NCBI GenBank assembly: GCA_030447385.1
Contig: JAUJOY010000001.1
Coordinates: 466,565 to 530,564 of the forward strand
Direction of reading: 5' to 3'
DNA from: Mycobacteriales bacterium
GTDB lineage: Bacteria > Actinomycetota > Actinomycetes > Mycobacteriales > SCTD01
Length of the DNA stretch: 64,000 nt
The stretch's first letter is position 1; the number at the start of each line of letters is the position of its first letter. Below the pieces are notes generated by a model, which saw only the letters and a list, made by a program, of their open reading frames with translations, was not told the origin of the DNA and did no database searches. Position numbers and translations under genes: made by a program. Positions 1 through 64,000 of the stretch are shown one piece after another.

Positions 1-1
1 C

Positions 2-655
2 GCGGCGCACCAGCTGCGTACGCCGATGGCCGGGATCCGGGCGTGCGCCGAGACGCTGCTGCGCGGAGCGGGACCCGAGGACGGGGACCGGCTGCTGGCC
101 ACGATGGTGCGTGAGACCTCACGAGCGGCGCGCTTGATCTCGTCGTTGCTGCAGATCGCGCGGCTCGATCAGGGACTGCCGACGCCGGTCGCCCAGGTGG
201 ACGTCGTGCGGCTGTGCGCCGAGGAGGTGGAGCGGCTGAGCCTGCTGTCCCCGGACCTGGACGTCGTGCTGGAGGTGCGGCGCGCGCCCGGCGGACCGCT
301 GCTGCTCGACGGCGGCGGCTGTCAGGAGATCCTCAGCAACCTGGGGGACAACGCCCGGCGGCACGCCGTCTCACGCATCCGGGTGGTGGTGGACGCGGGG
401 CCGTCGATGGTGCGGGTCGTCGTGGCGGAGGACGGTCCGGGAGTCGCCGAGGACGCTCGCGAGCAGGTGTTCGCCCGCTTCGTCAGCCTGGACGGGCGCG
501 GCGGGTCCGGGCTCGGGCTGCCGATCGCGCGGTCGCTCGCCCGGTCGATGGGCGGCGAGCTGAGTTACGAGGACGGCTTCGTGCTGGAGCTGCCCGTCGG
601 GGCCGCTCAGGCCACGCTGGAGGGGAACACCCTGTCGAGAGCCGGCTCCTCGTAG
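2..655 (+). CDS. Sensor histidine kinase, C-terminal part (5' truncated by window edge)
   Basis: The reading frame is open from the first bases and opens with the dimerisation H-box (AAHQLRTPMAGIR), whose phospho-accepting His is encoded at 8-10. The HATPase domain follows: N-box NLGDNARRHA, G1 box EDGPGV and G2 box GSGLGLPIARS. The sensor and membrane part lies outside the window, as presumably does the cognate response regulator. The protein should autophosphorylate on His and signal to an OmpR-type regulator. Its last 49 bp overlap tail-to-tail with the convergent receiver-like gene. Family assignment is secure; the stimulus is unknown. Confidence 0.9.
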   Translation, partial: AAHQLRTPMAGIRACAETLLRGAGPEDGDRLLATMVRETSRAARLISSLLQIARLDQGLPTPVAQVDVVRLCAEEVERLSLLSPDLDVVLEVRRAPGGPLLLDGGGCQEILSNLGDNARRHAVSRIRVVVDAGPSMVRVVVAEDGPGVAEDAREQVFARFVSLDGRGGSGLGLPIARSLARSMGGELSYEDGFVLELPVGAAQATLEGNTLSRAGSS

Positions 656-1062
656 CTGCGCTGGGCGACCACCGCTGCCATGGAGGCGTGCCAGCGCCGG
701 CTGACCGCCAGGAGCACGGCCTGCAGCGCCTGCGGGTCGTCCTCGGACACCAGTGCAAGTGCCCCGGCCTCGCGCGCGGCGAGCTCGAGGCTGCCAAAGG
801 CGGAGAGCAGGATCAGCTCCGTGGCGGGAGCCGCGGCGCGCAGCCTGGTGACGGCCGAGAGCCCGCTCATGCCGGGGGTAGGCAGGGTGACGATGGCCAC
901 CGTCGGTGCGGTGCGCAGGACCAGGTCGCGCAGCTCGTCGTAGTGCCAAACCTCGCCGCCCACCGAGAAGCCGCTGCGGGTGAGCAGGCTGGTGACCGTC
1001 CGGCGCAGGGCCGGGCGGTCGTCGCACACGACGCCAGTCGGCGTAGTACTGGTGCTGCTCAT
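607..1062 (-). CDS. Receiver-like protein lacking the phospho-acceptor aspartate
   Basis: A 151-aa protein from the ATG beginning MSSTSTTPTG. It has a CheY-like fold pattern: VVCDDRPALRRTVTSLL near the N-terminus supplies the acidic pair, and LILLSAF is the expected beta-4 strand with the usual Ser/Thr position. The beta-3 motif reads VAIVTLPTPGMSGL, so the Asp that is normally phosphorylated is Thr; the switch Lys is not evident either. No DNA-binding output domain follows; about 30 residues of tail remain. It is convergent with the histidine kinase and divergent from the GH3 gene. It is probably a phosphorylation-independent or pseudo-receiver. A longer in-frame start exists at 1179 but runs through the phased repeats, so 1062 is preferred. 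Confidence 0.7.
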   Translation of the reverse strand: MSSTSTTPTGVVCDDRPALRRTVTSLLTRSGFSVGGEVWHYDELRDLVLRTAPTVAIVTLPTPGMSGLSAVTRLRAAAPATELILLSAFGSLELAAREAGALALVSEDDPQALQAVLLAVSRRWHASMAAVVAQRSYEEPALDRVFPSSVA

Positions 1063-1084
1063 GCACTGAAAGTGACAGGCGCTC

Positions 1085-1117
1085 CTGAAGATCGGCTGAG
1101 GATGGGCTGAAGATTGG
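1085..1117. promoter_or_regulatory. Three 11-bp phased direct repeats (CTGARGATNGG), probable response-regulator site
   Basis: CTGA occurs at 1085, 1096 and 1107, exactly 11 bp apart, within units reading CTGAAGATCGG, CTGAGGATGGG and CTGAAGATTGG. On the other strand the core is ATCYTCAG. The array lies between the divergent receiver-like gene (1062, minus) and the GH3 gene (1188, plus). One-turn phasing of direct repeats is typical of OmpR/PhoB-family regulator binding. The same core with the same spacing recurs at 3439-3481. Confidence 0.6.
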
Positions 1118-1187
1118 ATGTGGATGGCAGCGGCGTGCCGGGGTATGCCCACGATGCGTCCGGGATGTCCCTGACACACTGCCGTTC

Positions 1188-2558
1188 GTGAAGCGCCTTC
1201 TCGCTGTGCTGGTGTCCGCAGTGGTGGTGGGCACCGGCCTCGCCGGGCCGTCGCAGGCTGCGGGACCCAGCGGTGATCCAGCTGGCTGGACCGACCGCCA
1301 GCTGGCTCTGCGGCTCGTCATGGCGGGGTACGACATGAACCGCACGGCTGCCGCCCTGCCCCTCGTACGCGAGGGGTTGGGCGGGGTGCTGCTGTTCGGT
1401 CGCCCACCGGCTGATCTCGGGGAGCGTCTGGCGGCGCTGCGGACCGGGGGTGGCCCTTCGCCCCTGGTCGCCTCGGACGAGGAGGGCGGGCAGGTGCAGC
1501 GCCTCGCCGGTCCCCTCCCGAGGCTGCCCTCTGCGGCGTCGATCGCGCGTACGCGATCGCCGGCGGAGTCGCGCCTGCTCGCCGCGGACTACGGCCGGCA
1601 GATGCGGGCGCTCGGGGTGGACGTGAGCTTCGCCCCGGTCGTCGACATCGCCGTGCCCGGTCAGTACATCGCCGACACCGGGCGTGCCTACTCGGGCGAC
1701 CCGGCGAAGGTGGCGGCGTACGCGGGCGCCTGGCAGGCCGGACTCCGTGACGCCCAGGTGGTGCCGGTCGCCAAGCACTGGCCTGGCCACGGCTCGGCCG
1801 CCAACACGCACAACTCGGCGGCCCAGACCCCGCCGCTGGCCGCGCTGGAGCAGCGGGACCTGCGGCCGTTCTCCGCGCTGCTCGAGGCGGGGGTCCCGGC
1901 CGTGATGGTCGGGCACCTGAACGTCCCGGGGCTGACCGAGCCGGGCCTGCCGGCCACGCTCTCCCCGGCCGCCTACCGCTACCTGCGGGAGCGGGCCGGC
2001 CCGGGGCGGCTGCTGATCACCGACTCGCTGTCCATGGGCGCCATCACGACCGGGCTGCGGCTGAGCCCCGGACAGGCCGCGGTGCGGGCCCTGCGGGCGG
2101 GGGCGGACATGGTCCTGGTGGACAGCGGACCGGGTCCGCCGGTGACGGCCATCAGCCGGGCGCTGGCGGACGGGTCGTACCCGCGGGCGGCCGCGGTGGC
2201 CTCGGCGCGACGGGTGCTGGCGGTCAGCAGGCCCGGTACCCCGTCGGCGGTCGTGGCCCCGCCTGCGGCCGCAGCCCCGAGGCCGGTCACGCCGCCGGTC
2301 CAGGTGCAGCCCGCGCCGGTGCCTCCGCCGCCGGCGCCTGCGCCTCCGGTCGCTGCGCCAGCCGGTCTTCCCGCCCTTCCTCCGCCTGCCCCGGCGGTGC
2401 GGAGGAAGATCCCCGTGGTGCGTGATCCGGACGCGCCGCAGACGGTGGAGCTGGGGCCGGCGCGGTCGTTGCGCGTCGAGGACCTTTGCGGCTGCGGAGG
2501 TGGCGAAGCCCTGCCTGGATCGGACTCCGGCAGCGGGCCTGCGCGCGAGCCGGCGTGA
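1188..2558 (+). CDS. Secreted glycoside hydrolase family 3 (NagZ-like beta-N-acetylhexosaminidase)
   Basis: A 456-aa protein from a GTG start, with a signal peptide (MKRLLAVLVSAVVVGTGLAG, cleavage near SQA-AG). The GH3 core spans about residues 35-340. Visible motifs are SDEEGG, VSFAPVVDI, the substrate loop KHWPGHG and the nucleophile strand LITDSLSMGAI with Asp. The canonical NagZ acid/base loop DxH reads NTHN here, so the exact chemistry may differ. Residues 355-420 are a Pro/Ala-rich linker and the C-terminus is short and Cys-containing. The secreted location and family suggest peptidoglycan or chitooligosaccharide trimming outside the cell. The promoter region carries the phased repeats at 1085-1117, so it is probably controlled by the neighbouring two-component system. 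Confidence 0.85.
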   Translation: MKRLLAVLVSAVVVGTGLAGPSQAAGPSGDPAGWTDRQLALRLVMAGYDMNRTAAALPLVREGLGGVLLFGRPPADLGERLAALRTGGGPSPLVASDEEGGQVQRLAGPLPRLPSAASIARTRSPAESRLLAADYGRQMRALGVDVSFAPVVDIAVPGQYIADTGRAYSGDPAKVAAYAGAWQAGLRDAQVVPVAKHWPGHGSAANTHNSAAQTPPLAALEQRDLRPFSALLEAGVPAVMVGHLNVPGLTEPGLPATLSPAAYRYLRERAGPGRLLITDSLSMGAITTGLRLSPGQAAVRALRAGADMVLVDSGPGPPVTAISRALADGSYPRAAAVASARRVLAVSRPGTPSAVVAPPAAAAPRPVTPPVQVQPAPVPPPPAPAPPVAAPAGLPALPPPAPAVRRKIPVVRDPDAPQTVELGPARSLRVEDLCGCGGGEALPGSDSGSGPAREPA

Positions 2559-2581
2559 GCTGCTGCGTCGGCCGGCGCCGC

Positions 2582-2587
2582 TAGCCT
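2582..2587 (+). promoter_or_regulatory. Putative -10 (TAGCCT) for leaderless purS transcript
   Basis: TAGCCT ends 7 bp before the purS ATG at 2595, with no Shine-Dalgarno in between. The same hexamer at the same distance occurs before purQ, purL and an ArsR gene in this window. That spacing would place transcription initiation on the start codon. Confidence 0.5.
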
Positions 2588-2594
2588 GGCGAGC

Positions 2595-2843
2595 ATGCCC
2601 TCGTACGCGGTCGTGGTCGACGTGATGCTCAAGCCGGAGATCCTGGACCCGGCGGGGCAGGCGGTCCTCAACGCGCTGCCCTCGCTGGGCCTGCCGCCGG
2701 TGACGACGCTGCGGATCGGCAAGCACGTGGAGCTGTCGGTGGAGGCTGCGGACGAGCCCGCCGCGCTCGAGCAGGCCACGAAGATGGCCGAGGTGCTGCT
2801 CGCCAACCCGGTGATCGAGGACTTCCGCGTACGCCTCGGGTGA
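2595..2843 (+). CDS. purS: Phosphoribosylformylglycinamidine synthase subunit PurS
   Basis: An 82-aa protein with the whole PurS fold: YAVVVDVMLKPEILDPAGQAV at the start, the central LRIGKHVEL strand, and the C-terminal LANPVIEDFRVRL. PurS bridges PurQ (glutaminase) and the short form of PurL in the fourth step of de novo IMP synthesis. Length and motifs match the family. It is separated from purQ by about 3.9 kb holding an anti-sigma-type ATPase and a large secreted protein, whereas in most actinobacteria purS, purQ and purL are adjacent. It appears to have its own leaderless promoter. Confidence 0.95.
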   Translation: MPSYAVVVDVMLKPEILDPAGQAVLNALPSLGLPPVTTLRIGKHVELSVEAADEPAALEQATKMAEVLLANPVIEDFRVRLG

Positions 2844-2894
2844 CGCCTGGTCGCTCACGGCATCAGGTCGGCCGCCGCGGGTAGGTCCGCATGC

Positions 2895-3389
2895 ATGGAG
2901 ATCAAGCTGACGCTGGCGTTGCCGCGGGACGCGTTCTCCGTACCGGTGGCGAGGCGGGTGCTGGCGGGCGCGCTGCGCTCGCTCGGCGTCCAGGAACTTG
3001 CGGTCACCGACATCGAGGTCGCCCTTACCGAGGCGGCGACCAACGTCCTCGACCACGCGCACACGACGGATCAGTACGAGGTGTCTGCCGGCATCTCCGG
3101 CAACCTCTGTGTCATCGAGGTCATCGACCGCGGTGCCGGCTTCGACAGCAGCTCGCTGGGGCTGGCGGACGCCGAGGACGGCGCGGAGGAGGGGCGGGGC
3201 ATCCAGCTCATGCGGGCGCTTGTCGACCGGGTCACCTTCACCAGCCGTCCCCAGGTGGGGACGATCGTGCACCTGGAGAAGGAATTCGCGTTCACGCAGG
3301 GGTCGACGCTCGAGCGGCTTGCTGTGAGCCGGGGGGCGGACAGGGCGGGGACGGGCACGGGCCCGGACAGCGTGGCGGCTCGTCCCTAG
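2895..3389 (+). CDS. Anti-sigma-factor-type ATP-binding protein (RsbW/HATPase_c_2 family)
   Basis: A 164-aa protein. Residues 1-135 form a GHKL ATPase of the serine-kinase anti-sigma type: N-box EVALTEAATNVLDHAH, G1 box EVIDRGAGFD, and EEGRGIQLMRALVD as the G2 region. The last 30 residues are a disordered Gly/Ala/Asp-rich tail. Such proteins bind a sigma factor or phosphorylate a STAS antagonist. No sigma factor or STAS gene is adjacent, although STAS genes lie at 51.7-52.5 kb. It sits 50 bp after purS and may be co-transcribed; a functional link to purine synthesis is not implied. Confidence 0.8.
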   Translation: MEIKLTLALPRDAFSVPVARRVLAGALRSLGVQELAVTDIEVALTEAATNVLDHAHTTDQYEVSAGISGNLCVIEVIDRGAGFDSSSLGLADAEDGAEEGRGIQLMRALVDRVTFTSRPQVGTIVHLEKEFAFTQGSTLERLAVSRGADRAGTGTGPDSVAARP

Positions 3390-3438
3390 CGGCGGGCCGG
3401 CTGCTCGGCATGGCGGCCCCAGCTTCCGGGCGGCTGGT

Positions 3439-3481
3439 TCTTCAGCCGATCTTCAGGTCATCCTCAGTCCCTCCTCAGGTT
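3439..3481 (+). promoter_or_regulatory. Four 11-bp phased repeats (YTCAG) upstream of the secreted repeat protein
   Basis: TCAG starts at 3442, 3453, 3464 and 3475, a strict 11-bp period, in the context CTTCAGCCG, CTTCAGGTC, CCTCAGTCC and CCTCAGGTT. The core equals the reverse complement of the array at 1085-1117. It lies 65-107 bp upstream of the start at 3546, a position that suits activation by an OmpR-family regulator. Confidence 0.6.
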
Positions 3482-3545
3482 CCGACGCGAACCTTCGGGT
3501 CAACGTCGTCCGGTGCGGCCGACCTTGACCCGAGAAGAGACGCTC

Positions 3546-6500
3546 ATGCAGCGCAACAGCACAGCACTCGGCGCGCTCGGCGCCCTTCTCTGCGGTGGCC
3601 TCGTCGCCGCCGCGGTTCCGGCCTACGCCGCCGAGCTCGTAACGGCCGAGCTCGTCGGCACGCAGAACGTGGTCGAGGTCGAGCAGGGCAAGTCCGCCGA
3701 CTTCACGATCACGCTCAGCGCGACCGGCAATGCCGCCTGCGGCTCGACCTCGACGGCCAAGGTCAAGCACGCCTTCACCCTCTCCGACACGGGCGCCATC
3801 AGCACCGGGTCAGGGTTCTCGGCCGCCGTCAACTTCTCGGCCCCCGGAACCGCCAAGGGCAATTGCGACATCGTGCGCAGCGGCGACGGGGTGCGGAGCG
3901 CCAGCGTGAGCGCGGCATCCACCACCGCGCTCGGCGATTACAAGATCCTGCTCGGTGAGAAGTCGGGCACCACAGAAGTCACCAACAGCAACACCTCGGG
4001 CGGCAAGCTCGAAGACACGACGGCTACCACCGTCACGTTCAAGGTCGTCGCGCCGGTCGTGGTCAACCAGGCGCCTGCCTCCGGCAACACCCCCCATAAC
4101 GCGAGCGGCGAGGAGGGGAGCGCGCTCCAGACCTCCGGCTCCTTCACCGACGCTGACGGTGACCTCGCCAGCATCATGGTGACCAGCGGTGAGGGCGTGG
4201 TGACGGCTCACAAGGACACATCTGGCGCCCTGACCGGCTCCTGGTCCTGGTCCCTGCCGACCGCGGACAACGTGAGCGGCAGCGTCACCGTGACCGCGAC
4301 CGACTCCCACAACGCCACCGCCACCCAGAGCTTCAGCTACGCCGCCGCCAACGCCGCCCCGCGGATCGCGGCTTCGGCCGGCGGTGCGCACGGCCTCGAG
4401 GGCGGCACCCTCAGGACAAGCGGCGCCTTCACCGACGTCAGCGGCGACGTGCCGCTGGCCATCACCAAGCTCTCCGGCGACGGCGACGTCCTCGCCAAGG
4501 CCGACGGCACCTGGTCCTGGAGCCTGGCCACCACGAACGAGACCAGCGGCACCGTGCAGGTGCAGGCCGACGACGGTGACCGTGGCGTCACGGTCGACAC
4601 CTTCACCTTCACCGCCGACAACGTCGCCCCCGGCGTGCGCACCGACGCGCAGGACGTCGAGGGCGACGAGGGCAGCATGCTCGGCAACGCCGGCGCGTTC
4701 TCCGACGTCCCCGCCGACACGCTCACCGTCAGCCACACCGGGGACGGCACCTTCACCCAGACGAGCGACGACGGCGCCTGGTTGTGGAGCGTCGTCGGTG
4801 CGGACAACGCCACAGGCCAGATCTCGGTCACCGCCTCGGACGGCACCGCCACCAGCACCCCGGACACCTTCACCTACACCATCCTCAACGTCGCCCCGGC
4901 AGTGGCAGTGGCAGCGAACAACGCCAGCGGCGACGAGGGCACCACGCTGACCACCAGCGGCCGCTTCAGCGACGTCAGCACCGACCCGCTGACGATCACC
5001 GTGCTCTCCGGCCCCGGCGAGGTCCTCGGCAACAGCGACGGCACCTGGTCCTGGAGCTTCGCCGGCACCGACGACCTGACCGAGCAGGTTGTCGTGCAGG
5101 CCGATGACGGCGACGGAGGCAAGACCACCGACACCTTCAACGTCCGTGTCGACAACCTCGCCCCGACGGTCTTGGTCTCGGCGCAGCCCGCCACCGGCAG
5201 TGAGGGGAACACCCTCGCCACGTCCGGCGCCTTCACGGACGTGCCGGCAGACACCATCACCATCACCTCAGACGGCGGCGTCCTCCTGGACAAAGGCGAC
5301 GGCACCTGGTCGTGGAGCCTGGCCACCACCGACCAGACCAGCGGCACGGTGATCGTGACCGCCACGGACGACAACGGCGACACGGTCACCGACACCTTCA
5401 CCTACGAGGCCAGCAACGTGGCACCCCAGGTCACGGTCGAAGCCGTGAACCAGAACGGCGCCGAGGGCGACACCCTCATCGCCTCCGGCAGCTTCCAGGA
5501 CGTGGCGGCCGACAACATCACCGTCTCCCAGACGAGTGGCCCCGGCACGGTGACCGACCTGGGCAGCGGCAAGTGGACCTACACCCTGACCACGACCGAC
5601 CAGATCACCGCCACCGTCGAAGTCACCGCCACCGACAAGGACGGCGCCAGCACCAGCGACGAGTTCACCGTCACCGCCATCAACGTCGCGCCGGCCGTTG
5701 GGACCGCGCCGGCGAACTCGAGCGGCTCCGAGGGCGGGACGCTCACCACGTCCGGCTCCTTCACCGACGTGCCGGCGGACCCGATCACCCTCACCAAGAC
5801 AGGTGACGGCACTCTCGTCGACAACCGCGACGGCACCTGGTCGTGGAGCCTGGCCACAACCGACGACGCCAGCGGGTCGGTGACCGTCACGGCCGACGAC
5901 GGCGACGGCGGCAAGACGACCTCGACGTTCACCTACGCGGCAGGGAACGTGGCCCCGACCATCAGTGCCCTGTCCGTCACCGGGATCACGGGCGCAGCCT
6001 GCACCACCGGCAACGCGGTCGGCCTCAAGTTCACCGTCACCGACCCCGGCTCGGCGGACACCATGACCGGGACGATCAACTGGGGTGACGGCAGCAGCAG
6101 CGAGGCGTTCACCAGCCGCTCGGTGCACACGAGCCACGCCTACGCCGCCGGCAGCTACACCATCACGGTCAACGTCTCCGACGACGACGGCGGCGCGGCC
6201 GCTCCCCAGAGCGCGCTCGTTGTCCTGAACTACGCCCTCGGTGCCATCCAGACGCCTTTCAACGTCGACGGGACGTCTGTCTTCAAGTACGGCAGCACCG
6301 TCCCGGTCAAGGTGCGCATCACCGACTGCGCGGGTGCCCCCGTGCCCGGCCTGGCACCGACCATCAAGGTGGCCCTGGCCAGCTCGGCGACGCCCAGCAC
6401 CGCGATCAACGAGACGGTCGACTCCACCAGTGCGGCGGACACCACGGGCGTGCTCCGCTATGACGCGACCGCAGGGCATTACATCTACAACATGGCGACC

Positions 6501-6593
6501 AAGTCGCTTCCCGATGGTGACGGCAAGTACGTCGTCACGGTCGCGAACGGTGGCACGCAGGTGACGCAGAAGTTCGGCCTCCGCACCAAGTAG
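3546..6593 (+). CDS. Large secreted protein with seven Ig-like repeats, a PKD domain and a C-terminal module
   Basis: A 1015-aa protein. The ATG at 3546 is preceded by GAGAAGAG at a suitable distance and opens a clean signal peptide (MQRNSTALGALGALLCGG, cleavage near AYA-AE). Residues 20-170 form a unique N-terminal domain with two Cys. Residues about 174-801 hold seven repeats of about 90 aa, each with EG(S/G/T)xLxTSGxFxDV, a DGTWSWSL strand and a final TFTYxxxN. A PKD-like domain follows (INWGDGSSS), then a C-terminal domain with FKYGSTVPVKVRITDC, a module I have seen at the ends of actinobacterial surface proteins. No LPXTG motif, hydrophobic tail or S-layer-homology domain is seen, so it is probably released or held non-covalently. 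Role unknown; adhesion or matrix is plausible. Confidence 0.85.
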   Translation: MQRNSTALGALGALLCGGLVAAAVPAYAAELVTAELVGTQNVVEVEQGKSADFTITLSATGNAACGSTSTAKVKHAFTLSDTGAISTGSGFSAAVNFSAPGTAKGNCDIVRSGDGVRSASVSAASTTALGDYKILLGEKSGTTEVTNSNTSGGKLEDTTATTVTFKVVAPVVVNQAPASGNTPHNASGEEGSALQTSGSFTDADGDLASIMVTSGEGVVTAHKDTSGALTGSWSWSLPTADNVSGSVTVTATDSHNATATQSFSYAAANAAPRIAASAGGAHGLEGGTLRTSGAFTDVSGDVPLAITKLSGDGDVLAKADGTWSWSLATTNETSGTVQVQADDGDRGVTVDTFTFTADNVAPGVRTDAQDVEGDEGSMLGNAGAFSDVPADTLTVSHTGDGTFTQTSDDGAWLWSVVGADNATGQISVTASDGTATSTPDTFTYTILNVAPAVAVAANNASGDEGTTLTTSGRFSDVSTDPLTITVLSGPGEVLGNSDGTWSWSFAGTDDLTEQVVVQADDGDGGKTTDTFNVRVDNLAPTVLVSAQPATGSEGNTLATSGAFTDVPADTITITSDGGVLLDKGDGTWSWSLATTDQTSGTVIVTATDDNGDTVTDTFTYEASNVAPQVTVEAVNQNGAEGDTLIASGSFQDVAADNITVSQTSGPGTVTDLGSGKWTYTLTTTDQITATVEVTATDKDGASTSDEFTVTAINVAPAVGTAPANSSGSEGGTLTTSGSFTDVPADPITLTKTGDGTLVDNRDGTWSWSLATTDDASGSVTVTADDGDGGKTTSTFTYAAGNVAPTISALSVTGITGAACTTGNAVGLKFTVTDPGSADTMTGTINWGDGSSSEAFTSRSVHTSHAYAAGSYTITVNVSDDDGGAAAPQSALVVLNYALGAIQTPFNVDGTSVFKYGSTVPVKVRITDCAGAPVPGLAPTIKVALASSATPSTAINETVDSTSAADTTGVLRYDATAGHYIYNMATKSLPDGDGKYVVTVANGGTQVTQKFGLRTK
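4065..5948 (+). repeat. Seven tandem protein-coding repeats of about 270 bp
   Basis: Seven in-frame units of about 87-96 codons lie inside the secreted protein gene. Unit borders fall at the recurring N-(V/A/L)AP motif. Units share the DGTWSWSL, SGxFxDV and DTFTY motifs but differ in the first strands, so they look like old duplications still under selection. Units 2, 4, 5 and 7 are the most alike. Confidence 0.8.
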
Positions 6594-6606
6594 GCAAGTT
6601 CACTTC

Positions 6607-6640
6607 GACGGGGCCCCGCCCACCCGGGCGGGGCCCCGTC
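6607..6640 (+). terminator. GC-rich hairpin after the secreted repeat protein gene
   Basis: A perfect 14-bp stem, GACGGGGCCCCGCC against GGCGGGGCCCCGTC, with a 6-nt loop starts 14 bp after the stop codon. There is no U-tract, as is common for actinobacterial terminators. It separates the surface-protein unit from purQ. Confidence 0.8.
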
Positions 6641-6723
6641 GCGTACAGCGTGGCTGTGCTTCCGCGAACCTGTACCGGTCGTGATCAGTACCGGAGGGAG
6701 GACGCCGTGTACCTGGGCGTAGG

Positions 6724-6729
6724 TAGCCT
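6724..6729 (+). promoter_or_regulatory. Putative -10 (TAGCCT) for leaderless purQ transcript
   Basis: TAGCCT ends 6 bp before the purQ GTG at 6736, with no ribosome-binding site between. It matches the elements before purS and purL. Confidence 0.5.
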
Positions 6730-6735
6730 GGCCAC

Positions 6736-7413
6736 GTGACAGCCCGCATCGGCGTCGTGACCTTCCCCGGCAGCCTGGACGATCGCGACGCGCAACGCGC
6801 CGTACGCCTGGCTGGCGCCCAACCCGTCCACCTGTGGCACGGGGACCCGGACCTCCGGGACGTCGATGCCGTGGTCCTCCCCGGCGGCTTCTCCTACGGC
6901 GACTACCTGCGTGCCGGTGCTATTGCCCGGTTCGCGCCCGTCATGACGACGATCGTGGAGCAGGCAGCCGACGGCCTGCCGGTGCTGGGCATCTGCAACG
7001 GCTTCCAGGTGCTCTGCGAGAGCGGACTGCTGCCTGGTGCGCTCACCCGCAACCAGCACCTGCACTTCGTGCACCGGGACCAGCGCCTGCGGGTCGAGAG
7101 CACCGCGACCATGTGGACCAGCGGCTTCAACGCCTGCCAGGAGATCGTCATCCCGGTCAAGAACGGTGAGGGTTGCTACGTCGCCGACGAGGCGACCCTC
7201 GACGAGCTCGAGACGACCGGCCGCATCGTCGCCCGCTACCTCGGCGGCAACCCCAACGGCAGCGCCCGCGACATCGCCGGGATCGCCAACGAGCGCGGCA
7301 ACGTCGTCGGGATCATGCCGCACCCCGAGCACGCGGTGGAGGAGCTCACCGGCCCGGGCACCGACGGGTCGGTCTTCTTCAGCTCCCTGCTGGCGTCGCT
7401 CGTTCGGGCGTAA
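6736..7413 (+). CDS. purQ: Phosphoribosylformylglycinamidine synthase subunit PurQ (glutaminase)
   Basis: A 225-aa class I glutamine amidotransferase from a GTG start. The nucleophile motif is [14 protein letters not shown] with catalytic Cys, and the catalytic His/Glu pair is in [12 protein letters not shown]. The N-terminal [12 protein letters not shown] is typical of PurQ. It releases ammonia from glutamine and passes it to PurL through the PurS-PurQ-PurL complex. Downstream a broken Uma2 gene separates it from purL. The full family length and all catalytic residues are present. Confidence 0.96.
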
Positions 7414-7503
7414 CCAGCTCGGTCCGTCCACAGACCTGCTGCGGAGGACCAAGAGCTCCGGTTTCGGGCCCAGGCTCATGACATGCCGAGGTGGGAGGGC
7501 ACC

Positions 7504-8058
7504 ATGAGCAGGGTGACCACGCACGCCCATCCTGCGGGAGGACGGCTGGGTCGTCGAGGATCTCTACCGGATGCCGGACGACGGCCTGCGCCGCGAGCTG
7601 GTGGACGGGTGCCTGCTCGTGAGCCCTCCTCCCGTGGTGGGACGTGGGCATGCGGCCTTTCAACTGGGACTCCTGCTTCACGGCGCACTGACCGACGAGT
7701 GGCGCCTCGTCCTCCAAGGCCGGAGTGAGGTTCGGCCTCCGCGACTACCGCGAGATCAACCTTGCCGTGGTGCACCGGTCAGCCGTGACCAAGACGCTGG
7801 CTGCTCCGGCCGACGTTCTGCTCGCCGTCGAGGTCATGAGCCCCGGCAGCGTGAGCAACAACCGGGTCACCAAGCCGGCGCAGCACGCGCGTGCGGGCAT
7901 CCCCGTGCTTCTGGCGGCTCGAGCTCCAGGCGGAGCCCATGCTCCTCACGTACGCACTTGACGGTGACGCCTACGGCGAGCCCGGTCGGCTCGACGACGA
8001 GGTGGTGATCGACGAGCCCGTGCCGCTGCGGTTCGCGCGGGCGCAGCTGCTCGGCTGA
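7504..8058 (+). pseudogene. Uma2-family (DUF820) endonuclease-like gene with multiple frameshifts
   Basis: Conserved Uma2 segments are spread over three frames. The first, from about 7540, is EDLYRMPDDGLRRELVDG...LLVSPPPVVGRGHAAFQLGL. The second, from about 7725, is VRFGLRDYREINLAVVHR and LLAVEVMSPGSVSNNRVTKPAQHARAGIP, which holds the nuclease-like E-V core. The third, from about 7920, ends [18 protein letters not shown]...[10 protein letters not shown]. At least two, probably three, single-base frame changes are needed to join them, including one between the ATG at 7504 and the first conserved block. It sits between purQ and purL with no matching strand conflict, so it looks like an insertion of an accessory gene that then decayed. 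Assembly error cannot be excluded. Confidence 0.75.
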
Positions 8059-8064
8059 CCCCGG

Positions 8065-8070
8065 TAGCCT
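8065..8070 (+). promoter_or_regulatory. Putative -10 (TAGCCT) for leaderless purL transcript
   Basis: TAGCCT ends 8 bp before the purL ATG at 8079 and only 6 bp after the stop of the Uma2 remnant. This gives purL its own start site rather than readthrough from purQ. Confidence 0.5.
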
Positions 8071-8078
8071 CAGCGGCG

Positions 8079-10370
8079 ATGACGACCTACGCCGCGCAGA
8101 ACGACTCGGCCGGCCCGCTCCCCGACGCCGCCAGCACAGTCGACACCGTGCCCATCGCCGAACGAACCCCCGACCAGCCCCAGCCCTACGCCGAGCTCGG
8201 ACTGAAGGACGACGAGTACGCCGCGATCGGCAAGGTCCTCGGCCGCCGCCCCACCCAGACCGAGCTCGCCATGTACTCGATCATGTGGAGCGAGCACTGC
8301 TCGTACAAGAGCAGCAAGGTCCACCTGCGCCAGTTCGCCGACCTCCCCAAGGGCGACCGGATGCTCGTCGGCATGGGCGAGAACGCCGGGGTCGTCGACG
8401 TCGGGGAGGGCCTCGCGGTGACCTTCAAGATCGAGTCGCACAACCACCCGAGCTACGTCGAGCCCTATCAGGGTGCGGCCACCGGCATCGGCGGCATCGT
8501 GCGCGACATCCTCACGATGGGCGCCCGGCCGGTGCTGGTCATGGACCCGCTGCGGTTCGGCGACCCGGACCACCCCGACACCCGGCGCGTCCTCCCCGGG
8601 ATTGTCACGGGCATCGGCGGATACGGGAACTGCCTCGGGCTGCCCAACATCGGCGGGGAGGTCGTGTTCGACCCGACCTACCAGGGCAACCCGCTCGTCA
8701 ACGCGCTCTGCCTCGGGGTGATGCCGGACGACCGGATCCAGCGCAGCGCCGCCCGCGGCGTCGGCAACGTCGTCGTCCTGCTCGGCGCGAAGACCGGGCG
8801 CGACGGCATCGGCGGCGTCAGCGTCCTGGCCAGCGCCACGTTCGACGCCGACGGGCCGGCCCGCCGGCCCAGCGTCCAGGTCGGGGACCCGTTCACCGAG
8901 AAGCTGCTGATCGAGGCATGCCTGGAGATGTACGACGCCAGGCTCGTCGAGGGCATCCAGGACCTCGGCGGCGCCGGGCTCACCTGCGCGCTGACCGAGA
9001 CGGCCGCGGCCGGGAAGTCGGGCATGCGCGCCTACCTCGACCGGGTGCCGCTGCGCGAAGCCTCGATGGAGCCGCACGAGGTGCTCGCGAGCGAGTCCCA
9101 GGAGCGGATGCTCGCGATCGTCACCCGCGAGAACCTCGACCGGGTGCTGGCGATCGCAGACAAGTGGGGTGTGCTCGCCACCGCCATAGGTGAGGTCACC
9201 GAGGGCGAACGCCTAGTCATTCACTGGCACGCCGAGGTCGTCGTCGACGTGCCGCCCGGCTCGCTGGCCGACGACGGGCCGGTCTACGAGCGGCCGATGA
9301 CGCGGCCCGCGGACCTGGACGCCTTGCGGACCGCGGCGCTCCCCGCGTACCCGGAAGTCGGGGAGCTGCGAGACCTCCTGCTGCGCATGGTCGCGAGCCC
9401 CAACCTGTGCAGCCGCCGGTGGGTCGTCGAGCAGTACGACCGGATCGTGCTGGGCAACACCGTGCTCGCCTGGCCGCAGGACGCCGGGGTCGTACGCCTG
9501 TCGGAGGAGACCGGCCTCGGCATCGCCCTCGCCACCGACGGCAACGGCCGCTACACGCGCCTCGACCCATACGCCGGTGCGCAGCTTGCCCTGGCCGAGG
9601 CCTACCGCAACGTGGCGGTCAGCGGCGCGGTTCCGATCGCGGTGACCAACTGCCTGAACTTCGGCAGCCCGGAGGATCCCGAGGTGATGTGGCAGTTCGC
9701 CGAAGCCACAAGGGGTCTCGCCGACGGCTGCCGGGCGCTCGCGCTGCCCGTCACCGGCGGCAACGTCAGCTTCTACAACTCGACGGCCGGCGCGGCGATC
9801 CACCCGACGCCGGTCATCGGGGTGCTCGGGCTGTTCGACGACGTCGCGCGGCGTACGCCTCTCGGCTTCTCGACGGCCGGCGAGACGGTGCTGCTGCTGG
9901 GGGACACCCGCGACGAGCTCGGCGGGTCGGAGTGGGCGTGGGCCGAGCACCGGCACCTGGGCGGGTCGCCGCCGGCGGTGGACCTCGACCGGGAGCGACT
10001 GCTCGGCGAGGTGCTCGCGGCGGGCTCGCGGGACGGCATGCTGTCCAGCGCGCACGACCTGTCCGACGGGGGCCTTGCGCAGGCGCTGGTCGAGTCGGCG
10101 CTGTCGAAGGGGATCGGCGCGCGGATCGTCCTGCCGGCCGGGGTCGAGGCGTTCGTGCAGCTGTTCAGCGAGTCCGCCGGCCGGGCGGTCGTGACGGTTC
10201 CCCGGTCGGAGGAGCTCCGCTTCACGGAGATGTGCGACGCGCGCGGCTTGCCCTGCACCCGGATCGGCGTCACCGACGGGACGGCGCTGGAGGTGCAGGA
10301 CGTGCTGACGGTCCCCCTCGACGAGCTTCGCGAGGCGTACGAGGGGACCTTGCCGCGACTGTTCGGCTGA
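8079..10370 (+). CDS. purL: Phosphoribosylformylglycinamidine synthase subunit PurL (short form)
   Basis: A 763-aa protein, the length of the small PurL that needs PurS and PurQ. It carries the repeated AIRS-type core: [29 protein letters not shown] and TGGNVSFYN in the first half and [15 protein letters not shown] in the second. It converts FGAR, ATP and ammonia to FGAM. The N-terminal 40 residues are a variable extension common in actinobacteria. The start at 8079 follows a TAGCCT element and fits the family. Confidence 0.97.
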
Positions 10371-10386
10371 GCGGGCCGCGGTGTGG

Positions 10387-10412
10387 GGCCCCGCTCATCA
10401 TCGGGCGGGGCC
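10387..10412 (+). terminator. Short GC hairpin after purL
   Basis: GGCCCCGC pairs with GCGGGGCC around a 10-nt loop, 16 bp after the purL stop and before the sterol-carrier-like gene. It is weak and has no U-tract, so it may be a partial terminator or an attenuating structure. Confidence 0.4.
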
Positions 10413-10459
10413 TCGTACGGTCGCAGGAGCGGACGGCTTCGCGATCCCCTGGAGGTGAG

Positions 10460-10837
10460 GTGCCGCCGAAGCGCCGGGATCCTGCTGCGGTCGCGGCTGC
10501 GGTGGAGGTCGTGCTCGTCGCGCTGGAGAACGGTACGCCGCCGCCGCGTGCCGACCTTGCCCTGGCGGTGCGTGGGCTGGCTGACCAGCTCGCAGCCGCC
10601 GCCCCAGGGCGTCATGTCGAGGTGCGGATCCCGCCGTACGCCGCCGTCCAGTGCGTCGCCGGGCCGAGGCACACCCGCGGGACGCCGCCGAACGTCGTCG
10701 AGGCCGATCCGGTCGCGTTCGTGCAGCTGTGCCGGGGGCGGCTCGCGTGGGCGGACGCCGTACGCGACGGGCGGGTGCGGACCTGGGGGGACCGGGCCGA
10801 CCTGTCGGCGTGGCTGCCGCTGGTGGAGCCGCTCTGA
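10460..10837 (+). CDS. Sterol-carrier-family protein (bacterial SCP ortholog)
   Basis: A 125-aa protein from GTG (MPPKRRDPAAVAAAVE) with a GGAGGTGAG ribosome-binding stretch directly upstream. The segment VEVRIPPYAAVQCVAGP...HTRGTPPNVVEADPVAFVQL and the C-terminal RVRTWGDRADLSAWLPL match the small actinobacterial SCP-like family that lies between purL and purF in many genomes. The fold suggests binding of a hydrophobic ligand, but no function is established. The conserved position suggests co-regulation with purine synthesis rather than a catalytic role in it. Confidence 0.8.
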   Translation: MPPKRRDPAAVAAAVEVVLVALENGTPPPRADLALAVRGLADQLAAAAPGRHVEVRIPPYAAVQCVAGPRHTRGTPPNVVEADPVAFVQLCRGRLAWADAVRDGRVRTWGDRADLSAWLPLVEPL

Positions 10838-10892
10838 CCGACTGAGCCGCGAGTGCCTCCGGAGCCTGGCGCCTCGCGCCCTGGTTCGCGCC

Positions 10893-10898
10893 TACACT
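10893..10898 (+). promoter_or_regulatory. Candidate -10 (TACACT) of the purF promoter
   Basis: TACACT lies 50 bp before the purF GTG and a GAGGAG ribosome-binding site is at 10934-10939. purF would therefore have a leader, unlike purS, purQ and purL. No clear -35 is seen. Confidence 0.35.
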
Positions 10899-10947
10899 TG
10901 CCGGCGTCGGCTTCCCCGCCGTACCGCCTCCTCGAGGAGCCTCGCGC

Positions 10948-12576
10948 GTGCCTTCCGCACCTGGCCAGCAGGACGAGCTCGACCTCTTCACCCCGGAGCG
11001 ACCCGTCGGCGAGGAGTGCGGCGTCTTCGGTGTCTGGGCTCCAGGGGAGGACGTCGCCAAGCTCACCTACTACGGCCTCTACGCGCTGCAGCACCGCGGC
11101 CAGGAGGCGGCGGGGATGGCGGTGTCGGACGGCAAGGCCGTCCTGGTCTACAAGGACCTCGGCCTGGTCGCGCAGGTGTTCGACGAGGCCTCGCTGTCGA
11201 GCATGCCCGGCCACCTGGCCATCGGCCACACCCGCTACTCCACGACCGGGTCGAGCAACTGGGAGAACGCCCAGCCGTCCTTCCGCAACCTCGCCGTCGG
11301 CGGCAGCCTGGCGCTCGGGCACAACGGCAACCTCACCAACACCAGCGAGCTCAGTGCCCGGGCGCGCGAGCTCGACCCGCGCACCGGCGGCACCGGCGCC
11401 ACCACCGACTCCGACCTCATCACCACCCTGCTCGCCGCCTGGCCGGACCTCTCCCCGGCTGCCGCCGCCATGGAGGTGCTGCCGACGCTGCGCGGTGCGT
11501 TCTGCCTGGTGTTCATGGACGAGCAGACGCTCTACGCCGCGCGCGACCCCCACGGCGTACGCCCGCTCGTCCTCGGCCGGCTCGAGCGCGGCTGGGTCAT
11601 CGCGAGCGAGAGCGCGGCCCTCGACATCGTCGGCGCGAGCTTCGTGCGCGAGGTGGAGCCCGGCGAGCTGCTCGCGATCGACGAGCACGGCCTGCGCAGC
11701 CAGCGATTCGCCCCGGCGACGCCCAAGGGGTGCCTGTTCGAGTACGTCTACCTCGCCCGCCCGGACACCACCATCGCCGGCCGGTCGGTCTACACGACGC
11801 GCGTGCAGACCGGGCGCACCCTCGCCTTCGAGGCCCCCGCCGACGCCGACCTGGTCATCCCGGTGCCCGAGTCGGGCACCCCCGCAGCGATCGGCTTCGC
11901 GGAGCAGAGCGGCATCCCGTACGGCATGGGGCTGGTCAAGAACGCCTACGTGGGGCGGACGTTCATCCAGCCCAGCCAGACGATCCGCCAGCTCGGCATC
12001 CGGCTCAAGCTCAACCCGCTGCGCGAGGTCATCAAGGGCAAGCGTCTGGTCGTCGTGGACGACTCGATCGTGCGCGGCAACACCCAACGGGCCCTCGTGC
12101 GGATGTTGCGCGAGGCCGGTGCGGTCGAGGTGCACGTACGCATCTCGAGCCCCCCCGTGACGTGGCCGTGCTTCTACGGGATCGACTTCGCCAGCCGCGC
12201 GGAGCTGATCGCCAGCGGCATGGGGGTCGAGCAGATCCGTACGTCCATCGGCGCCGACTCGCTGGCGTTCGTCTCGATCGAGGGCCTGACCGGCGCGAGC
12301 AACCAGCGGGCCGACCGGCTGTGCCGGGCCTGCTTCGACGGGGACTACCCCATCGAGATCCCCCAGCGCGACCTCATCGGCAAGCACGTGCTCGAGAGCC
12401 TGTCCGCGCGGGGACGGGCCGCTCCCGCCGACTTCTCGCCCGCGGACTTCGCACCGGCGGACCACTCCCACGCCGAGAGCGGGCAGCGGGTGGTGCACAA
12501 CGGCATCTCGCCGGCCGACCCGATGGACGCCCTTCTCGGCGGTGGCGGGGCCGAGGACGCATTGCGCCGCCCGTGA
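10948..12576 (+). CDS. purF: Amidophosphoribosyltransferase PurF
   Basis: A 542-aa protein from GTG with GAGGAG 8 nt upstream. A propeptide of about 23 residues precedes the N-terminal nucleophile Cys in EECGVFGVW, so autoprocessing is expected. The glutaminase domain (GHTRYSTTGSS, HNGNLTN) is followed by the PRPP-binding domain (VVVDDSIVRGNTQRALV). Cys residues in SPPVTWPCFYGID and LCRACFDGDYP fit the Fe-S type. It catalyses the committed step from PRPP to phosphoribosylamine. The C-terminal 60 residues are a variable extension. Its TGA overlaps the purM GTG by 4 bp. Confidence 0.97.
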   Translation: MPSAPGQQDELDLFTPERPVGEECGVFGVWAPGEDVAKLTYYGLYALQHRGQEAAGMAVSDGKAVLVYKDLGLVAQVFDEASLSSMPGHLAIGHTRYSTTGSSNWENAQPSFRNLAVGGSLALGHNGNLTNTSELSARARELDPRTGGTGATTDSDLITTLLAAWPDLSPAAAAMEVLPTLRGAFCLVFMDEQTLYAARDPHGVRPLVLGRLERGWVIASESAALDIVGASFVREVEPGELLAIDEHGLRSQRFAPATPKGCLFEYVYLARPDTTIAGRSVYTTRVQTGRTLAFEAPADADLVIPVPESGTPAAIGFAEQSGIPYGMGLVKNAYVGRTFIQPSQTIRQLGIRLKLNPLREVIKGKRLVVVDDSIVRGNTQRALVRMLREAGAVEVHVRISSPPVTWPCFYGIDFASRAELIASGMGVEQIRTSIGADSLAFVSIEGLTGASNQRADRLCRACFDGDYPIEIPQRDLIGKHVLESLSARGRAAPADFSPADFAPADHSHAESGQRVVHNGISPADPMDALLGGGGAEDALRRP

Positions 12577-13616
12577 ACGAGTCCTCCTACCGGGCGGCGG
12601 GCGTCGACATCGAGGCCGGTGAGCAGGCGGTCGAGCTGATGAAGCGGCGCGTCTCGCGGACCACGCGCCCGGAGGTGGTCGGGGGCCTCGGCGGCTTCGC
12701 CGGCCTGTTCCGCCTCGACACCGCCCGCTGGACGCGGCCGCTGCTGGCCAGCAGCACCGACGGCGTAGGGACCAAGCTCGCGATCGCCCAGGCCCTCGAC
12801 AAGCACGACACGGTCGGGATCGACCTCGTCGGCATGGTGGTGGACGACCTGGTGGTCTGCGGCGCCGAGCCGCTGTTCCTGCTGGACTACGTGGCCTGCG
12901 GGCAGGTGGTGCCCGAGCGCATCGCCGAGATCGTCGGCGGGATCGCCGCCGGCTGCGAGATCGCCGGCTGCGCGCTGATCGGCGGGGAGACCGCCGAGCA
13001 CCCGGGGCTGATGCCCGCCGACCACTACGACCTCGCGGGCACGGGGATCGGGGTGGTCGAGGAGGACGACGTGCTCGGCCCCGACCTCGTCCGCAGCGGC
13101 GACGTCGTCGTGGCGATGGCGTCGAGCGGGCTGCACAGCAACGGCTTCTCGCTCGTGCGGCACGTCCTGCTGCAGGGGGCCCGCATGCGGCTCGGCGCGA
13201 TCGTCGACGAGCTGGGCGGTCCGCTGGGCGAGGAGCTGCTCGTCCCGACCCGCATCTACGCCAAGGACTGCCTGTCGCTGATCGCCGAGAGCGAGGTGCA
13301 CGGGTTCAGCCACGTCACCGGCGGCGGCCTCGCCGGCAACCTCGCGCGCGTCCTGCCGCACCACCTGTCCGCCACCATCGACCGCAGCACCTGGTCCCCG
13401 CAGCCGATCTTCGACCTCGTCCGCCTCCGCGGACGGGTCGAGCAGGCAGAGATGGAGCGCACCTTCAACATGGGAGTCGGGATGGTCGCCCTGATCGCCC
13501 CGGACGACGTCGACCGGGCGCTGGCGCTACTCACAGCCCGCCACATCCCGGCCTGGGTCGCCGGGGAGGTCCTGCCCGGGGACGGCGCGGTCACCCTGAC
13601 CGGCTCCCACGCCTGA
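12573..13616 (+). CDS. purM: Phosphoribosylformylglycinamidine cyclo-ligase PurM
   Basis: A 347-aa protein from the GTG that overlaps the purF stop. AIRS motifs are clear: SSTDGVGTKLAIAQ, GIDLVGMVVDDLVVCGAEP, GGETAEHPG and HVTGGGLAGNLARVLP. It closes the imidazole ring (FGAM to AIR). Coupling to purF by GTGA implies equimolar translation. The downstream region is convergent with DUF3073 and carries an inverted repeat. Confidence 0.97.
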   Translation: MNESSYRAAGVDIEAGEQAVELMKRRVSRTTRPEVVGGLGGFAGLFRLDTARWTRPLLASSTDGVGTKLAIAQALDKHDTVGIDLVGMVVDDLVVCGAEPLFLLDYVACGQVVPERIAEIVGGIAAGCEIAGCALIGGETAEHPGLMPADHYDLAGTGIGVVEEDDVLGPDLVRSGDVVVAMASSGLHSNGFSLVRHVLLQGARMRLGAIVDELGGPLGEELLVPTRIYAKDCLSLIAESEVHGFSHVTGGGLAGNLARVLPHHLSATIDRSTWSPQPIFDLVRLRGRVEQAEMERTFNMGVGMVALIAPDDVDRALALLTARHIPAWVAGEVLPGDGAVTLTGSHA

Positions 13617-13659
13617 TCCGTCCGCCCCCGCGCTGATCGAGGTCTGACCCTCGCCCGGA

Positions 13660-13721
13660 GGTGATCTTCTCCCTGTTGGGACGGATCACGCGTAGGGACG
13701 CCCCAGAAGGCGAAGATCACC
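13660..13721. repeat. Intergenic inverted repeat between convergent purM and DUF3073 genes
   Basis: The arms GGTGATCTTC (13660-13669) and GAAGATCACC (13712-13721) are perfect 10-bp inverted repeats around a 42-nt spacer with further partial pairing. The sequence CGCTGATCG lies 30 bp to the left. It resembles the structured GATC-containing element between the convergent genes at 38.3 kb. It may be a bidirectional terminator or a REP-like element. Confidence 0.6.
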
Positions 13722-13732
13722 GCGCCGCTGAG

Positions 13733-13915
13733 CTAGCGCCGGGCGTCGTCCTCGTCGTCGGCGTACGGGTCGTCGTCCTCGACCACGGCGGAGGACGTCG
13801 AGGGAGGAGCCGCGGCCAGCTCTGCCTTGAGCCGGTCCGGATCGAGGCTCCCGCTGCTGTACTTCAGCTCGCGGGCCACCTTGGTCTGCTTTGCCTTCGC
13901 ACGGCCGCGCCCCAT
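13733..13915 (-). CDS. DUF3073 family small protein
   Basis: A 60-aa highly charged protein: MGRGRAKAKQTKVARELKYS at the start, then YSSGSLDPDRLKAEL, and an acidic DDDPYADDEDD tail. This matches DUF3073, an actinobacterial family of unknown function found next to purM in many genomes. The basic N-terminus suggests nucleic-acid or ribosome contact, but that is inference. The upstream region holds a GC hairpin (13936-13954) and a direct repeat. Confidence 0.88.
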   Translation of the reverse strand: MGRGRAKAKQTKVARELKYSSGSLDPDRLKAELAAAPPSTSSAVVEDDDPYADDEDDARR

Positions 13916-13958
13916 GGCTCGACCCCCTCGCTACGGCGGGGCGCTCGGCCCCGCGGCG

Positions 13959-13986
13959 GAAACGATGCTGTGAAGAAACGATGCTG
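13959..13986. repeat. Direct repeat GAAACGATGCTG x2 upstream of DUF3073
   Basis: Two perfect 12-bp copies at 13959-13970 and 13975-13986 have a 16-bp period. They lie 44-71 bp upstream of the DUF3073 start. They could be a regulator site or chance slippage. Confidence 0.4.
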
Positions 13987-14067
13987 CACGGACCCGCCCG
14001 CGGCGAGATCGGTGCGCGCCGGTCCTCACGGTACAGGGTGCGGCCCCTTCGCACCCTGCACCTGCGG

Positions 14068-15192
14068 TCAGCGTCCTGCCGCCGGCCCAGCTAGCGCGGC
14101 TCCGCCCGGCAGCAGGAGGTCCCGCGCGCCCGCCCCCCCCGCGAGGCGCCGCTCGGCGAGCCGGTCGGCCGCGACCTGCGGAGCGACGCCGTCCGCCTGC
14201 GCCGCCCGCAGGATGTCCAGCGTGGTGTCGTAGATGCCCCCCGCCGCGGCCCGAGCGCGCTCGAAGCGGAAGCCACCGGAGTCCATGTGCAGCGCCTCGT
14301 CACCGACCTGGATCAGGCCGCCCGCGTTCGCGATGTAGTCCGGCACGAACAGGATCCCCCGCTGCGCGAGCGCCTGCGCCACGCCCGGTGTCGCGAGCTG
14401 GTTGTTGGCGGCCCCGCAGATGACCTCCGCCGAGATCCTCGGCACGACCTCCTCGCGCAGCGACCCGCCGAGTGCACACGGTGCGTAGACGTCGCAGTCG
14501 CTGCCGGGCAGGTCGGCCACCGAGCAGGTCGTGGCGCCCAGCCCCCGCGCCCGTTCCAGAGCGGCCTCGTTGACGTCCGACACCACCACCGCGGCTCCGT
14601 CCGCGAGCAGGTGCTCCACGAGGTGGTGCCCCACCTTCCCGACGCCCTCGACGGCGACCCGCCTGCCCCGCAGCGTCGGCTCCCCCCACAGGTGCCCCGT
14701 CGCCGCCCGCATCGCCTGGAAGACGCCGTACGCGGTGAGCACCGCGCTGTCGCCGGCGCCCCCGTACCGGGTCGAGCGCCCGGTCACGAAGGTGCTCTGC
14801 TGCGCGATGACGTCCATGTCCTCGACGCGCGTGCCGACGTCGCAGGCGGTGTAGTAGCGCCCACCCAGGGACTGCACGAACCGGCCGTACGCCCTCAGCA
14901 GGTCCTCGCTGCGATCCCGGGCGGGGTCGCCCAGGATCACCGCCTTGCCGCCGCCGAGCGCGAGCCCGGCGCAGGCCGCCTTGTAGGCCATGGCGCGGCT
15001 GAGCGCGAGGACGTCCGCGACCGCGTCGTCCTCGCTGGCGTACGGGTAGAAGCGGGTGCCGCCGAGCGCCGGGCCGCGGGCGGTGGAGTAGATGGCGATG
15101 ACCGCGCGCAGGCCGGTCGGCCGGTGCTGGCAGAAGACCACCTGCTCGTGGCCGCCGCCGACCGGCCCCGGTGGGGGATCGAAGACGCGCAC
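14068..15192 (-). CDS. vdh: Leucine/valine dehydrogenase (Glu/Leu/Phe/Val dehydrogenase family)
   Basis: A 374-aa protein from the GTG encoding VRVFDPPPG. The substrate-binding motif is [15 protein letters not shown], with ACDVGT as the next conserved block, and the Rossmann motif is [13 protein letters not shown]. The C-terminal [12 protein letters not shown] is typical of branched-chain amino acid dehydrogenases. It performs NAD-dependent oxidative deamination of Val, Leu or Ile, feeding branched-chain precursors to fatty-acid or secondary metabolism. The position between DUF3073 and bldC matches the Streptomyces vdh locus as I recall it. An upstream in-frame ATG at 15291 is less likely. 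Confidence 0.88.
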
Positions 15193-15289
15193 GTACCGCT
15201 CCCTGCTCGTCGGGCGCAGGGAACCTGCCCCCGCGCACGTTCCCCGACACGAAGAGTAACGAGCGGGCTTGGCGTGCGAGCATCGAGCC

Positions 15290-16147
15290 ATGACGGCGTA
15301 TGCGGCCTTTCTGCGGGTGTACGAGCCGCTGGCCGCGTTCGAGGGTCCGGAGCGCCGCCGGTGGGAGGCCTACGCCCGTCTCGGGAGGGCACCGCAGCCC
15401 GCCGACGGCCCGCGCTTGGAGCGCGAGGCGGCCCTTCGCGCGCTGGCCGGCCGCCCGCCCGCGCTTCCGGTCCTCGAGGAGCACGCCTACCTGACGCAGG
15501 TCGACGGGGTGACCCTCGTCTGCCCGTGGCGTACGCGGCTGCGGGCCCTCGAGGGGCTCGAGGAGTTCCTCGCCGAGCTGCCGGAGGAGATGGGCCGGGT
15601 GTTCGTCCCGCCGCCGGTGGCCGAGGAGGTCGGTGCGGAGCTCGACCGCTGGCGGGCCGGGAACCCGACGCTGCGCAGCTCCCAGCTGAGCAGCACCTGG
15701 CAGGTGCCGCCGCGCTGGTTCGTCCTCGTCGACGCCGAGGAGCGCGAGCTCCGGCTGGGCGATCCGGCCGGTCCGGGCGCGGCGCCGGCCGGACGGCTGA
15801 CGGCGCGGTGCCTGGTCTACCGGACCTCGATGTCCCGGGCCCGGCGCCGGCTCGCGCGGGCGCTGGCGGTGCTGCGGCGGCACGGGGACGACGGCCTCGG
15901 AAGCAGCGGCGTCGAGGACCTCGGCCGCTGGCTCGAGGAGTTCCACCCGCGCTCGCTGGTGGAGCTGGACTACGGGGGCCTGGTGCACCTGCTGGACGAC
16001 ACCGAGCTGACCGAGGACGAGTCGGCGCGCGACATCGCGGGAGCTCTGGCCGCGCTCGACCAGGGGGATGCGGTGGCCGCTGCGACGGCGTACGGCCGGG
16101 TGACCGCCCGGATGAAGGCACTGCAGGCGGTGGAGTCCGCGAACTAG
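15290..16147 (+). CDS. Conserved actinobacterial hypothetical protein upstream of bldC
   Basis: A 285-aa protein starting [17 protein letters not shown]. It is rich in Leu/Glu/Arg, with segments such as [20 protein letters not shown] and [20 protein letters not shown] that look like a soluble alpha-helical protein; no signal peptide, membrane helix or known catalytic motif is visible. I recognise it only as the conserved hypothetical lying between the amino acid dehydrogenase and bldC in related genomes. It is divergent from the dehydrogenase. Function unknown. Confidence 0.7.
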
Positions 16148-16270
16148 TGTCCACGGCGAGGCCCGGTGGGACTAGGACCGAAATAGCCCGGATGGGCCAT
16201 TCCGGCGTATCCCGACATCGCGCATCATGGGTGTCGCGGGCAACGGCCCGCCCCGAGAAGAGGAACCGTC

Positions 16271-16477
16271 ATGAGCACCCGCACCCCTGACACCGAGGCC
16301 CTGCTCACCCCCGCCGAAGTGGCCACCATGTTCCGCGTGGACCCGAAGACGGTCACCCGCTGGGCCAAGTCGGGCAAGCTGACCTCGATCCGCACCCTCG
16401 GCGGGCACCGGCGCTACCGCGAGGCCGAGGTCCGGGCCCTGCTCGCCGGCATCCCGGCGCCCCGCCCCCAGGCCTGA
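16271..16477 (+). CDS. bldC: BldC-like MerR/excisionase-family developmental regulator
   Basis: A 68-aa protein, essentially a single winged-helix domain: LLTPAEVATMFRVDPKTVTRW followed by AKSGKLTSIRTLGGHRRYRE and a short tail. This is near identical to the Streptomyces BldC core as I remember it. BldC binds DNA as head-to-tail oligomers on direct repeats and controls the timing of development. The ATG has an AGAGGA ribosome-binding site. Streptomyces-like neighbours support the name. It implies a morphologically complex or stress-programmed actinomycete but does not prove sporulation. Confidence 0.93.
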   Translation: MSTRTPDTEALLTPAEVATMFRVDPKTVTRWAKSGKLTSIRTLGGHRRYREAEVRALLAGIPAPRPQA

Positions 16478-16543
16478 TTGACCGCTCGCGCCCTCGGTCG
16501 GGGGCGCGAGCACCAGCGTGGAGAAGTGTGTGATGCTCGGCGG

Positions 16544-19500
16544 GTGCGCAAGGTCCTCGTTGCCAACCGCAGCGAGATCGCCGTACGCGTTCTCCGCGCG
16601 GCCCACGAGCTGGGCCTGGCGACGGTCGCCGTCTACACCCCGGAGGACCGTCAGGCGCTGCACCGCACCAAGGCTGGTGAGGCCTACCAGCTGGGGGAGC
16701 CCGGACATCCGGTCCGGGGCTATCTGGACGTCGACGCGCTGATCGAGGTCGCCCGCCGCTCGGGGGCGGACGCCCTTCATCCCGGCTACGGCTTCCTGTC
16801 CGAGAGCGCCGTCCTGGCCGAGGCCTGTGCGGCTGCGGGCCTGACCTTCGTCGGGCCGCCGCCGGAGGTGCTGCGTCTCACCGGCGACAAGGTGAGTGCC
16901 CGTTCGGCTGCCGAGGCGGCCGGGCTGCCCGTGCTGCGGGCGTCGGGGCCGCTGCGCCAGCCCGGGTCCGCAGGAGCCGCCGCCGAGTCGGTCGGGTTCC
17001 CGCTGTTCGTCAAGGCCGCTGCCGGTGGTGGTGGCCGGGGTCTCCGGCTGGTGCACACCCCGGAGGAGCTCGAGGACGCCGCTGAGGCGGCTGCCCGCGA
17101 GGCGCTGGCGGCCTTCGGCGACGGCACCGTGTTCCTCGAGCAGGCCGTCGAGCGGCCCCGCCACATCGAGGTCCAGGTCCTCGGGGACACCGCCGGGCAG
17201 GTCGTCCACCTCTACGAGCGGGACTGCTCCGTGCAGCGCCGGCACCAGAAGGTCGTCGAGCTCGCCCCGGCGCCCGACCTCGCCGAGGACATCCGGGCCG
17301 GGCTCTGCGAGGCGGCGCTCACGTTCGCCCGCTCGGTCGGCTACGTCAACGCCGGGACGGTGGAGTTCCTCGTCGCCGCCGACGGCCGGTTCACCTTCAT
17401 GGAGATGAACCCGCGCATCCAGGTGGAGCACACGGTCACCGAGGAGGTCACCGGCGTCGACCTCGTCGGCGCCCAGCTGCGGGTCGCGGCCGGACAGACG
17501 CTGCGCGACATCGGCCTGGAGCAGGACCGGATCAGCGTGCACGGCGTGGCCATCCAGTGCCGGATCACCACTGAGGACCCCTCGGACGACTTCCGCCCCG
17601 ACAGCGGCGTCATCACCAGCTACCAGTCGCCCGGCGGCCCCGGTGTGCGGCTCGACGGCGCGGTCTACGCGGGCGCCGAGGTCACGCCCTACTACGACTC
17701 GCTGCTGGTCAAGCTCACCACCCGCGGGCCGGACCTGCCCACTGCTGCCGGGCGGGCGGGCCGGGCGCTGCAGGAGTTCCGGGTACGCGGGGTGAGCACC
17801 AACGTGGAGTTCCTGAGCCGCCTGCTCGCCGACCCCGACTTCCTGGCCGGCGCCGTGCCGACGTCCTTCCTCGCCGAGCACCCGCACCTGACCAGCGCGC
17901 CCACACCGACCGACACCACCACCCGCCTGCTGGCCGCGCTCGGCGACGCGACCGTCAACGGCCACGCCCGGCCCGCGCGGCCACTCCTGGACCCCCTGTC
18001 GAAGCTGCCCGAGCTGCCCGAGGCGGGCCCCGTCCAGGGCTCGCGCACCCGGCTCGACGAGCTCGGCCCGCAGGGCTGGGCACGCGCGCTGCGCGAGCAG
18101 CAGGCGCTGGCGGTCACCGACACGACGTTCCGCGACGCTCACCAGTCGCTGCTCGCGACCCGGCTGCGCACGATCGACATCCTCGGCGCCGCTCCGGCGG
18201 TCTCGTGGCTCATGCCCGGCCTGCTGTCCCTGGAGGCGTGGGGCGGCGCGACGTTCGACGTGGCCCTGCGCTTCCTGCACGAGGACCCGTGGGAGCGGCT
18301 GGCGGCGCTGCGGGAGGCGGTTCCTGGGATCTGCCTGCAGATGCTGCTGCGCGGGCGCAACGCCGTCGGCTACACGCCCTACCCCGACCGGGTCGTCCGG
18401 GTCTTCGTCGCGGAGGCCGCCGCCACCGGCGTGGACATCTTCCGGGTCTTCGACGCCCTCAACGACCTCGAGCAGATGCGGCCGGCCCTCGACGCGGTCC
18501 GCGAGGCCGGGAAGGTCGCGGAGGGGACGCTCTGCTACACCGGCAACCTCGCCGACCCGGCCGAGCAGCTCTACACGCTGGACTACTACCTGCGCCTGGC
18601 CGAGCAGCTCGTGGACGCCGGTGCGCACGTGCTCGCCGTCAAGGACATGGCCGGGTTGCTGCGTCCGGCCGCCGCGGACCGGCTCGTCCGCGCCCTGCGC
18701 AGCAGCTTCGACGTGCCGGTGCACCTGCACACCCACGACACCGCCGGCGGCCAGCTGGCGACGCTGCTGGCCGCCTCGGCGGCGGGGGTGGACGCCGTCG
18801 ACGCCGCGGCCGCGCCCTTCTCCGGCGGCACGAGCCAGCCCAACCTGTCCGCGCTGGTCGCCGCGACCGACCACGGCGACCGGGCGACGGGGCTGGACCT
18901 GGCGGCGCTGTCCTCGCTCGAGCCCTACTGGGAGGCCGTTCGCGACCTCTACGCGCCGTTCGAGGCCGGCCTGCGGGCGCCGACCGGCACGGTCTACCGG
19001 CACGAGATCCCGGGCGGGCAGCTCACCAACCTGCGCCAGCAGGCGATCGCGATCGGGCTGGGGGACCGCTGGGAGCACGTCCAGGAGCTGTACGCGGTGG
19101 CCAACGAGCTGCTGGGCAAGCCCATCAAGGTCACCCCGACGAGCAAGGTCGTCGGCGACCTGGCGATCTTCCTGGCGAGCAGCAGCATCGACCCCGGCAA
19201 GCTGGAGGCGGACCCGGGGGCCTACGACCTGCCCGACAGCGTCCTCGGCTACCTCGCCGGGGAGCTGGGCACGCCGCCGGCCGGCTTCCCCGAGCCGTTC
19301 CGCACCGCCGCACTCGAGGGCCGCTCCACCTCGCCGCCGGAGCCCGCGCTGGAGCCGGCCGACGACGCCGCGCTCGACGGCGCCGGGCGCCGGGCGGTCC
19401 TGTCCCGGCTGCTGTTCCCCGGGCCCTGGAAGGACTACGAGCAGGCCGTGGAGGAGCACGGGGACGTGTCGGTGATCCCCACCGAGGCGTTCTTCTTCGG

Positions 19501-19915
19501 GCTGCAGCGCGGGCGCACCGTCACGGTCGCCCTCGAGCCCGCTGTCGACGTGCTCGTCGAGCTCGAGACGGTGGGTGAGGTGTCGCCGAACGGGCTGCGC
19601 ACCCTGCACCTGAAGGTCAACGGCCAGCCGCGCCCGATCTCGGTCCGAGACGCCTCCGTCGAGGTGCAGAAGACGACCGCCCGCCGCGCCGACCCGGCCG
19701 ACCCCGGCCACATCGGGGCCCCGCTGCCGGGGATCGTGCTGCCGCGGGTCGCCGCCGGCGACAGCGTCCTGCGCGGTCAGGCGCTCGCCGTGGTCGAGGC
19801 GATGAAGATGGAGTCCACCGTGTCCAGCCCGCTCGACGGCACGGTCGCCGAGGTCGCCGTGGCGGCGGGCGCGAATGTCGAGGTCGGCGACCTGCTGGTG
19901 GTCCTCTCCGGCTGA
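16544..19915 (+). CDS. pyc: Pyruvate carboxylase
   Basis: An 1123-aa single-chain enzyme from GTG (VRKVLVANRSEIAVRVLRAA). The biotin carboxylase domain spans about residues 1-450 (KAAAGGGGRGLR ATP-grasp loop, EMNPRIQVEHTVTEEVTG). The carboxyltransferase domain spans about 520-980 (TDTTFRDAHQSLLATRLR, VFDALNDLEQM). The biotinyl domain ends the chain with EAMKMES, biotin on Lys1088. It makes oxaloacetate from pyruvate and bicarbonate. Length matches the family. It lies 66 bp after bldC; whether they share a transcript is unclear. Confidence 0.97.
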   Translation: MRKVLVANRSEIAVRVLRAAHELGLATVAVYTPEDRQALHRTKAGEAYQLGEPGHPVRGYLDVDALIEVARRSGADALHPGYGFLSESAVLAEACAAAGLTFVGPPPEVLRLTGDKVSARSAAEAAGLPVLRASGPLRQPGSAGAAAESVGFPLFVKAAAGGGGRGLRLVHTPEELEDAAEAAAREALAAFGDGTVFLEQAVERPRHIEVQVLGDTAGQVVHLYERDCSVQRRHQKVVELAPAPDLAEDIRAGLCEAALTFARSVGYVNAGTVEFLVAADGRFTFMEMNPRIQVEHTVTEEVTGVDLVGAQLRVAAGQTLRDIGLEQDRISVHGVAIQCRITTEDPSDDFRPDSGVITSYQSPGGPGVRLDGAVYAGAEVTPYYDSLLVKLTTRGPDLPTAAGRAGRALQEFRVRGVSTNVEFLSRLLADPDFLAGAVPTSFLAEHPHLTSAPTPTDTTTRLLAALGDATVNGHARPARPLLDPLSKLPELPEAGPVQGSRTRLDELGPQGWARALREQQALAVTDTTFRDAHQSLLATRLRTIDILGAAPAVSWLMPGLLSLEAWGGATFDVALRFLHEDPWERLAALREAVPGICLQMLLRGRNAVGYTPYPDRVVRVFVAEAAATGVDIFRVFDALNDLEQMRPALDAVREAGKVAEGTLCYTGNLADPAEQLYTLDYYLRLAEQLVDAGAHVLAVKDMAGLLRPAAADRLVRALRSSFDVPVHLHTHDTAGGQLATLLAASAAGVDAVDAAAAPFSGGTSQPNLSALVAATDHGDRATGLDLAALSSLEPYWEAVRDLYAPFEAGLRAPTGTVYRHEIPGGQLTNLRQQAIAIGLGDRWEHVQELYAVANELLGKPIKVTPTSKVVGDLAIFLASSSIDPGKLEADPGAYDLPDSVLGYLAGELGTPPAGFPEPFRTAALEGRSTSPPEPALEPADDAALDGAGRRAVLSRLLFPGPWKDYEQAVEEHGDVSVIPTEAFFFGLQRGRTVTVALEPAVDVLVELETVGEVSPNGLRTLHLKVNGQPRPISVRDASVEVQKTTARRADPADPGHIGAPLPGIVLPRVAAGDSVLRGQALAVVEAMKMESTVSSPLDGTVAEVAVAAGANVEVGDLLVVLSG

Positions 19916-19924
19916 CCCGGCGCG

Positions 19925-20515
19925 TCAGGCGCGGGCGATGAGCCGGAAGTAGATGGCCATCCGCACCGACGGGCCGAGGTTCAGCGTCCCGCTGTGCCCG
20001 AGGCCGGGGTGCATGACCAGCACGTCACCCGCCGCGAGCGGAACCGGAGTGCTCTGCGCCGGCTGCCCGAAGTGCGAGCGCGGCCAGATCGCGATCGACC
20101 CGTCGTGCGGCCCGGCGTCGCTCAGCGACACCCCCACGATGCCCCGGTAGTCCCGACCGGCGGCCCACGGCGGGACCTGGTCGACGTGGGGCTGCAGGTC
20201 CCAGTGCTCCTCCTCATCGGGGAAGCGCAGCAGCAGCTGCGGCTCGGCCCACTCGTCTCCCTCCTGCCAGCCCAGCAGCTCGGCGGCGAACGGCGGCAGG
20301 ACGTCCCAGACCTGCGGCTCCCACCGCAGGTGCGGGAAGAAGCCGACCCGCTGCCACTCGTCGATCTGCTCCGGCGTCAGGCCGTGCTGGCGGATGGCGA
20401 GGTTCAGCCGGCGCACGGCGGCGGTGACGGCACTTCCCGGGACCGCGTCGCGCAGCACGACGTAGCCGTCCTCGCGCAGGCTCTGCCGCGGGGAGGTGAG
20501 CGCGATCTCGGTCAC
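19925..20515 (-). CDS. Phytanoyl-CoA dioxygenase (PhyH) family Fe(II)/2-oxoglutarate oxygenase
   Basis: A 196-aa protein from a GTG that overlaps the preceding glycosyltransferase stop by 4 bp. The metal site is visible: HVD at residues 110-112 and a distal His in MHPGLGHSGTLN, followed by Arg in SVRMAIYFR for 2-oxoglutarate. It opens with REDGYVVLRDAV, typical of PhyH. As the last gene of the nine-gene cluster it is a candidate tailoring enzyme that hydroxylates or oxidises the glycan or its aglycone. The substrate cannot be read from sequence. Confidence 0.85.
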   Translation of the reverse strand: MTEIALTSPRQSLREDGYVVLRDAVPGSAVTAAVRRLNLAIRQHGLTPEQIDEWQRVGFFPHLRWEPQVWDVLPPFAAELLGWQEGDEWAEPQLLLRFPDEEEHWDLQPHVDQVPPWAAGRDYRGIVGVSLSDAGPHDGSIAIWPRSHFGQPAQSTPVPLAAGDVLVMHPGLGHSGTLNLGPSVRMAIYFRLIARA

Positions 20516-21603
20516 CCGGTCCTCCTCGAGCCCGTCGGGGTCTGTCCCGTCAGTGCGGCCACATGCTGCTCCAGCTCCTCGGCGCGGTGCTCGGCGGTGT
20601 GCTCGGCCAGCACCCGTGCCCGGGCCGCGGCTCCTATCGTGGCGCGCGTCTCCTCGTCCATCCTGGACAGGTGCCCGAGCACCTCCTCGGCGGAGCGCGC
20701 CACCAGGATCTCGGTCCCCGGCCGGAAGAACGCGTCGAGCCCCTCCCACCAGTCGGACACGACGGGGGTGCCGCAGGCCGCGGCCTCGAACAGGCGCACG
20801 CTGGGTGACCAGCCCGCGGCCACCATGTCGGCGCGGGTGACGTTCAGCGTCAGCCGCTGCGAGGAGTAGAAGGCGGCGTGCTCCGCGGGCGGCAGGTGGT
20901 CGATCCGCTCGACGTTGCCCGGCCACCCGATCCCGGCGGGGTACTGCGGCCCGGCGACGACGAACGAGCCGGACGGCGACCGGCGTGCCGGCTCCAGCAG
21001 CAGCTCGTCGAGCACCGGCTGGCGGTCGGCGCTGTAGGTCCCGAGATAGCCGAGGTCCCAGACCCTGCCGCTGTCGCCCGGCGAGTACGCGGCCGGGTCG
21101 ACCAGGCAGTAGAAGGCGCGGGCGCAGGGCGAGCCGAACTGCTGCTCGATGCGCCGCAGCGTGGGCCCGCCCGTGAACGACAGGTACAGCGCGTACCCGC
21201 CGACGAGCTCAGGGGACAGGTAGGCGCACTCGCCCCGCTCCAGCGCCCGAAGCGTCACCGGGGTGTCGATGTCGTAGAAGACCGTGACGCCGCGGGCGAC
21301 GTCCTGCACCCAGCGACCCACCTCGAGGCCCTCCGGGACGTACGAGCCGACGACGACGACGTCGGCCTCGGAAACGCCGCCCGTGTGCCGGTCCCACAGC
21401 TCCTCCAGCGAGCCGTACAGCTCGGTCGTGCCGTACGGCGGGGACGGCAGGTCGCGGTTGTCGGCGTACCAGGGCACGTCGCGCTCGAGGAACAGCACGT
21501 CGTGGCCGCGGGCGTCGAGCGCCTGCACCAGCCCGCGGAAGTTGGTCGCGTGCCCGTTGCCCCAGGAGGACGTGATCGACAGGCCGAGGAAGACGATTCT
21601 CAC
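20512..21603 (-). CDS. CgeB-like glycosyltransferase (copy 1)
   Basis: A 363-aa protein from GTG, coupled by 4-bp overlaps on both sides. The N-terminus VRIVFLGLSITSSWGNGHATN is a GT-B type opening. The C-terminal half carries LNVTRADMVAAGWSPSVRLFE, ACGTPVVSDWWEGLDAFF and the EILVA motif of the CgeB / glycosyl transferases group 1_2 family. It shares the LNVTR...GWSP block with the next gene, so the two are likely a tandem duplication. It probably transfers a sugar from an activated nucleotide donor in the cytoplasm. Acceptor unknown. Confidence 0.82.
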   Translation of the reverse strand: MRIVFLGLSITSSWGNGHATNFRGLVQALDARGHDVLFLERDVPWYADNRDLPSPPYGTTELYGSLEELWDRHTGGVSEADVVVVGSYVPEGLEVGRWVQDVARGVTVFYDIDTPVTLRALERGECAYLSPELVGGYALYLSFTGGPTLRRIEQQFGSPCARAFYCLVDPAAYSPGDSGRVWDLGYLGTYSADRQPVLDELLLEPARRSPSGSFVVAGPQYPAGIGWPGNVERIDHLPPAEHAAFYSSQRLTLNVTRADMVAAGWSPSVRLFEAAACGTPVVSDWWEGLDAFFRPGTEILVARSAEEVLGHLSRMDEETRATIGAAARARVLAEHTAEHRAEELEQHVAALTGQTPTGSRRTG

Positions 21604-22664
21604 GGCACCCGCTCGCGCAGGAGCGCGTCGACCTGCACCGCGCGGTGGGTGTAGGTGTGACCGGCCAGCACCCGCTCGAGAGCGGCGCTGCCGAGGGCCG
21701 CGGCGCGCTCGGGATCCAGCGAGTCCAGGTGCGCGGACACCTCGGCGCCGTCGGCCGCGACGAGCACCTCGCGGTCGGGCGTGAGGAAGTCCCCGATGCC
21801 GGCCCAGGCGTCGGTGATCTGGCACGCACCGGCGCCCGCGACCTCGAAGACGCGTGTTGCCGGCGACCAGCCGTTCGCGACCATGCTGTCGCGGGTGACG
21901 TTGAGGACGACGAGCGGGGTGCTGTTGAACGCGTTGTGGTCGGCGGTGCCGACGTGGCCGATCCGGCGCACGTTGGGCGGCATGGGCTTGTCCTCCCAAC
22001 CGTTCCCGCCGAGCAGGAAGGTCCGCTCGGCGGACAGGGACGCGGCCCGCAGGAAGAACTCCTCGATCCGCTCCTCCCTGTCCGGCAGCCGGTTGGCGAG
22101 AAGGGCGAGGTCGGCGGCGAACCGTGGGTCCGGGCTGCCGGGATGGTGCGTGGTCGGGTCGACGGCGTTGTAGACCACGACGCACTCCTTCGCCCCGAGG
22201 GCCGTGTAGCGGCGGACGACCGGGTCACCGCCGCCGTAGGTGAGGACCAGGTCGTAGGACGGCAGCAGCGCGCGGAACGAGTCGCCGTCGTCCGCCTCCA
22301 TCCGCGACAGCGTGGCCGGGGCGTCGACGTCCCAGAAGATGGTGTAGCCGCCGGCTCCGAGGACAGCCTCCTCGAGCACGTCGTCGAAGACGCCGACGCC
22401 GCTGGTCTTCACGACCACGTCGGCGCCCCGCGCGCGCTGGACGACGGCGCGTACCTGCTCGGCGTCCTGCGCCTCGTAGATGACGACCTCCGCCCACGGC
22501 GGGTCGTCGATGTCGCGGTGCAGCTGACGGTCGTAGGCGTTCGGCTCGTAGAACGTCACCGCGTGGCCGAGCTCGTGCAGCCCGCGGATGACACCGCGGT
22601 AGTAGGTGCACGAGCCGTTCCACCAGGAGGAGACCAGGCTGGAGCCGAAGAAGGAGATGTTCAT
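21600..22664 (-). CDS. CgeB-like glycosyltransferase (copy 2)
   Basis: A 354-aa protein starting MNISFFGSSLVSSWWNGSCT. It has the same layout as copy 1: an N-terminal Rossmann-like half with TYGGGDPVVRRYTALGA, then LNVTRDSMVANGWSPATRVFE, GACQITDAWAGIGDFL and the EVLVA donor-site motif. Its stop overlaps the GTG of copy 1 (4 bp) and its ATG overlaps the stop of copy 3. No signal peptide or membrane segment is seen. Substrates unknown. Confidence 0.82.
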   Translation of the reverse strand: MNISFFGSSLVSSWWNGSCTYYRGVIRGLHELGHAVTFYEPNAYDRQLHRDIDDPPWAEVVIYEAQDAEQVRAVVQRARGADVVVKTSGVGVFDDVLEEAVLGAGGYTIFWDVDAPATLSRMEADDGDSFRALLPSYDLVLTYGGGDPVVRRYTALGAKECVVVYNAVDPTTHHPGSPDPRFAADLALLANRLPDREERIEEFFLRAASLSAERTFLLGGNGWEDKPMPPNVRRIGHVGTADHNAFNSTPLVVLNVTRDSMVANGWSPATRVFEVAGAGACQITDAWAGIGDFLTPDREVLVAADGAEVSAHLDSLDPERAAALGSAALERVLAGHTYTHRAVQVDALLRERVP

Positions 22665-23767
22665 GCGGTGGTCCCCGTCTTCAGACCGAGCTCGCCGGCC
22701 ACCTCGAGCAGCTCGTTCACCCGGTGGGCGCAGGTGTGCCCGGCGGCGATGGCTGCGAGGCCGTGCTCGCGCAGTGACTGCGCGAGCGCGGGGTCGTGCA
22801 GCACGTCGGTCAGGTGCCTCTGCATGGCGGCGCCGTCCCTGGCGACCAGGTAGTTCACGCCGGGTGCGAACAGGCCCTCCACGTCGTCCCACGGCGCGCT
22901 GACCAGCGGGATCCCGCAGGCGAGCGCCTCGAACGGCCGGATGGTCGGGATGCCGGGAAGCGCTGTGACGTAGGCCTTTCGGGGCACGTGGACGGTGACG
23001 GCGTACGACCCGAACGTCGCCGGTACGCGGTGGTTGGCCACCCACCCGCCGTACCGGATGCCGGCAGCGGTGAGCGCCTTCTTCGCGCTGTCGGGGTAGC
23101 GCACCCCGTGGACCCGAGCGGTCAGGCCGAGCCGGGTGACCGGCTCCAGCAGGAACTCGTGCAGCTCGGCGGTGCGCTCGCCGTCGCCCCAGTTTCCGAT
23201 CCAGACCAGGTCGCCGCGGCGACCCAGCCCCTCCACCGGGTGGAAGTGGCGGGTGTCGGCGGCCTCGTGCCAGGTCCACGCCTGCCCGGTCCAGCCCCGC
23301 TTGAGGTAGAGGTCCCGGAGAACGCGGCCGAAGGCGAGGACGCCGTCGTAGTGCCGCAGGTCGAACCGGGCCATCTCCTCGGGCGCCGTGACCGCTCGGT
23401 GGTGGGTGTCGTGGAACAGCAGCCGGTAACCCCCGGCCGCTCGGTGGGCGCCCACGGCCGCCACCAGCGACGGCTCGTTCCACTCGTGCACGAGCACCAG
23501 GTCCGCGCCGTCGGTCATCGCCGGCACGTCCGGCTCGCGCGGGTCGTAGGACGTGCTGCGCAGGCTCGGGAAGACCCGGTAGACCTCGTCGATCACGTCG
23601 GCGCCCTGGTCCACGACGAGGGAAGCCCGACTCCACCCGTCGAGCGGCTCGAACACGCGGACCTCGTGCCCGCGGTCCAGCAGCTCGGCGACGACGCCGC
23701 GCAGGAAGTGCGCGTTGCCGTGGTTCCAGTCCGACATCAGCGAGTGGCAGAAGACGACGATCCTCAT
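22661..23767 (-). CDS. CgeB-like glycosyltransferase (copy 3, more divergent)
   Basis: A 368-aa protein starting MRIVVFCHSLMSDWNHGNAH. It has the GT-B fold with VWIGNWGDGERTAELHEFL near the middle and a C-terminal donor site IRPFEALACGIPLVSAPWDD followed by NYLVARDG. It lacks the LNVTR block of copies 1 and 2 but keeps the overall plan, and TVHVPRKAYVTALPGIPTIRPFE occupies the same place. It is coupled on both sides by 4-bp overlaps. It may add a different sugar of the same chain. Confidence 0.82.
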   Translation of the reverse strand: MRIVVFCHSLMSDWNHGNAHFLRGVVAELLDRGHEVRVFEPLDGWSRASLVVDQGADVIDEVYRVFPSLRSTSYDPREPDVPAMTDGADLVLVHEWNEPSLVAAVGAHRAAGGYRLLFHDTHHRAVTAPEEMARFDLRHYDGVLAFGRVLRDLYLKRGWTGQAWTWHEAADTRHFHPVEGLGRRGDLVWIGNWGDGERTAELHEFLLEPVTRLGLTARVHGVRYPDSAKKALTAAGIRYGGWVANHRVPATFGSYAVTVHVPRKAYVTALPGIPTIRPFEALACGIPLVSAPWDDVEGLFAPGVNYLVARDGAAMQRHLTDVLHDPALAQSLREHGLAAIAAGHTCAHRVNELLEVAGELGLKTGTTA

Positions 23768-24783
23768 CGGGAGCTCGCCCTGCCGGCGGGCATCCGCGCG
23801 TAGATCTCGAGGTAGCCGGCGGCCGTGCGCTCGGGCAGGTAGCGCTGCGCGCGTACCCGCGCCCGCTGCCCGGCCGCCGGGTCGGAGAGCGCGGCGTCCA
23901 CGGCTGCCTGCAGGGACGGGACGTCGTGCGCGTACGCCGCGGCGTCGCCCCACAGCTCGCGCAGGCTCGGCAGGTCGCCGAGCACGAGCGCGCAGCCGGC
24001 CTGCGCCGCCTCGAGGATCGCCAGGCCGAACGGCTCGTACAGCGCGGGGGCGGCGTAGACCGCGGCGCGGCCCATCTCCCGCGCGAGCTCCGGCGGCGCC
24101 AGCGGTCCGAGGCTGCGGACCCCAGGGAGCTCTCCCTCTCCGGCGACCACCACGGGTGCGGCGAGCTCGGCCAGCACGCGCAGGTTCTTGGCCTCGTCCC
24201 ACACCCGCCCGGCCGCGAGGACGAACGGCTCCTTGCGCACCGCGGGCAGCCGCGGGGGGCGGCGGCAGTTCGGGAGAACGGTGGCGCCCTCAAAGGCGTA
24301 CTCGCGGGACAGGTCGGCGGCGACGGCGGCTGTCGGCGCCACCACCCGGTCCGCCGCTGTGAGACCCGCGGTGAGGCGACGGCGGTACTCGTCCCAGTCC
24401 GGCGGCGCCGCCGCACCGTGCACGGCGCGCCACCACGACAGCACGTCGGAGTGGGCCACGACCACGGTCGGTGCCTGCCACGGCAGGGCAGCGTGCGCGT
24501 ACCCGCCCAGCTGCACGACGTCGGGCTGCAGCCGGGACTCCAGCTCCAGCAGCCACTGCCCGGCGGCGTCGACCCCGTCCCACGGGTCCGGCATCCACTC
24601 GAGCGGGAAGCCCGACTCCGAGAGGCTCGCGAAGACGCCGCAGTCCGCGTGCTGCGGCGGCGACAGCGGCCGGCCCATCATCGCGAGATGCACCTCGACC
24701 CCGTGCGGCGCCAGCGCCGCGGCCAGCTCGACGGAGTAGGTCCAGACCCCGCCCACCGGGTCGGCGGTCAGCAGCAGCCTCAT
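23764..24783 (-). CDS. Glycosyltransferase family 4 protein
   Basis: A 339-aa GT-B enzyme starting MRLLLTADPVGGVWTYSVEL, the usual GT4 acceptor-domain opening. The donor-site motif YEPFGLAILEAAQAGCALVLGD carries the E-x7-E pair. The reading VLAAGRVWDEAKNLRVLAEL matches the GT4 inter-domain motif (GRxxxxKN). It is cytoplasmic with no membrane segment. It is placed before the three CgeB-like genes and coupled to them, so it may act first on the acceptor. Confidence 0.86.
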   Translation of the reverse strand: MRLLLTADPVGGVWTYSVELAAALAPHGVEVHLAMMGRPLSPPQHADCGVFASLSESGFPLEWMPDPWDGVDAAGQWLLELESRLQPDVVQLGGYAHAALPWQAPTVVVAHSDVLSWWRAVHGAAAPPDWDEYRRRLTAGLTAADRVVAPTAAVAADLSREYAFEGATVLPNCRRPPRLPAVRKEPFVLAAGRVWDEAKNLRVLAELAAPVVVAGEGELPGVRSLGPLAPPELAREMGRAAVYAAPALYEPFGLAILEAAQAGCALVLGDLPSLRELWGDAAAYAHDVPSLQAAVDAALSDPAAGQRARVRAQRYLPERTAAGYLEIYARMPAGRASSR

Positions 24784-25763
24784 CGCCGGTAGATCCTGTC
24801 GAGCACCCGCGCGAGGTCGACGAGCTCCTGCGCCTGCGGGTCGAAGCGCTTGCCGCCGACGAGCTGGCGGGTCCACTCGACCGCGGCCCGGCCTCCCCAT
24901 GCGTCCGGCGGCTCCACCAGCGTCGTCCGGCCCGTCCCGGAGTGCAGGTCCGCGCGGAAGTCGTAGAACGACCCGTTCACGTTCGAGAGCGAGACCGCCC
25001 CGCGGGTGCCGTAGAAGGTGGCCCCGATGACGGCCTCCTGCCCGGCCGGGAGGTTCCAGGAGCAGGCGAGCGACAGGGCGCCGCCGCTCGCCAGGTCGAT
25101 CCGGGCGAGGGCGTGGTCCTCGACGACCCCGGCGCGTCCGTCCACCGGCCTTCCGCCGGCGAAGAGTCGGGAGGTCACCTGGCCCACCTCCGGGCCGTCG
25201 AGCAGCCACATCGCGAGGTCGACCAGGTGGATGCCGAGGTCGATGACGCAGCCGCCACCGGAGAGCACCGGGTCGCGGAACCACTCCTTGTCCGGGCCGT
25301 AGGCGTTGTGGAAGACCAGGTCCGCCGCGTAGACCTCGCCGATCTCGCCGCTCGCGATCACGTCGCGCAGCGCGCGGGTCGCAGCCAGGTGGCGGTAGGA
25401 CAGGTCGACACCGAGCAGGCGGTCGGCCTCGCGGGCGGCCTCCACGACGGCGCTGCACTCGGCCTCGGTGCGTCCGAGCGGCTTCTGGCAGAACACCGCC
25501 TTGCCGCTGCGCAGGGCCTGGAAGGCCTGCGTCGCGTGCAGGCCGCTGGGGGTGGCGATCACGACCCCGTCGACGTCGCCGACGAGGACCATCTCGGGGG
25601 TGGCCGTCTGCGCGCCGACCGCTTCGGCCGCCTCTTCGGCGGTGTAACGGCAGGTGTCGGCGACGAGGGAGACCTCGGCCAGCCCGGACGCGGCGATCGC
25701 CTTCATGCGGTCCAGGCCGATCCAGCCGACGCCGACGAACCCCAGCCTCGTCGGGGCGCTCAT
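24780..25763 (-). CDS. Gfo/Idh/MocA-family NAD(P)-dependent oxidoreductase
   Basis: A 327-aa protein starting MSAPTRLGFVGVGWIGLDRM. The Rossmann motif GVGWIG, the CQKPLGRT motif (canonical EKP with Gln for Glu) and the catalytic GGGCVIDLGIHLVDLAMW segment are visible. Family members oxidise or reduce sugar hydroxyls, often on nucleotide-sugars or free sugars. Coupling to the dehydrogenase gene upstream and the GT4 gene downstream suggests it prepares or edits the cluster sugar. Confidence 0.87.
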   Translation of the reverse strand: MSAPTRLGFVGVGWIGLDRMKAIAASGLAEVSLVADTCRYTAEEAAEAVGAQTATPEMVLVGDVDGVVIATPSGLHATQAFQALRSGKAVFCQKPLGRTEAECSAVVEAAREADRLLGVDLSYRHLAATRALRDVIASGEIGEVYAADLVFHNAYGPDKEWFRDPVLSGGGCVIDLGIHLVDLAMWLLDGPEVGQVTSRLFAGGRPVDGRAGVVEDHALARIDLASGGALSLACSWNLPAGQEAVIGATFYGTRGAVSLSNVNGSFYDFRADLHSGTGRTTLVEPPDAWGGRAAVEWTRQLVGGKRFDPQAQELVDLARVLDRIYRR

Positions 25764-26722
25764 CGCGGGCCCCCGGTCGTCAGCACCAGGGCCTTGACGA
25801 AGCCGTCGGGGCGCTCGTCCGCTGCCGCCATGGCTTCCCCGAGCCGGTCCAGCGGGTAGAGGTGGGTGTAGAGCGGCCGGGGGTCGAGGAGCCCGGAGCA
25901 GACCGCCTCGACGGCGTCGAGGATCCCGCGCATCGCGACCAGGGGGTCGCGCTCGTGGGCGTTCACCACGTCGATGCCCCGCCAGTTCCACAGCTGCACG
26001 TTGACCGACCGGAGGCCGTCCTGGTGGAACCCGGCGATGACCAGGCGTCCGCCGAACCCGGTCAGCTCACCCGCGAGGTCCAGCGGCTCGGCGGCCCCCG
26101 TCACCTCGACGACGCGCTCGCAGAGCTTCCCGCCGGTGAGCTCGCGGACCTCGTCGATCGCCCGCTCGTGGTCGTCCATCAGCACCGTCTCCTCCGCCCC
26201 CATGGAGCGGGCCACCTCCAGGGCGGCGGGCTTGCGGGCGAGGGCGATCACGCGGACGCCGGCCGATGCGGCCAGCGCGACCACGAGGGCGCCGAGGAAG
26301 CCGACCCCCACCACCGCCACGGTCTGCCCCGGGGCGAACGCGCTGCGCCGCGCGACGTTGAACGCGCAGCCCAGCGCCTCGCCCGGGAAGGGCTGGCCGT
26401 CCAGCTCCGGCGGCAGCGGGACCACGCGGTCCGCCGGCACGACGATCGAGTCGCGGAAGGCGTCGTCGGCGAGGACCGCGACGCGCTGCCCGACGCGCAG
26501 GTCGCCGCGGCCCGCCTCCTCGACCACCCCCCAGGCCTCATGCCCTGGACGACCGGGTGGCAGCGGGTAGTCGAACCACGGCCGGCCCTGCCAGACCGGC
26601 AGGTTGGAGCCGCAGACCCCGCAGCCCTCGACGGCTATGCGCACGTCGTCGCCCTGCAGCGGCGCAGGCCGGCTCCCGACCAGCTCGACCCGGCCGGGGC
26701 CGGTCAGGACTGCTGAACGCAC
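25760..26722 (-). CDS. Medium-chain zinc-type dehydrogenase
   Basis: A 320-aa protein from the GTG encoding VRSAVLTGPGRVEL. The catalytic zinc site is suggested by EGCGVCGSNLPVWQG and GRPGHEAWGVV; the cofactor motif is VAVVGVGFLGALVV. The four-Cys structural zinc lobe is absent, and the chain is shorter than the usual 345 or so. The enzyme probably oxidises a secondary alcohol, for example a sugar or inositol. It lies 8 bp downstream of an epimerase gene and overlaps the Gfo/Idh/MocA gene by 4 bp, so the pair may perform a coupled oxidation and reduction. Confidence 0.85.
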   Translation of the reverse strand: MRSAVLTGPGRVELVGSRPAPLQGDDVRIAVEGCGVCGSNLPVWQGRPWFDYPLPPGRPGHEAWGVVEEAGRGDLRVGQRVAVLADDAFRDSIVVPADRVVPLPPELDGQPFPGEALGCAFNVARRSAFAPGQTVAVVGVGFLGALVVALAASAGVRVIALARKPAALEVARSMGAEETVLMDDHERAIDEVRELTGGKLCERVVEVTGAAEPLDLAGELTGFGGRLVIAGFHQDGLRSVNVQLWNWRGIDVVNAHERDPLVAMRGILDAVEAVCSGLLDPRPLYTHLYPLDRLGEAMAAADERPDGFVKALVLTTGGPR

Positions 26723-26730
26723 AGCCCCTC

Positions 26731-27765
26731 TCAGCTCGCCCGCGCGCGCAGCAGCCGGCTCGACCCGAGCCACTCGTGCAGCAGCCGTACGCCCTGTTCG
26801 GGCGCGGTCTTCGCCGCCCACCCGGTGGCGTCGGAGAACCGCCGCGTGTCGGACACGTAGTAGCGCTGGTCGCCCACCCGCCAGTCACCGTGCTGCACCT
26901 CGGGGGCGGAACCCAGCTCGCCGATCAGCTCCAGCAGCTCCAGCAGGCTGACCGTGCTGTCCGGTCCGCCGCCCATGTTGAACGCCTGCCCGGTCAGGGC
27001 ATCCACGTGCTCCATGGCTGCCTGCATCGCGTCGAGCAGGTCCTCGACGTAGAGGATGTCGCGCACCTGGCGTCCGTCGCCGTAGAGCGTGACCGGTTCG
27101 CCGGCCAGAGCCTGCTTGAGGAAGTGGGCCACCCAGCCCTGGTCCTCGTTGCCGCACTGGTGCGGGCCGTAGATGCAGCTCATGCGGAACACGACCGCCG
27201 GCAGGGCGTAGGTGTCGGCGTAGTCGAGGACGTACTGGTCGGCCGCCCCCTTCGAGCAGCCGTACGGGCTGGTGAACTGCAGCGGCAGGTCCTCACCCAG
27301 GCCGTACCGCTCGACGCCGGGATCGGTCGGCGCGTAGCGGCCGTCCCGTCGCGCGACCTCGATGCCGGCGCACTTGCCGTAGACCTTGTTGGTCGACGTG
27401 AACAGCAGCGGCGGCGGCTCGTCGATCCGCCGGAGCTCCTCCAGCAGGGTGAGCGTCCCTACGGCGTTGACGCCGAAGTCGTGCAGGGGGGAGGTCACCG
27501 ATGTCGTGACCGCGACCTGGGCGGCGAAGTGGAACACCTCGTCCACACGGTGCAGCGCCCGCCGCACCAGGGCAGCATCACGCACGTCCCCCACCTCGAC
27601 CTGCAGCCGCTCGCCGTGGGACTGGCGCAGCCACGTGAGGTTGTCCGAAACGCCCGCTCGGGACAGGTCGTCCAGCACGACGACGCGTTGCCCCTGCTGC
27701 AGTAGGCGGTCCGCCAGGTTGGTGCCCACGAATCCGGCCCCACCGGTGATGAGGCTGCTCTTCAT
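26731..27765 (-). CDS. NAD-dependent epimerase/dehydratase (CDP-paratose/tyvelose epimerase-like)
   Basis: A 344-aa extended SDR starting MKSSLITGGAGFVGTNLADR. It has the GxxGxxG motif, FHFAAQVAV, the STNKVYG strand with a Ser/Thr pair, and the catalytic YGCSK (YxxxK). SCIYGPHQCGNEDQGWVAHF and YGDGRQVRDILYV are closest in my memory to RfbE-like CDP-tyvelose 2-epimerases. It acts on a nucleotide-sugar. Its ATG overlaps the stop of the upstream epimerase gene. Confidence 0.87.
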   Translation of the reverse strand: MKSSLITGGAGFVGTNLADRLLQQGQRVVVLDDLSRAGVSDNLTWLRQSHGERLQVEVGDVRDAALVRRALHRVDEVFHFAAQVAVTTSVTSPLHDFGVNAVGTLTLLEELRRIDEPPPLLFTSTNKVYGKCAGIEVARRDGRYAPTDPGVERYGLGEDLPLQFTSPYGCSKGAADQYVLDYADTYALPAVVFRMSCIYGPHQCGNEDQGWVAHFLKQALAGEPVTLYGDGRQVRDILYVEDLLDAMQAAMEHVDALTGQAFNMGGGPDSTVSLLELLELIGELGSAPEVQHGDWRVGDQRYYVSDTRRFSDATGWAAKTAPEQGVRLLHEWLGSSRLLRARAS

Positions 27766-28877
27766 ACGGTCAGACCCCGGCGGGTGAGCTCGGCGGTCGC
27801 GGCGTCCACGTCGTCGACGGCCACCTGACCCTCGAGCCAGGCCGCCAGCTCGGCCATCCCCTCCTCCAGCGGCACCTCGGGCCGGTAGTCGAGCACCTCC
27901 TGCGCGAGGGACACATCGGCGAAGCAGTGCCGGATGTCGCCGACCCGGAACTTGCCGGTGACCTCAGGGGCGAGATGCTCCTGGCCGAGCACCGCGGCGA
28001 GCCGGGCGGCGACCTCGTTGACGTCGATGCTCCGGCCGCTGCCGACGTTGACGACGTGACCGGCTGCTCCATCCGCGGCCAGGGCGAGCGCGGTCGCTCT
28101 GGCGACGTCGTGCACGCTGACGAAGTCACGCCGCTGCCTGCCGTCCTCGAACACCAGCGGCGGACGGCCGTTCAGCAGGCGGGACGCGAAGATGGCGAGC
28201 ACCCCGGTGTAGGGGTTCGACAGGGACTGGTACGGGCCGTACGCGTTGAAGAAGCGCAGCGCGACCGTCGGCACCTTGTAGGCCTCGCCGAACATCAGGC
28301 AGAGCCGCTCCTGGTCGTACTTCCCGAGCGCGTAGACGCTGGACAGCGACGGCAGCTTGGTCTCGGGAGTGGCTACCGGCGTCAGCTGCTCCCCGGTGGG
28401 CCCGGTGGGCTCCCAGCGGCCGGCCTCGAGGTCCTCGCGCCGGCGGGCCGCCGTCGGCGTGGGCCGGCCCGTCCCGTCGAGGTAGAGCCCCTCGCCGTAC
28501 ACGCTCATGCTGGAGGCCACCACGAGCCGCTCCACGGGGTGGTCCAGCAGCGCCTCCAGCAGCACTGCCGTCCCGACGCCGTTGACGGAGGTGTACTCGC
28601 TGATCTCGTACATGCTCTGGCCCACACCCACGCGGGCCGCCAGGTGCACGACCCGGTCCACGCCCACGAGCGCCTTGCTGACGGTCTCGGGGTCGCGCAC
28701 GTCCCCCACGACGAGCTCGGCGTCGCCGGCCAGGTAGTCGGGGCGGCTGCCCTCGGGGTGCACCTGCGGATGGAGGCTGTCGAGGACCCGGACCCGGTCG
28801 CCCGAATCGAGCAGCTGCCGGGTGAGGTGGGCGCCGATGAAGCCGGCACCCCCCGTGATGAGGATCGTCCGGGTCAT
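27762..28877 (-). CDS. NAD-dependent nucleotide-sugar epimerase (first gene of glycan cluster)
   Basis: A 371-aa extended SDR starting MTRTILITGGAGFIGAHLTR. It has VVHLAARVGVGQSMYE, ASSMSVYGEG, the catalytic YALGKYDQE (YxxxK) and RFFNAYGPYQSLSNPYTGV. An insertion of about 40 residues lies before the YxxxK helix. It resembles the dTDP-sugar/UDP-sugar 4-epimerase group. An alternative in-frame GTG at 28892 exists; the ATG is preferred because GGAAGGGGAGG precedes it. It is the first gene after the promoter at 28947-28977 and leads the nine-gene operon. Confidence 0.87.
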   Translation of the reverse strand: MTRTILITGGAGFIGAHLTRQLLDSGDRVRVLDSLHPQVHPEGSRPDYLAGDAELVVGDVRDPETVSKALVGVDRVVHLAARVGVGQSMYEISEYTSVNGVGTAVLLEALLDHPVERLVVASSMSVYGEGLYLDGTGRPTPTAARRREDLEAGRWEPTGPTGEQLTPVATPETKLPSLSSVYALGKYDQERLCLMFGEAYKVPTVALRFFNAYGPYQSLSNPYTGVLAIFASRLLNGRPPLVFEDGRQRRDFVSVHDVARATALALAADGAAGHVVNVGSGRSIDVNEVAARLAAVLGQEHLAPEVTGKFRVGDIRHCFADVSLAQEVLDYRPEVPLEEGMAELAAWLEGQVAVDDVDAATAELTRRGLTV

Positions 28878-28946
28878 CGCCTCCCCTTCCACGCAACCAC
28901 CACGAGCGCAACGAAGCAGCCACGGGACATGGTTGCCGATCTTGGG

Positions 28947-28977
28947 ACGCTACCCATCGACATGCGGTTCATGTCAA
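28947..28977 (-). promoter_or_regulatory. Promoter of the nine-gene glycan cluster with an overlapping palindrome
   Basis: On the minus strand a perfect -35 TTGACA (28977-28972) and a TAGCGT -10 (28952-28947) are 19 bp apart. The sequence GACATG-N5-CATGTC (28959-28975) is a perfect palindrome lying over the -35 and the spacer, where a repressor would block polymerase. No other promoter-like gap exists inside the cluster. Confidence 0.55.
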
Positions 28978-29038
28978 GAAGTTGCTGCCGCTGCCGGGTG
29001 GCGCAACCGGCCGGGATGTGCTTGCGGCGTAGGCATTC

Positions 29039-29836
29039 TCAGCGTGCCTGTGCACCCAGCTGGAGGATCGCGCCGTCGCGCGGCGCGCTGGCTCCCCAGC
29101 CCGCGAGCAGGCTGTCGAGCTCGTCCGGCGGTGGGTTGTCGTGGCCGAGGTGGATGGCGTAGACCGCGGTCCTGTCGGTGACGGCCCCGCGCCTGCGCAG
29201 CTCGGCCACCTGCTCGGGCCAGGTGCGCAGGTCGTGATGGTCCGGCAGGTGCGCGCTGGTGAGGTCGAGCAGCACCGCGTCGTACGCCCCGTCCCCGACC
29301 AGCTCCAGCGCCGCTCCGGTCAGCACCCCGGTGTCGGTCGCCCACAGGATGCGGGTGCCGTCCGGTCCGGTCACGTCGTACAGCACCGCCGGTCCGGCAG
29401 CCGGGCCGGCGTGGGTCGCGGGCACGGCGACGACGTCGTAACCGGCCACGTGCAGGCGGTCACCGGCCGACACCTCGATGGCCTCGACCGTCGGGTCGAG
29501 GTGCGGCCGCGCGGCGGCGAGCACTGCCGCCGGAGCCACCAGGGTCAGCGGACGGCGCCCCTCTGCCCAGCCGCGCCACATCCAGGCCGGCCACGCGTGG
29601 TGGTCCGGATGGGCGTGCGTGACCAGCACCACCTCGACGGCGCGCAGGTCCACCCCTTGGCGCAGCGCCGCCCGCGGACCGTCCGGCCCCAGCTCGACCA
29701 GGAGCCGGTCGTCGATCAGGGCGCTGGTCTGCCCGCGCAGGATGCCGTCGGATGCGGCGGCCGCGCAGGACCCGCAGCCACACCAGGGGTTGGGCCAGCC
29801 GTCGGACGAACCGGTGCCGAGCAGGCGTATGCGCAT
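29039..29836 (-). CDS. MBL-fold metallo-hydrolase (PhnP-like)
   Basis: A 265-aa protein from the ATG of MRIRLLGTGSSDGWPNPWCG. The metal motif is VTHAHPDHHAW (HxHxDH), with ATHAG, ILWATDTG and VYAIHLGHDN supplying further ligands. An N-terminal CGCGSC cluster may bind zinc, as in PhnP phosphodiesterases. It may hydrolyse a cyclic phosphodiester. It resembles the MBL domain that I recall fused to CobU-type enzymes in some actinobacteria, but here it stands alone. An earlier in-frame ATG (29854) is possible. Confidence 0.8.
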   Translation of the reverse strand: MRIRLLGTGSSDGWPNPWCGCGSCAAAASDGILRGQTSALIDDRLLVELGPDGPRAALRQGVDLRAVEVVLVTHAHPDHHAWPAWMWRGWAEGRRPLTLVAPAAVLAAARPHLDPTVEAIEVSAGDRLHVAGYDVVAVPATHAGPAAGPAVLYDVTGPDGTRILWATDTGVLTGAALELVGDGAYDAVLLDLTSAHLPDHHDLRTWPEQVAELRRRGAVTDRTAVYAIHLGHDNPPPDELDSLLAGWGASAPRDGAILQLGAQAR

Positions 29837-29886
29837 GGCGACAGCCAACCTCACGCCGGGGACGCACCCGGCGCGGCCTCGCCTCG

Positions 29887-29920
29887 GGGAAGGAACGGCC
29901 TCAGGGAAGGAACGGCCTCA
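29887..29920. repeat. 17-bp tandem duplication at the end of the queA remnant
   Basis: GGGAAGGAACGGCCTCA occurs twice head-to-tail (29887-29903 and 29904-29920). The second copy contains the stop codon of queA. A third degenerate start (GGGCAGGAAG) follows. It looks like replication slippage in the 3' end of the gene. Confidence 0.7.
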
Positions 29921-30968
29921 GGGCAGGAAGACCGACGAGTCGCCGAACTCGTGCCACAGGTAGCCCTGCTCGACGGCTGCGCCGTAGGCAGCCGCGACCA
30001 GGTCGTGGCCCGCCACCGCCTGCAGCAGGAGCAGGTGGCTGGCTTGCGGCGCATGCAGCCCGCTCACGAGGCCGGTGACCACCCGGGCCGGACGGTCCGG
30101 CCCCAGCACCAGGTCGGTCCATCCGGACGCGGCGGCCACTGTCCCATCGGGGGCGCCGGCCGACTCCAGAGCCCGGGTCACCGTCGTCCCTACCGCGACC
30201 ACCCGCCGGCCGGCGGCGCGGGTGCTGTTGACGAGGCGCGCCGTCGCCGCGGGGACGCAGAACCGCTCGGGCAGCGGGGGCTCGTGCTCGTCCGGGCTCG
30301 AGACGCTCGCGTGGAGGAGGACGGGTGCGAGCGCGACGCTGCGCGTGACCAGCTCCACCACCAGCTCCGGCGTGAAAGGCCTGTTCACTGGCCATCTCGG
30401 CGCTGCCGGGTTCTCTGGCGAACACGGTCTGGTAGTCGCTCAGGGGGTAGCCGCCGGGCACGTAGCCGTAGCGGATCGGCGTGCCGTGCGCGGCCAGGTA
30501 CTGCACACCGTCGGTCGGTCGGGACAGGTGGGCGCGCCAGAGCCGCGACGAGGTCGGCGTCGCGTTCGGGTACGCCGTCGTGAGCGTCAGGAGCAGTCCG
30601 CCGGGCAGCTCGATCCGCCGCCCGGGCCGCCCGCTGCGCAGGTCCGGCCCCGCGCCGCCGGGGAGCCGCAGCTCGACGACCCACTCCTCGTGCTCGAGCA
30701 GGGCGGCGACGTGCACCAGCAGGGGAGCGCCGTCAGTGGCGCCCCGCACAGCGGCGGCAAGGGTTGCGGAGGTGTTCACCACGACGAGGTCGCCGGGGGC
30801 CAGCAGGTCGGGCAGATCGCGGAAGTGGCGGTGCTCCAGTCCCTCCGGTCGCGCCACGAGCAGCCGCACCCCGTCGCGGGCCGTGCCCCGGCGCTCCGGG
30901 GGCTCGGCGGCCTCGCTGCCCTCCGGCAGGACGAACCGGACGGCCGGTGCGGATAGGGCGGCGGTCAT
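29918..30968 (-). pseudogene. queA: S-adenosylmethionine:tRNA ribosyltransferase-isomerase, frameshifted
   Basis: The N-terminal part starts MTAALSAPAVRFVLPEG and runs through FRDLPDLLAPGDLVVVNTSATL, IRYGYVPGGYPLSDYQTVF and REPGSAEMA in one frame. The rest (NRPFTPELVVELVTRSV, AVGTTVTRALESAG, TDLVLGPDRPARVVTGLVSG, GHDLVAAAYGAAVEQGYLWHEFGDSSVFLP) continues in another frame from about 30388. Joined, the two parts give a nearly full-length QueA, which makes the epoxyqueuosine side chain of tRNA queuosine. A one-base change near 30388-30395 breaks it. The context is not a homopolymer. It may be a recent pseudogene or an assembly indel. Its start overlaps the SDR stop. Confidence 0.8.
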
Positions 30969-31683
30969 GACGCACCTCCCCCCGCCCTGGCCGGTGCCAG
31001 CTGCGCGACCTGGTAGCGGCCGCTGGGCAGCTCGCCCGAGGCCAGGCGCAGCAGGGCGGGGACGACGGACTCGGGAGCGGGCAGCCCGCTGAGGTCCTCG
31101 CCGGGCTCGGCGAGCTGGTGCAGCTCGGTGTTCATCTCGCCGGGGTCGAAGGCGTAGATCCGCAGGTCGGGGTTCTCGACCGCGAGCACCGCCGCCGCCT
31201 GGTCCAGCGCAGCCTTGGCGGCGCCGTACGCGCCCCAGCCCTCATAAGCCTCGACCGCTGCATCCGACGAGACGTGGACGACGCGGCCGCTGCGGGCCCG
31301 CAGCGCAGGCAGCACCAGCTGGAACAGGGCCAGAGGCGCCAGCGCGTTGACCTCGAAGACCTCGAGCAGCTCGGGCAGCGGGTGCTGCGCGAGAGGGGTC
31401 AGCGGGCTCGGGCCGAGCACGCTTGCGTTGGACACCAGGAGGTCGAGGCCGCCGGCTGCCCGCACCGCCGCGGCGATGGTGCTGCGGTGCTCGGCGTCGA
31501 CGACGTCGCCGGCTATCGCGGTCACGGCGTCGCGGTGCGGCAGCGCCGCGACCGCCGCCGCGAGCCGCTCGCCGTCGCGGGCGTCGACGACGACGTGCCA
31601 GCCGCTGCTGGCCAGCTCAGTCAGCGCCAGGCCGAGGCCGCGGGAGGCGCCGGTGACGAGGGCAATCGGGGGTGAAGGCTCAT
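30965..31683 (-). pseudogene. Short-chain dehydrogenase, frame broken at the N-terminus
   Basis: The SDR core is intact in one frame from IALVTGASRGLGLALTELA (TGxxxGxG) through LLVSNASVLG (NAG-like), VVHVSSDAA and YGAAKAALD (YxxxK) to a normal C-terminus. No start codon exists in that frame before the upstream stop. The ATG at 31683 (MSLHPR) is out of frame by one base across a run of five G (31668-31672, plus strand). A homopolymer indel is the simplest cause. With one base corrected this is a 239-aa SDR, translationally coupled to queA. Substrate unknown. Confidence 0.75.
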
Positions 31684-31932
31684 GGGGAGACCCTGCAACT
31701 TCAACTGCGGTTCAGGTCATGAGGGAGATCCGCAGCGTGCCGCGTTCCGGGTCGCCGGGTGGGAGTTGTTGGTGCCGCCGCCGCCGATCTCGGTGCCACC
31801 GGCGCCGGCTTCCGCAGGCGGCCGGCACCGAGAACGGGAAGCGCGCGCAGCCCGCAAGCGCCGGCGTGGGGAGCGGGGCAGCGGGTGAGCGGGCGAACGC
31901 CAGGCCCAGCGGGCAGGCACTCGCGGAAAGTG

Positions 31933-32005
31933 TGGTCAGGGGCGGGCTCGAACCGCCGACCCCACGCTTTTCAGGCGTGTGCTCTACCAGCTGAGCTACC
32001 TGACC
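31933..32005 (-). tRNA. tRNA-Phe (GAA)
   Basis: A 73-nt cloverleaf with acceptor stem GGTCAGG/CCTGACC, D-arm GCTCAGCTGGTAGAGC, anticodon loop CTGAAAA with GAA, T-loop GGTTCGAGCC and discriminator A. CCA is not encoded. Confidence 0.95.
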
Positions 32006-32016
32006 GGATGATGCTG

Positions 32017-32090
32017 CGACCCCGACGGGACTCGAACCCGCGACCTCCGCCGTGACAGGGCGGCGCGCTAACCAGCTGCGCTACGGGGCC
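32017..32090 (-). tRNA. tRNA-Asp (GTC)
   Basis: A 74-nt cloverleaf with acceptor stem GGCCCCG/CGGGGTC, D-arm GCGCAGCTGGTTAGCGC, anticodon GTC within CCTGTCACGG and T-arm GGTTCGAGTCC. It is 11 nt from tRNA-Phe, probably the same transcript. CCA is not encoded. Confidence 0.95.
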
Positions 32091-32115
32091 TGGGACCTAC
32101 CAGACCTTGGTGCCG

Positions 32116-32188
32116 TGCCCCCAACGGGATTCGAACCCGCGTAGCCACCTTGAAAGGGTGGAGTCCTGGGCCGCTAGACGATGGGGAC
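32116..32188 (-). tRNA. tRNA-Glu (TTC)
   Basis: A 73-nt cloverleaf with acceptor GTCCCCA/TGGGGGC, D-arm GTCTAGCGGCCCAGGAC, anticodon TTC in CCTTTCAAGG and T-arm GGTTCGAATCC. It is the first gene of the Glu-Asp-Phe array, a common actinobacterial arrangement. Confidence 0.95.
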
Positions 32189-32299
32189 CGCCGCCCACCG
32201 GATGGCTGCCGGAGGTAGGGCGTTCTGCCTCCGCCGTTGGCCGTCGGGGACCGAGGAAGCATAGCGGACGGCGCCCCGCCGGCCGACCCTCTGCCGCCG

Positions 32300-33790
32300 T
32301 CAGGGGCTCGGGGCGGGCGTCGGAGGAGCCGGAGTGCCCGCCGTCGGGCTCGGTGCCGGCTCCGCCCGCGCTACCACCTCTCGCGCGATCCGGGCGTCGG
32401 TGAGGCCGAGGCCGCCGAGCGTGATGTCGTCGTAGGCCTGCAGCAGCCGCGTCTCGCGGTCGAGGTAGAGCACGGACAGGCTGATGTCCGTGGGCTTCTC
32501 GCCTTCCAGCGCCCGAAGACCCGCGCCGCCGGTGGAGCCCTGGACGAACAGCACCGTGTCGCCGGTCGTGGTCACCCGGCGCTGGTGGCTGTGGCCGGCG
32601 AGGACCAGCGGCACCCTGCCGACCAGCGGCGAAGTCGCCGCCGGGTCGTGGGTCAGCACGATGTCGGGCTTCACCAGCGCCGCGTCGTACGCCTCCAGCA
32701 GCTGTCTCCCCACGAGCTGCAGGACCTCCGGCGGGGCGTCGTCGTCCCGGGTCGTCTTGTCCGGCGTGAACCGCGGGTCGCCCTGCCCGAGCAGGCGCAC
32801 CCCGCCGGCCTCCACGACCTGAGCGCCGTCGACCACCACCGCGTTCGGCTGCCGGGCGATCGCCGACTGGGTCAGCAGGCTGTCGTGGTTGCCGCGGACG
32901 TACGCGTAAGGCACCCCCAACCCGGCGATGGCCTCGACGTACCGGGTCTCGGCGGCGCTGCCGAAGTCGGTGATGTCCCCCGTGTCCACGACGACGTCGA
33001 TGTCGAACTGGCGCACGACCGAGCCGATCACCTCGAACGCCGCCGGGTTGAGGTGCAGGTCGCTGACGTGCAGGACGCGCAGGCTGTCGTCGGACGCGGG
33101 CGACACCGGGAGCCGGCTCGTCACGGCGTACAGCTCGCTGACGTTCGACACCAGCCGCCCGAGCTGCAGGCGGTAGGCGTCGAAGCGCTCGACGATGTCG
33201 CGGACGTCGCCGACGGCGGTGGGCGCGGAGGCCAGCAGGCCGGTGAACCTCGGCTCCGCCAGCGCCCGCTCGTTCACGGTCGCGTACGTGATCGCCGCCG
33301 CGACCGCCAGCGCCGCCGCTCCGGACCCGGCCGCCGCGACCGTCGCCCGCCAGCGGCGGAAGACCAGCAGCCCGAGCAGAGCGGCGCCCAGCAGGGTCAC
33401 CAGCGCGGTACGCACCAGCAGCGACCTCAGGCCGTCCCGCAGGTCCGCGTTGACCTCCGCGCCGAGCCCGCGCAGCTGCTCCGGGTCGGCGACGATCGCC
33501 CGCGCCGCATCGCCGCGCAGCTGGTTGATCCGCACACCGAGGCTGACCGGTCCGGCGTGGGTGTCCAGCCGCAGCTCACCCAGTGGCGGGACCTCCACGG
33601 TCGTGCTGCCCGACAGCGTCGGCCGGAGCTCCATGTCGGCCTGGAACGGCCCCACGCCGCGGGTCACCTGCCCGGCGAGCAGCATGCCGAGGACCGCGCC
33701 GAGCACGCCCACGGCGATGAGCTCGGTCCAGACCAGCAACCGTGGGCCCCGTCCCCGGGAGGGTGCAGCGGCGCTCTCCGCCGAGGTCAC
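32300..33790 (-). CDS. Membrane-anchored calcineurin-like metallophosphoesterase
   Basis: A 496-aa protein from a GTG that overlaps the upstream gene by 4 bp. It has an N-terminal transmembrane helix (VWTELIAVGVLGAVLGMLLAG), an extracytoplasmic loop of about 110 aa, and two further helices (LVTLLGAALLGLLVF and ALAVAAAITYATV). The phosphoesterase domain follows: HVSDLHLN, VDTGDITDFG, VRGNHDS, HDPAA and LAGHSHQRR supply the two-metal site. The C-terminus is Pro-rich. It could dephosphorylate a lipid-linked or nucleotide-sugar intermediate at the membrane, since it is coupled to glycosylation genes. Confidence 0.86.
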   Translation of the reverse strand: MTSAESAAAPSRGRGPRLLVWTELIAVGVLGAVLGMLLAGQVTRGVGPFQADMELRPTLSGSTTVEVPPLGELRLDTHAGPVSLGVRINQLRGDAARAIVADPEQLRGLGAEVNADLRDGLRSLLVRTALVTLLGAALLGLLVFRRWRATVAAAGSGAAALAVAAAITYATVNERALAEPRFTGLLASAPTAVGDVRDIVERFDAYRLQLGRLVSNVSELYAVTSRLPVSPASDDSLRVLHVSDLHLNPAAFEVIGSVVRQFDIDVVVDTGDITDFGSAAETRYVEAIAGLGVPYAYVRGNHDSLLTQSAIARQPNAVVVDGAQVVEAGGVRLLGQGDPRFTPDKTTRDDDAPPEVLQLVGRQLLEAYDAALVKPDIVLTHDPAATSPLVGRVPLVLAGHSHQRRVTTTGDTVLFVQGSTGGAGLRALEGEKPTDISLSVLYLDRETRLLQAYDDITLGGLGLTDARIAREVVARAEPAPSPTAGTPAPPTPAPSP

Positions 33791-34416
33791 GACCGGGCCT
33801 GTGCCAGCTGGGCTGCCAGTTCGGCGGCGAAGCGGCTGCCGGCGGCCAGGTCCGCCACCGCCAGGGCGTCGGCGATGGTGTCGACGTCGCGCAGCACCGG
33901 CAGCAGGTGCACCGGGAGCCCGTGCCCGACGAGCCGGGCGAGCTGCAAGGCGCCGGTGTCGTCCTGCGAGGTCGGGATGTCGCGCAGCAGCGCGCCGTCC
34001 GGGTTCTGCATCCCGAGCGCCCACCACCCGCCGTCGGCGGCCATCCCCAGGACGGCGGGATGGACGCGGAGCACCTCGACCACCTCGCGCAGCAGGGCCG
34101 CCGTGAGCTGCGGGGTGTCCATGCCGATCAGCAGCGTCGGCATGCGCTCCGCGTCGTCGAAGGCCGCCGCGAGGCGCTCGGACATGGGACCGCCGCGTTG
34201 TGGCTGCACGACGAAACCGGCTGCGCGGTAGTCCCCCTCGAGCACGAGCACCCGGCGGGCGACGTCCAGCCGGCGGACCGCGGCCAGGGTGTCCTCGAGT
34301 GCCGCCGCGGCCACCCGCGCGGCGCCCTCCGGGGTCAGCGGGGGACACAGCCGCGTCTTCACCCGCCCCGCCACCGGCTCCTTCGCCAGCACCAGGACCT
34401 GCACCGCGGCGGTCAC
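33787..34416 (-). CDS. DUF2064 / TIGR04282-type glycosyltransferase A family protein
   Basis: A 209-aa protein from GTG (VTAAVQVLVLAKEPVAGRVKTRL). The motif AKEPVAGRVKTRLCPPLTPEGAA is the hallmark of this CofC/nucleotidyltransferase-like family; IGMDTPQLTAALL and ADGGWWALGM complete the active site. Members are annotated as transferases near arsenosugar or sugar-lipid genes, but most are uncharacterised. It overlaps both neighbours by 4 bp in a GT2 - DUF2064 - phosphoesterase unit. Confidence 0.85.
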   Translation of the reverse strand: MTAAVQVLVLAKEPVAGRVKTRLCPPLTPEGAARVAAAALEDTLAAVRRLDVARRVLVLEGDYRAAGFVVQPQRGGPMSERLAAAFDDAERMPTLLIGMDTPQLTAALLREVVEVLRVHPAVLGMAADGGWWALGMQNPDGALLRDIPTSQDDTGALQLARLVGHGLPVHLLPVLRDVDTIADALAVADLAAGSRFAAELAAQLAQARS

Positions 34417-35072
34417 GGGATCTCCCGCAGCACCCGCGACATGTCGCGCACGGCCTTGAGCGTGCCGCCCACCGTCCCGGTCACCTTCGACCGCCCGGTG
34501 CGCGGGAGGTAGTCGACGTCGACCTCCACGACCCGCCAGCCCGCAGCCACGGCACGGGTGACCATCTCCAGCGGGTAGCCGAAGCGGCGGTCCTGCAGCT
34601 CCAGCGCGAGCAGCGCGTTCCGCCGGCACGCCCGCATCGGCCCCAGGTCGTGCAGGCGCAGGCCGGTCCGCCGCCGCAGCTGCCGCGCCACCTCGGCGTT
34701 GCCGAGCCGGGCGTGCAGCGGCCACACCCCCCGCTCTGCCGTACGGCGACGGCCGAGCACCAGCTCCGCCCGCCCCTCCAGCAGCGGGGCGACGACCCGC
34801 GGCAGCTGCTGCGGGTCGAACGAGCCGTCGGCGTCGAGGAAGCAGACGATCCCGTCGTCGCTGTCCGCAGCCGCGAGCCCGGCGGAGCAGGCGGCGCCGA
34901 AGCCGCGCGGGCTCGCCTGCACGACCACCGCGCCGTGCGACGCGGCCACCGCAGCGGAGCCGTCGGTGGAGTCGTTGTCGGCGACGATCGCCCGGTAGCC
35001 GGCGGGCATGCGGCCGAGCACCCAGGGCAGCGCCTGCGCCTCGTCGAGGCAGGGCAGGACGACGTCGGGCAC
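34413..35072 (-). CDS. Glycosyltransferase family 2 (dolichol-phosphate-mannose-synthase-like)
   Basis: A 219-aa GT-A enzyme from GTG. It shows VVLPCLDEAQALPWVL, the nucleotide-binding VADNDSTDGSA and the metal motif CFLDADGSFDP (DxD). The C-terminal RRTGLRLHDLGPMRACRR and YPLEMVTRAVAAGWRVVEV match the family that loads a sugar onto a polyprenyl phosphate. No membrane helix is seen. It lies 30 bp downstream of an epimerase that may make its donor. Confidence 0.88.
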   Translation of the reverse strand: MPDVVLPCLDEAQALPWVLGRMPAGYRAIVADNDSTDGSAAVAASHGAVVVQASPRGFGAACSAGLAAADSDDGIVCFLDADGSFDPQQLPRVVAPLLEGRAELVLGRRRTAERGVWPLHARLGNAEVARQLRRRTGLRLHDLGPMRACRRNALLALELQDRRFGYPLEMVTRAVAAGWRVVEVDVDYLPRTGRSKVTGTVGGTLKAVRDMSRVLREIP

Positions 35073-35102
35073 CCGGCGAGCCTGCCAGACGACCGCCGCG
35101 AG

Positions 35103-36146
35103 TCAGGTGCGCAGCGGCGCCGTGGCGAACTCGCGCACCCCCTCCTCGAACGAGATCCGGGCGGTGAAGCCGAGCCCGGCCCGGGCCCGCTCCGCGGAGG
35201 CCACCACGTGGCGCACGTCCCCCAGCCGGTACTGCCCCGTCACGACCGGCGGCGGGCCGTCACACGCGCGCGCCAGCTCGCGCGCGAGGTCGCCGACCGT
35301 GTGCGGGACGCCGCTCGCCACGTTGTAGGGGTCCAGCGCGCCGGCGGTGGACTCAGCCTGCAGGGCGAGCAGGTTGGCGGCGGCCACGTCGCGTACGTGC
35401 ACGAAGTCCCGTCGCTGGCCGCCGTCCTCGAACACCCGCGGCGCCTCCCCCCGCGCAAGCGCGCTGCGGAAGAGGCTGGCCACGCCCGCGTACGGCGTGT
35501 CCTTGGGCATGTGCGGGCCGTAGACGTTGTGGTAGCGCAGCGCGACGGCGGTGCCGCCGGTGGCGCGCGCCCAGCTGGCGGCGAGGTGCTCCTGGGCGGT
35601 CTTGGTCGCGGCGTAGACGTTGCGGGGGTCCAGCTCGGCGTCCTCGGGAACGGTGCCCGGCTCCAGGGGAGAGCCGCACTCCGGGCACGGCGGCTCGAAC
35701 GAGCCCGCGTCGAGCGCTTCCCTCGCCCGTGGTGCGGGCCGCACGACGCCGTGCCCCGCGCACAGGTAGCGGCCCTCCCCGTAGACCACCATCGAGCTCG
35801 CGAGCACCAGCCGGCCGATCCCGGCGCGGTCCAGAGCCGCCAGCAGCACCGCGGTCCCGAGGTCGTTGTGACCGACGTAGGACGGCAGGTCGGACAGGTC
35901 GACGCCGAGCCCGACCATCGCGGCCTGGTGGCACACGGCGTCGATGCCGTCGAGGGCCTCCTCCGGAAGCGCGCGCACATCGGCGTGCCAGCGCTCTGCG
36001 CGCGTGTCCACGGTCGCCGGCCACCCGTCGCGGTGCACCTCGGGGAGCAGCGCGTCGAGCACGCGCACCTCGTGCCCGGCGTCGAGCAGCGCCGTGGTGA
36101 TGGTGCTGCCGATGAAGCCGGCGCCACCGGTCACGAGGATGTGCAT
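35103..36146 (-). CDS. NAD-dependent nucleotide-sugar epimerase with a CPxCG insert
   Basis: A 347-aa extended SDR starting MHILVTGGAGFIGSTITTAL. It has AVCHQAAMVGLGVDL, LASSMVVYGEGRYL, the catalytic YAATKTAQE (YxxxK) and RYHNVYGPHMP. Before the YxxxK helix an insertion of about 40 aa contains CPECGSPL, a possible half zinc knuckle. It parallels the insertion in the epimerase at 27762-28877, and the proteins also share the ASSMxVYGEG and DVRHVVA/DIRHCFA motifs, so they are probably paralogs. It is the first gene of a four-gene sugar operon. Confidence 0.88.
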   Translation of the reverse strand: MHILVTGGAGFIGSTITTALLDAGHEVRVLDALLPEVHRDGWPATVDTRAERWHADVRALPEEALDGIDAVCHQAAMVGLGVDLSDLPSYVGHNDLGTAVLLAALDRAGIGRLVLASSMVVYGEGRYLCAGHGVVRPAPRAREALDAGSFEPPCPECGSPLEPGTVPEDAELDPRNVYAATKTAQEHLAASWARATGGTAVALRYHNVYGPHMPKDTPYAGVASLFRSALARGEAPRVFEDGGQRRDFVHVRDVAAANLLALQAESTAGALDPYNVASGVPHTVGDLARELARACDGPPPVVTGQYRLGDVRHVVASAERARAGLGFTARISFEEGVREFATAPLRT

Positions 36147-36267
36147 GCGCGGCAGGCTAATCGGAGCGGAAGGGCAGGCGGGCCGGGCAGAGGGGTCGCG
36201 GTGGCCGCTGCTGGGTATCTACCGGGCACGCGCCTGAACCGAGGGTGATCGCCAGCAGAGGGACCGC

Positions 36268-36627
36268 ATGCCTGCCATCACCCGTACCGGTGAGGGTCTT
36301 CGCGCTGCGCGCCGCCACACCCGGGAGGTGTGCCGCCGCCACGACGTCGTCGCGGACCGCGCCGACGACGCGGTCACGATCGTGTCCGAGCTCATCGGCA
36401 ACGCGATCCGGCACGGCAAGCAGCCGTGCGCGTACGCCGTCCGCATGGACCGGGACGACGTGCTCATCACGGTCGACGACGCCGAGCGCGCCGGCCCGGC
36501 TGCCGGGTCCGCGTGCGGCGACGTCGCCGAGAACGGCCGCGGGCTGTTCATCGTGGCGAGCCTGGCCCGCCGCTGGGGGTGGACGCCGTGCGTGAAGGGC
36601 GGCAAGCGCGTCTGGGCCCGTGTCTGA
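36268..36627 (+). CDS. Small anti-sigma-type ATP-binding protein
   Basis: A 119-aa GHKL-fold protein. The N-box is TIVSELIGNAIRHG, the G1 region is TVDDAERAGP (the DxGxG is not well kept) and ENGRGLFIVASLARRW is the G2 region. This is the small HATPase_c_2 class, abundant in actinomycetes and often orphan. Its G1 box is eroded, so ATP binding may be weak. No sigma or STAS partner is adjacent. It ends 24 bp before tRNA-Lys. Confidence 0.75.
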   Translation: MPAITRTGEGLRAARRHTREVCRRHDVVADRADDAVTIVSELIGNAIRHGKQPCAYAVRMDRDDVLITVDDAERAGPAAGSACGDVAENGRGLFIVASLARRWGWTPCVKGGKRVWARV

Positions 36628-36651
36628 CAGCCGTGCGACACTGCGTTCCTC

Positions 36652-36724
36652 GGGCCGTTAGCTCAGTTGGTAGAGCAGCAGACTTTTAATCTGCGGCGCG
36701 TCCGTTCGAGCCGGACACGGCCCA
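36652..36724 (+). tRNA. tRNA-Lys (TTT)
   Basis: A 73-nt cloverleaf with acceptor GGGCCGT/ACGGCCC, D-arm GCTCAGTTGGTAGAGC, anticodon TTT in GACTTTTAATC, T-arm CCGTTCGAGCCGG and discriminator A. CCA is not encoded. Confidence 0.96.
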
Positions 36725-36787
36725 CTCGCATGTCGGGCAATTCGCAGCGGCGGGAGGGGCCGCGGCCGCCAGTGGGAGAATGAGGGA

Positions 36788-37708
36788 ATGCTCCACTCCC
36801 GCCGCGCGGCCGCTTGCGTGGCCGCCGCCGTTCTCCTTGCCCTGCCCGGCTGCCGCGACGGCTCGACCTCCGCGGCGCCCGAAGGTCCCGCGCCCGACGT
36901 CATGATCCGCGCTGCGACCGCCCAGACGACCGGCGCCGGAAGCTCGAAGTTCGCGCTCACCAGCACCACCGCCATCGGCGACCAGGACGTCACCCTCGCG
37001 GGAGAGGGCGCCTACGACTACGCCAGGAAGACCGGCCAGCTGGTGTTCCAGGTGCCGGGCGCGGAGGGCGAGACCTCCGGCGGCACCATCGAGCAGCGCA
37101 TCCTCGGCGAGGACCTCTACCTGACCCTGCCAGAGCAGCCGGAGGTCTACTACAAGCTGCTGGTCAACGACGTCGCCGGCACCGCGCTCGGCAACAGCAC
37201 CGACCCGACGGCTCCCCTGCAGGCCCTCACCGGCGTCGCGCAGGTCACGAAGGTCGGCGTCGTCAAGATCCGCGGACAGAAGGCCACCCACTACCGCGGG
37301 CTGTACGACGTGGCGCAGGCCGTCGCGCAGGCACAGGGCCCCGCGAAGGCCGTCCTGCAGGCCACCCTCGGCCGGACCACACTGCAGCAGGTTCCCTTCG
37401 ACGCCTACCTGGACAGCGCCGGGCGGATGGTGAAGTTCGAGCAGCGGCTGGAGCTGCCGCCCACGCAGTTCACGGGCGACAAGCCGGTCATCTCGACCTT
37501 CACCCTCGAGCTGTACGACTTCGGCATCGCCGTGACCGTGGTGGCCCCTCCTGGCGCGGCCGTACGGGACGGTGCGCCGCTGCTGGCCGCGCTGCGGGAG
37601 GTCACGCCGCAGCCCCCGCCCGCACCTGCGCCACCGGCCCCGGCTCCTGCTCCGCCCGCACCCCCTCCGGCCGAGCCCGGGCTGCCCGTCCCGGCACCAG
37701 CGGGCTGA
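36788..37708 (+). CDS. Lipoprotein of the LppX/LprAFG-like type
   Basis: A 306-aa protein with a signal peptide and lipobox LALPGC (Cys22). The body contains VMIRAATAQTTGAGSSKFAL and KVGVVKIRGQKATHYRGLYDV, a pattern of the LprG/LppX beta-sandwich lipoproteins that carry lipids across the envelope. The last 35 residues are a Pro/Ala tail. It lies just after tRNA-Lys with its own start. Family assignment is by pattern only. Confidence 0.72.
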   Translation: MLHSRRAAACVAAAVLLALPGCRDGSTSAAPEGPAPDVMIRAATAQTTGAGSSKFALTSTTAIGDQDVTLAGEGAYDYARKTGQLVFQVPGAEGETSGGTIEQRILGEDLYLTLPEQPEVYYKLLVNDVAGTALGNSTDPTAPLQALTGVAQVTKVGVVKIRGQKATHYRGLYDVAQAVAQAQGPAKAVLQATLGRTTLQQVPFDAYLDSAGRMVKFEQRLELPPTQFTGDKPVISTFTLELYDFGIAVTVVAPPGAAVRDGAPLLAALREVTPQPPPAPAPPAPAPAPPAPPPAEPGLPVPAPAG

Positions 37709-37812
37709 AGGCCGCCTGCTGCGCGAGGCGATGCGGCGCGGGGAGCGTCCACCCCCCGACGACGGGGTAGAGCCGCAAGATCCACCCGGCGCATCTCGAA
37801 GGAGCACTCCCC

Positions 37813-38265
37813 GTGAGCCCCACCCGCAGCCTGGCCCGTCCCCTGCTCGCCGGCATGTTCGTCCTGGACGGCGTCTCCACGCTGAAGTCCCCGTCCGGGC
37901 AGGTCGCGGCCGTACGCGCCGCCGGCCTGTCGGAGCCGGACAAGCTCGTCAAGGTCAACGCCGCCACCATGCTCGTCAGCGGGCTCGCGCTGGCCACGGG
38001 CCGGCTGCCGCGGCTGTCGGCGCTGGCGCTGGCCGGGACGCTGGTGCCGACGACCTACGCGGGGCACGCCTTCTGGTCGGAGAGCGACGCCTCGGCCAAG
38101 CAGGCGCAGCGGGCGGCGTTCGTCAAGAACCTGAGCCTGTTCGGCGGGCTGCTGATCGCCGCCGCCGACACCGGGGGGCGCGAGTCGCTGCCGCACAAGG
38201 CCGGCCGGATCTCCTCCCGGGCGACGAAGAAGGCCGCCAAGGCCGCCAAGCGCCAGACCTCCTGA
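37813..38265 (+). CDS. DoxX-family-like membrane protein
   Basis: A 150-aa protein from GTG. It shows RPLLAGMFVLDGVSTLKSP, VNAATMLVSGLALATGRLPR and NLSLFGGLLIAAADT, giving three or four hydrophobic segments in the DoxX layout, and a basic C-terminal tail (RATKKAAKAAKRQTS). DoxX proteins are linked to redox balance or thiosulfate oxidation, but this member has no assigned role. It is convergent with the tetR gene across an inverted repeat. Confidence 0.75.
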   Translation: MSPTRSLARPLLAGMFVLDGVSTLKSPSGQVAAVRAAGLSEPDKLVKVNAATMLVSGLALATGRLPRLSALALAGTLVPTTYAGHAFWSESDASAKQAQRAAFVKNLSLFGGLLIAAADTGGRESLPHKAGRISSRATKKAAKAAKRQTS

Positions 38266-38283
38266 CCCCCGGCCCCCCCCCGC

Positions 38284-38342
38284 TGATCATGGAACGTGTG
38301 CTCACCCGCTGAGGTGGGCGGTGAGCAACAACCCCATGATCA
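38284..38342. repeat. Nested inverted repeat between convergent doxX-like and tetR genes
   Basis: The outer arms TGATCATGG (38284-38292) and CCATGATCA (38334-38342) are perfect, and the inner arms TGCTCACC (38299-38306) and GGTGAGCA (38320-38327) are also perfect. The right outer arm includes the tetR stop codon. It begins with CCGCTGATCA, like the element at 13.6 kb. It may be a bidirectional terminator or a REP-like repeat. Confidence 0.7.
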
Positions 38343-39053
38343 ACTCGGGTTGACGGTGTCCTGCAGGGAGTCCAGCGCCCGCACGAGGTCGGTCAGGGGC
38401 ACCGAGCCGTCGCAGGACAGCCGCTCACCGACGGCGAGCCCGATGCCGGCCATGCAGATGGTGCGGTCGATGAACGCCTCCCGTTCGGGCCAGGGGAAGT
38501 ACGGCTTGGCCACCAGCAGCGCAGCCACCCCGTGCGCCGCCGCCCACAGTCCGAGGGCGAGCTCGACCGGCTCACCGGAGTAGACGCCCTCCTCCACGCA
38601 GCGCCCCACCGACTCGACGAGGTAGCCGAAGGCACCACGGGCGATCAGCCGGTCGGGCGAGGTGTCACCCGGCACGTGCTTGGTCATCATGACCAGGCGG
38701 TAGTGCTCGGGGTTCTCCAGGGCGAAGTGGACGTAGGCGTTGCCCTGCGCCCGCAGGGCCTCGAACGGGTTGGCCGCCCCTTCGCCGGCCGCCCGCAGCC
38801 GCAGGTGCAGGGCCTCGAACACCTCCTCGCACACGGCGTCGAGCAGGGCCTGCTTGTCCGCGAAGTGCAGGTAGATGCTGGGGGCGCTGACTCCCACCCG
38901 CTGCGCGACCGCGCGGATGGACACGGCCTGCTCGTCGCCGGTCTCGGCCAGCAGGTCCATGGCCGCGGTGAGGACGTCGCCGCGCAGTTCGGCGCCGCGA
39001 CCGCGCGGTGCCCGGCGCCGGGAGACCGGGGCAGCGAGGGGCGCCTCAGACAC
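38340..39053 (-). CDS. TetR-family regulator of the adjacent MMPL exporter
   Basis: A 237-aa protein from GTG. The HTH reads SIRAVAQRVGVSAPSIYLHFADKQALLDAV, followed by a WHG-type C-terminal domain (HYRLVMMTKHVPG, AAAHGVAALLVAKPYFPW). Its start overlaps the exporter stop by 8 bp, so the exporter and regulator form one operon and the regulator probably represses the exporter promoter. The ligand is unknown. Confidence 0.9.
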   Translation of the reverse strand: MSEAPLAAPVSRRRAPRGRGAELRGDVLTAAMDLLAETGDEQAVSIRAVAQRVGVSAPSIYLHFADKQALLDAVCEEVFEALHLRLRAAGEGAANPFEALRAQGNAYVHFALENPEHYRLVMMTKHVPGDTSPDRLIARGAFGYLVESVGRCVEEGVYSGEPVELALGLWAAAHGVAALLVAKPYFPWPEREAFIDRTICMAGIGLAVGERLSCDGSVPLTDLVRALDSLQDTVNPS

Positions 39054-41292
39054 GTGCCGTCACGCGTACGTCCGGACTCGCCAGCGGGGCCTGCTCGGAG
39101 ATGCCGATCCGTGAGTGCAGCCGGCGCAGCGGCGCCGGCGCCCACCAGTTGGCGTCGCCGGCCAGGCGCATGAATGCCGGCACCAGGGCCCCCCGGATCA
39201 GGGTCGCGTCGACCAGGATCGCGAGCGCCGTACCGAGACCGAGCAGCTTGATGAAAGAGATGTCGCTGGACAGGAAGGCCAGGAAGACGATGGCCAGCAG
39301 CCCCGCGGCCGCGGTGACGATGCGGCCGGTGCGCTGCAGCCCCACAGCCACCGCACGGGTGTTGTCCCCGGTCGCCAGGTAGACCTCGCGGATGCGCGAC
39401 AGCAGGAACACCTCGTAGTCCATCGACAGCCCGAACAGCACGCAGAACATCAGGATCGGCACCGTCGTGTCGAGCGTGCCCGTGACCACCGGGTCGCCGA
39501 TCAGCCCGACGAGGTGACCCTGCTGGAAGATCCACACCATCGCGCCGAAGGTCGCGCACAGGGACAGCAGGTTGAGCACCAGGGCCTTGAGCGGGATGAC
39601 GACGCTGCCGGTGAACAGGAACAGCAGGACGAACGTCGTGACGATGATGAGACCCAGCGCCAGCGGAAGGTCCTGCGCCAGAGCCGCTTTGGTGTCCACC
39701 AGACCGGCTGCCTGACCAGCGACGAGTACCTCGCCGAGGGGTGAGTCCACCGCCCGGACCCGGCGCACCAGCTCCTCGCCCTCCGGGCTGTAGGACTCGA
39801 TGCCGGGCACAACCGACAGGAACGTCCCGCCTCCGGCGGTGAACCGCGCACCGCCCGGACCGGCCGGCGCGACCTGCCGACCGCCGGCGTACGAGCCGGT
39901 CGACGCGTCCACCCGGTCGACGCCCGCGACCTGGGAGAGCGCCGTGGCGTACGCGCTGATCTGCGTGCTGCCGGCGCCGTCCGGCTTCGGCGCGACCACG
40001 GACAGCGCGAGGGACTCGCGCCCGGGGAACTCCTGCCGCAGGGTCTCGGCCACCACCGAGGCCGGCGCGTCCCGGGGCAGCACCCGGTCGTCCGGCAGCC
40101 CGAAGGCCACCGAGGCGAAGGGCGTCGCCGTGAACACCAGCAGCAGGACGACGGCGGTGGCGATCGGCCAGGGCCGGCGCATCACGAGGTGGGCGATCCG
40201 GCTCCAGAAGCCGTCGTCCAGCCGGGCCGGACGCGGAGCCGGCAGGCGCAGCGCCCGGCGCACCGGCTTGCGCAGGTCGAGGCTGTCGATCCGGTGTCCC
40301 AGCGCGGCGAGTGCTGCCGGCAGGACGACGATCGCGCCGATCGCCGCGAAGACGACCGAGGCGATCCCGGCGTAGGCGAAGGAGCGCAGGAAGTACAGCG
40401 GGAACACCAGGAGCGCGGACAGGCTGAGCAGCACGGTCAAGGCGCTGAACAGCACCGTACGGCCGGCCGTCCGAACCGTCGTCGCCACCGCCTGCGCGAC
40501 GCTGCTCCCGCCGGCCAGCTCCTCCCGGTGGCGGGTCACCATGAACAGGGCGTAGTCGATGCCGAGCCCGAGGCCGAGCGAGGTCGCGAGGTTGACCGAG
40601 TAGACCGAGACGTCGGTGACCTGGACGAGCAGGTGCAGCGTCAGGAAGGTTCCGAGGATCGACAGCATGCCGATCAGCAGCGGCAGGCTCGCGGCCACGG
40701 CGCTGCCGAAGACGAGCACCAGCAGCAGCATCGTCAGGGGGATCGCGATCGACTCGGCCCGCAGGATGTCGCGCTCGATCGTGTGGCCCACCTCGGAGAA
40801 GACCTGCGCGAGCCCGCCGACCTGCACGTCGAGGCCCTCGTAGGGCTGGCGGTAGCGCGGCCCCAGCTCCTCGACCCGCGCGACGGCGGCGTCGTCGGCC
40901 CCGGGCATCCGGGCGAGGATCACCGCCGAGGTGCCGTCTCTGGAGCGCAGCGCCTCCGGCCGGCCCGAGGTCCACCAGCTGGTGACCTGGGTGACGCCGG
41001 GCTCGGCGGCGAGCTGCGCGACCAGCTCGGTCGCCGACGCAGCGGCCGCCGGCTCCGCCACTCCCGCCTGAGCCGTGACGAGCAGGACGAGGTTGGGCGC
41101 GCCGCTGCCGAACTGGTCCTCGAGGATGCGGGCAGCCCGGGTGGACTCGGCCCGCGGATCCTCGAACCCTCCACCCGACAGCTCCGCAGCCACTCCGCCA
41201 CCGAGAGCCCCGGCCAGCGCGAGGAACACCACGGTGACGACGAGGACGACGCGGCGCCGGGCGAGCGCGAGACGAGCGAGCCGAGCCAGCAT
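39046..41292 (-). CDS. MMPL/RND-family transporter
   Basis: A 748-aa protein starting MLARLARLALARRRVVLVVT. It has two RND halves, each with a large extracytoplasmic loop: helices near residues 15-35, a block at 175-350 (including LGLGLGIDYALFMVTRHREEL with the GxxxDY motif), then LAQDLPLALGLIIVTTFVLL and FGLSMDYEVFLLSRIREVYL in the second half. Two copies of the D-Y signature fit the MMPL family. It may export a lipid, a siderophore or a drug-like compound. Control by the coupled TetR protein is inferred from the palindrome at 41314-41346. Confidence 0.9.
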   Translation of the reverse strand: MLARLARLALARRRVVLVVTVVFLALAGALGGGVAAELSGGGFEDPRAESTRAARILEDQFGSGAPNLVLLVTAQAGVAEPAAAASATELVAQLAAEPGVTQVTSWWTSGRPEALRSRDGTSAVILARMPGADDAAVARVEELGPRYRQPYEGLDVQVGGLAQVFSEVGHTIERDILRAESIAIPLTMLLLVLVFGSAVAASLPLLIGMLSILGTFLTLHLLVQVTDVSVYSVNLATSLGLGLGIDYALFMVTRHREELAGGSSVAQAVATTVRTAGRTVLFSALTVLLSLSALLVFPLYFLRSFAYAGIASVVFAAIGAIVVLPAALAALGHRIDSLDLRKPVRRALRLPAPRPARLDDGFWSRIAHLVMRRPWPIATAVVLLLVFTATPFASVAFGLPDDRVLPRDAPASVVAETLRQEFPGRESLALSVVAPKPDGAGSTQISAYATALSQVAGVDRVDASTGSYAGGRQVAPAGPGGARFTAGGGTFLSVVPGIESYSPEGEELVRRVRAVDSPLGEVLVAGQAAGLVDTKAALAQDLPLALGLIIVTTFVLLFLFTGSVVIPLKALVLNLLSLCATFGAMVWIFQQGHLVGLIGDPVVTGTLDTTVPILMFCVLFGLSMDYEVFLLSRIREVYLATGDNTRAVAVGLQRTGRIVTAAAGLLAIVFLAFLSSDISFIKLLGLGTALAILVDATLIRGALVPAFMRLAGDANWWAPAPLRRLHSRIGISEQAPLASPDVRVTARV

Positions 41293-41313
41293 GGCGAATC
41301 CCCCAGCAACGAG

Positions 41314-41346
41314 AACTGAACGTCGATAACTTAGCGTCGTTCAGTT
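41314..41346 (-). promoter_or_regulatory. TetR operator candidate upstream of the MMPL exporter
   Basis: AACTGAACG and CGTTCAGTT are perfect 9-bp inverted arms separated by 15 bp, located 22-54 bp before the exporter start. The sequence between them is AT-richer than its surroundings and could hold a -10. It is the only strong palindrome in the gap between the exporter and the divergent GDPD gene. Confidence 0.65.
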
Positions 41347-41447
41347 TGCGGCGCAAGAGGTGCGTGGCCTCACCTGTACCCGACAATGTCTCCCGCCGGA
41401 CACCTCTCCAAGACCGCGTCGTCATCTGCGGCGCGCACCGTGGACGC

Positions 41448-42209
41448 GTGCGCATCCTCGCCCACCGCGGCCTTGCGACCACCTCGTGCGCGGAGAACAC
41501 CGTGCCTGCCGTGCTGGCCGGGCTGCGGGCCGGCGCGGACGGGGCTGAGGTCGACCTGCGCCTGTCCGCAGACGGGGTGCTCGTCGTCTGCCACGACCCG
41601 AGCCTGCGCCGCCTGACCGGGTTCCCGCTCGACGTGGGCAGCACCTGCTGGCCGGAGCTGCGCTCGGCCGCTGCGGCGCGCGAGGTGCCCATGGCCCGGG
41701 TGGAGGACCTGCTGCAGGCCCTGGGCGGCCGCCCGGTGGTGCTCGAGGTCAAGGCGCCGTCGCCCGCTCCCGGGTCCGTCGCCCGCACGGCGGACGCGGT
41801 CGTGGGCCGGCTGGACGCGGCCGCCGGGGCGGGAGTGCCCGTGCAGGCGACGATCTCCTCCTTCGCCCCCGCGGTCGTCGCCGCGGTCCGCGCGAGCGCC
41901 GCCGGCTCGACGGTCCGGACGGCCCTGCTCGGCCGTCCGATGCTGCGGCCTGGTGCCCTGCTGCGCCGGGCGCTCGCCGACCGCCACGAGGAGATCCACC
42001 CCCACGTGGGGGCGCTGCTCGCCGAGCCGCGCTGGGTCGCCGCCGCACACAGCTGCGGAGTCGGGGTGGTGGCCTGGACGGTCAACAGCCGCCGGGCCGT
42101 GCGCCGGCTGGCCGCCCTCGGCGTCGATGGTGTCATCACCGACGATCCCGGCCGGATGCGCACCGCTCTTCCCCTGGACGACGTCGTCCTCCTGCGACCT
42201 GCGGGCTGA
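41448..42209 (+). CDS. Glycerophosphodiester phosphodiesterase
   Basis: A 253-aa protein from GTG (VRILAHRGLATTSCAENT). The catalytic motifs are HRG...ENT, EVDLRLSADGVLVVCHDPSL (E, D and H ligands) and LEVKAP. The C-terminal VVAWTVNSRRAVRRL and GVDGVITDDPG are standard. It hydrolyses glycerophosphodiesters to glycerol-3-phosphate and an alcohol. No signal peptide is seen, so it is cytoplasmic. In-frame codons upstream to 41346 would overlap the operator and add an unrelated stretch, so 41448 is preferred. Confidence 0.9.
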   Translation: MRILAHRGLATTSCAENTVPAVLAGLRAGADGAEVDLRLSADGVLVVCHDPSLRRLTGFPLDVGSTCWPELRSAAAAREVPMARVEDLLQALGGRPVVLEVKAPSPAPGSVARTADAVVGRLDAAAGAGVPVQATISSFAPAVVAAVRASAAGSTVRTALLGRPMLRPGALLRRALADRHEEIHPHVGALLAEPRWVAAAHSCGVGVVAWTVNSRRAVRRLAALGVDGVITDDPGRMRTALPLDDVVLLRPAG

Positions 42210-42249
42210 GCTCCCGGCCAGGCCGCGCTCCCCGGACGTATCAGCACGG

Positions 42250-42579
42250 ATGGACACGACGACACGTAGCCTGGCGGACGTGACATCAGTCCAGATCGAT
42301 GCGTGGGAGGTCCTCGGCCTGGTCGGCGACCCGGTCCGGCGGCGCATCGTGGGGTTGCTGGCCCGCGAGGAGCTGTGCACCTGCCACCTCGTCGCCGAGC
42401 TCGGGCTCAAGCAGCCGCTCGTCTCGCACCACCTCAAGGCGCTGCGTGAAGCCGGCGTGGTGCAGGGCAGTCCGTGTGGCCGGTACACCTACTACCGGCT
42501 GCGCCCGGAGGCTCTCGCCGCGGCGGCCGACCTGCTGCAGGGGCTCGTCCTCGACGAGCCCAGCCGCAGGCCCTGCTGA
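42250..42579 (+). CDS. arsR: ArsR-family regulator of an arsenic-type operon
   Basis: A 109-aa winged-helix protein: VLGLVGDPVRRRIVGLLAREELCTCHLVAEL, with the metalloid-sensing CxC pair (ELCTCHL) of ArsR, then LVSHHLKALREAGVVQGSP and GRYTYYRL. The ATG at 42250 or the GTG at 42280 could be used; a TAGCCT element 7 bp before the GTG suggests a leaderless start at 42280. It should repress arsR-aquaporin-arsC until As(III) binds. The aquaporin ATG overlaps the stop codon. Confidence 0.9.
   Translation: MDTTTRSLADVTSVQIDAWEVLGLVGDPVRRRIVGLLAREELCTCHLVAELGLKQPLVSHHLKALREAGVVQGSPCGRYTYYRLRPEALAAAADLLQGLVLDEPSRRPC
42267..42272 (+). promoter_or_regulatory. Putative -10 (TAGCCT) for a leaderless arsR transcript
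   Basis: TAGCCT ends 7 bp before the GTG at 42280, like the elements of the pur genes. If right, the arsR start is 42280 and the protein has 99 aa. Confidence 0.45.
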
Positions 42580-43319
42580 TGGAGCCGCCGGCACTGCCCG
42601 AGCTCCCTCGCCGCGTCCTGGCCGAGCTGGTCGGCAGCCTCCTGCTGGCCGCCACCGTGGTCGGCTCGGGCATCGCCGCCGCGCGGCGCAGCCCGGCGGA
42701 TCCAGGGCTGCAGCTGCTGGAGAACGCGCTCGTCACGGGCGCCGTCCTGGTGGCGCTGATCCTCGCGCTGGGACCTGTGTCGGCGGCGTTCAACCCGGTC
42801 GTCACCCTCGCCGAGCGCCTGCTCGGTGCGCTCAGCACCGCAGCGGCCGCAGCCCTTCTCGCCGCCCAGGTCGTCGGGTGCTGCCTGGGCGCGGTCCTCG
42901 CCAACCTGATGTTCGGCCTCGAACCGGTCACGCTCTCGACGACCTCCCGGGGCGGAGGCGGCGTGTGGCTCGGTGAGGTCGTCGCGACGTTCGGCCTGCT
43001 GGTGGTGATCTTCGGCGTGGTTCGCTCGGGGCGCGACACCCACCTGGCCTACGCGGTGGGCGGCTTCGTCGCGGCCTACTGGTTCACCAGCTCCACGTCG
43101 TTCGCCAACCCCGCGATCACCATCGGCCGGATGCTGTCGGACACCTTCGCCGGGATCGCCCCGGGCTCGGCGCCCGCCTTCCTCGCGGTGCAGCTGGCCG
43201 GTGGCGGGCTCGGCCTCGGCGCGGTCCTCCTGCTCTATCCGCAGGCCCGCCTCACCGACCCGCTGAACCCCTCCGCAGCGGTCGACCCGGTGCCCGTCCC
43301 GGCAGGAGAACCCGCATGA
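42579..43319 (+). CDS. Aquaporin/glycerol-facilitator family channel (AqpS-like)
   Basis: A 246-aa MIP-family protein with six hydrophobic segments and the two half-helix motifs: the first modified to NPV (AAFNPVVTLAE), the second NPA (FANPAITIGRMLSD). Between arsR and arsC, channels of this type let As(III) leave the cell after arsenate reduction, as described for AqpS in Sinorhizobium. There is no ArsB or Acr3 pump in the operon, so this channel is probably the exit route. Start and stop overlap both neighbours. Confidence 0.88.
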   Translation: MEPPALPELPRRVLAELVGSLLLAATVVGSGIAAARRSPADPGLQLLENALVTGAVLVALILALGPVSAAFNPVVTLAERLLGALSTAAAAALLAAQVVGCCLGAVLANLMFGLEPVTLSTTSRGGGGVWLGEVVATFGLLVVIFGVVRSGRDTHLAYAVGGFVAAYWFTSSTSFANPAITIGRMLSDTFAGIAPGSAPAFLAVQLAGGGLGLGAVLLLYPQARLTDPLNPSAAVDPVPVPAGEPA

Positions 43320-43714
43320 ACCGCCCGGTCGTCCTGTTCGCCTGCATCCACAACAGCGGCCGGTCGGTGGCGGCGAAGGTGCTCACCGAGCATCACGGCG
43401 CCGGGCGGGTCGACGTGCGCAGCGCCGGCAGCGAGCCCGGCTCGGCCGTGAACCCAGCTGTGGCCCAGGTCCTGGCGGAGCGCGGGATGAGCGCGGAGGG
43501 GCACCTGCCGTCCCAGCTCACCCACGACGGCGTGCGGGAGGCGGACGTCGTCGTCACGATGGGTTGCGGTGAGACCTGCCCGGTCTTCCCGGGGACCCGC
43601 TACGAGGACTGGGCGGTGGCCGACCCGAAGGGCCGGCCGGTCGACGTCGTCCGCGGGATCGTCGACGACGTGGAGCAGCGCGTGCTGGTGCTGCTGCGCT
43701 CGCTGCTCGGGTGA
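43316..43714 (+). CDS. arsC: Arsenate reductase of the low-molecular-weight phosphatase type
   Basis: A 132-aa protein starting MNRPVVLFACIHNSGRSVAA. The P-loop CIHNSGRS (CX5RS) holds the nucleophile, MGCGETCPVFPG carries the second Cys pair, and YEDWAVADPKG supplies the acid Asp. It reduces arsenate to arsenite, probably with thioredoxin or mycothiol. The ATG overlaps the aquaporin stop (ATGA). Confidence 0.93.
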   Translation: MNRPVVLFACIHNSGRSVAAKVLTEHHGAGRVDVRSAGSEPGSAVNPAVAQVLAERGMSAEGHLPSQLTHDGVREADVVVTMGCGETCPVFPGTRYEDWAVADPKGRPVDVVRGIVDDVEQRVLVLLRSLLG

Positions 43715-43797
43715 CCCGGACGAGGGCGGCCCGGTGACGAGGCGTCGTCTGGTGTTCAGCGGAGCGCGGCCACGTCGTGACCCGATCCCGGCCATTC

Positions 43798-43819
43798 GTT
43801 CATGCCCTGTTCACCAAGC
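43798..43819 (+). promoter_or_regulatory. PHO-box-like 11-bp direct repeats upstream of pstS
   Basis: GTTCATGCCCT and GTTCACCAAGC are adjacent 11-mers sharing GTTCA, and a third GTTCAGCGGAG lies at 43754. This matches the direct-repeat units bound by PhoP in actinobacteria. A TAGCGT hexamer at 43847-43852 may be the -10. Phosphate starvation would induce pstSCAB. Confidence 0.7.
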
Positions 43820-43894
43820 GCTCGGTTCGGGGTCGCACAGTCTGCCTAGCGTCCTGTCCGACGCCCCCACTTCGCAGACGAAAGAGGATTCCTC

Positions 43895-44848
43895 GTGCTC
43901 TCCCTGACCAATCGCAGCCGCCTTGCCGCGGCTGCTGTCGGCTGCTCGCTCTCGCTCGCCGCGTGTGGCGGCGGCGGCGACGGTGAGGAGGTCTCCGGTG
44001 CCGCCAAGCTGGCGGGGACCATCCAGATCGACGGCTCCAGCACGGTGGCCCCGCTCTCCGAAGCGGCCGCGGAAGGCTTCCAGGAGGAGCACAAGGACGT
44101 CAACGTCGTGGTCGGCACCTCGGGCACCGGCGGAGGCTTCGAGAAGTTCTGCGCCGGCGAGACCGACATCTCCGACGCGTCCCGGCCGATCAAGGACAAG
44201 GAGATCGCGGCCTGCAAGGCCAAGGGCATCACCTACGAGGAGATCACCGTCGCCAACGACGGGCTCGCGGTGGTCGTCAACAAGGACAACCCCATCACCT
44301 GCCTGACCGTCGCCCAGCTCAAGAAGATCTGGGAGCCCGGTTCCACGGTGGCCAACTTCAAGGAGGTCGACCCGTCCTTCCCGGACCTGCCTCTCAAGCT
44401 GTTCGGTCCGGGCACCGACTCCGGCACGTTCGACTACTTCACGGGCGAGATCAACGGCAAGGAGGGCGCGAGCCGTACCGACTACCAGCCCTCGGAGGAT
44501 GACAACGTCATCGTCAAGGGCGTGCAGGGCGTCAAGGGCGGGCTCGGCTACTTCGGCCTGTCCTACGTCGAGGAGAACCCGGACGCCCTCAAGGCCGTCG
44601 CGATCGACGGCGGCAGCGGGTGCGTCAAGCCCAGCACCGAGACGGTGCTGGACGGCACCTACAAGCCGTTGGGCCGCCCGCTGTTCATCTACGCCTCGAC
44701 GAAGACGGTGCAGCGCCCCGAGGGCAAGGCCTTCCTGGAGTACTACGTCGAGAACAGCGACGACATCGCCAAGCAGGCGCTCTACGTCCCGATGTCGGAC
44801 AAGCAGAAGGCCGAGTCGGCGGCGAAGATCACGAAGCTCCAGGGCTGA
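43895..44848 (+). CDS. pstS: Phosphate ABC transporter substrate-binding lipoprotein PstS
   Basis: A 317-aa protein from GTG with a signal peptide and lipobox LAAC (Cys24). The phosphate loops are visible: IQIDGSSTVAPLSEA, GTSGTGGGFEKFCAGETDISDASR, and FGPGTDSGTFDYF. The C-terminal PLGRPLFIYASTKTVQ is typical of the actinobacterial form. It captures phosphate at the membrane surface for PstCAB. A PHO-box-like array lies upstream. Confidence 0.95.
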   Translation: MLSLTNRSRLAAAAVGCSLSLAACGGGGDGEEVSGAAKLAGTIQIDGSSTVAPLSEAAAEGFQEEHKDVNVVVGTSGTGGGFEKFCAGETDISDASRPIKDKEIAACKAKGITYEEITVANDGLAVVVNKDNPITCLTVAQLKKIWEPGSTVANFKEVDPSFPDLPLKLFGPGTDSGTFDYFTGEINGKEGASRTDYQPSEDDNVIVKGVQGVKGGLGYFGLSYVEENPDALKAVAIDGGSGCVKPSTETVLDGTYKPLGRPLFIYASTKTVQRPEGKAFLEYYVENSDDIAKQALYVPMSDKQKAESAAKITKLQG

Positions 44849-44855
44849 CCTGTAC

Positions 44856-44893
44856 GGGCCCGGCCGATCGACCTCTGAGCCGTCGGCCGGCCC
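44856..44893 (+). terminator. Imperfect hairpin between pstS and pstC
   Basis: GGGCCCGGCCGA can pair with TCGGCCGGCCC across a 15-nt loop, with one bulge. Such a structure may reduce readthrough and give more PstS than the membrane subunits. Confidence 0.4.
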
Positions 44894-44964
44894 GCGGGTG
44901 CCCATCCGCCGAAGCGATCGGCAAGACTGGTCGTCTATCCCCCGCTCGAGTCCGGAGCCACCCT

Positions 44965-45924
44965 TTGACGTCCCTCCTCGCCCATCGAGAACCAGGGCCG
45001 AGCACGGCCGAGCTGTCCCGCTCCCTGCGCAAGAGCTCTCCCCGGTGGGGCGAGCGGGCCGTCGAGAGCCTGCTCTTCCTCGCAGCCGTCCTGTCGGTCC
45101 TGACCACGATCGGCATCGTGCTGTCGCTGCTCGACGGCACGCTGGCGTTCTTCCGCGAGATCGGGGTCGGGGAGTTCCTGCTCGGGACGGTGTGGACGCC
45201 GCTGTTCGCCGACGGCTCCTTCGGCGTCCTGCCGATCATGTCGGCGACACTGCTCATCACGGCGATCGCGATGGTGGTGGCCGCTCCGCTCGGGCTCGGC
45301 GCCGCGCTCTACCTGTCCGAGTACGCCGGGACGCGCTCGCGCAAGATCCTCAAACCGGTGCTCGAGGTGCTCGCCGGCATCCCGACCGTCGTCTACGGGT
45401 TCTTCGCGATCAGCTTCGTCACGCCCAGCGTCCTGCGCCCGCTGCTGGGTGAAGGCAGCGTGGGCATCTTCAACGCCCTGTCCGCGGGCCTGGTGATCGG
45501 CGTCCTGATCATCCCGATCATCGCCTCGTTGTCCGAGGACGCGCTGTCGGCTGTGCCGCAGGCCATGCGGGACGGAGCGCTCGCGCTCGGCGCCACACGC
45601 ACCAAGGTGGCCCGCAAGGTCGTTCTGCCGGCCGCGCTGTCCGGGGTCATCGCGTCGTTCGTCCTCGCCCTGTCGCGCGGCATCGGGGAGACGATGGTGG
45701 CGGTCATCGCGGCCGGATCGATCGCCCAGCTGACCCTCGACCCCCGCGAGCCGATGCAGACGATGACCGCGTTCATCGCGCAGGCCGCCTCCGGCGACCA
45801 GCCCACCGGCTCGCTCGGCTACAACACGCTGTTCGCCGTGGGTGCGCTGCTGTTCCTCCTGACCCTGCTCGTCAACGTGGTCAGCATCCGGCTGGTCCGC
45901 CGCTTCCGCGAGGTGTACGAGTGA
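44965..45924 (+). CDS. pstC: Phosphate ABC transporter permease PstC
   Basis: A 319-aa membrane protein, starting at a TTG preceded by GGAG at 7 nt. It has six transmembrane segments, the EAA-type loop [30 protein letters not shown], and [18 protein letters not shown] typical of PstC. With PstA it forms the phosphate channel. The start is uncertain because no in-frame ATG or GTG precedes the first helix nearby. It overlaps pstA by 4 bp. Confidence 0.93.
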
Positions 45925-46832
45925 CGGCGCAGACCGGACTGCAGCCGGACCTGCGCGGCGCGGACAGGGGCCTGGGGCGGGCTCGCGGCAGCGAGCGCGC
46001 TGCCGGCAGGCTCTTCCAGGGCCTGCTGATGGGGTGCCTGGCCTTCGGCGTTCTGGTGCTGGTCGTGCTGCTCACCGACGTCATCCGGGACGGGCTGCCC
46101 CGCTTCAACCTCGACCTGGTGCGCAACATGCCTTCGGGGCGACCTGCGCGGGCGGGGATCCAGTCCGCGATGATGGGGACCATCTGGGTGATCGTGACGG
46201 TGGCGGTGATCACCCTGCCGCTGGGGGTCGCCGCCGCGGTCTACCTGGAGGAGTACGCCGACAAGACCCGCTGGTACAACCGCGCGATCGAGCTCAACAT
46301 CCAGAACCTCGCCGCCGTCCCCTCGGTCGTCTACGGCATCCTCGGGCTGGCGTTCTTCAACCGGGCGGCGGGGTTCGGCGGCTCGGTGCTCACCATCGCG
46401 CTGACGCTGTCCCTGCTCGTCCTGCCGATCGTGATCATCTCCTGCCGCGAGGCGATCCGGGCCATTCCCACGAGCATCCGGGACGGCTCGCTGGCTCTGG
46501 GGGCCACCCGCCTGCAGACCGTGCGCCGCCAGATCCTGCCCAACGCGATCCCGGGCACGGCGACCGGCTCCATCCTTGCGCTGTCCCGGGCGATCGGCGA
46601 GGCAGCACCCATCCTCATCGCTGCCAGCGGCATCATCTTCCTGACCCGCAACCCGACCGACCTGCTGAGCCAGGCGACGGTCCTGCCGATCCAGATCTTC
46701 AACTACGTCAGCCGCCCGCAGGAGGAGTTCCGTGTGGTGGCTGCGGCGGGAATCATGGTCCTGCTGCTCATCCTGCTGCTGATGAACGCGACCGCGATCC
46801 TCATTCGCAACAAGTACCAGCGCAAGTGGTGA
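45921..46832 (+). CDS. pstA: Phosphate ABC transporter permease PstA
   Basis: A 303-aa membrane protein from a GTG coupled to pstC. It shows [21 protein letters not shown] and [26 protein letters not shown], the EAA loop that contacts PstB, then [16 protein letters not shown] and six helices. It is the standard partner of PstC. Confidence 0.94.
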
Positions 46833-46870
46833 GCCGCCGCCGGAACGAGCCGTCTGGCACAGTCCCGAGC

Positions 46871-47824
46871 ATGACCGACGAGGAAGAGGCGAACGCCTTG
46901 CCCGAGATCACGCCGACAGCCAGCCCTGCGCGCAGCGGGCCGGTCTCGCTGCGCGCAGTCAGCACGGCCGCCCCCGCCGCCGGCCGGACCCACTCCGGCG
47001 AGGCCCCCACTCCCGACGGCCAGTGGCAGGGCAGCGCCACGGTCGGCGACCCGGTGCTGTCGATGAAGGACCTCAACGTCCACTACGGCTCCGCCCTGGC
47101 GGTGCGCGACGTGACCCTCGACATGGCGCGCTTCGAGATCACCGCGCTCATCGGTCCGTCCGGCTGTGGCAAGAGCACCGTCCTTCGCTGCCTGAACCGG
47201 ATGAACGACCTCATCCCCTCGGCGCGTGTCTCCGGCTCGGTCACCTACCACGACCAGGACATCTACGCTCCTGAGGTCGACGCCATCGAGGTCCGTCGCC
47301 GGATCGGCATGGTGTTCCAGAAGCCGAACCCGTTCCCCAAGTCGATCTGGGAGAACATCGCCTTCGGGCCGAAGGTGAACGGCGTGAAGAAGGGACTCGA
47401 CGACATCATCGAGGAGAGCCTCACCCGGGCGGCCCTGTGGGACGAGGTCAAGGACAAGCTCAAGACCAACGCCTACGGCTTGTCGGGCGGGCAGCAGCAG
47501 CGCCTGTGCATCGCCCGCGCGATCGCGACCAGGCCCGAGGTCATCCTCATGGACGAGCCGTGCTCTGCCCTCGACCCCATCGCGACGGCGAAGATCGAGG
47601 ACCTGATGGAGGAGCTGAAGAGGGACTACACGATCGTCATCGTGACCCACAACATGCAGCAGGCGGCGCGGGTGTCGGACCGCACCGCCTTCTTCACCGC
47701 CGAGGCCAATTCGCGGACCGGCCAGCGCACCGGGGTGCTGGTCGAGGTCAACGAGACCAGGAAGCTCTTCAGCAACCCCGATGACTCCCGCACAGAGGGT
47801 TACATCACCGGCCGCTTCGGCTGA
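46871..47824 (+). CDS. pstB: Phosphate ABC transporter ATP-binding protein PstB
   Basis: A 317-aa protein. The ATPase core starts near residue 58 ([20 protein letters not shown]). Motifs are Walker [10 protein letters not shown], signature LSGGQQQRL, Walker B VILMDEP and [11 protein letters not shown]. The 57-residue N-terminal extension is Ala/Pro/Ser-rich and unusual for the family; a later in-frame start was not found closer than Met61 (MKDLNVHYG), which would be the classic start. It powers phosphate uptake. Confidence 0.93.
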
Positions 47825-47837
47825 TGCCCGCAGGGCC

Positions 47838-48875
47838 TCAGCCCCGGCTGTACATCACGTCCACCGAGTGCCGGGAGAAGCCCAGGCGCTCGTAGAGCCG
47901 CAGCGCCGCGGCGTTGGACTCGTCGACGTAGAGCAGCACGTCGGCCAGGCCCCGCTCCCGAAGGCTGTGCAGCCCGACCAGGGTCAGCGCTGTGCCGAGG
48001 CCACGACCGTGCTCGTCGGGGTCGACGCCGACGATGTAGACCTCCCCGATCGGTGGGTGGTCGTGGTGCTCGGAGTCGGGGTGCTCGTGCGGGTGCTCGT
48101 GCGGGGGGTGCTCATGCTGGGCGTGCTCGTGCGGGACAGCCGAGTCGTGCGTGTGGTCGTGCGCCGGGTGCCCCCCGTGCACCTTCGTCCAGTGGAAGCC
48201 GACCAGGCGGTCGCCGCGCTCGGCGAGGAAGAAGCCGCTCGGGTCGAACCACGGCTCCTTCTCGCGCAGCAGCACCTCGTCGACCCCCCAGCCGCCCTGA
48301 TCGGGGTGGCCGGCGAAGGCGCGGTTGTTGATCCTGGTCCACGCCTGCTCGTCCTGGCCAACGCGAAACGTACGCAGGTGCACCCCCGCCGGCAGCGAGA
48401 CCTCGGGCAGCGGCGCGGCGTCCGGTGCGAGGGGGCGGCGCATCTGCAGCAGCACCCGGCTTCGCCGGAAGCCCATCGAGGCGGCGAGCCGGCCGGCGGT
48501 CGGAAGGTCGCCGTGCGCCCACAGCCGCAGCCGCCCGTCCGGGCTCTGGTCCAGCTGAGCCTGAACGAGGGCCCGGCCAAGGCCCCGGCCGCGGGCGAGC
48601 GGTGCCACCACGACCTCGGCGCTCGAGCCGTCGACCGCGTCGGTGATGTCGAGGTGGCCGTACGCCAGGACCTGGTTCTCCTCGCGGACGAGCAGGTTGC
48701 ACACGTGGGCCTCACCGCCTGCGGGCATGTGCAGCAGGACGTGCTCGGACAGCGGCGCGATGCCGTCGACAGCCGCTGCCTGCTCGATCAGGTCGTGGAC
48801 GGCCTGCACCTCCGCGGGATTCAAGCGGCCGCGCAGCTCCGGAGCCGGGGCGCCGGAGCGGCTGGGGGCGGACAC
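47838..48875 (-). CDS. mshD: Mycothiol synthase MshD with a histidine-rich insertion
   Basis: A 345-aa double-GNAT protein from GTG; TAGCGT lies 7 bp upstream on the minus strand. The first GNAT domain (VVVAPLARGRGLGRAL) is degenerate, and the second (VYIVGVDPDEHGRGLGTALTLVGL) binds acetyl-CoA. It acetylates Cys-GlcN-Ins, the last step of mycothiol synthesis. Between HWTKVHGG and PPIGEVYIVGVD an insertion of about 40 residues holds 15 His with Glu/Asp/Pro (HEHAQHEHPPHEHPHEHPD). In family members I remember this loop is short and not His-rich. It may bind Zn or Ni. Confidence 0.92.
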   Translation of the reverse strand: MSAPSRSGAPAPELRGRLNPAEVQAVHDLIEQAAAVDGIAPLSEHVLLHMPAGGEAHVCNLLVREENQVLAYGHLDITDAVDGSSAEVVVAPLARGRGLGRALVQAQLDQSPDGRLRLWAHGDLPTAGRLAASMGFRRSRVLLQMRRPLAPDAAPLPEVSLPAGVHLRTFRVGQDEQAWTRINNRAFAGHPDQGGWGVDEVLLREKEPWFDPSGFFLAERGDRLVGFHWTKVHGGHPAHDHTHDSAVPHEHAQHEHPPHEHPHEHPDSEHHDHPPIGEVYIVGVDPDEHGRGLGTALTLVGLHSLRERGLADVLLYVDESNAAALRLYERLGFSRHSVDVMYSRG

Positions 48876-48915
48876 CGCACGGACGCTACGCCGTGCACCG
48901 GACGGGGCCCGAGGG

Positions 48916-49524
48916 TCAGCCGGACGGCTGTGGTGCGGGCGGGGCGCTGACCGTGGGGAGTGGGTCGGCGGCGAGCAGGGTGAGGTAGTCCAGCCGGCTC
49001 ACCGGCGCGTCGGTCAGCGAGCCGTCGGCTCGGGGCACCGGCAGGTCGGCGTCGTCGCGCCGGAAGCGCACCCCCGCCGCCCGTTCCGGGGTCAGCGTGG
49101 CGACGATCTGCGCGTAGGCCAGCATCTCCGGGCGTACCTGCTCATCGGTTGCCGACAGCGTGACGACGGCGTTCTCGCCCTGCTGCTCCACGCGCAGGAC
49201 GGTCAGGCTGGACGGGATGAGCGAGCTGGCACCGGCAGCCTTCTCGGCCGCCGTCGGACCGGCGAACAGCAGGTCGAGCAGCGGCTCCACCGACGTGGGC
49301 TGCGGAACCTGCCGGATCACCTGCACGACCTCACCGTTGCGGACGAAGTAGAGGATGACCCGGGCGTTCCCGGCAGGCTCGGGCACCGCGGTCGCTCTCC
49401 CCTGCGCCCCCGCCGGCGCCTGAGCCGGGTCCAGCGCGCGCGGCGCGTCGTCCTGCGGCACGCCGCAGCCGACCAGCAGCACGACCGCCGCCAGCCACAG
49501 CAGGCGCCACCGCGTCCCGCTCAC
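48916..49524 (-). CDS. GerMN-domain lipoprotein (LpqB-like)
   Basis: A 202-aa protein from the GTG of VSGTRWRLLWLAAVVLL with lipobox LVGC. The GerMN domain covers ARVILYFVRNGEVVQVIRQV, LLDLLFAGPTAAEKAAGASSLIP and YAQIVATLTP. It follows the kinase gene in the order regulator - kinase - GerMN lipoprotein, like MtrA-MtrB-LpqB, and may modulate the kinase outside the membrane. A 51-bp tandem duplication gives a second in-frame GTG at 49575, which overlaps the kinase stop by 4 bp and would add 17 residues before the signal peptide. Confidence 0.82.
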   Translation of the reverse strand: MSGTRWRLLWLAAVVLLVGCGVPQDDAPRALDPAQAPAGAQGRATAVPEPAGNARVILYFVRNGEVVQVIRQVPQPTSVEPLLDLLFAGPTAAEKAAGASSLIPSSLTVLRVEQQGENAVVTLSATDEQVRPEMLAYAQIVATLTPERAAGVRFRRDDADLPVPRADGSLTDAPVSRLDYLTLLAADPLPTVSAPPAPQPSG

Positions 49525-49604
49525 GCGGCACCCGGCCGCGTGACCACGAAGCGGGCGCCACCGCGTCCCGCTCACGCGGCACCCGGCAGCGTGACCACGA
49601 AGCG
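49503..49604. repeat. 51-bp in-frame tandem duplication across the kinase/lipoprotein junction
   Basis: Two head-to-tail copies of 51 bp with a single mismatch (CCGGCCGCG against CCGGCAGCG). Each copy contains the kinase C-terminal codons (RFVVTxPGAA-stop) and the lipoprotein start (GTG, VSGTRWR). The copy nearer the lipoprotein is a vestigial kinase tail. Confidence 0.85.
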
Positions 49605-50921
49605 GGCGCCGCCGCCGGGGCGGTCGGTGACGTGGACCGTCCCGCGGTGCGCCTGGACGTGCTGCAGGACCAGCGCGAGGCCGAGGCCGGCCCCCTCGCT
49701 TCCCCCTCGGGCACTGGCCGCCCGCCCTCTCGCGAACCGGTGGAAGATCAGGTCGCGCTCCTCCACCGGGACGCCGCCGCCCACGTCGTCCACCTCCAGC
49801 CGGAGCGCGTCCCCGTCGACGGTCAGCCCGATCCGAGCCACCCCGCCGCCGTGCTTCGCGGCGTTGTCGATCAGGTTGACCAGCAACCGCTCGTAGCGCC
49901 GTGGGTCGATGTCGAGCTCGTGCGGCTCCCCGCTCACCTCCAGCAGACCCGGGGGGAGCTGGCGGGCCTCGACGATGGAGCGGCTCAGGGCTCCCACGTC
50001 GACCGGCCGCCGCTCGGCCTGCTGGTCGCTCTTGGCGAGCTCCAGCAGGTCCGTGACGAGCGACTCGAACCGGGCGACCTCGGCGGCCAGCAGCGCCACG
50101 GCGGCGGCGCTGCGCCCGTCCAGGGCGCCGCGCCGGCGGTCCAGCACGCTGGTCGCGGCGGACAGCGTCTGCAACGGGGAGCGCAGCTCATGGCTGACGT
50201 CTGCGGCGAACCTGCGGTCGGTCTCCGAGCGGACGGAGACCTCGTCCACCATCCGGTTGAACGCCACGGCGAGCCGGTCGAGGTCCGGGTCGCGGTCACG
50301 GGCGACGCGCGCGGTGAAGTCGCCGGAGGCGATGCTCCCGGCGGCGGATGCCACGTCGGCGAGCGGCCGCAGCACCAGCCGGCTGGCCCACCAGCCCACA
50401 GCGGCACCGGCGAGCGTCGTGACGAGCGCGACGAGCGCGAGCACGGTCGCGAGCACGTACAGCGTCCGGCGCAGCTCGGACAGCGCGGTCACCTCGAAGT
50501 AGCCGGCGCCGTCGGCGAGCGGCACCCCGACGACCACCGCGGGCTCGGCCCGCACCCGGACGAGCTGCACCGCCGGTGTGCCGACCTCGACGAGCCGCTG
50601 CAGGCGCGGCGGCACGGCGCTGGTCAGGCCGTCGTCGGCGGTACGCGCGAACCACGTCCCGTCGCGGCGGATCAGCGGACGGCGGGCCTCCCCCGTGTCG
50701 AGGTTGCGCAGCACCTGGGCGAGGTCGGGCTCAGCCCCGCCCAGGCCCTGGTTGATGAGGGCGGCGTCGAAGTAGGCGGCGCGGACGGCCGAGCGCTCGC
50801 GTTCCTCGAGCAGGGAGGTGCGCGTCAGCTCGTACGTCGCCACGGCGAGGGCCATGGACAGGCCGAGCGCGCCGAGCGTGAAGACGCTGGTGACGCGGGC
50901 CCGCAGCCCGAGCGGCCTCAT
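49572..50921 (-). CDS. Two-component sensor histidine kinase
   Basis: A 449-aa protein starting MRPLGLRARVTSVFTLGALG. The first helix (TLGALGLSMALAVATYEL), a periplasmic domain of about 120 aa, and the second helix (VLALVALVTTLAGAAVGWW) are followed by HAMP, the H-box FAADVSHELRSPLQTLSAAT, the N-box NLIDNAAKHGGG, G1 VDDVGGGV and G2 GAGLGLALVLQHVQAHRG. The partner regulator is encoded 33 bp upstream. The gene order suggests an MtrB-like role in envelope or division control, but the sensor domain is not recognised. Confidence 0.92.
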   Translation of the reverse strand: MRPLGLRARVTSVFTLGALGLSMALAVATYELTRTSLLEERERSAVRAAYFDAALINQGLGGAEPDLAQVLRNLDTGEARRPLIRRDGTWFARTADDGLTSAVPPRLQRLVEVGTPAVQLVRVRAEPAVVVGVPLADGAGYFEVTALSELRRTLYVLATVLALVALVTTLAGAAVGWWASRLVLRPLADVASAAGSIASGDFTARVARDRDPDLDRLAVAFNRMVDEVSVRSETDRRFAADVSHELRSPLQTLSAATSVLDRRRGALDGRSAAAVALLAAEVARFESLVTDLLELAKSDQQAERRPVDVGALSRSIVEARQLPPGLLEVSGEPHELDIDPRRYERLLVNLIDNAAKHGGGVARIGLTVDGDALRLEVDDVGGGVPVEERDLIFHRFARGRAASARGGSEGAGLGLALVLQHVQAHRGTVHVTDRPGGGARFVVTLPGAA

Positions 50922-50953
50922 GGGGTGCGCGCTCCCCGTACGGCGTCCATGGG

Positions 50954-51634
50954 TCAGGGCGCGAGCTTGTAGCCCAAGCCCCGGACGGTGAGGACGTGGA
51001 CCGGGTTGGCGGGGTCGCGCTCGACCTTGCGCCGCAGGCGGCCGATGTGGACGTCCACGAGCCGCTCGTCGCCGTAGACGTCGTAGCCCCACACCCGGTC
51101 GAGCAGCTGCTGGCGCGAGAGCACCCGCCCGCTCTGGTCGGCCAGCTCGCACAGCAGCCGGAACTCGGTGCGCGTCAGGTGCACCTGCTCCTCCCCGAGC
51201 AGCACCTCACCCGCTTCGGGACGCAGCTCGATGTCGCCGAACCGCCGGGCCTTCGGCGCGCCCTCGCCACTGCCGCTCGCCCGTCGTCGCAGGGCCCGCA
51301 GCCGTGCGGACAGCTCCTTGACGGCCACGGGCTTCACGACGTAGTCGTCCGCGCCGGCCTCGAGCGCGGCGACCACGTCGTGGGTGTCGTCGCGCGCGCT
51401 CACCACGACGATCGGCACGTCACCGATCCGCCGGATCGCCCGGATGCAGTCGAAGCCGTCCATGCCCGGCAGCATGAGGTCCACCAGGACCAGGTCGGCG
51501 GGGGAGCTCTTGTGCTCGGCCAGCGCGGCCTCCGCGGTCGGCACGTCGCGCACGGCGTAGCCCTCGTCCTCGAGAGCGAGGCGCAGGGACAGCCGGATCC
51601 GGTCGTCGTCCTCGACGATCAGCAGGCGCGGCAC
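50954..51634 (-). CDS. OmpR-family response regulator
   Basis: A 226-aa protein from GTG. The receiver domain shows VEDDDRIRLSLRL, phospho-acceptor Asp in LVDLMLPGMDG, VVVSARDD and Lys in VVKPVAVKEL. The winged-helix domain ends VDVHIGRLRRKVERDPANPV and HVLTVRGLGYKLAP. It is the cognate regulator of the kinase at 49572-50921. Full length with all key residues. Targets are unknown. Confidence 0.94.
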   Translation of the reverse strand: MPRLLIVEDDDRIRLSLRLALEDEGYAVRDVPTAEAALAEHKSSPADLVLVDLMLPGMDGFDCIRAIRRIGDVPIVVVSARDDTHDVVAALEAGADDYVVKPVAVKELSARLRALRRRASGSGEGAPKARRFGDIELRPEAGEVLLGEEQVHLTRTEFRLLCELADQSGRVLSRQQLLDRVWGYDVYGDERLVDVHIGRLRRKVERDPANPVHVLTVRGLGYKLAP

Positions 51635-51709
51635 GTGCCCATGATGTCAGGCACCCCATGATGTCGGCGCTGCCGCTGCACCGCCGGTGCACCCGGGGCG
51701 CGCGCCCAG

Positions 51710-52096
51710 TCAGGCGCTGATCGGCAGCCCGGCGCGGTCGGCCAGCTCCCGCCCCGGCCGGCGCGCGGCGACGACCGCGACACCCTCCGGCAGCCACGGC
51801 GCCAGCCGCGCGCAGCCGACCACCGCGAACGCCGCCGCGTCGTCCCACGAGACGAGCCCGTCGAGGTCGAGGACCAGCCGGGAGCAGCCGCACTGCACGA
51901 CGTCGGCCGCCGCGTGCAGCACCTCACGCGCAGCGGTGTCGTCCAGGTGCCCGGACAGGCGCAGGCGCGCCGCGTTGGCCGAGGGGGCGTCGATGGCGAG
52001 GGTGAACACCAGCAGAGGGTCGCTGCCGTGTACGACATCGCTGCGGCCGATGCATGACGGTCCTGTGACGTCCGGGTGGACACCACGAGCCGTCAC
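51710..52096 (-). CDS. STAS-domain protein (anti-sigma antagonist-like)
   Basis: A 128-aa protein from GTG. The STAS pattern is ARLRLSGHLDDTAAREVLHAAADVV, LVLDLDGLVSWDDAAAFAVVGCARLA and VAVVAARR. The usual Ser phosphorylation motif (DSSG type) is SWDDAAA here, with a Ser in place. It is divergent from another STAS gene at 52175, and may antagonise one of the RsbW-like proteins encoded elsewhere in the window. Confidence 0.72.
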   Translation of the reverse strand: MTARGVHPDVTGPSCIGRSDVVHGSDPLLVFTLAIDAPSANAARLRLSGHLDDTAAREVLHAAADVVQCGCSRLVLDLDGLVSWDDAAAFAVVGCARLAPWLPEGVAVVAARRPGRELADRAGLPISA

Positions 52097-52174
52097 GGGA
52101 CCGTCACGAAACGGCGGCGCGACCGCTACCCGCGCGGGTCATCGTGGGTGCCGCCGCCCCCGCGAGGAGCCTGC

Positions 52175-52491
52175 ATGACCGCCCCAGCGTCCGCACCCAC
52201 GGGCCAGGCTGCCCCGGCCCTGGTCGTGGAGGTGGTCGGTGACCTCGACCAGAGCCGGGTCGCGCGGGTCCGGGCACAGCTCGAGGAGAGCCTCGCCCGG
52301 CGCCCGCCCGCTGTCGTCGTGGACCTCGCCGCTGCCCGTTCGTCGACGCGACAGCCCTGGCGATGCTGCTCGAGACGCACCGGCAGGCCAGCCGGATGGG
52401 GACGGTCCTCACGCTGCGCGGGTGCCGACCGCGGGTGCTGCGGCTGCTGTCGCTGAACGGCCTGCGGCGGGTGTTCGACCTGGCGGTCTAG
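52175..52491 (+). pseudogene. STAS-domain gene with a single frameshift
   Basis: The N-terminal part MTAPASAPTGQAAPALVVEVVG...VVVDLAAAR is in one frame. The continuation FVDATALAMLLETHRQASRMG and LTLRGCRPRVLRLLSLNGLRRVFDLAV-stop is in the next frame, so one base is missing near 52335 (GCCCGTTCGTCG). The whole element is 317 bp, two more than a multiple of three. Otherwise it is an intact anti-sigma-factor antagonist. Decay or sequencing indel cannot be told apart. Confidence 0.75.
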
Positions 52492-52501
52492 GCGGGGCGG
52501 G

Positions 52502-53269
52502 TCACCGGCGCTGCTGGAGGATCGTCACGCTGTGCTGGCTGTCGGCTCGCTCCTCGTCGTCACCGATCTGGGCCTCCTGGGAGTCCGGCAGGGTGCTCAG
52601 CGGCGGCGTCACGAACTTGTAGCCGACGTGGCGCACGGTGCCGATCAGCTGCTCGTGCTCCGCCCCGAGCTTGGCGCGCAGCCGGCGTACGTGCACGTCG
52701 ACCGTTCGCGTGCCCCCGTAGTAGTCGTATCCCCAGACCTCCTGCAGCAGCTGGGCCCGGGTGTAGACGCGGCCAGGGTGCTGCGCGAGGTACTTGAGCA
52801 GCTCGAACTCCTTGAACGTGAGGTCGAGCGCCCGCCCCCGCAGCCGGCAGGTGTAGGTGCCCTCGTCGATGGTCAGGTCGCCGGCGCGTACGACTCCGGG
52901 GTCGACCGGGCCGCTCTCCTGCTTGCGGCCGAGCGCCAGCCGCAGCCGCGCCTCGACCTCGGCCGGTCCGGCGGTGTGCAGCAGGAGATCGTCCACCCCC
53001 CAGTCGGCGGTCAGCGCGACGAGACCGCCCTCGGTGAGGACGACGAACATCGGCGCGGCGACGCCGGTGGTGCGCAGCACCCGGCACAGCGAGCGGGCTC
53101 CTGCGAGGTCGCGCCGGGCGTCGACGAGGACGGCGTCGTGCGCCGGCGCGGACAGCAGGGCAGCGACCTCCAGCGGCGCGACCCGCACCGAGTGGCCGAG
53201 CAGGCCCAGCGCCGGCAGCACGTCCGCGGAGGGCGTCATCGCGTTGGTGAGGAGCAGCAAGGTGGCCAT
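52502..53269 (-). CDS. glnR: GlnR nitrogen-metabolism response regulator
   Basis: A 255-aa orphan OmpR-type regulator starting [21 protein letters not shown]. The receiver domain keeps [20 protein letters not shown] and the acidic pocket is partly eroded, as in GlnR, which works without phosphorylation. The winged helix ([48 protein letters not shown]) matches Streptomyces GlnR as I remember it nearly residue for residue. It controls glnA, amtB and nitrogen assimilation. It is divergent from the MoaD-like gene. Confidence 0.92.
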
Positions 53270-53419
53270 GGAGCGCCTCCGCCTGTGGCCCGGCGTACCG
53301 GGCTGTCGTGGGGAGAGGCGCCGTTGCCTCGAGGGACCTGAGGCACCAACATAGCCCAGCGGCCGGCGACGGCCGGGGGCGCCGGGCGTTGCGGGAACGT
53401 CCGCAGGCACCATGGAAGG

Positions 53420-53686
53420 GTGACCACCCCTGCCCGCACGACCACGCTGCGCTACTGGGCGTCGGCGCGCGACGCGGCCGGGGTCGCCTCCGAGGAGACG
53501 ACGGCGGCGACGCTGGGTGAGGCGCTGCTGCTGGCGAGGTCGGTCCGGGACGAGCGTTTCGCCGAGGTGCTGTCGGTGTGCTCCTTCGTCGTCGACGGCT
53601 CGCCCGTCGGCACCCGCGACCACGGTTCGGTCGATCTCGTAGGAGGCGGACGTGTCGACGTGCTGCCGCCCTTCGCGGGCGGCTGA
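53420..53686 (+). CDS. MoaD/ThiS-family sulfur carrier
   Basis: An 88-aa ubiquitin-fold protein from GTG, ending [10 protein letters not shown] with the C-terminal Gly-Gly that is adenylated and thiocarboxylated. [18 protein letters not shown] opens the fold and NDG-like [13 protein letters not shown] is in the middle. It serves molybdopterin or thiamine synthesis or a related sulfur transfer. Its place next to glnR is conserved in actinomycetes as I recall. Confidence 0.85.
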
Positions 53687-53720
53687 CCCCAGCCCGTTCG
53701 AACTCTGGCACGATCGGCCG

Positions 53721-55394
53721 GTGACCAGACAGGCGGGAGACGGGCCGCCGAGGAAGCCTCCCCTGCGGGCTGCGCCCGTGTCGCCGCCTGTCGCGAGTCC
53801 CGTCCCGGCGAAGCCCGACAGAAGGGCCGCCGCCAAGGCGGCTCCCGGTCGGCCCCCCGGGGCTGCCGCTGCGAAGGCCGTGACGAAGGCTGCGGTGCAG
53901 AAGGGGGCGGTCGCCAAGGCAGCGGTCGCGAAGCCGCCGGTCGCCAAGCCGCCGGTCGCCAAGCCGCCGGTCGCCAAGGCGCCGGTCGCCAAGGCGCCGG
54001 TCACCCGAGCCCCCGCCGCGAAGTCGCCCGCTACCCGGGCGCCGGTGACCAGGGCCGGCGGGACGAGGACGGCCGCGGCGAAGGCACCCGCTGCCAAGGC
54101 TGCGCCCAGAACCGCCGCCACCGCAGGGGCCTCGCCGGCCGGGCAAGTCCAGGGCGGGCGCACCACGGGTCGGGCCGGCGGCACGGCGGGGCACGCCAAG
54201 CCCGGGCGACCCAAGGCCGCCCACGCCGCGCCCGGCCAGGCCAAGGCGGGGGCCTCGTCGACCCGCCGCCCCCGGGAGACCCCTCAGCGAGGCGGCGGAC
54301 GGCCGGTAGGACGCGCGTCGCTCAGCGCCGACCCGTTGGCGCGCGACTGGGCGGACACGGGTGACCCGGAGTACGAGCCCGACCTGGACAACGCCGACCC
54401 TGGGGGCGCCGGTCGTCGCGGAGACGCGGGAAGACCTCCGCGCCCGATGTCGCCCGCCCGCAACGAGCCGCCGCGCACCTTCTGGAACGGCCCACCGCGT
54501 TTCGAGGAGTCGACGGTCGTCCTGCCGCGGCCGGCCTTCGACGAGCCGCCTCCCGACGTCGCGCCACGGCAGGCGCCGCGGGGCCGGCGACCGGCGCGCC
54601 GAGCGCCGATGATCGTGCAGGGGCTCTGGCCCGCGCTGCTCGCCGGTGGGCTGGCCGCCGCGACCTCCTTCGGCCTGCTGCCCCTGGCGGTCGCAGTCCT
54701 CGCCGTCCAGGTCTTCCTCATCCTCGGCGCCCTGGCCCTGCTCGACGCGCCCGCTGCCGGCGGAGCGTTCGTCGTCGTGAGCGGCGCAGTGGTCGCCGCC
54801 GATGCCGTCGTGCTGCTCGGGGAGGGGAGCATCTCCCAGCTGTCCGGGGTCGTCGGGGTCGGGCTCGTCGCCGCGCTCGTCCATCAGCTCGCGCGCAGGG
54901 ACCGCAGCCGGGTGACCGAGTCGCTCGCCGACACCCTCGTGGTCCTCGTGGTCGCGGTCGGCGCCTCCTGCCTGCTGGCTTTCCACGACATGCCCGGAGG
55001 TGAGGCGGTGCTGCAGGTCAGCCTCGCGTCCGCGGGCGCAGTCCTGCTGGTCGGCCGTCTCGGCGACCTGCTCTCGGCCCGTCCGATCCTCGCGGTGGGT
55101 TCGACCCGTGGGTGGCCCGGCCTGCTGCTCGGGCTCGCGTCCGGCGTCGCGGCCGGCGGCGGCGTGGCCTTCCTCGTCGGGGAACCACCGGTGCGCGCGG
55201 CGGCACTGCTGGGTCTCGTGGTGGCGTCCACCGTCGCGACGGCGGACCTCGCCGTCGACCTCGGCGCCGCAGAGCTGCGGTCCGGGTGGCGCGACGCGCG
55301 GCGGGTGGCGGCGCTGCGTCCGACGGCGCTGCTCCTGCCGTACGCCGTGCTCGGGCCGGTCGCGCTGCTGGCCGGCCGCCTGCTGCTCACGTGA
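53721..55394 (+). CDS. Membrane protein with an Ala/Pro/Lys-rich N-terminal region
   Basis: A 557-aa protein from GTG ([20 protein letters not shown]). Residues 1-290 are disordered, rich in Ala, Pro, Lys and Arg with [10 protein letters not shown] repeats. From about residue 295 several transmembrane helices follow ([78 protein letters not shown]). No enzyme motif is visible. The basic tail could contact DNA, RNA or the cell wall. Function unknown. Confidence 0.7.
53908..54005 (+). repeat. 15-bp tandem repeat coding [10 protein letters not shown]
   Basis: Units of GTCGCCAAGCCGCCG and GTCGCCAAGGCGCCG are repeated about six times in frame. The pentapeptide series is part of the disordered domain. 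Such arrays change copy number easily. Confidence 0.8.
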
Positions 55395-55425
55395 CGGGCG
55401 TGCCCGCTGATCGACCGTCCGGCTG

Positions 55426-56121
55426 ATGGGGCGCCTCCTGCCGCTCGCGCTCGTGCTGCTGGTGGTGCTCGTCGTGGGTGACCGTCTGGCTGCGGGGTTC
55501 GCCGCTCGGGCGGTCGCCGCGCAGCTGCAGTCGGCGGCTGCCCTTGCCGAGCCGCCGGAGGTCGCGGTGGGCGGGGTGCCGTTCCTGACGCAGGCGGTCC
55601 GTGGGCGCTACGACCGTCTCGAGGTGCGGGCCGTGCGGGTGCCGGCCGGCGAGGTGTCCTTCGCCGAGCTGACGGCGACGCTGTCGGGGGTGGGCGTCCC
55701 GCTCACCGACATCCTGTCCGGGACCGTGGACTCGGTGCCGGTGGACGTCGTGGACGGCCGCGGCCTGCTGTCCTACGACACGCTGTCGCGCCGCTCGGGT
55801 GACCGCGACCTGACGGTCACGCCGGTCGGGAACCGGCTGCGGGTGGAGGGCTCTGTGCCGGTGGCCGGGCGCCGGCTCGCCGCGGCGGCCGTGAGCAGCG
55901 TGACCATTGAGGGCAACGACCTCGTGGTGACGGCTCAGTCGATCGAGGTGGGCAACTCGGCGGCAGATGCGGTGCTGAGCCGGGCGCTGCGCGGCCGGCT
56001 CGATCTGCGGGTCCCGATCGGGCGCCTGCCGTACGGCCTGCAGGTCACCGGCGTTGCCGTCGAGCCGGACGGGGTGGCGTTCCGCGCCGGCGCCCGGGAT
56101 GTGGTGCTCACACCCCGCTGA
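55426..56121 (+). CDS. DUF2993 (LmeA-like) secreted or membrane-anchored protein
   Basis: A 231-aa protein with an N-terminal hydrophobic helix (PLALVLLVVLVVGDRLAAGF) followed by EVAVGGVPFLTQAVRGRYDRLEVRA, a signature of DUF2993 proteins such as mycobacterial LmeA. LmeA supports mannan extension of lipomannan in the periplasm. The chain ends VAVEPDGVAFRAGARDVVL. Upstream and downstream genes share orientation. Role in this organism is inferred only from the family. Confidence 0.82.
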   Translation: MGRLLPLALVLLVVLVVGDRLAAGFAARAVAAQLQSAAALAEPPEVAVGGVPFLTQAVRGRYDRLEVRAVRVPAGEVSFAELTATLSGVGVPLTDILSGTVDSVPVDVVDGRGLLSYDTLSRRSGDRDLTVTPVGNRLRVEGSVPVAGRRLAAAAVSSVTIEGNDLVVTAQSIEVGNSAADAVLSRALRGRLDLRVPIGRLPYGLQVTGVAVEPDGVAFRAGARDVVLTPR

Positions 56122-56214
56122 GCAGCGGGTCGTGGGGCGTGCGGGAGATCCGGTGCGACGACACCCCTGATCGGCACCGCTCCCGGGCCCGTGCGGAGCT
56201 GGTTGCGGACCGTT

Positions 56215-56298
56215 CTGCACACATCGTGATCCACGTCTCCAGCCCAGCACGCTCCGGAGCCCGCCGCAGGACCCCCTTGGCGATCACGATGTGTGCAG
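56215..56298. repeat. Long inverted repeat CTGCACACATCGTGATC / GATCACGATGTGTGCAG
   Basis: The 17-bp arms at 56215-56231 and 56282-56298 are perfect inverted repeats around a 50-nt spacer that itself contains CTCCGGAG. The pair lies between the DUF2993 stop and the thioredoxin-like start. Together with the elements at 13.66 and 38.28 kb it forms a set of GATC-bearing intergenic inverted repeats. Confidence 0.8.
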
Positions 56299-56399
56299 CC
56301 GTGTCCGGGAAGGCGTGCGCGCCCACCAGCGTCAGCGCGCCAGCTGTGCCCGGCGGCGGGTCAGCCTCCGTGTCCCGCCTCGACGGGGGCGGGAAGGAG

Positions 56400-56951
56400 G
56401 TGCGGCGGGTCGGCGTTGCTGTGCTCATGACCGGCCTGCTGCTGCTGTGCGCCGCGGTCACGCTCACGCTCGCCGCAGGGGTGGCCCTGCGCCTGCGGGA
56501 CGGACAGATGCGCACCCTGCGGCCTGAGCGGGTCGGCCAGGGGAGCTCGGCGCCCGCGACGAGCGCGCCCGCAGGCTCCGCTTCCGCGACGAGCGCGCCC
56601 GCCCGACACGGGGCTGCTCAGCCGTTTGCCGGTGCCGGTGACCTGCGCGCCGTGCTCGCCGGGCTCGGGCACGCGCCAGGCTCGCGGGCGACGTTGCTGC
56701 AGTTCTCCAGCGCGTTCTGCGCGCCCTGCCGCGCCACCCGCCGCATCCTGCAGGAGGTCAGCGGGATGGTCGAGGGCGTCGCGCACGTCGAGGTCGACGC
56801 GGAGCAGCACCTCGACCTGGTGCGCCGGCTCCGCATCTGGAAGACGCCCACCACGCTCGTCCTGGACGCCGAGGTACGCGAGGTGAAGCGGGCGAACGGG
56901 CAGCCCCGCAAGGCCGACGTACTCGCCGCAATCGGACAAGCGCTACCGTGA
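56400..56951 (+). CDS. Thioredoxin-like protein with an N-terminal membrane anchor
   Basis: A 183-aa protein from a GTG, or possibly the ATG at 56427. The N-terminus MRRVGVAVLMTGLLLLCAAV is a signal-anchor, then a Ser/Ala/Pro linker with a repeated ATSAPA motif. The thioredoxin fold holds the active site FCAPCRATRR (CxxC) and the cis-Pro in RIWKTPTTLVLDAE. Its thiol-disulfide centre faces outside the cell if the helix is a signal-anchor. It ends 6 bp before the leader peptide of the sulfur operon. A GGGAAGGAGG stretch overlaps the GTG start, so the start is uncertain. Confidence 0.8.
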   Translation: MRRVGVAVLMTGLLLLCAAVTLTLAAGVALRLRDGQMRTLRPERVGQGSSAPATSAPAGSASATSAPARHGAAQPFAGAGDLRAVLAGLGHAPGSRATLLQFSSAFCAPCRATRRILQEVSGMVEGVAHVEVDAEQHLDLVRRLRIWKTPTTLVLDAEVREVKRANGQPRKADVLAAIGQALP

Positions 56952-56956
56952 TCCCC

Positions 56957-57043
56957 ATGCAGACCATGGTGCCGGTGGCGCTCGTCAAGCGCCGCGCCGT
57001 GGATCTGTGCCGCGTGGGCAGCGCCCTCTGTCCGTTCTCCTGA
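56957..57043 (+). CDS. 28-aa Cys-containing leader peptide before the sulfur operon
   Basis: ATG opens a 28-codon frame, too short for most gene calls, with the sequence KRRAVDLCRVGSALCP near the end. This RRxVDLCRxxSALC pattern is the actinobacterial putative leader peptide seen upstream of sulfur-assimilation genes. Two Cys codons (TGC, TGT) sit close to the end. Stalling at Cys codons when cysteine is short could change structure in the 44-bp gap before DUF4395. It is 6 bp from the stop of the thioredoxin-like gene. Confidence 0.8.
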   Translation: MQTMVPVALVKRRAVDLCRVGSALCPFS

Positions 57044-57087
57044 CCTGACGCCCAGCTCCACCAGGCCAGCTTCCCAGGAGATCCTCC

Positions 57088-57501
57088 ATGATCGATCCAC
57101 GTGCTCCGCGCTTCGCCGCGTGGGTCACCACCGCCCTCCTCGCCGCCGTCCTGCTCACCGGCAGCGCGGCGCTGCTGGCCGTCCAAGCCGTCGTGTTCGC
57201 GTTCGGCGCGGGTGGGCGCAACCCGTACGCCCTGTTCTGGAAGAGGGTCCTGCGCCCGCGCAGCGGCGTCCCAGGGGAGCTCGAGGAGGCGGCCCCGGTG
57301 CGCTTCGCGCAGGTCGTCGGGCTCGCCTTCGCCGTCGTCGGGACCGTCGCGCTCGCGCTGGGCGCCACGACGGCAGGACTCCTCGCCACCGCCGCCGCCC
57401 TGGCGGCGGCCCTGCTCAACGCCGCCTTCGGCATCTGCCTGGGCTGCGAGATCTACCTGCTTGCCAAGCGCACCACCAAACGAGAAGGAGCTACCGCATG
57501 A
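57088..57501 (+). CDS. DUF4395 membrane protein
   Basis: A 137-aa protein starting MIDPRAPRFAAWVTTALLAA with an AGGAG ribosome-binding stretch upstream. It has four hydrophobic segments ([53 protein letters not shown]) and the Cys-bearing GICLGCEIYLLAKR near the end. DUF4395 pairs with rhodaneses in many actinobacteria, and the CxxC-like GICLGCE motif suggests sulfur or redox handling at the membrane. Its stop overlaps the sulfurtransferase start (ATGA). Confidence 0.86.
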   Translation: MIDPRAPRFAAWVTTALLAAVLLTGSAALLAVQAVVFAFGAGGRNPYALFWKRVLRPRSGVPGELEEAAPVRFAQVVGLAFAVVGTVALALGATTAGLLATAAALAAALLNAAFGICLGCEIYLLAKRTTKREGATA

Positions 57502-58331
57502 GCCGTGCAGACGTGCTCGTCGACGCCGACTGGGCCGAGGCCCACCTCGACGACCCGGAGATCGTCTTCGTCGAGGTGGACGAGGACGTGTCCGCCTACG
57601 ACGGCGGCCACATCCGCAACGCCGTCCGGCTGGACTGGACCAAGGAGCTGCAGCAGCCCGAGGCCCGCGACCTGATCGACCGGGACGCCTTCTCCGCACT
57701 GATGAGCGACAAGGGCATCAGCAACGACCACGCGGTGGTGCTGTACGGCGGCAACAACAACTGGTTCGCCGCCTACGCGTACTGGCAGTTCAAGTACTAC
57801 GGGCACGAGAACGTCCAGCTGCTCGATGGCGGGCGCAAGAAGTGGGAGCTCGACGGGCGCGAGCTGGTCAAGGACGTGCCCTCGCGGGACAAGACCGACT
57901 ACCAGGCCAAGGAGGCGGACCCCTCGATCCGCGCGTTCCGCGACGAGGTCGTCACCTCGATCGGCCAGAAGAACCTCGTCGACGTGCGCAGCCCCGACGA
58001 GTTCAGCGGCAAGATCAAGGCGCCCGCGCACCTGCCGCAGGAGCAGAGCCAGCGCGCCGGCCACATCCCCTCTGCGATCAACATCCCGTGGAGCAAGGCG
58101 GCCGCAGACGACGGGACCTTCCGCTCCGACGACGAGCTGGCCAAGCTCTACGGGGACCAGGGCTTCGACGACAGCCGGTCGACCATCGCCTACTGCCGCA
58201 TCGGCGAGCGCTCGTCGCACACCTGGTTCGTGCTGCACGAGCTCCTCGGCAAGCAGGACGTCAAGAACTACGACGGGAGCTGGGCCGAGTACGGCTCTCT
58301 CGTCGGGGTGCCCATCCAGAAGGACGTCTGA
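57498..58331 (+). CDS. sseA: Thiosulfate sulfurtransferase (rhodanese, SseA/CysA type)
   Basis: A 277-aa tandem rhodanese starting MSRADVLVDADWAEAHLDDPE. The N-terminal half is structural (YDGGHIRNAVRLDW); the C-terminal half has LVDVRSPDEFSGK, GHIPSAINIPW and the active-site loop YCRIGERSSHTWF with catalytic Cys. It moves sulfane sulfur from thiosulfate to a thiol acceptor. It is coupled on both sides to DUF4395 and DUF1416, so the three act in one process. Confidence 0.95.
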   Translation: MSRADVLVDADWAEAHLDDPEIVFVEVDEDVSAYDGGHIRNAVRLDWTKELQQPEARDLIDRDAFSALMSDKGISNDHAVVLYGGNNNWFAAYAYWQFKYYGHENVQLLDGGRKKWELDGRELVKDVPSRDKTDYQAKEADPSIRAFRDEVVTSIGQKNLVDVRSPDEFSGKIKAPAHLPQEQSQRAGHIPSAINIPWSKAAADDGTFRSDDELAKLYGDQGFDDSRSTIAYCRIGERSSHTWFVLHELLGKQDVKNYDGSWAEYGSLVGVPIQKDV

Positions 58332-58630
58332 TGTGCGGCGCGCCTGACCAGGACACGCTGCCCGCGCTCGAGGTCAGCGCGGGCGAGGCCGTGGTGCACG
58401 GCTGCGTGGTGCGCGACGGTGAGCCGCTTCCGGGCGCGTACGTCCGGCTGCTCGGCGAGAGCGGCGACTTCACCGCCGAGGTGCAGTCCAGCGCGACCGG
58501 CTACTTCCGCTTCTACGCGGCCGGTGGTGACTGGACGCTGCGCACGCTCTACCGCGGCGGCTCGGTCGACACGAAGGTGACCGCGCAGCATGGCCAGGTG
58601 GTCGAGGCGAAGGTCGTCGTGCCGGCCTGA
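58331..58630 (+). CDS. DUF1416 family protein
   Basis: A 99-aa protein with ATG sharing a base with the rhodanese stop (TGATG). It starts MCGAPDQDTLPALEVSAGEA and has VHGCVVRDGEPLPGAYVRLL and GYFRFYAAGGDWTLRTLYR, a small beta-sandwich of the carboxypeptidase-regulatory type. The N-terminal Cys2 and Cys at about residue 27 may carry sulfur. DUF1416 is found directly after SseA-type rhodaneses in actinomycetes. Its role is not known. Confidence 0.9.
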   Translation: MCGAPDQDTLPALEVSAGEAVVHGCVVRDGEPLPGAYVRLLGESGDFTAEVQSSATGYFRFYAAGGDWTLRTLYRGGSVDTKVTAQHGQVVEAKVVVPA

Positions 58631-58761
58631 GCGGCTGGCCGAGTCCGATGCGGTGCGGCCGCGTCGACCGGCTCCCACATCCGCTTCAGACTCCCGCTCC
58701 CGTCGTCGAAGGGCAGGGGACGGCAGTTCCCCAAAGCGGACGGAACCCCTTGAACAACCAC

Positions 58762-59250
58762 ATGCGGTCCCAGCCCGAACAGGTGGCGGGCAGCGATGTC
58801 CGCACCGCACGTCCGACCTGCCGCCGATGCGGCTCTCCTTCACCACCGACCATCGACGTCATCGCCGGCCCGGACGATGACCGGCTCACCATGACGTCCT
58901 GCACCGAGTGCGAGCATCGTGAGTGGACCTACGACGCCGGGGGCGTGGCCGGCCTTGATCTGCTGTGCGTGCTGTCGGGCAACCGGGACTTCAGCCTCAC
59001 CCCCACCACCGGCGGCGCCCGCCGCCGCTCGCGAGAGCGAGGCACGGGAAGCTCGACCAGCCGGAAATGGATCCATTCCTGTGGTGTTTCCAGCACACCG
59101 TGTGATACTGCATTTGACAGAGCGCGATCACGCACCTCGGCTGGCCAGGACTGGACCCCCGCGCCGACTCGACCGTACGCGCTGCCGGTGCAGTGCGACC
59201 GCCACGCTATGGGAGGCGGTGACCAGACAGCGCTGAAGCAGTCGGCGTGA
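58762..59250 (+). CDS. Small zinc-ribbon hypothetical protein
   Basis: Up to 162 aa if the frame is used to its stop. Two CxxC motifs, PTCRRCGSP and TSCTECEHREW, are 26-30 residues apart and make a zinc ribbon; VIAGPDDDRLTM and GGVAGLDLLCVLSGNRDFSL follow, a pattern I associate with small actinobacterial zinc-ribbon proteins. After about residue 85 the sequence loses any pattern, so the true 3' end may be earlier, with a frame change. The region 58631-58761 before it holds nothing else I can support. Confidence 0.5.
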   Translation: MRSQPEQVAGSDVRTARPTCRRCGSPSPPTIDVIAGPDDDRLTMTSCTECEHREWTYDAGGVAGLDLLCVLSGNRDFSLTPTTGGARRRSRERGTGSSTSRKWIHSCGVSSTPCDTAFDRARSRTSAGQDWTPAPTRPYALPVQCDRHAMGGGDQTALKQSA

Positions 59251-59330
59251 GAACTGTGGCGATCCCCTGTTCGAGGAGCCTATCCGGCTCCTGCCTGCTG
59301 GTCGCCCGACGCACTGCCTTGGACCTCGCT

Positions 59331-62300
59331 GTGACCTCTGAACGACGCCACCAAGCGCTGGTGCGCCCGGCTCTCTACGGGCTGCTGCTCGCTGCGGTGG
59401 CGTCCTACGTGACGCTCGTGTGGCTGGCCGGCCCGCAGAGCCGTGGCGTGGCCTCAGCCGGCTTGGCGATCGGTCAAGGTGCCTGCGGGCTTGCGCTGGT
59501 CCTCGGGCACCGGCAGACGCCGCCAGCGCTGCGCCGGGTGTGGCGGACCTGCGGCGCCGCTGCTCTGGTGGGCGCCGGCATCTTTTTGCGTGCTGGACGT
59601 ACTACGCGGTGCGCTATGACGAGCTGCCGCCGGTGCTGTCGCTGGCGGACGTGTTCTTCGTCGGCAGCGTCGTCCTGCTGCTGCTCGGTGCCCTGCTGTG
59701 GCCTGGGAACGCCACCCGCCGCAAAGAGCGCCGCCGCTATCTCGCGGACGGGGCGGTCCTGGCCGGCAGCCTCCTTCTGCTGTCGTGGGCGCTGGTCGTC
59801 GCACCGGAGTCCGGAATGGCCGGTCATCCCCCGTGGCAGGCGGCGGTGGCGCTGCTGTACCCGGTCCTGGATGTCCTGGCTGTGGCGGCCGCGGTCTACG
59901 CGCTCGGGTGCGCGGCTCCGGGACGCAGAAGGCGGCGCGGTTCCTGCTGTGCGCGGTCATCGTGGTGGCGGTGGGTGACGCGAGGTTCGCGCTGCAGGTC
60001 AGCACCGGCACGTGGGACTACGACCTGACGACGATGACGCTGTGGCTGCTGGCGTTCTGCATCCTGGTCGCCGGACGGTTCGCCGGGCCTCGACGGCGCT
60101 GCTGCCGGTGCAGGTGGCTGATCTTCGCGCCTCCCGTACCGCTCTCATCGCTCCGGTCGTGCCGGTGTTCGTCGCGATCCTGCTGGCGGTCGCGACACCT
60201 TCGACGTGATCACGATCGTCCTGGCCGCGGTGGTCCTGGTGCTGGTGCTCGTCCGCTACACGCTGCTCGGCCTCGCCGACCGCACCGTGGTGCAGGCGCT
60301 GCAGAGCGACGTGCTCACCGACAGTGCCTTTCTCCAGGTCACCTTGCAGCACCTGGCCGACCCGCTGCTGGCCTGTGACGCCGACGGACGGGTGCGCTTC
60401 TTCAACGATGCTCTGGCCGAGCAGCGCCCCGAGCCTGCGCGTGGGGGCCCACCTGTCGAGTGTGGCTTCGGGGACGAGATCTTTCGGGACGGGGTGACCC
60501 CTGGCAGCGCGACGAGCCTGCCGATGTTCCAGGCGCTGCGCGGCGAGACCGTGGTCGACGAGGTGGCCGTGGTCGGCGGTGGCGCGACCGGTGCACGTTC
60601 CACCTGAGCGCCCGGCCGATCCTGGGTGAGGCCGGCGAGCTGCTGGGCGCGGTGCTGCTCAAGCACGACATCACCGCGGAACGGGCGGCCAAAGCCGACC
60701 TCCTGCGCCGGGCGCTGACCGATGAGCTCACCGGCCTGGGAACCGGGCGCGGCTTCGACAGCACCTGCACGTCGCCGGGAGCGGCTCCTGGGTGGTGGCA
60801 CCTGCGCCCTGCTGCTGGACCTGGACGACTTCAAGAAGGTCAACGACAGCCTGGGGCACCGCCACGGCGACCGGCTGCTTGTCGAGGTCGCCACCCGCAT
60901 CCGTGCCGTTCTGCGACCGGGAGAGCGCGCGATCCGCCTCGGCAGGGACGAGTTCGTCGTGTTCGTCGGACACGGCGATGCTGCGGAGGCGACCGCGACC
61001 GCCGACCGCCTGCTTCTGGCTCTGGAGGCGCCTGTGCGGGTGGCCGAGACCGAGCTGACCATCGGCGCCAGCCTCGGCATCGCCATGGGGCACACCCAGG
61101 GTGACCTCGACAGCCTGCTGGGTGCGGCGGACGTGGCGATGTACACGGCCAAGAAGCGGGGCAAGGGGATGGCGGTGACCTTCGAGCCGTACATGCAGCA
61201 GGCCGCACAGGAGCGCCTGTCGGTGGAGAGCGACCTGCGCCGGGCGGTGTGCAATCACCGGCCTGCACCTGGTCTACCAGCCGATCGTGAGCCTCAAGAC
61301 CGGTGCACTGGCCGGGGTCGAGGCGCTCGTGCGCTGGAAGGACGACGTACGCGGTGACGTTTCACCGGTCGACTTCATCCCCGTCGCGGAGGACTCGGGG
61401 CTGATCCTGGCGCTGGGGGAATGGGTGCTGCGCTCCGCGGTCGCCCCGCTGCAGCGGTGGAACGAGCAGACGCCCGGGATGCCCTGGTCCTCAATGTCAA
61501 CGTCTCGACGCGCCGCCTTGAGCGGCCAGGCCTGCTCGCTGTCATCGACGACCTGCTGGCGCACGGGCTCGATCCCGCCTGCCTCGTGCTCGAGATCACC
61601 GAGACCGCCCTGTCTCTCGACGAGCCGGTGGCCGCTCGGACGTTGCAGTCCCTGTGCGAGCGGAAGATCCACCTGGCGCTGGACGACTTCGGGACCGGCT
61701 ACTCCTCGCTGACCCGCCTGCGCGAAGCGCCGCTGAGCCGGCTGAAGATCGACCGCGCTTCGTCAGCGAGATCACGCACGCCGGCTCCCACGTGCCCATC
61801 ATCGACGCGACCCTGACCATGGCGTACGGGCTCGGGCTGAGCGTGACCGCCGAAGGCATCGAAACCGCCGAGCAGCTGCACTACCTGCGCGACATCGGGT
61901 GCACCTACGCCCAGGGCTACCTGTTCGCCAGGCCGCTCAGCGCGCAGAGCATCAGCGACCTCCATCGCGGGCATGTGTCCTGGAACGGGTTGATCGCTGA
62001 GAGACGACAGGCCGACCCACTTCCGGAGCTCAGCGGGCCTGGATCTCCCGGCCTTGTCAGATCTGGCGTCATCGGGTCAGTCGTGGGGAGCCGCGCAAGT
62101 TCTCGCGGTCACCGTTGCCGAGGCCGTCGCGGCCACCGCTGCGGCCGAGGTCGCCGCGGAGGCCGCCCGGACGGCGCAGATCGCGGTGGACACCGCCTCC
62201 GCGGCTGCCTCGAGCCTCCGCCAGGGCCGATCAGGTGGCCAGCCTGGCCGCCGCGGCGGTCACTCTTGCGGCCGGCCCGGCCGCACCCTCCATCCTGGGA

Positions 62301-62659
62301 CCTGAGGTCGGCGACGGTCCTTCGACCGGCTCCCCGTTCTCGATCGCGCGCGCATCACGCAGCAGGGGAGCCTGCCGGTCCGGCACGTGGACGAGGTCAC
62401 CGCCACGCAGCAGGCTGTCGTGCGGGCCGCGGCCGTGGCCGCCGCCGCTGCCGCCGCCAAGATCGCCGTGCGGGTCGCGGCGGTAGCCGCCGCCGCAGCA
62501 ACGGCCGCTCTGGACGCAGCCGCCGTCATCGGGGAGCAGCTGGCGCAGGACGCCACCGAGGCGGCGTCGGTCGTTGCCGCCTCCACCGCCCCGTCTGACG
62601 GCGCGCGGACCTGCATTCCCAGGACAGGCGGTGGCGGCAAGCGCGGTGAGCCGGTGTGA
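59331..62659 (+). pseudogene. GGDEF-EAL c-di-GMP signalling gene with many frameshifts
   Basis: Domains can be followed through at least eight frame changes. Membrane helices come first (LYGLLLAAVASYVTLVWLAG, then LSLADVFFVGSVVLLLLGAL and FLLCAVIVVAVGDARFALQV in other frames). A PAS-like segment follows (LADPLLACDADGRVRFFNDAL), then GGDEF (LDLDDFKKVNDSLGHRHGDRLL, signature RLGRDEFVVF instead of GGDEF), EAL (LVYQPIVSLKTGALAGVEALVRW; LVLEITETALSL; ALDDFGTGYSSLTRLR; ITHAGSHVPIIDATLTMAYG; VTAEGIETAEQL) and an Ala-rich tail ending KRGEPV. The stop overlaps the next gene by GTGA. The conserved motifs are almost intact, so the frame breaks are recent or technical. Confidence 0.75.
62054..62659 (+). 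other. Alanine-rich coding tail of the GGDEF-EAL gene
   Basis: Low-complexity segments lie in at least two frames: WGAAQVLAVTVAEAVAATAA, then DQVASLAAAAVTLAAGPAA, then VRAAAVAAAAAAAKIAVRVA. They are heptad-like Ala/Val stretches, probably a helical coiled region linking the EAL domain to the C-terminus. The last segment ends at the stop that overlaps the next EAL gene. Confidence 0.5.
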
Positions 62660-63697
62660 CACCCTCCCCGACGATGGTCGAGATCCGTGTGGAGGACGAG
62701 CAACCCAGGACCGCTGGGATGACCAACCGCGGGCGGGATGCCGATCTGGCCACCGAGCTGCGAGTGGGCATCGACACCGGCCAACTGCGTCTGTGGTTCC
62801 AGCCCATCGTCGCCACCGGCACGGGCCAGCCCGTCGGGGTGGAGTCGCTCGTTCGGTGGCAGCATCCGGCTCGCGGCCTGCTCGGCCCGGCGGAGTTCAT
62901 GGAGGTGGCCGAGACCACCGGGCTGGTCATCCCGCTGGGCCAGTGGGTGCTCGAGGAGGCGTGCCGGGTCGCGGTCGACCTGGCCGGCCGAGCCGATGGC
63001 GCCCTCACCGTCGGCGTGAACCTGTCGGGCCGTCAGCTGTCAGATCTGGCGTTCGTGGACCAGGTGCGGTCCACTCTGCACGCGCAAGGCTGCCCGGCCG
63101 GCCACGTGGTCTTCGAGGTGACCGAGACCGCCCAGGCCCGCGACCTGGCCACCGTCATCGATGCCCTGCGCCGCCTGCAGGACCTCGGCGCGGGTGTAGC
63201 GCTGGACGACTTCGGCACCGGCTACTCCTCCTTGATCTACCTCAAGCACGTGTCCGCAGATGACCTCAAGATCGACCGCTCGTTCATCCAAGGCCTCGGC
63301 ACAGATCGCATCGACACCGCGATCGTGACGTCGTTGATCCGCCTGGCGCACGCGAGCTTTCAACGTGCGCTGCGTGGCCAAGGGCGTCGAGACGGTCGAG
63401 CAGCTCGAGCTTCTCGACTCGCTGGGCTGCAACTTCGCTCAGGGCTATCTGTTCAGCCGCCCTCTGGACGAGAGGGCCCTCGAGCCTGGCTTGATCAGCG
63501 AGTGCATCTCGGCGAGCTGGCCGTGCCGGGGCGACAGCTACCGCCCGGCGGTGGGGACCATCGTCACGATGAACAAGGCGGGCGCGAGTCGGCAGACCAT
63601 CGCTGCGGCCCTGAACGCCGACGGGAGCCGCACCGTGCGGGGCGTCCGCTGGTCGGTCCGCAGTGTCGGCCAGGTCCTCGGAGATGCGGTGGAGTAG
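62656..63697 (+). pseudogene. EAL-domain phosphodiesterase gene with one frameshift and a recombinase-like tail
   Basis: The N-terminal part from GTG has the EAL domain: LWFQPIVATGTGQPVGVESLVRW (ESL variant), FEVTETAQARDLATVID, VALDDFGTGYSSLIYL and DLKIDRSFIQGLG. The frame breaks near 63360 and continues in the next frame with VAKGVETVEQLELLDSLG and NFAQGYLFSRPLDERALEP. The C-terminus has TMNKAGASRQTIAAALNADG followed by SRTVRGVRWSVRSVGQVLGD, a pattern of the recombinase DNA-binding domain. If corrected by one base the gene is whole. It is coupled to the upstream GGDEF-EAL gene. Confidence 0.78.
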
Positions 63698-63742
63698 AGA
63701 GCCCTGCGCGTCCGGCCATCACCACGACGGCGGACATCGACA

Positions 63743-63777
63743 ACGACGGCCCGGTCCCCGAGGGACCGGGCCGTCGT
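63743..63777 (+). terminator. Strong GC hairpin after the EAL gene
   Basis: A perfect 16-bp stem, ACGACGGCCCGGTCCC against GGGACCGGGCCGTCGT, with a 3-nt loop lies 46 bp after the stop. It closes the c-di-GMP operon. Confidence 0.85.
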
Positions 63778-63779
63778 GA

Positions 63780-64000
63780 TGTCCCCTTCTGCGCACGGAC
63801 GTCGGCATCGGCTGCTCCGGACGGCTCAACGTTCAGAGGAGTGGCGCAACTGTGAACCATCCTGACTAGCCTCGTCGTGATCTTGGTTGGCGGGTGCGGT
63901 TGTAGTTCAGGAGTTATCTCGCAGGCGTGGTTGAGCGCCGCGTCGGTCGGTGTCCGAGTGGCGTGAGGTGGATTTTCAAGGGTGCTGAGCCGCTGGTGCC
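63780..64000. other. Unassigned end of window, lower GC
   Basis: I see no gene, tRNA or clear repeat here. The last 150 bp are visibly less GC-rich than the rest (TGATCTTGGTTGGCG, GGAGTTATCTCGCAGG), which could mark the border of a mobile element that lies outside the window. No terminal inverted repeat or transposase start can be shown. Confidence 0.3.

Follow-up and report, generated by a model that had tools for sequence, protein, structure and literature searches.

The window analysed here is a stretch of 64,000 nucleotides (G000:C9:466565-530564) from a host genome of 3.4 Mb (G000). It opens with the end of a histidine kinase gene, which is followed by the convergent gene of a Response_reg-family protein, a GH3 hydrolase-like gene and the gene of a large predicted secreted protein (Table 1). 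The kinase, which is composed of HAMP, two PAS, HisKA and HATPase_c domains, comes after the gene of an OmpR-family regulator. The original prediction regarded this kinase as truncated, but its gene was found to be interrupted by a scaffold gap of 100 N just before the window (G000:C9:466410-466564), and positions 1-55 of the window duplicate the 55-bp end that precedes the gap. Because of the 100 N and the duplicated end, we read the split as an assembly break; the gene is not truncated. The combination of a receiver and Trans_reg_C regulator with a partner histidine kinase is the make-up of an OmpR/PhoB-type system, and direct repeats one helical turn apart, which are also expected of such systems, were found in the target promoters.

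Table 1. Coordinates of the genes, arrays and promoter elements at the locus and of the arrays found elsewhere in the host genome
Feature	Position	Strand	Remarks
OmpR-family regulator (Response_reg receiver and Trans_reg_C winged helix)	G000:C9:464207-464884		upstream of window
Partner histidine kinase, C-terminal part (HisKA-HATPase)	window 2..655	+	start upstream of window
Pseudo-receiver protein, 151 aa, Response_reg family	window 607..1062	-	
Inferred -10 element CACTTT of pseudo-receiver gene	window 1069..1074	-	10 bp after last unit
YTCAG array before pseudo-receiver gene	window 1085..1111	-	three units, 11-bp period; CTGA at 1085, 1096 and 1107
GH3 beta-N-acetylhexosaminidase-like protein	window 1188..2558	+	neighbour, not supported as target
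YTCAG array before Ig-repeat secreted protein	window 3441..3478	+	four units, 11-bp period; TCAG at 3442, 3453, 3464 and 3475
Inferred -10 element GAACCT for Ig-repeat protein	window 3489..3494	+	10 bp after last unit
Predicted secreted protein, 1015 aa, bacterial Ig/cadherin-like repeats, C-terminal PxKF domain	window 3546..6593	+	
YTCAG array outside window	C1:236856-236893		G000 genome scan
YTCAG array outside window	C9:464127-464164		G000 genome scan

Two arrays of the word YTCAG are present in the window. All seven CTGA and TCAG positions that had been noted were recovered at their 11-bp phasing, as was the opposite orientation of the two arrays, and their direct repeats agree with the OmpR-family type that had been proposed. 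The pattern YTCAG(N6 YTCAG)x2 gave 3 matches in the window against 0 in 100 dinucleotide shuffles. There are 120 YTCAG words in the window and, at spacings from 6 to 30, they were observed to form three-unit chains at a spacing of 11 only. When the whole genome was searched for at least three units 11 bp apart, 7 matches were obtained which fall into four arrays, with 0 matches in the reversed control. One of the two arrays outside the window lies between the OmpR-family regulator and the divergent gene of a 667-aa protein, and the other precedes a VanY-type peptidase gene. Allowing one mismatch returned the four arrays and one weak site (control 0). Within the arrays, the six bases between the YTCAG words vary and the words alone recur. 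Two-unit matches amounted to 19 in all in G000 against 3 in the control; the eight that lie outside the arrays fall within or next to genes, where a promoter role is not evident, and were excluded from the regulon.

The promoter geometry was examined in 54 promoters, which were selected by their repeats alone and not by a -10 element, and which were aligned on the last unit. An A at base 12 together with a T at base 16 after YTCAG was observed in 32 of the 54 promoters and the same pattern one base further in 9, while other offsets gave a mean of 0.75 and a maximum of 3. Taken within one base of the expected offset, nAnnnT occurs in 40/54 promoters. Some of the 14 promoters that lack it there end in a degenerate unit, and the pattern returns after this unit; degenerate last units likewise occur within the clade of the regulator itself, with the -10 register kept. 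We read the pattern as a putative -10 element, nAnnnT, which starts 10 bp after the unit, so that the unit pair would lie over the -35 region. All four arrays of G000 have nAnnnT exactly 10 bp after the last unit, and a search for the composite of array and -10 element gave 4 matches, which are these four arrays (control 0). The geometry fixes the direction of the arrays, and they point to the pseudo-receiver, the Ig-repeat secreted protein, the 667-aa secreted protein and the VanY-type peptidase.

The gene before which the three-unit array is located had been described as a receiver-like member of the regulon. It is supported here as a likely target, and its product is, as judged from its residues, a phospho-dead pseudo-receiver and not an ordinary regulator. 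In the window protein, the phospho-acceptor Asp is replaced by Thr and the conserved Lys is lost. Among five aligned pseudo-receiver sequences, the Asp is absent in four and the Lys in all five. The structural model of the protein shows a receiver fold with a mean pLDDT of 86.5. The ATG is only 6 bp past CACTTT and therefore the mRNA is probably leaderless. In another family, relatives of this protein adjoin the kinase in the genomes G111 and G212, and arrays precede two pseudo-receiver-like genes in G002.

The other targets have an envelope theme, as was originally proposed. The giant secreted protein of that proposal, which is the Ig-repeat protein, is likely to be a target given the direction of its array and its -10 element, and the VanY-type peptidase (-10 element GAGAGT) and a second secreted protein now join the set. 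The latter is the 667-aa protein, which has a signal-peptide-like start and the -10 element CAAGAT. Arrays also occur before the VanY orthologue in G003 and before several secreted proteins in G002, and a five-unit array precedes a collagen-like secreted protein in G005. In genomes of other families, the gene that diverges from the regulator gene mostly encodes a protein that looks secreted. The genes in these other genomes are simple ORF calls, which leaves some gene starts and some small genes uncertain.

The GH3 hydrolase, which had also been placed in the regulon, could not be retained. Its intergenic region is common to the pseudo-receiver gene, and the array runs in the opposite direction, facing away from GH3. 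Moreover, no array immediately precedes the copies of GH3 in G002, G005 and G006. The sequence CACACT (window 1175-1188), which is -10-like, lies a few bases upstream of the GH3 start codon GTG, and suggests that the GH3 mRNA may be leaderless with its own promoter. An RsbW-like HATPase gene (window 2895-3389) was noticed in the purine cluster right after purS, and G005 retains the gene order purC, GH3, purS, RsbW-like HATPase gene, purQ.

Relatives of the regulator were drawn from 397 genomes of the order and the best-scoring 30 loci, own genome included, were used. An 11-bp CTGAR/YTCAG pair was found no farther than 300 bp before the regulator gene in 26 of these 30 best-scoring loci, which contain 45 pairs at a spacing of 11 bp and no more than 2 at each of the other spacings between 6 and 40. 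A pair was also found at 13 of 21 more distant regulator loci. Twenty of these were picked by hand from the relatives of the 397 genomes and one is from Cryobacterium (L144), a useful relative among the matches listed in a genome-contig scan. By comparison, 3 of 21 other OmpR-type loci have a YTCAG pair, and two of the three belong to the MprA-type clade. No pair faces the regulator gene itself in G000, which makes autoregulation less clear in this genome; in G005 and G002, the promoter of the regulator gene likewise lacks a pair. The array at the regulator of G008 faces a site where no divergent gene was found, and no clear gene was found at the pair on contig C272 of this genome.

The strict motif CTTCAGN5CYTCAG was counted in 21 regulator-bearing genomes chosen by hand, 17 of them outside the genus, and gave 44 matches against 8 in the reversed control. 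In the 17 genomes outside the genus, 19 of the 22 strict matches are no more than 5 kb away from the regulator gene. In 61 relatives, the nine genomes with an orthologue (G000, G002, G005, G008, G036, G041, G044, G053 and G060) gave 26 matches against 4 in the control, whereas the other 52 gave 26 against 23. Only in genomes with the regulator does the motif rise above background. As a separate observation, three CTTCAG pairs are located within 700 bp in G034 (G034:C1:4392902-4393608), in which no close orthologue of the regulator was found. Arrays were found at orthologues in related genomes, in favour of the prediction, namely at the regulator locus, before VanY in G003 and before the pseudo-receivers in G002. 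Three-unit matches in other genomes were excluded from this support where they are plain tandem repeats or do not lie upstream of a gene. Together the comparative data support a regulon of the adjacent OmpR-family regulator, and the two-component system that had been predicted to control the arrays is their most likely owner.

Among the closest known systems is MprAB, which shares an OmpR-family regulator and the theme of envelope stress. In the mycobacterial genome G030, CTCAG pairs 11 bp apart with nAnnnT 10 bp on were found before an MprA-type regulator and a PepD-like protease (positions 2076-2091 and 4326-4341 of L303, G030:C1:4931500-4937500); the names MprA, MprB and PepD in this genome are our assumption from gene order. 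The box is therefore of a known kind, as MprA-type loci have CTCAG pairs with an equal -10 distance. However, the window regulator belongs to a separate clade, both clades being well supported, and its units are mostly TTCAG and not CTCAG as in the MprA-type loci. The window system also differs in that no PepD/HtrA protease gene is adjacent to the kinase, in its arrays of up to four units and in the adjoining pseudo-receiver gene. The MprA box was reportedly published by He and Zahrt in 2005; a C. glutamicum MprA motif was compared as well and differs from the YTCAG repeats. PrrA of M. tuberculosis (1ys6) is the nearest solved structure to the window regulator by sequence (3e-58; 2e-135 for the PrrA of G030). 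The PrrA genes of two genomes (L062 and L063), however, are outside the clade of the window regulator and no YTCAG pair was found upstream of them.

Pho boxes are also repeats with an 11-bp period, with a GTTCACC core in S. coelicolor and TCACAGC-n4-TCACAGC in M. tuberculosis (PMC9019756). The period of these Streptomyces and mycobacterial PhoP boxes is alike but the repeated word differs, since the core of the arrays is YTCAG and the GTTCACC core is not found in them. The CutR box, TAWATAAA (PMC12802291), is absent from the arrays. In a structural model, tandem PhoB dimers on direct repeats that span the -35 region contact sigma and alpha (PMC3348028), and the likeness to this type of activation is one of geometry only. 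A literature search at title level found no published account of a YTCAG/CTTCAG box code for this regulator. The principle is familiar from Pho boxes and MprA-type loci; the regulator clade, the code and the target set are new.

We consider it very probable that the arrays act as operator-promoters for the two-component system at the window start, the kinase of which ends at position 655. This kinase would phosphorylate the OmpR-family regulator, and the protomers of the regulator would bind head to tail on the 11-bp YTCAG repeats covering the -35 region. Bound regulator would then place RNA polymerase on nAnnnT exactly 10 bp downstream, and in G000 this would switch the genes for the pseudo-receiver, the Ig-repeat protein, the 667-aa secreted protein and the VanY-type peptidase. 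The arrays, their geometry, the families of the target proteins and the association with the regulator clade are computed; binding by the regulator, its phosphorylation, activation over repression and the signal are what we infer. OmpR-family regulators can activate or repress, and the repeats overlap the expected site of sigma region 4, so that the regulator could bind the boxes and yet repress some or all of the promoters by covering the -35 region. This is unlikely, as the rigid 10-bp distance across genes and families would fit activation through contact with RNA polymerase, whereas a repressor would tolerate other positions.

It is less likely still that a different regulator, for example an orthologue of MprA or an activator of the SARP type, owns the boxes and that their place beside this system is incidental. 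The near-identical box, the CTCAG pairs and the equal -10 distance at MprA-type loci of related genomes would agree with such an owner, and G003 and G023 carry arrays although no orthologue of the regulator was detected in their assemblies, which are 87% and 75% complete. Against this, the motif exceeds its control only in regulator-bearing genomes and its matches outside the genus cluster at the regulator gene, while in G000 the box with its -10 element occurs at the four arrays only, and there is no box at the regulator locus C9:236728. SARP activators likewise recognise direct repeats with an 11-bp spacing near the -10 element, but the distance of these repeats to it is given as 8 bp (PMC10936776), whereas here 10 bp separate the end of the YTCAG word from the -10 element. 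That the arrays have no function, being either chance or simple tandem repeats, has a negligible probability: the same pattern does match plain tandem repeats elsewhere, for example in contig C120 of G019, but this reading is refuted by the absence of matches in the shuffles and genome controls, by the retention of arrays at orthologues and by the recurrence of YTCAG words while the six intervening bases differ.

The proposed control by the adjacent two-component system provides a promoter code, made up of site, spacing, direction and -10 element, by which sequence alone suffices to list the targets of a regulator clade that is uncharacterised and occurs in several actinobacterial families. 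It names envelope targets and ties the pseudo-receiver to a two-component system, and the comparison with G030 points to a wider YTCAG class that would include the MprA-type boxes. A more speculative possibility, which we hold only tentatively, is a three-part module in which the kinase and regulator would switch on a leaderless phospho-dead receiver that feeds back on both, with arrays of three to five boxes steepening the response of large secreted wall proteins. If the code is true, then YTCAG, 6 bp, YTCAG, 10 bp and nAnnnT would make the regulon readable from sequence across several actinobacterial families.

Follow-up and report, generated by a model that had tools for sequence, protein, structure and literature searches.

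A glycosyltransferase gene cluster recurring across bacterial phyla may assemble a small soluble oligosaccharide, perhaps on inositol

What is made by a run of nine genes that includes four glycosyltransferases and no exporter? The question is raised by 64,000 nucleotides of a Mycobacteriales bacterium (SCTD01; assembly GCA_030447385.1, contig JAUJOY010000001.1, positions 466,565 to 530,564), hereafter the window, in which nine intact, co-directional genes (g1–g9; Table 1) occupy the minus strand from 28877 to 19925. The first-pass annotation of this DNA described a run joined nearly throughout by 4-bp stop/start overlaps, and such overlaps were found at seven of the eight junctions (ATGA at g1/g2, g3/g4, g4/g5, g5/g6 and g6/g7, GTGA at g7/g8 and g8/g9), the eighth, g2/g3, being an 8-bp gap. 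Pfam domains returned the enzyme classes that had been assigned earlier, i.e., two PF01370 SDRs, an ADH_N+ADH_zinc_N protein, a Gfo/Idh/MocA enzyme, a GT4, three PF13524 proteins and a weak PhyH, and the earlier statement that flippase, polymerase, ligase, NRPS and PKS are lacking holds for these nine genes, among which Pfam detected no exporter either. The single promoter proposed at first is plausible, with TTGACA at 28977-28972 and TAGCGT 19 nt further, but a sigma-70 consensus scan upstream of g1 returned no promoter site. Downstream, the cluster is convergent with a gene that reads as pyruvate carboxylase, and upstream lie a metallo-beta-lactamase-fold gene and a QueA-like gene; the relevance of these neighbours is not obvious.

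Table 1. Features of the cluster (positions of the window).
Feature	Position	Strand	Description	Basis
Candidate promoter	28947..28977	-	TTGACA-19 nt-TAGCGT, upstream of g1	read from sequence; unproven
g1	27762..28877	-	SDR nucleotide-sugar epimerase, 371 aa	PF01370, 168.7 bits
g2	26731..27765	-	SDR, CDP-tyvelose 2-epimerase-like, 344 aa, motif TNKVYG	solved relatives
g3	25760..26722	-	medium-chain dehydrogenase (MDR), 320 aa	PF00107/PF08240
g4	24780..25763	-	Gfo/Idh/MocA dehydrogenase, 327 aa	PF01408/PF22725
g5	23764..24783	-	GT4-type glycosyltransferase, 339 aa	PF13439/PF13692
g6	22661..23767	-	PF13524 glycosyltransferase, 368 aa	119.6 bits
g7	21600..22664	-	PF13524 glycosyltransferase, 354 aa	129.5 bits
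g8	20512..21603	-	PF13524 glycosyltransferase, 363 aa	152 bits
g9	19925..20515	-	PhyH-type Fe/2-oxoglutarate oxygenase, 196 aa	PF05721, 28.1 bits, cut-off 22 (weak)

The search for the same gene order elsewhere, which had been proposed with the first description of the cluster, was run, and the order recurs. When 84,980 species were scanned, 38 loci were obtained from at least eight phyla (Actinomycetota, Pseudomonadota, Planctomycetota, Gemmatimonadota, Myxococcota, Verrucomicrobiota, Binatota and Acidobacteriota), with a conserved core of eight genes: SDR, CDP-tyvelose-2-epimerase-like SDR, MDR, Gfo/Idh, GT4 and three PF13524 glycosyltransferases. Since loci were picked by g8 or g7 alone and g5-g6-g7-g8 is nevertheless contiguous in 38 of the 40 loci holding g7, the gene order is kept far beyond chance. 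As a rule g1 and g2 come before this run, often separated from it by g3-g4 or a radical SAM gene; g1 opens the conserved run across loci, the position of g5 is conserved in the 38 loci, and g7 is the best marker of the cluster. Within the window's phylum, g8 was found at 64-68% identity in three of 395 other genomes, and below that range the only matches above threshold were these four genomes' own g7 paralogs. Plasmids carry the cluster as well: in a plasmid collection 148 records matched g7, mostly from Sinorhizobium and Rhizobium, with further carriers in Roseomonas, Paracoccus, Azospirillum, Sphingobium, Bradyrhizobium and Agrobacterium. Copies lie on pSymB of S. meliloti 1021 (near 245 kb, the g5-g8 orthologs at about 243-249 kb), on p42b of R. 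etli CFN42 (55.6-64.9 kb, the g5-g8 orthologs at 58.7-63.1 kb) and on Azospirillum plasmids, and in a drawn sample a g7 ortholog occurs in 14 of 336 alphaproteobacterial genomes, the centre genome excluded. A tree built from g6+g7+g8 places all six actinobacterial copies, that of the window among them, in one clade with 99% SH-aLRT, so that a recent transfer into the window is unsupported. Instead of scattered, unrelated orthologs, both order and content are thus conserved across phyla, and this distribution points to a coherent pathway of old age and sporadic occurrence rather than to chance assembly.

Which sugars could such a pathway use? The best solved relatives of g1 are epimerases (E 5e-41). 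Among solved SDRs, g2 is closest to the CDP-tyvelose 2-epimerases 9rl0 and 1orr (266 and 251 bits), which stand more than 100 bits ahead of the next best (143 bits), and it is probably a C2 epimerase of an NDP-sugar. It shares TNKVYG with CDP-tyvelose 2-epimerase (RfbE) but, unlike that enzyme, has no CDP-sugar dehydratase set beside it. In several related loci g2 is fused to a glycosidase domain, which has a WNEPNN motif; a single distant query, hence a weak one, found no such glycosidase in the window's genome.

The g3/g4 pair had been proposed earlier as a redox pair, and its role as a defined step is supported. In g3 the catalytic zinc ligands C37, H61, E62 and E115 are invariant in 16 aligned orthologs, and the structural-zinc lobe, already reported as lacking, is really absent, since all 16 are without it. 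The g4 residues K94, D175 and H179, i.e., the catalytic Lys and Asp/His of Gfo/Idh/MocA enzymes, are invariant among orthologs. The best NCBIfam matches are scyllo-inosose 3-dehydrogenase IolM for g3 (80.9 vs cut-off 450 bits) and inositol 2-dehydrogenase IolG for g4 (95.7 vs cut-off 355 bits). The combination of a Gfo/Idh enzyme with an MDR recalls the Thermotoga-type oxidation of inositol by IolG and IolM, but g3 and g4 fall far below both cut-offs and stand in a biosynthetic context with glycosyltransferases. In other lineages a B12-dependent radical SAM protein occurs that passes the TIGR04295 model (711 vs 400 bits), and none above cut-off is present in the window's genome. Genome-wide among carriers, 21 have g3 only, seven TIGR04295 only, one (Belnapia moabensis) both and three neither (p=2.6e-4), where the radical SAM status of two Belnapia genomes and the g3 status of many genomes were read from the locus, and where the p-value is too small, because the loci and sampled genomes are mutually related. 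This near mutual exclusivity suggests that the two systems may perform the same step, and we infer that their chemistry is equivalent, the simplest option being epimerisation at a single carbon.

Among the four glycosyltransferases, g6 retains 52-78% identity over its full length across phyla. The AlphaFold model of g8, of high confidence (pLDDT 94.7), has a GT-B fold, and its nearest folds belong to the retaining GT4 clan, i.e., sucrose-phosphate synthase, MshA, BshA and TreT, which include glycosyltransferases with small soluble acceptors; likeness of a predicted fold leaves the acceptor of g8 undefined. No protein of g5-g8 matched the MshA equivalog in NCBIfam, so the likeness to MshA is one of fold only. 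A PDB profile search with the g8 alignment (36 rows) returned designed TIM barrels only and was set aside as probably spurious.

The last gene, g9, appears to belong to a lineage-dependent tailoring step. The residues H110-x-D112 and H174, together with R185, give the HxD...H iron triad and distal arginine and are invariant in four copies; the model, in which the double-stranded beta-helix fold was looked for, is of middling confidence (pLDDT 73.6), and all its top fold matches are 2-oxoglutarate oxygenases, including PHYHD1 and the oligosaccharide-tailoring AviO1, EvdO1 and KanJ. The first description had the product finished by hydroxylation, which does not hold for the cluster at large: PhyH occurs in four copies of the window's own lineage and is missing from all non-actinobacterial loci and from the actinobacterial loci L020 and L021, and most clusters carry a TIGR04290 methyltransferase instead (326 vs 300 bits). 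Within the window's order, g9 was found in three of 150 genomes, its own included, all of one genus. Because of this absence elsewhere, g9 is better seen as a lineage-specific decoration than as core. The near relatives L024 and L031 hold both methyltransferase and PhyH; the window's genome has no TIGR04290 protein above cut-off, and its copy of the cluster has lost the methyltransferase or never possessed it.

What, then, is glycosylated? Relatives carry accessory genes that are missing in the window, i.e., inositol-3-phosphate synthase (INO1) with a histidine phosphatase, UDP-xylose synthase (UXS), the TIGR04290 methyltransferase and the glycosidase. The cluster has INO1 and the phosphatase next to it in Roseomonas, Paracoccus, Sphingobium, Sinorhizobium, Ensifer, Azospirillum, Bradyrhizobium and Belnapia, and a phosphatase beside INO1 suggests free inositol rather than lipid. 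INO1 is present in 32 of 337 alphaproteobacteria (9.5%) and g7 in 4.5%; with the centre excluded, six of 14 g7 carriers have INO1 vs 1.3 expected (Fisher p=7e-4, likewise too small owing to relatedness), and in five of the six alphaproteobacteria with both, INO1 lies less than 10 kb from g7. Many alphaproteobacterial copies are built of two divergent arms, in Sphingobium one with the histidine phosphatase, TIGR04290 methyltransferase, glycosidase, inositol-3-phosphate synthase, g3 and g4, and another with g1, g2, g5, g6, g7, g8 and UDP-glucuronate decarboxylase, while in Roseomonas INO1 and the phosphatase stand in a single run with g7 and g8. Other loci contain a second module of INO1, phosphatase, a g8 paralog (g8'), nucleotidyltransferase, methyltransferase, glycosidase, PIG-L deacetylase and GT4, in which g8' is the glycosyltransferase; the INO1 module (INO1-phosphatase-g8'-nucleotidyltransferase-methyltransferase-glycosidase) may be partly separate and merely co-located. 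The window's genome has its own INO1, 118 kb from the window start, and a UXS-like gene, so this actinobacterium needs no local copies. An obligate role of INO1 is ruled out, as it is absent in eight of 40 genomes tested; the genomes with core genes and without INO1 include the isolates Caenispirillum, Xanthomonas sp. AmX2, two Chelativorans and Laterigemmans, and such carriers would import inositol or use another acceptor. The matches of g3 to IolM and of g4 to IolG speak for inositol, whereas their low scores and the best solved relative of g4, the aminoglycoside dehydrogenase 6jw6, speak against it. Inositol is moderately supported, as the best-supported though unproven acceptor.

The acceptor, order of reactions, product and role proposed here build on gene content, order, motifs, linkage and mutual exclusivity. 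Our best reading, a tentative one, is that the cluster assembles in the cytoplasm an oligosaccharide that is small, soluble and non-reducing, with inositol as the most likely acceptor and a possible role as stress protectant. In this scheme unusual nucleotide sugars would come from g1 and from g2, the latter probably acting by C2 epimerisation of an NDP-sugar, and the GT4 enzyme g5 with the GT-B enzymes g6-g8 would attach sugars one by one to an acceptor of small size, for which inositol is the likeliest candidate. The g3/g4 pair would oxidise and re-reduce a ring hydroxyl, either on the cyclitol or on one of the attached sugars, with net epimerisation, the radical SAM enzyme replacing the pair in other lineages; tailoring would follow by TIGR04290 O-methylation in most lineages and by g9 hydroxylation in that of the window. 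Alphaproteobacteria could obtain inositol locally from INO1 and the histidine phosphatase, and xylose via UDP-xylose synthase, whereas the window's actinobacterium could rely for both on genes located outside the cluster in the same genome. The suggestion made at first, a cytoplasmic oligosaccharide on a small acceptor and without export machinery of its own, is supported. In the annotated clusters of relatives no gene for an exporter, a flippase, a polymerase or a lipid carrier is found repeatedly, and with this lack the product probably remains in the cell, perhaps as a stress protectant. Several of the plasmid copies have stress genes on their flanks; yet in two of four plasmids of this kind comparable genes (treZ, glgX, Hsp20) were also present in control stretches, so the idea of a stress island with local enrichment was dropped and these genes lend little weight to a protective role.

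A close parallel to such an assembly is that of the mycothiol head group (INO1, MshA, MshB), which also starts from INO1-derived inositol and uses a GT-B transferase of the GT4 clan acting on a soluble acceptor; the PIG-L deacetylase has a counterpart in the sister module. The present cluster differs in having four glycosyltransferases, sugar epimerases of its own and the redox pair, in free inositol arising via a phosphatase, and in lacking a cysteine ligase.

It is also conceivable, although rather doubtful, that the cluster builds a surface glycan in the cytoplasm, e.g., an LPS or capsule side chain or a glycolipid head, which general machinery encoded elsewhere exports. Several nucleotide-sugar enzymes with four glycosyltransferases are typical of such pathways, a polysaccharide pyruvyl transferase lies beside the copies of S. 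meliloti, Ensifer and Paracoccus, and R. etli p42b is known for LPS genes. Yet Wzx, Wzy, an ABC exporter, an initiating phosphosugar transferase, a ligase or a lipid-anchor gene recurs in no annotated cluster, the core is unchanged between Gram-positive and Gram-negative phyla, and INO1 with a phosphatase would be odd in this setting. Less probable still is a specialised metabolite akin to aminoglycosides or orthosomycins, in the form of a pseudo-oligosaccharide that bears decorations and has a signalling or antagonistic role, to which one might be led by the patchy distribution, by the recurrence of inositol synthase, PIG-L deacetylase and the B12-radical-SAM enzyme nearby, by the AviO1, EvdO1 and KanJ folds, and by 6jw6, the best solved relative of g4, which is the aminoglycoside dehydrogenase KanD2; however, aminotransferase, resistance and export genes do not recur, and, unlike in most antibiotic clusters, the core order is kept across phyla of very different lifestyles. 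That g6-g8 glycosylate a protein (spore coat, flagellin or adhesin) is very improbable, for although each carries the PF13524 domain (120-152 bits) of Bacillus CgeB, and some enzymes of this family are tied to spore or flagellin glycosylation, no target-protein gene recurs, non-sporing carriers are found in many phyla, and INO1, UXS and the glycosidase suggest a small molecule. Nothing beyond PF13524 stands behind the earlier "CgeB-like" label, and the spore link drawn from it is not supported: no spore-coat or sporulation gene was seen in the annotated relatives, and the carriers of the cluster include Sinorhizobium, Xanthomonas, Opitutus and Azospirillum.

Returning to a small glycosylated acceptor, we class the cluster as a variation on the biosynthesis of oligosaccharides or cyclitol glycosides as already known. 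The NCBIfam models TIGR04290 (meth_Rta_06860) and TIGR04295 (B12_rSAM_oligo) are hypothetical equivalogs without function; members of both occur above cut-off beside g1-g8 orthologs, unlike in the window's genome, and since curators at NCBI modelled these two accessory families, the neighbourhood has been glimpsed before. The literature searched, which includes few subscription journals, contained no paper on TIGR04290 or TIGR04295 by name, nor on CgeB linked with inositol or PhyH. A search by S. meliloti and R. etli locus tags, a weak one as the tags were guessed from coordinates, led only to SMb20231, which is given as the putative sugar-binding component of an ABC transporter (PMC12542648). 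Like the first-pass annotation, we found no description of a sugar-assembly pathway with this gene set in that literature, which mostly omits subscription journals.

The core is present in genetically tractable bacteria (S. meliloti, R. etli, Azospirillum), model root-nodule bacteria among them, so that the function of a pathway shared across phyla is directly testable. Is there a bacterial class of glycosyl-cyclitols, i.e., inositol oligosaccharides, spread over many phyla, partly plasmid-borne, built with a ring step by either MDR and Gfo/Idh or B12-radical-SAM enzymes and kept in the cell as protectants? In this full form the idea is speculative and, at present, unlikely to hold in every part. 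Should the product prove to be a glycosyl-inositol, a further class would join the small molecules of bacteria, and the exchange of the redox pair for the radical SAM enzyme would, if true, be a natural experiment in which two chemistries serve one step.

Other sugar-related genes lie outside the nine-gene cluster g1-g9, and together the minus-strand ORFs at 33787-36146 of the window apparently form a small sugar cluster distinct from it. At a distance of ~73 kb from g1-g9, the window's genome encodes a further PF13524 glycosyltransferase-family protein. The window also holds a QueA-like gene in which the N-terminal part of a 355-aa ORF is carried on, in another frame, by QueA-like sequence in a 156-aa ORF (29918-30388), which suggests a frameshift or an assembly error.

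Features in the window, its genome (G000) and the compared loci (L numbers)
Feature	Position or loci	Strand	Remark
Second SDR, related to epimerase g1	window 35103-36146	minus	CPECG insert
ORF near second SDR	window 33787-34725	minus	C-terminal half resembles DUF2064-type protein
QueA-like gene	window 29918-30968	minus	split over two frames
Fourth strong PF13524 protein	G000:C9:562509-562943		87 bits
TIM-barrel/SDR fusion	L021, L037, L040, L047, L050, L051, L082, L083, L086		
582-aa protein	L081:4377-6125; also L035, L046, L057, L077, L078, L084		
Second recurring module	L053-L061, L064-L066, L085		

Among the compared loci, a CDP-tyvelose-2-epimerase-like SDR carries a glycosidase-like TIM-barrel domain fused at its N-terminus, an unusual pairing in one protein. 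Copies of the cluster from Sinorhizobium, Roseomonas, Azospirillum and Kofleriaceae repeatedly have the 582-aa protein, which gave no Pfam match, as a neighbour. The second module combines INO1 (inositol-3-phosphate synthase), a His-phosphatase, a paralog of the glycosyltransferase g8, a nucleotidyltransferase, a TIGR04290 methyltransferase and a glycosidase, frequently joined by a PIG-L deacetylase and another GT4, and its product may be a related inositol glycoside.
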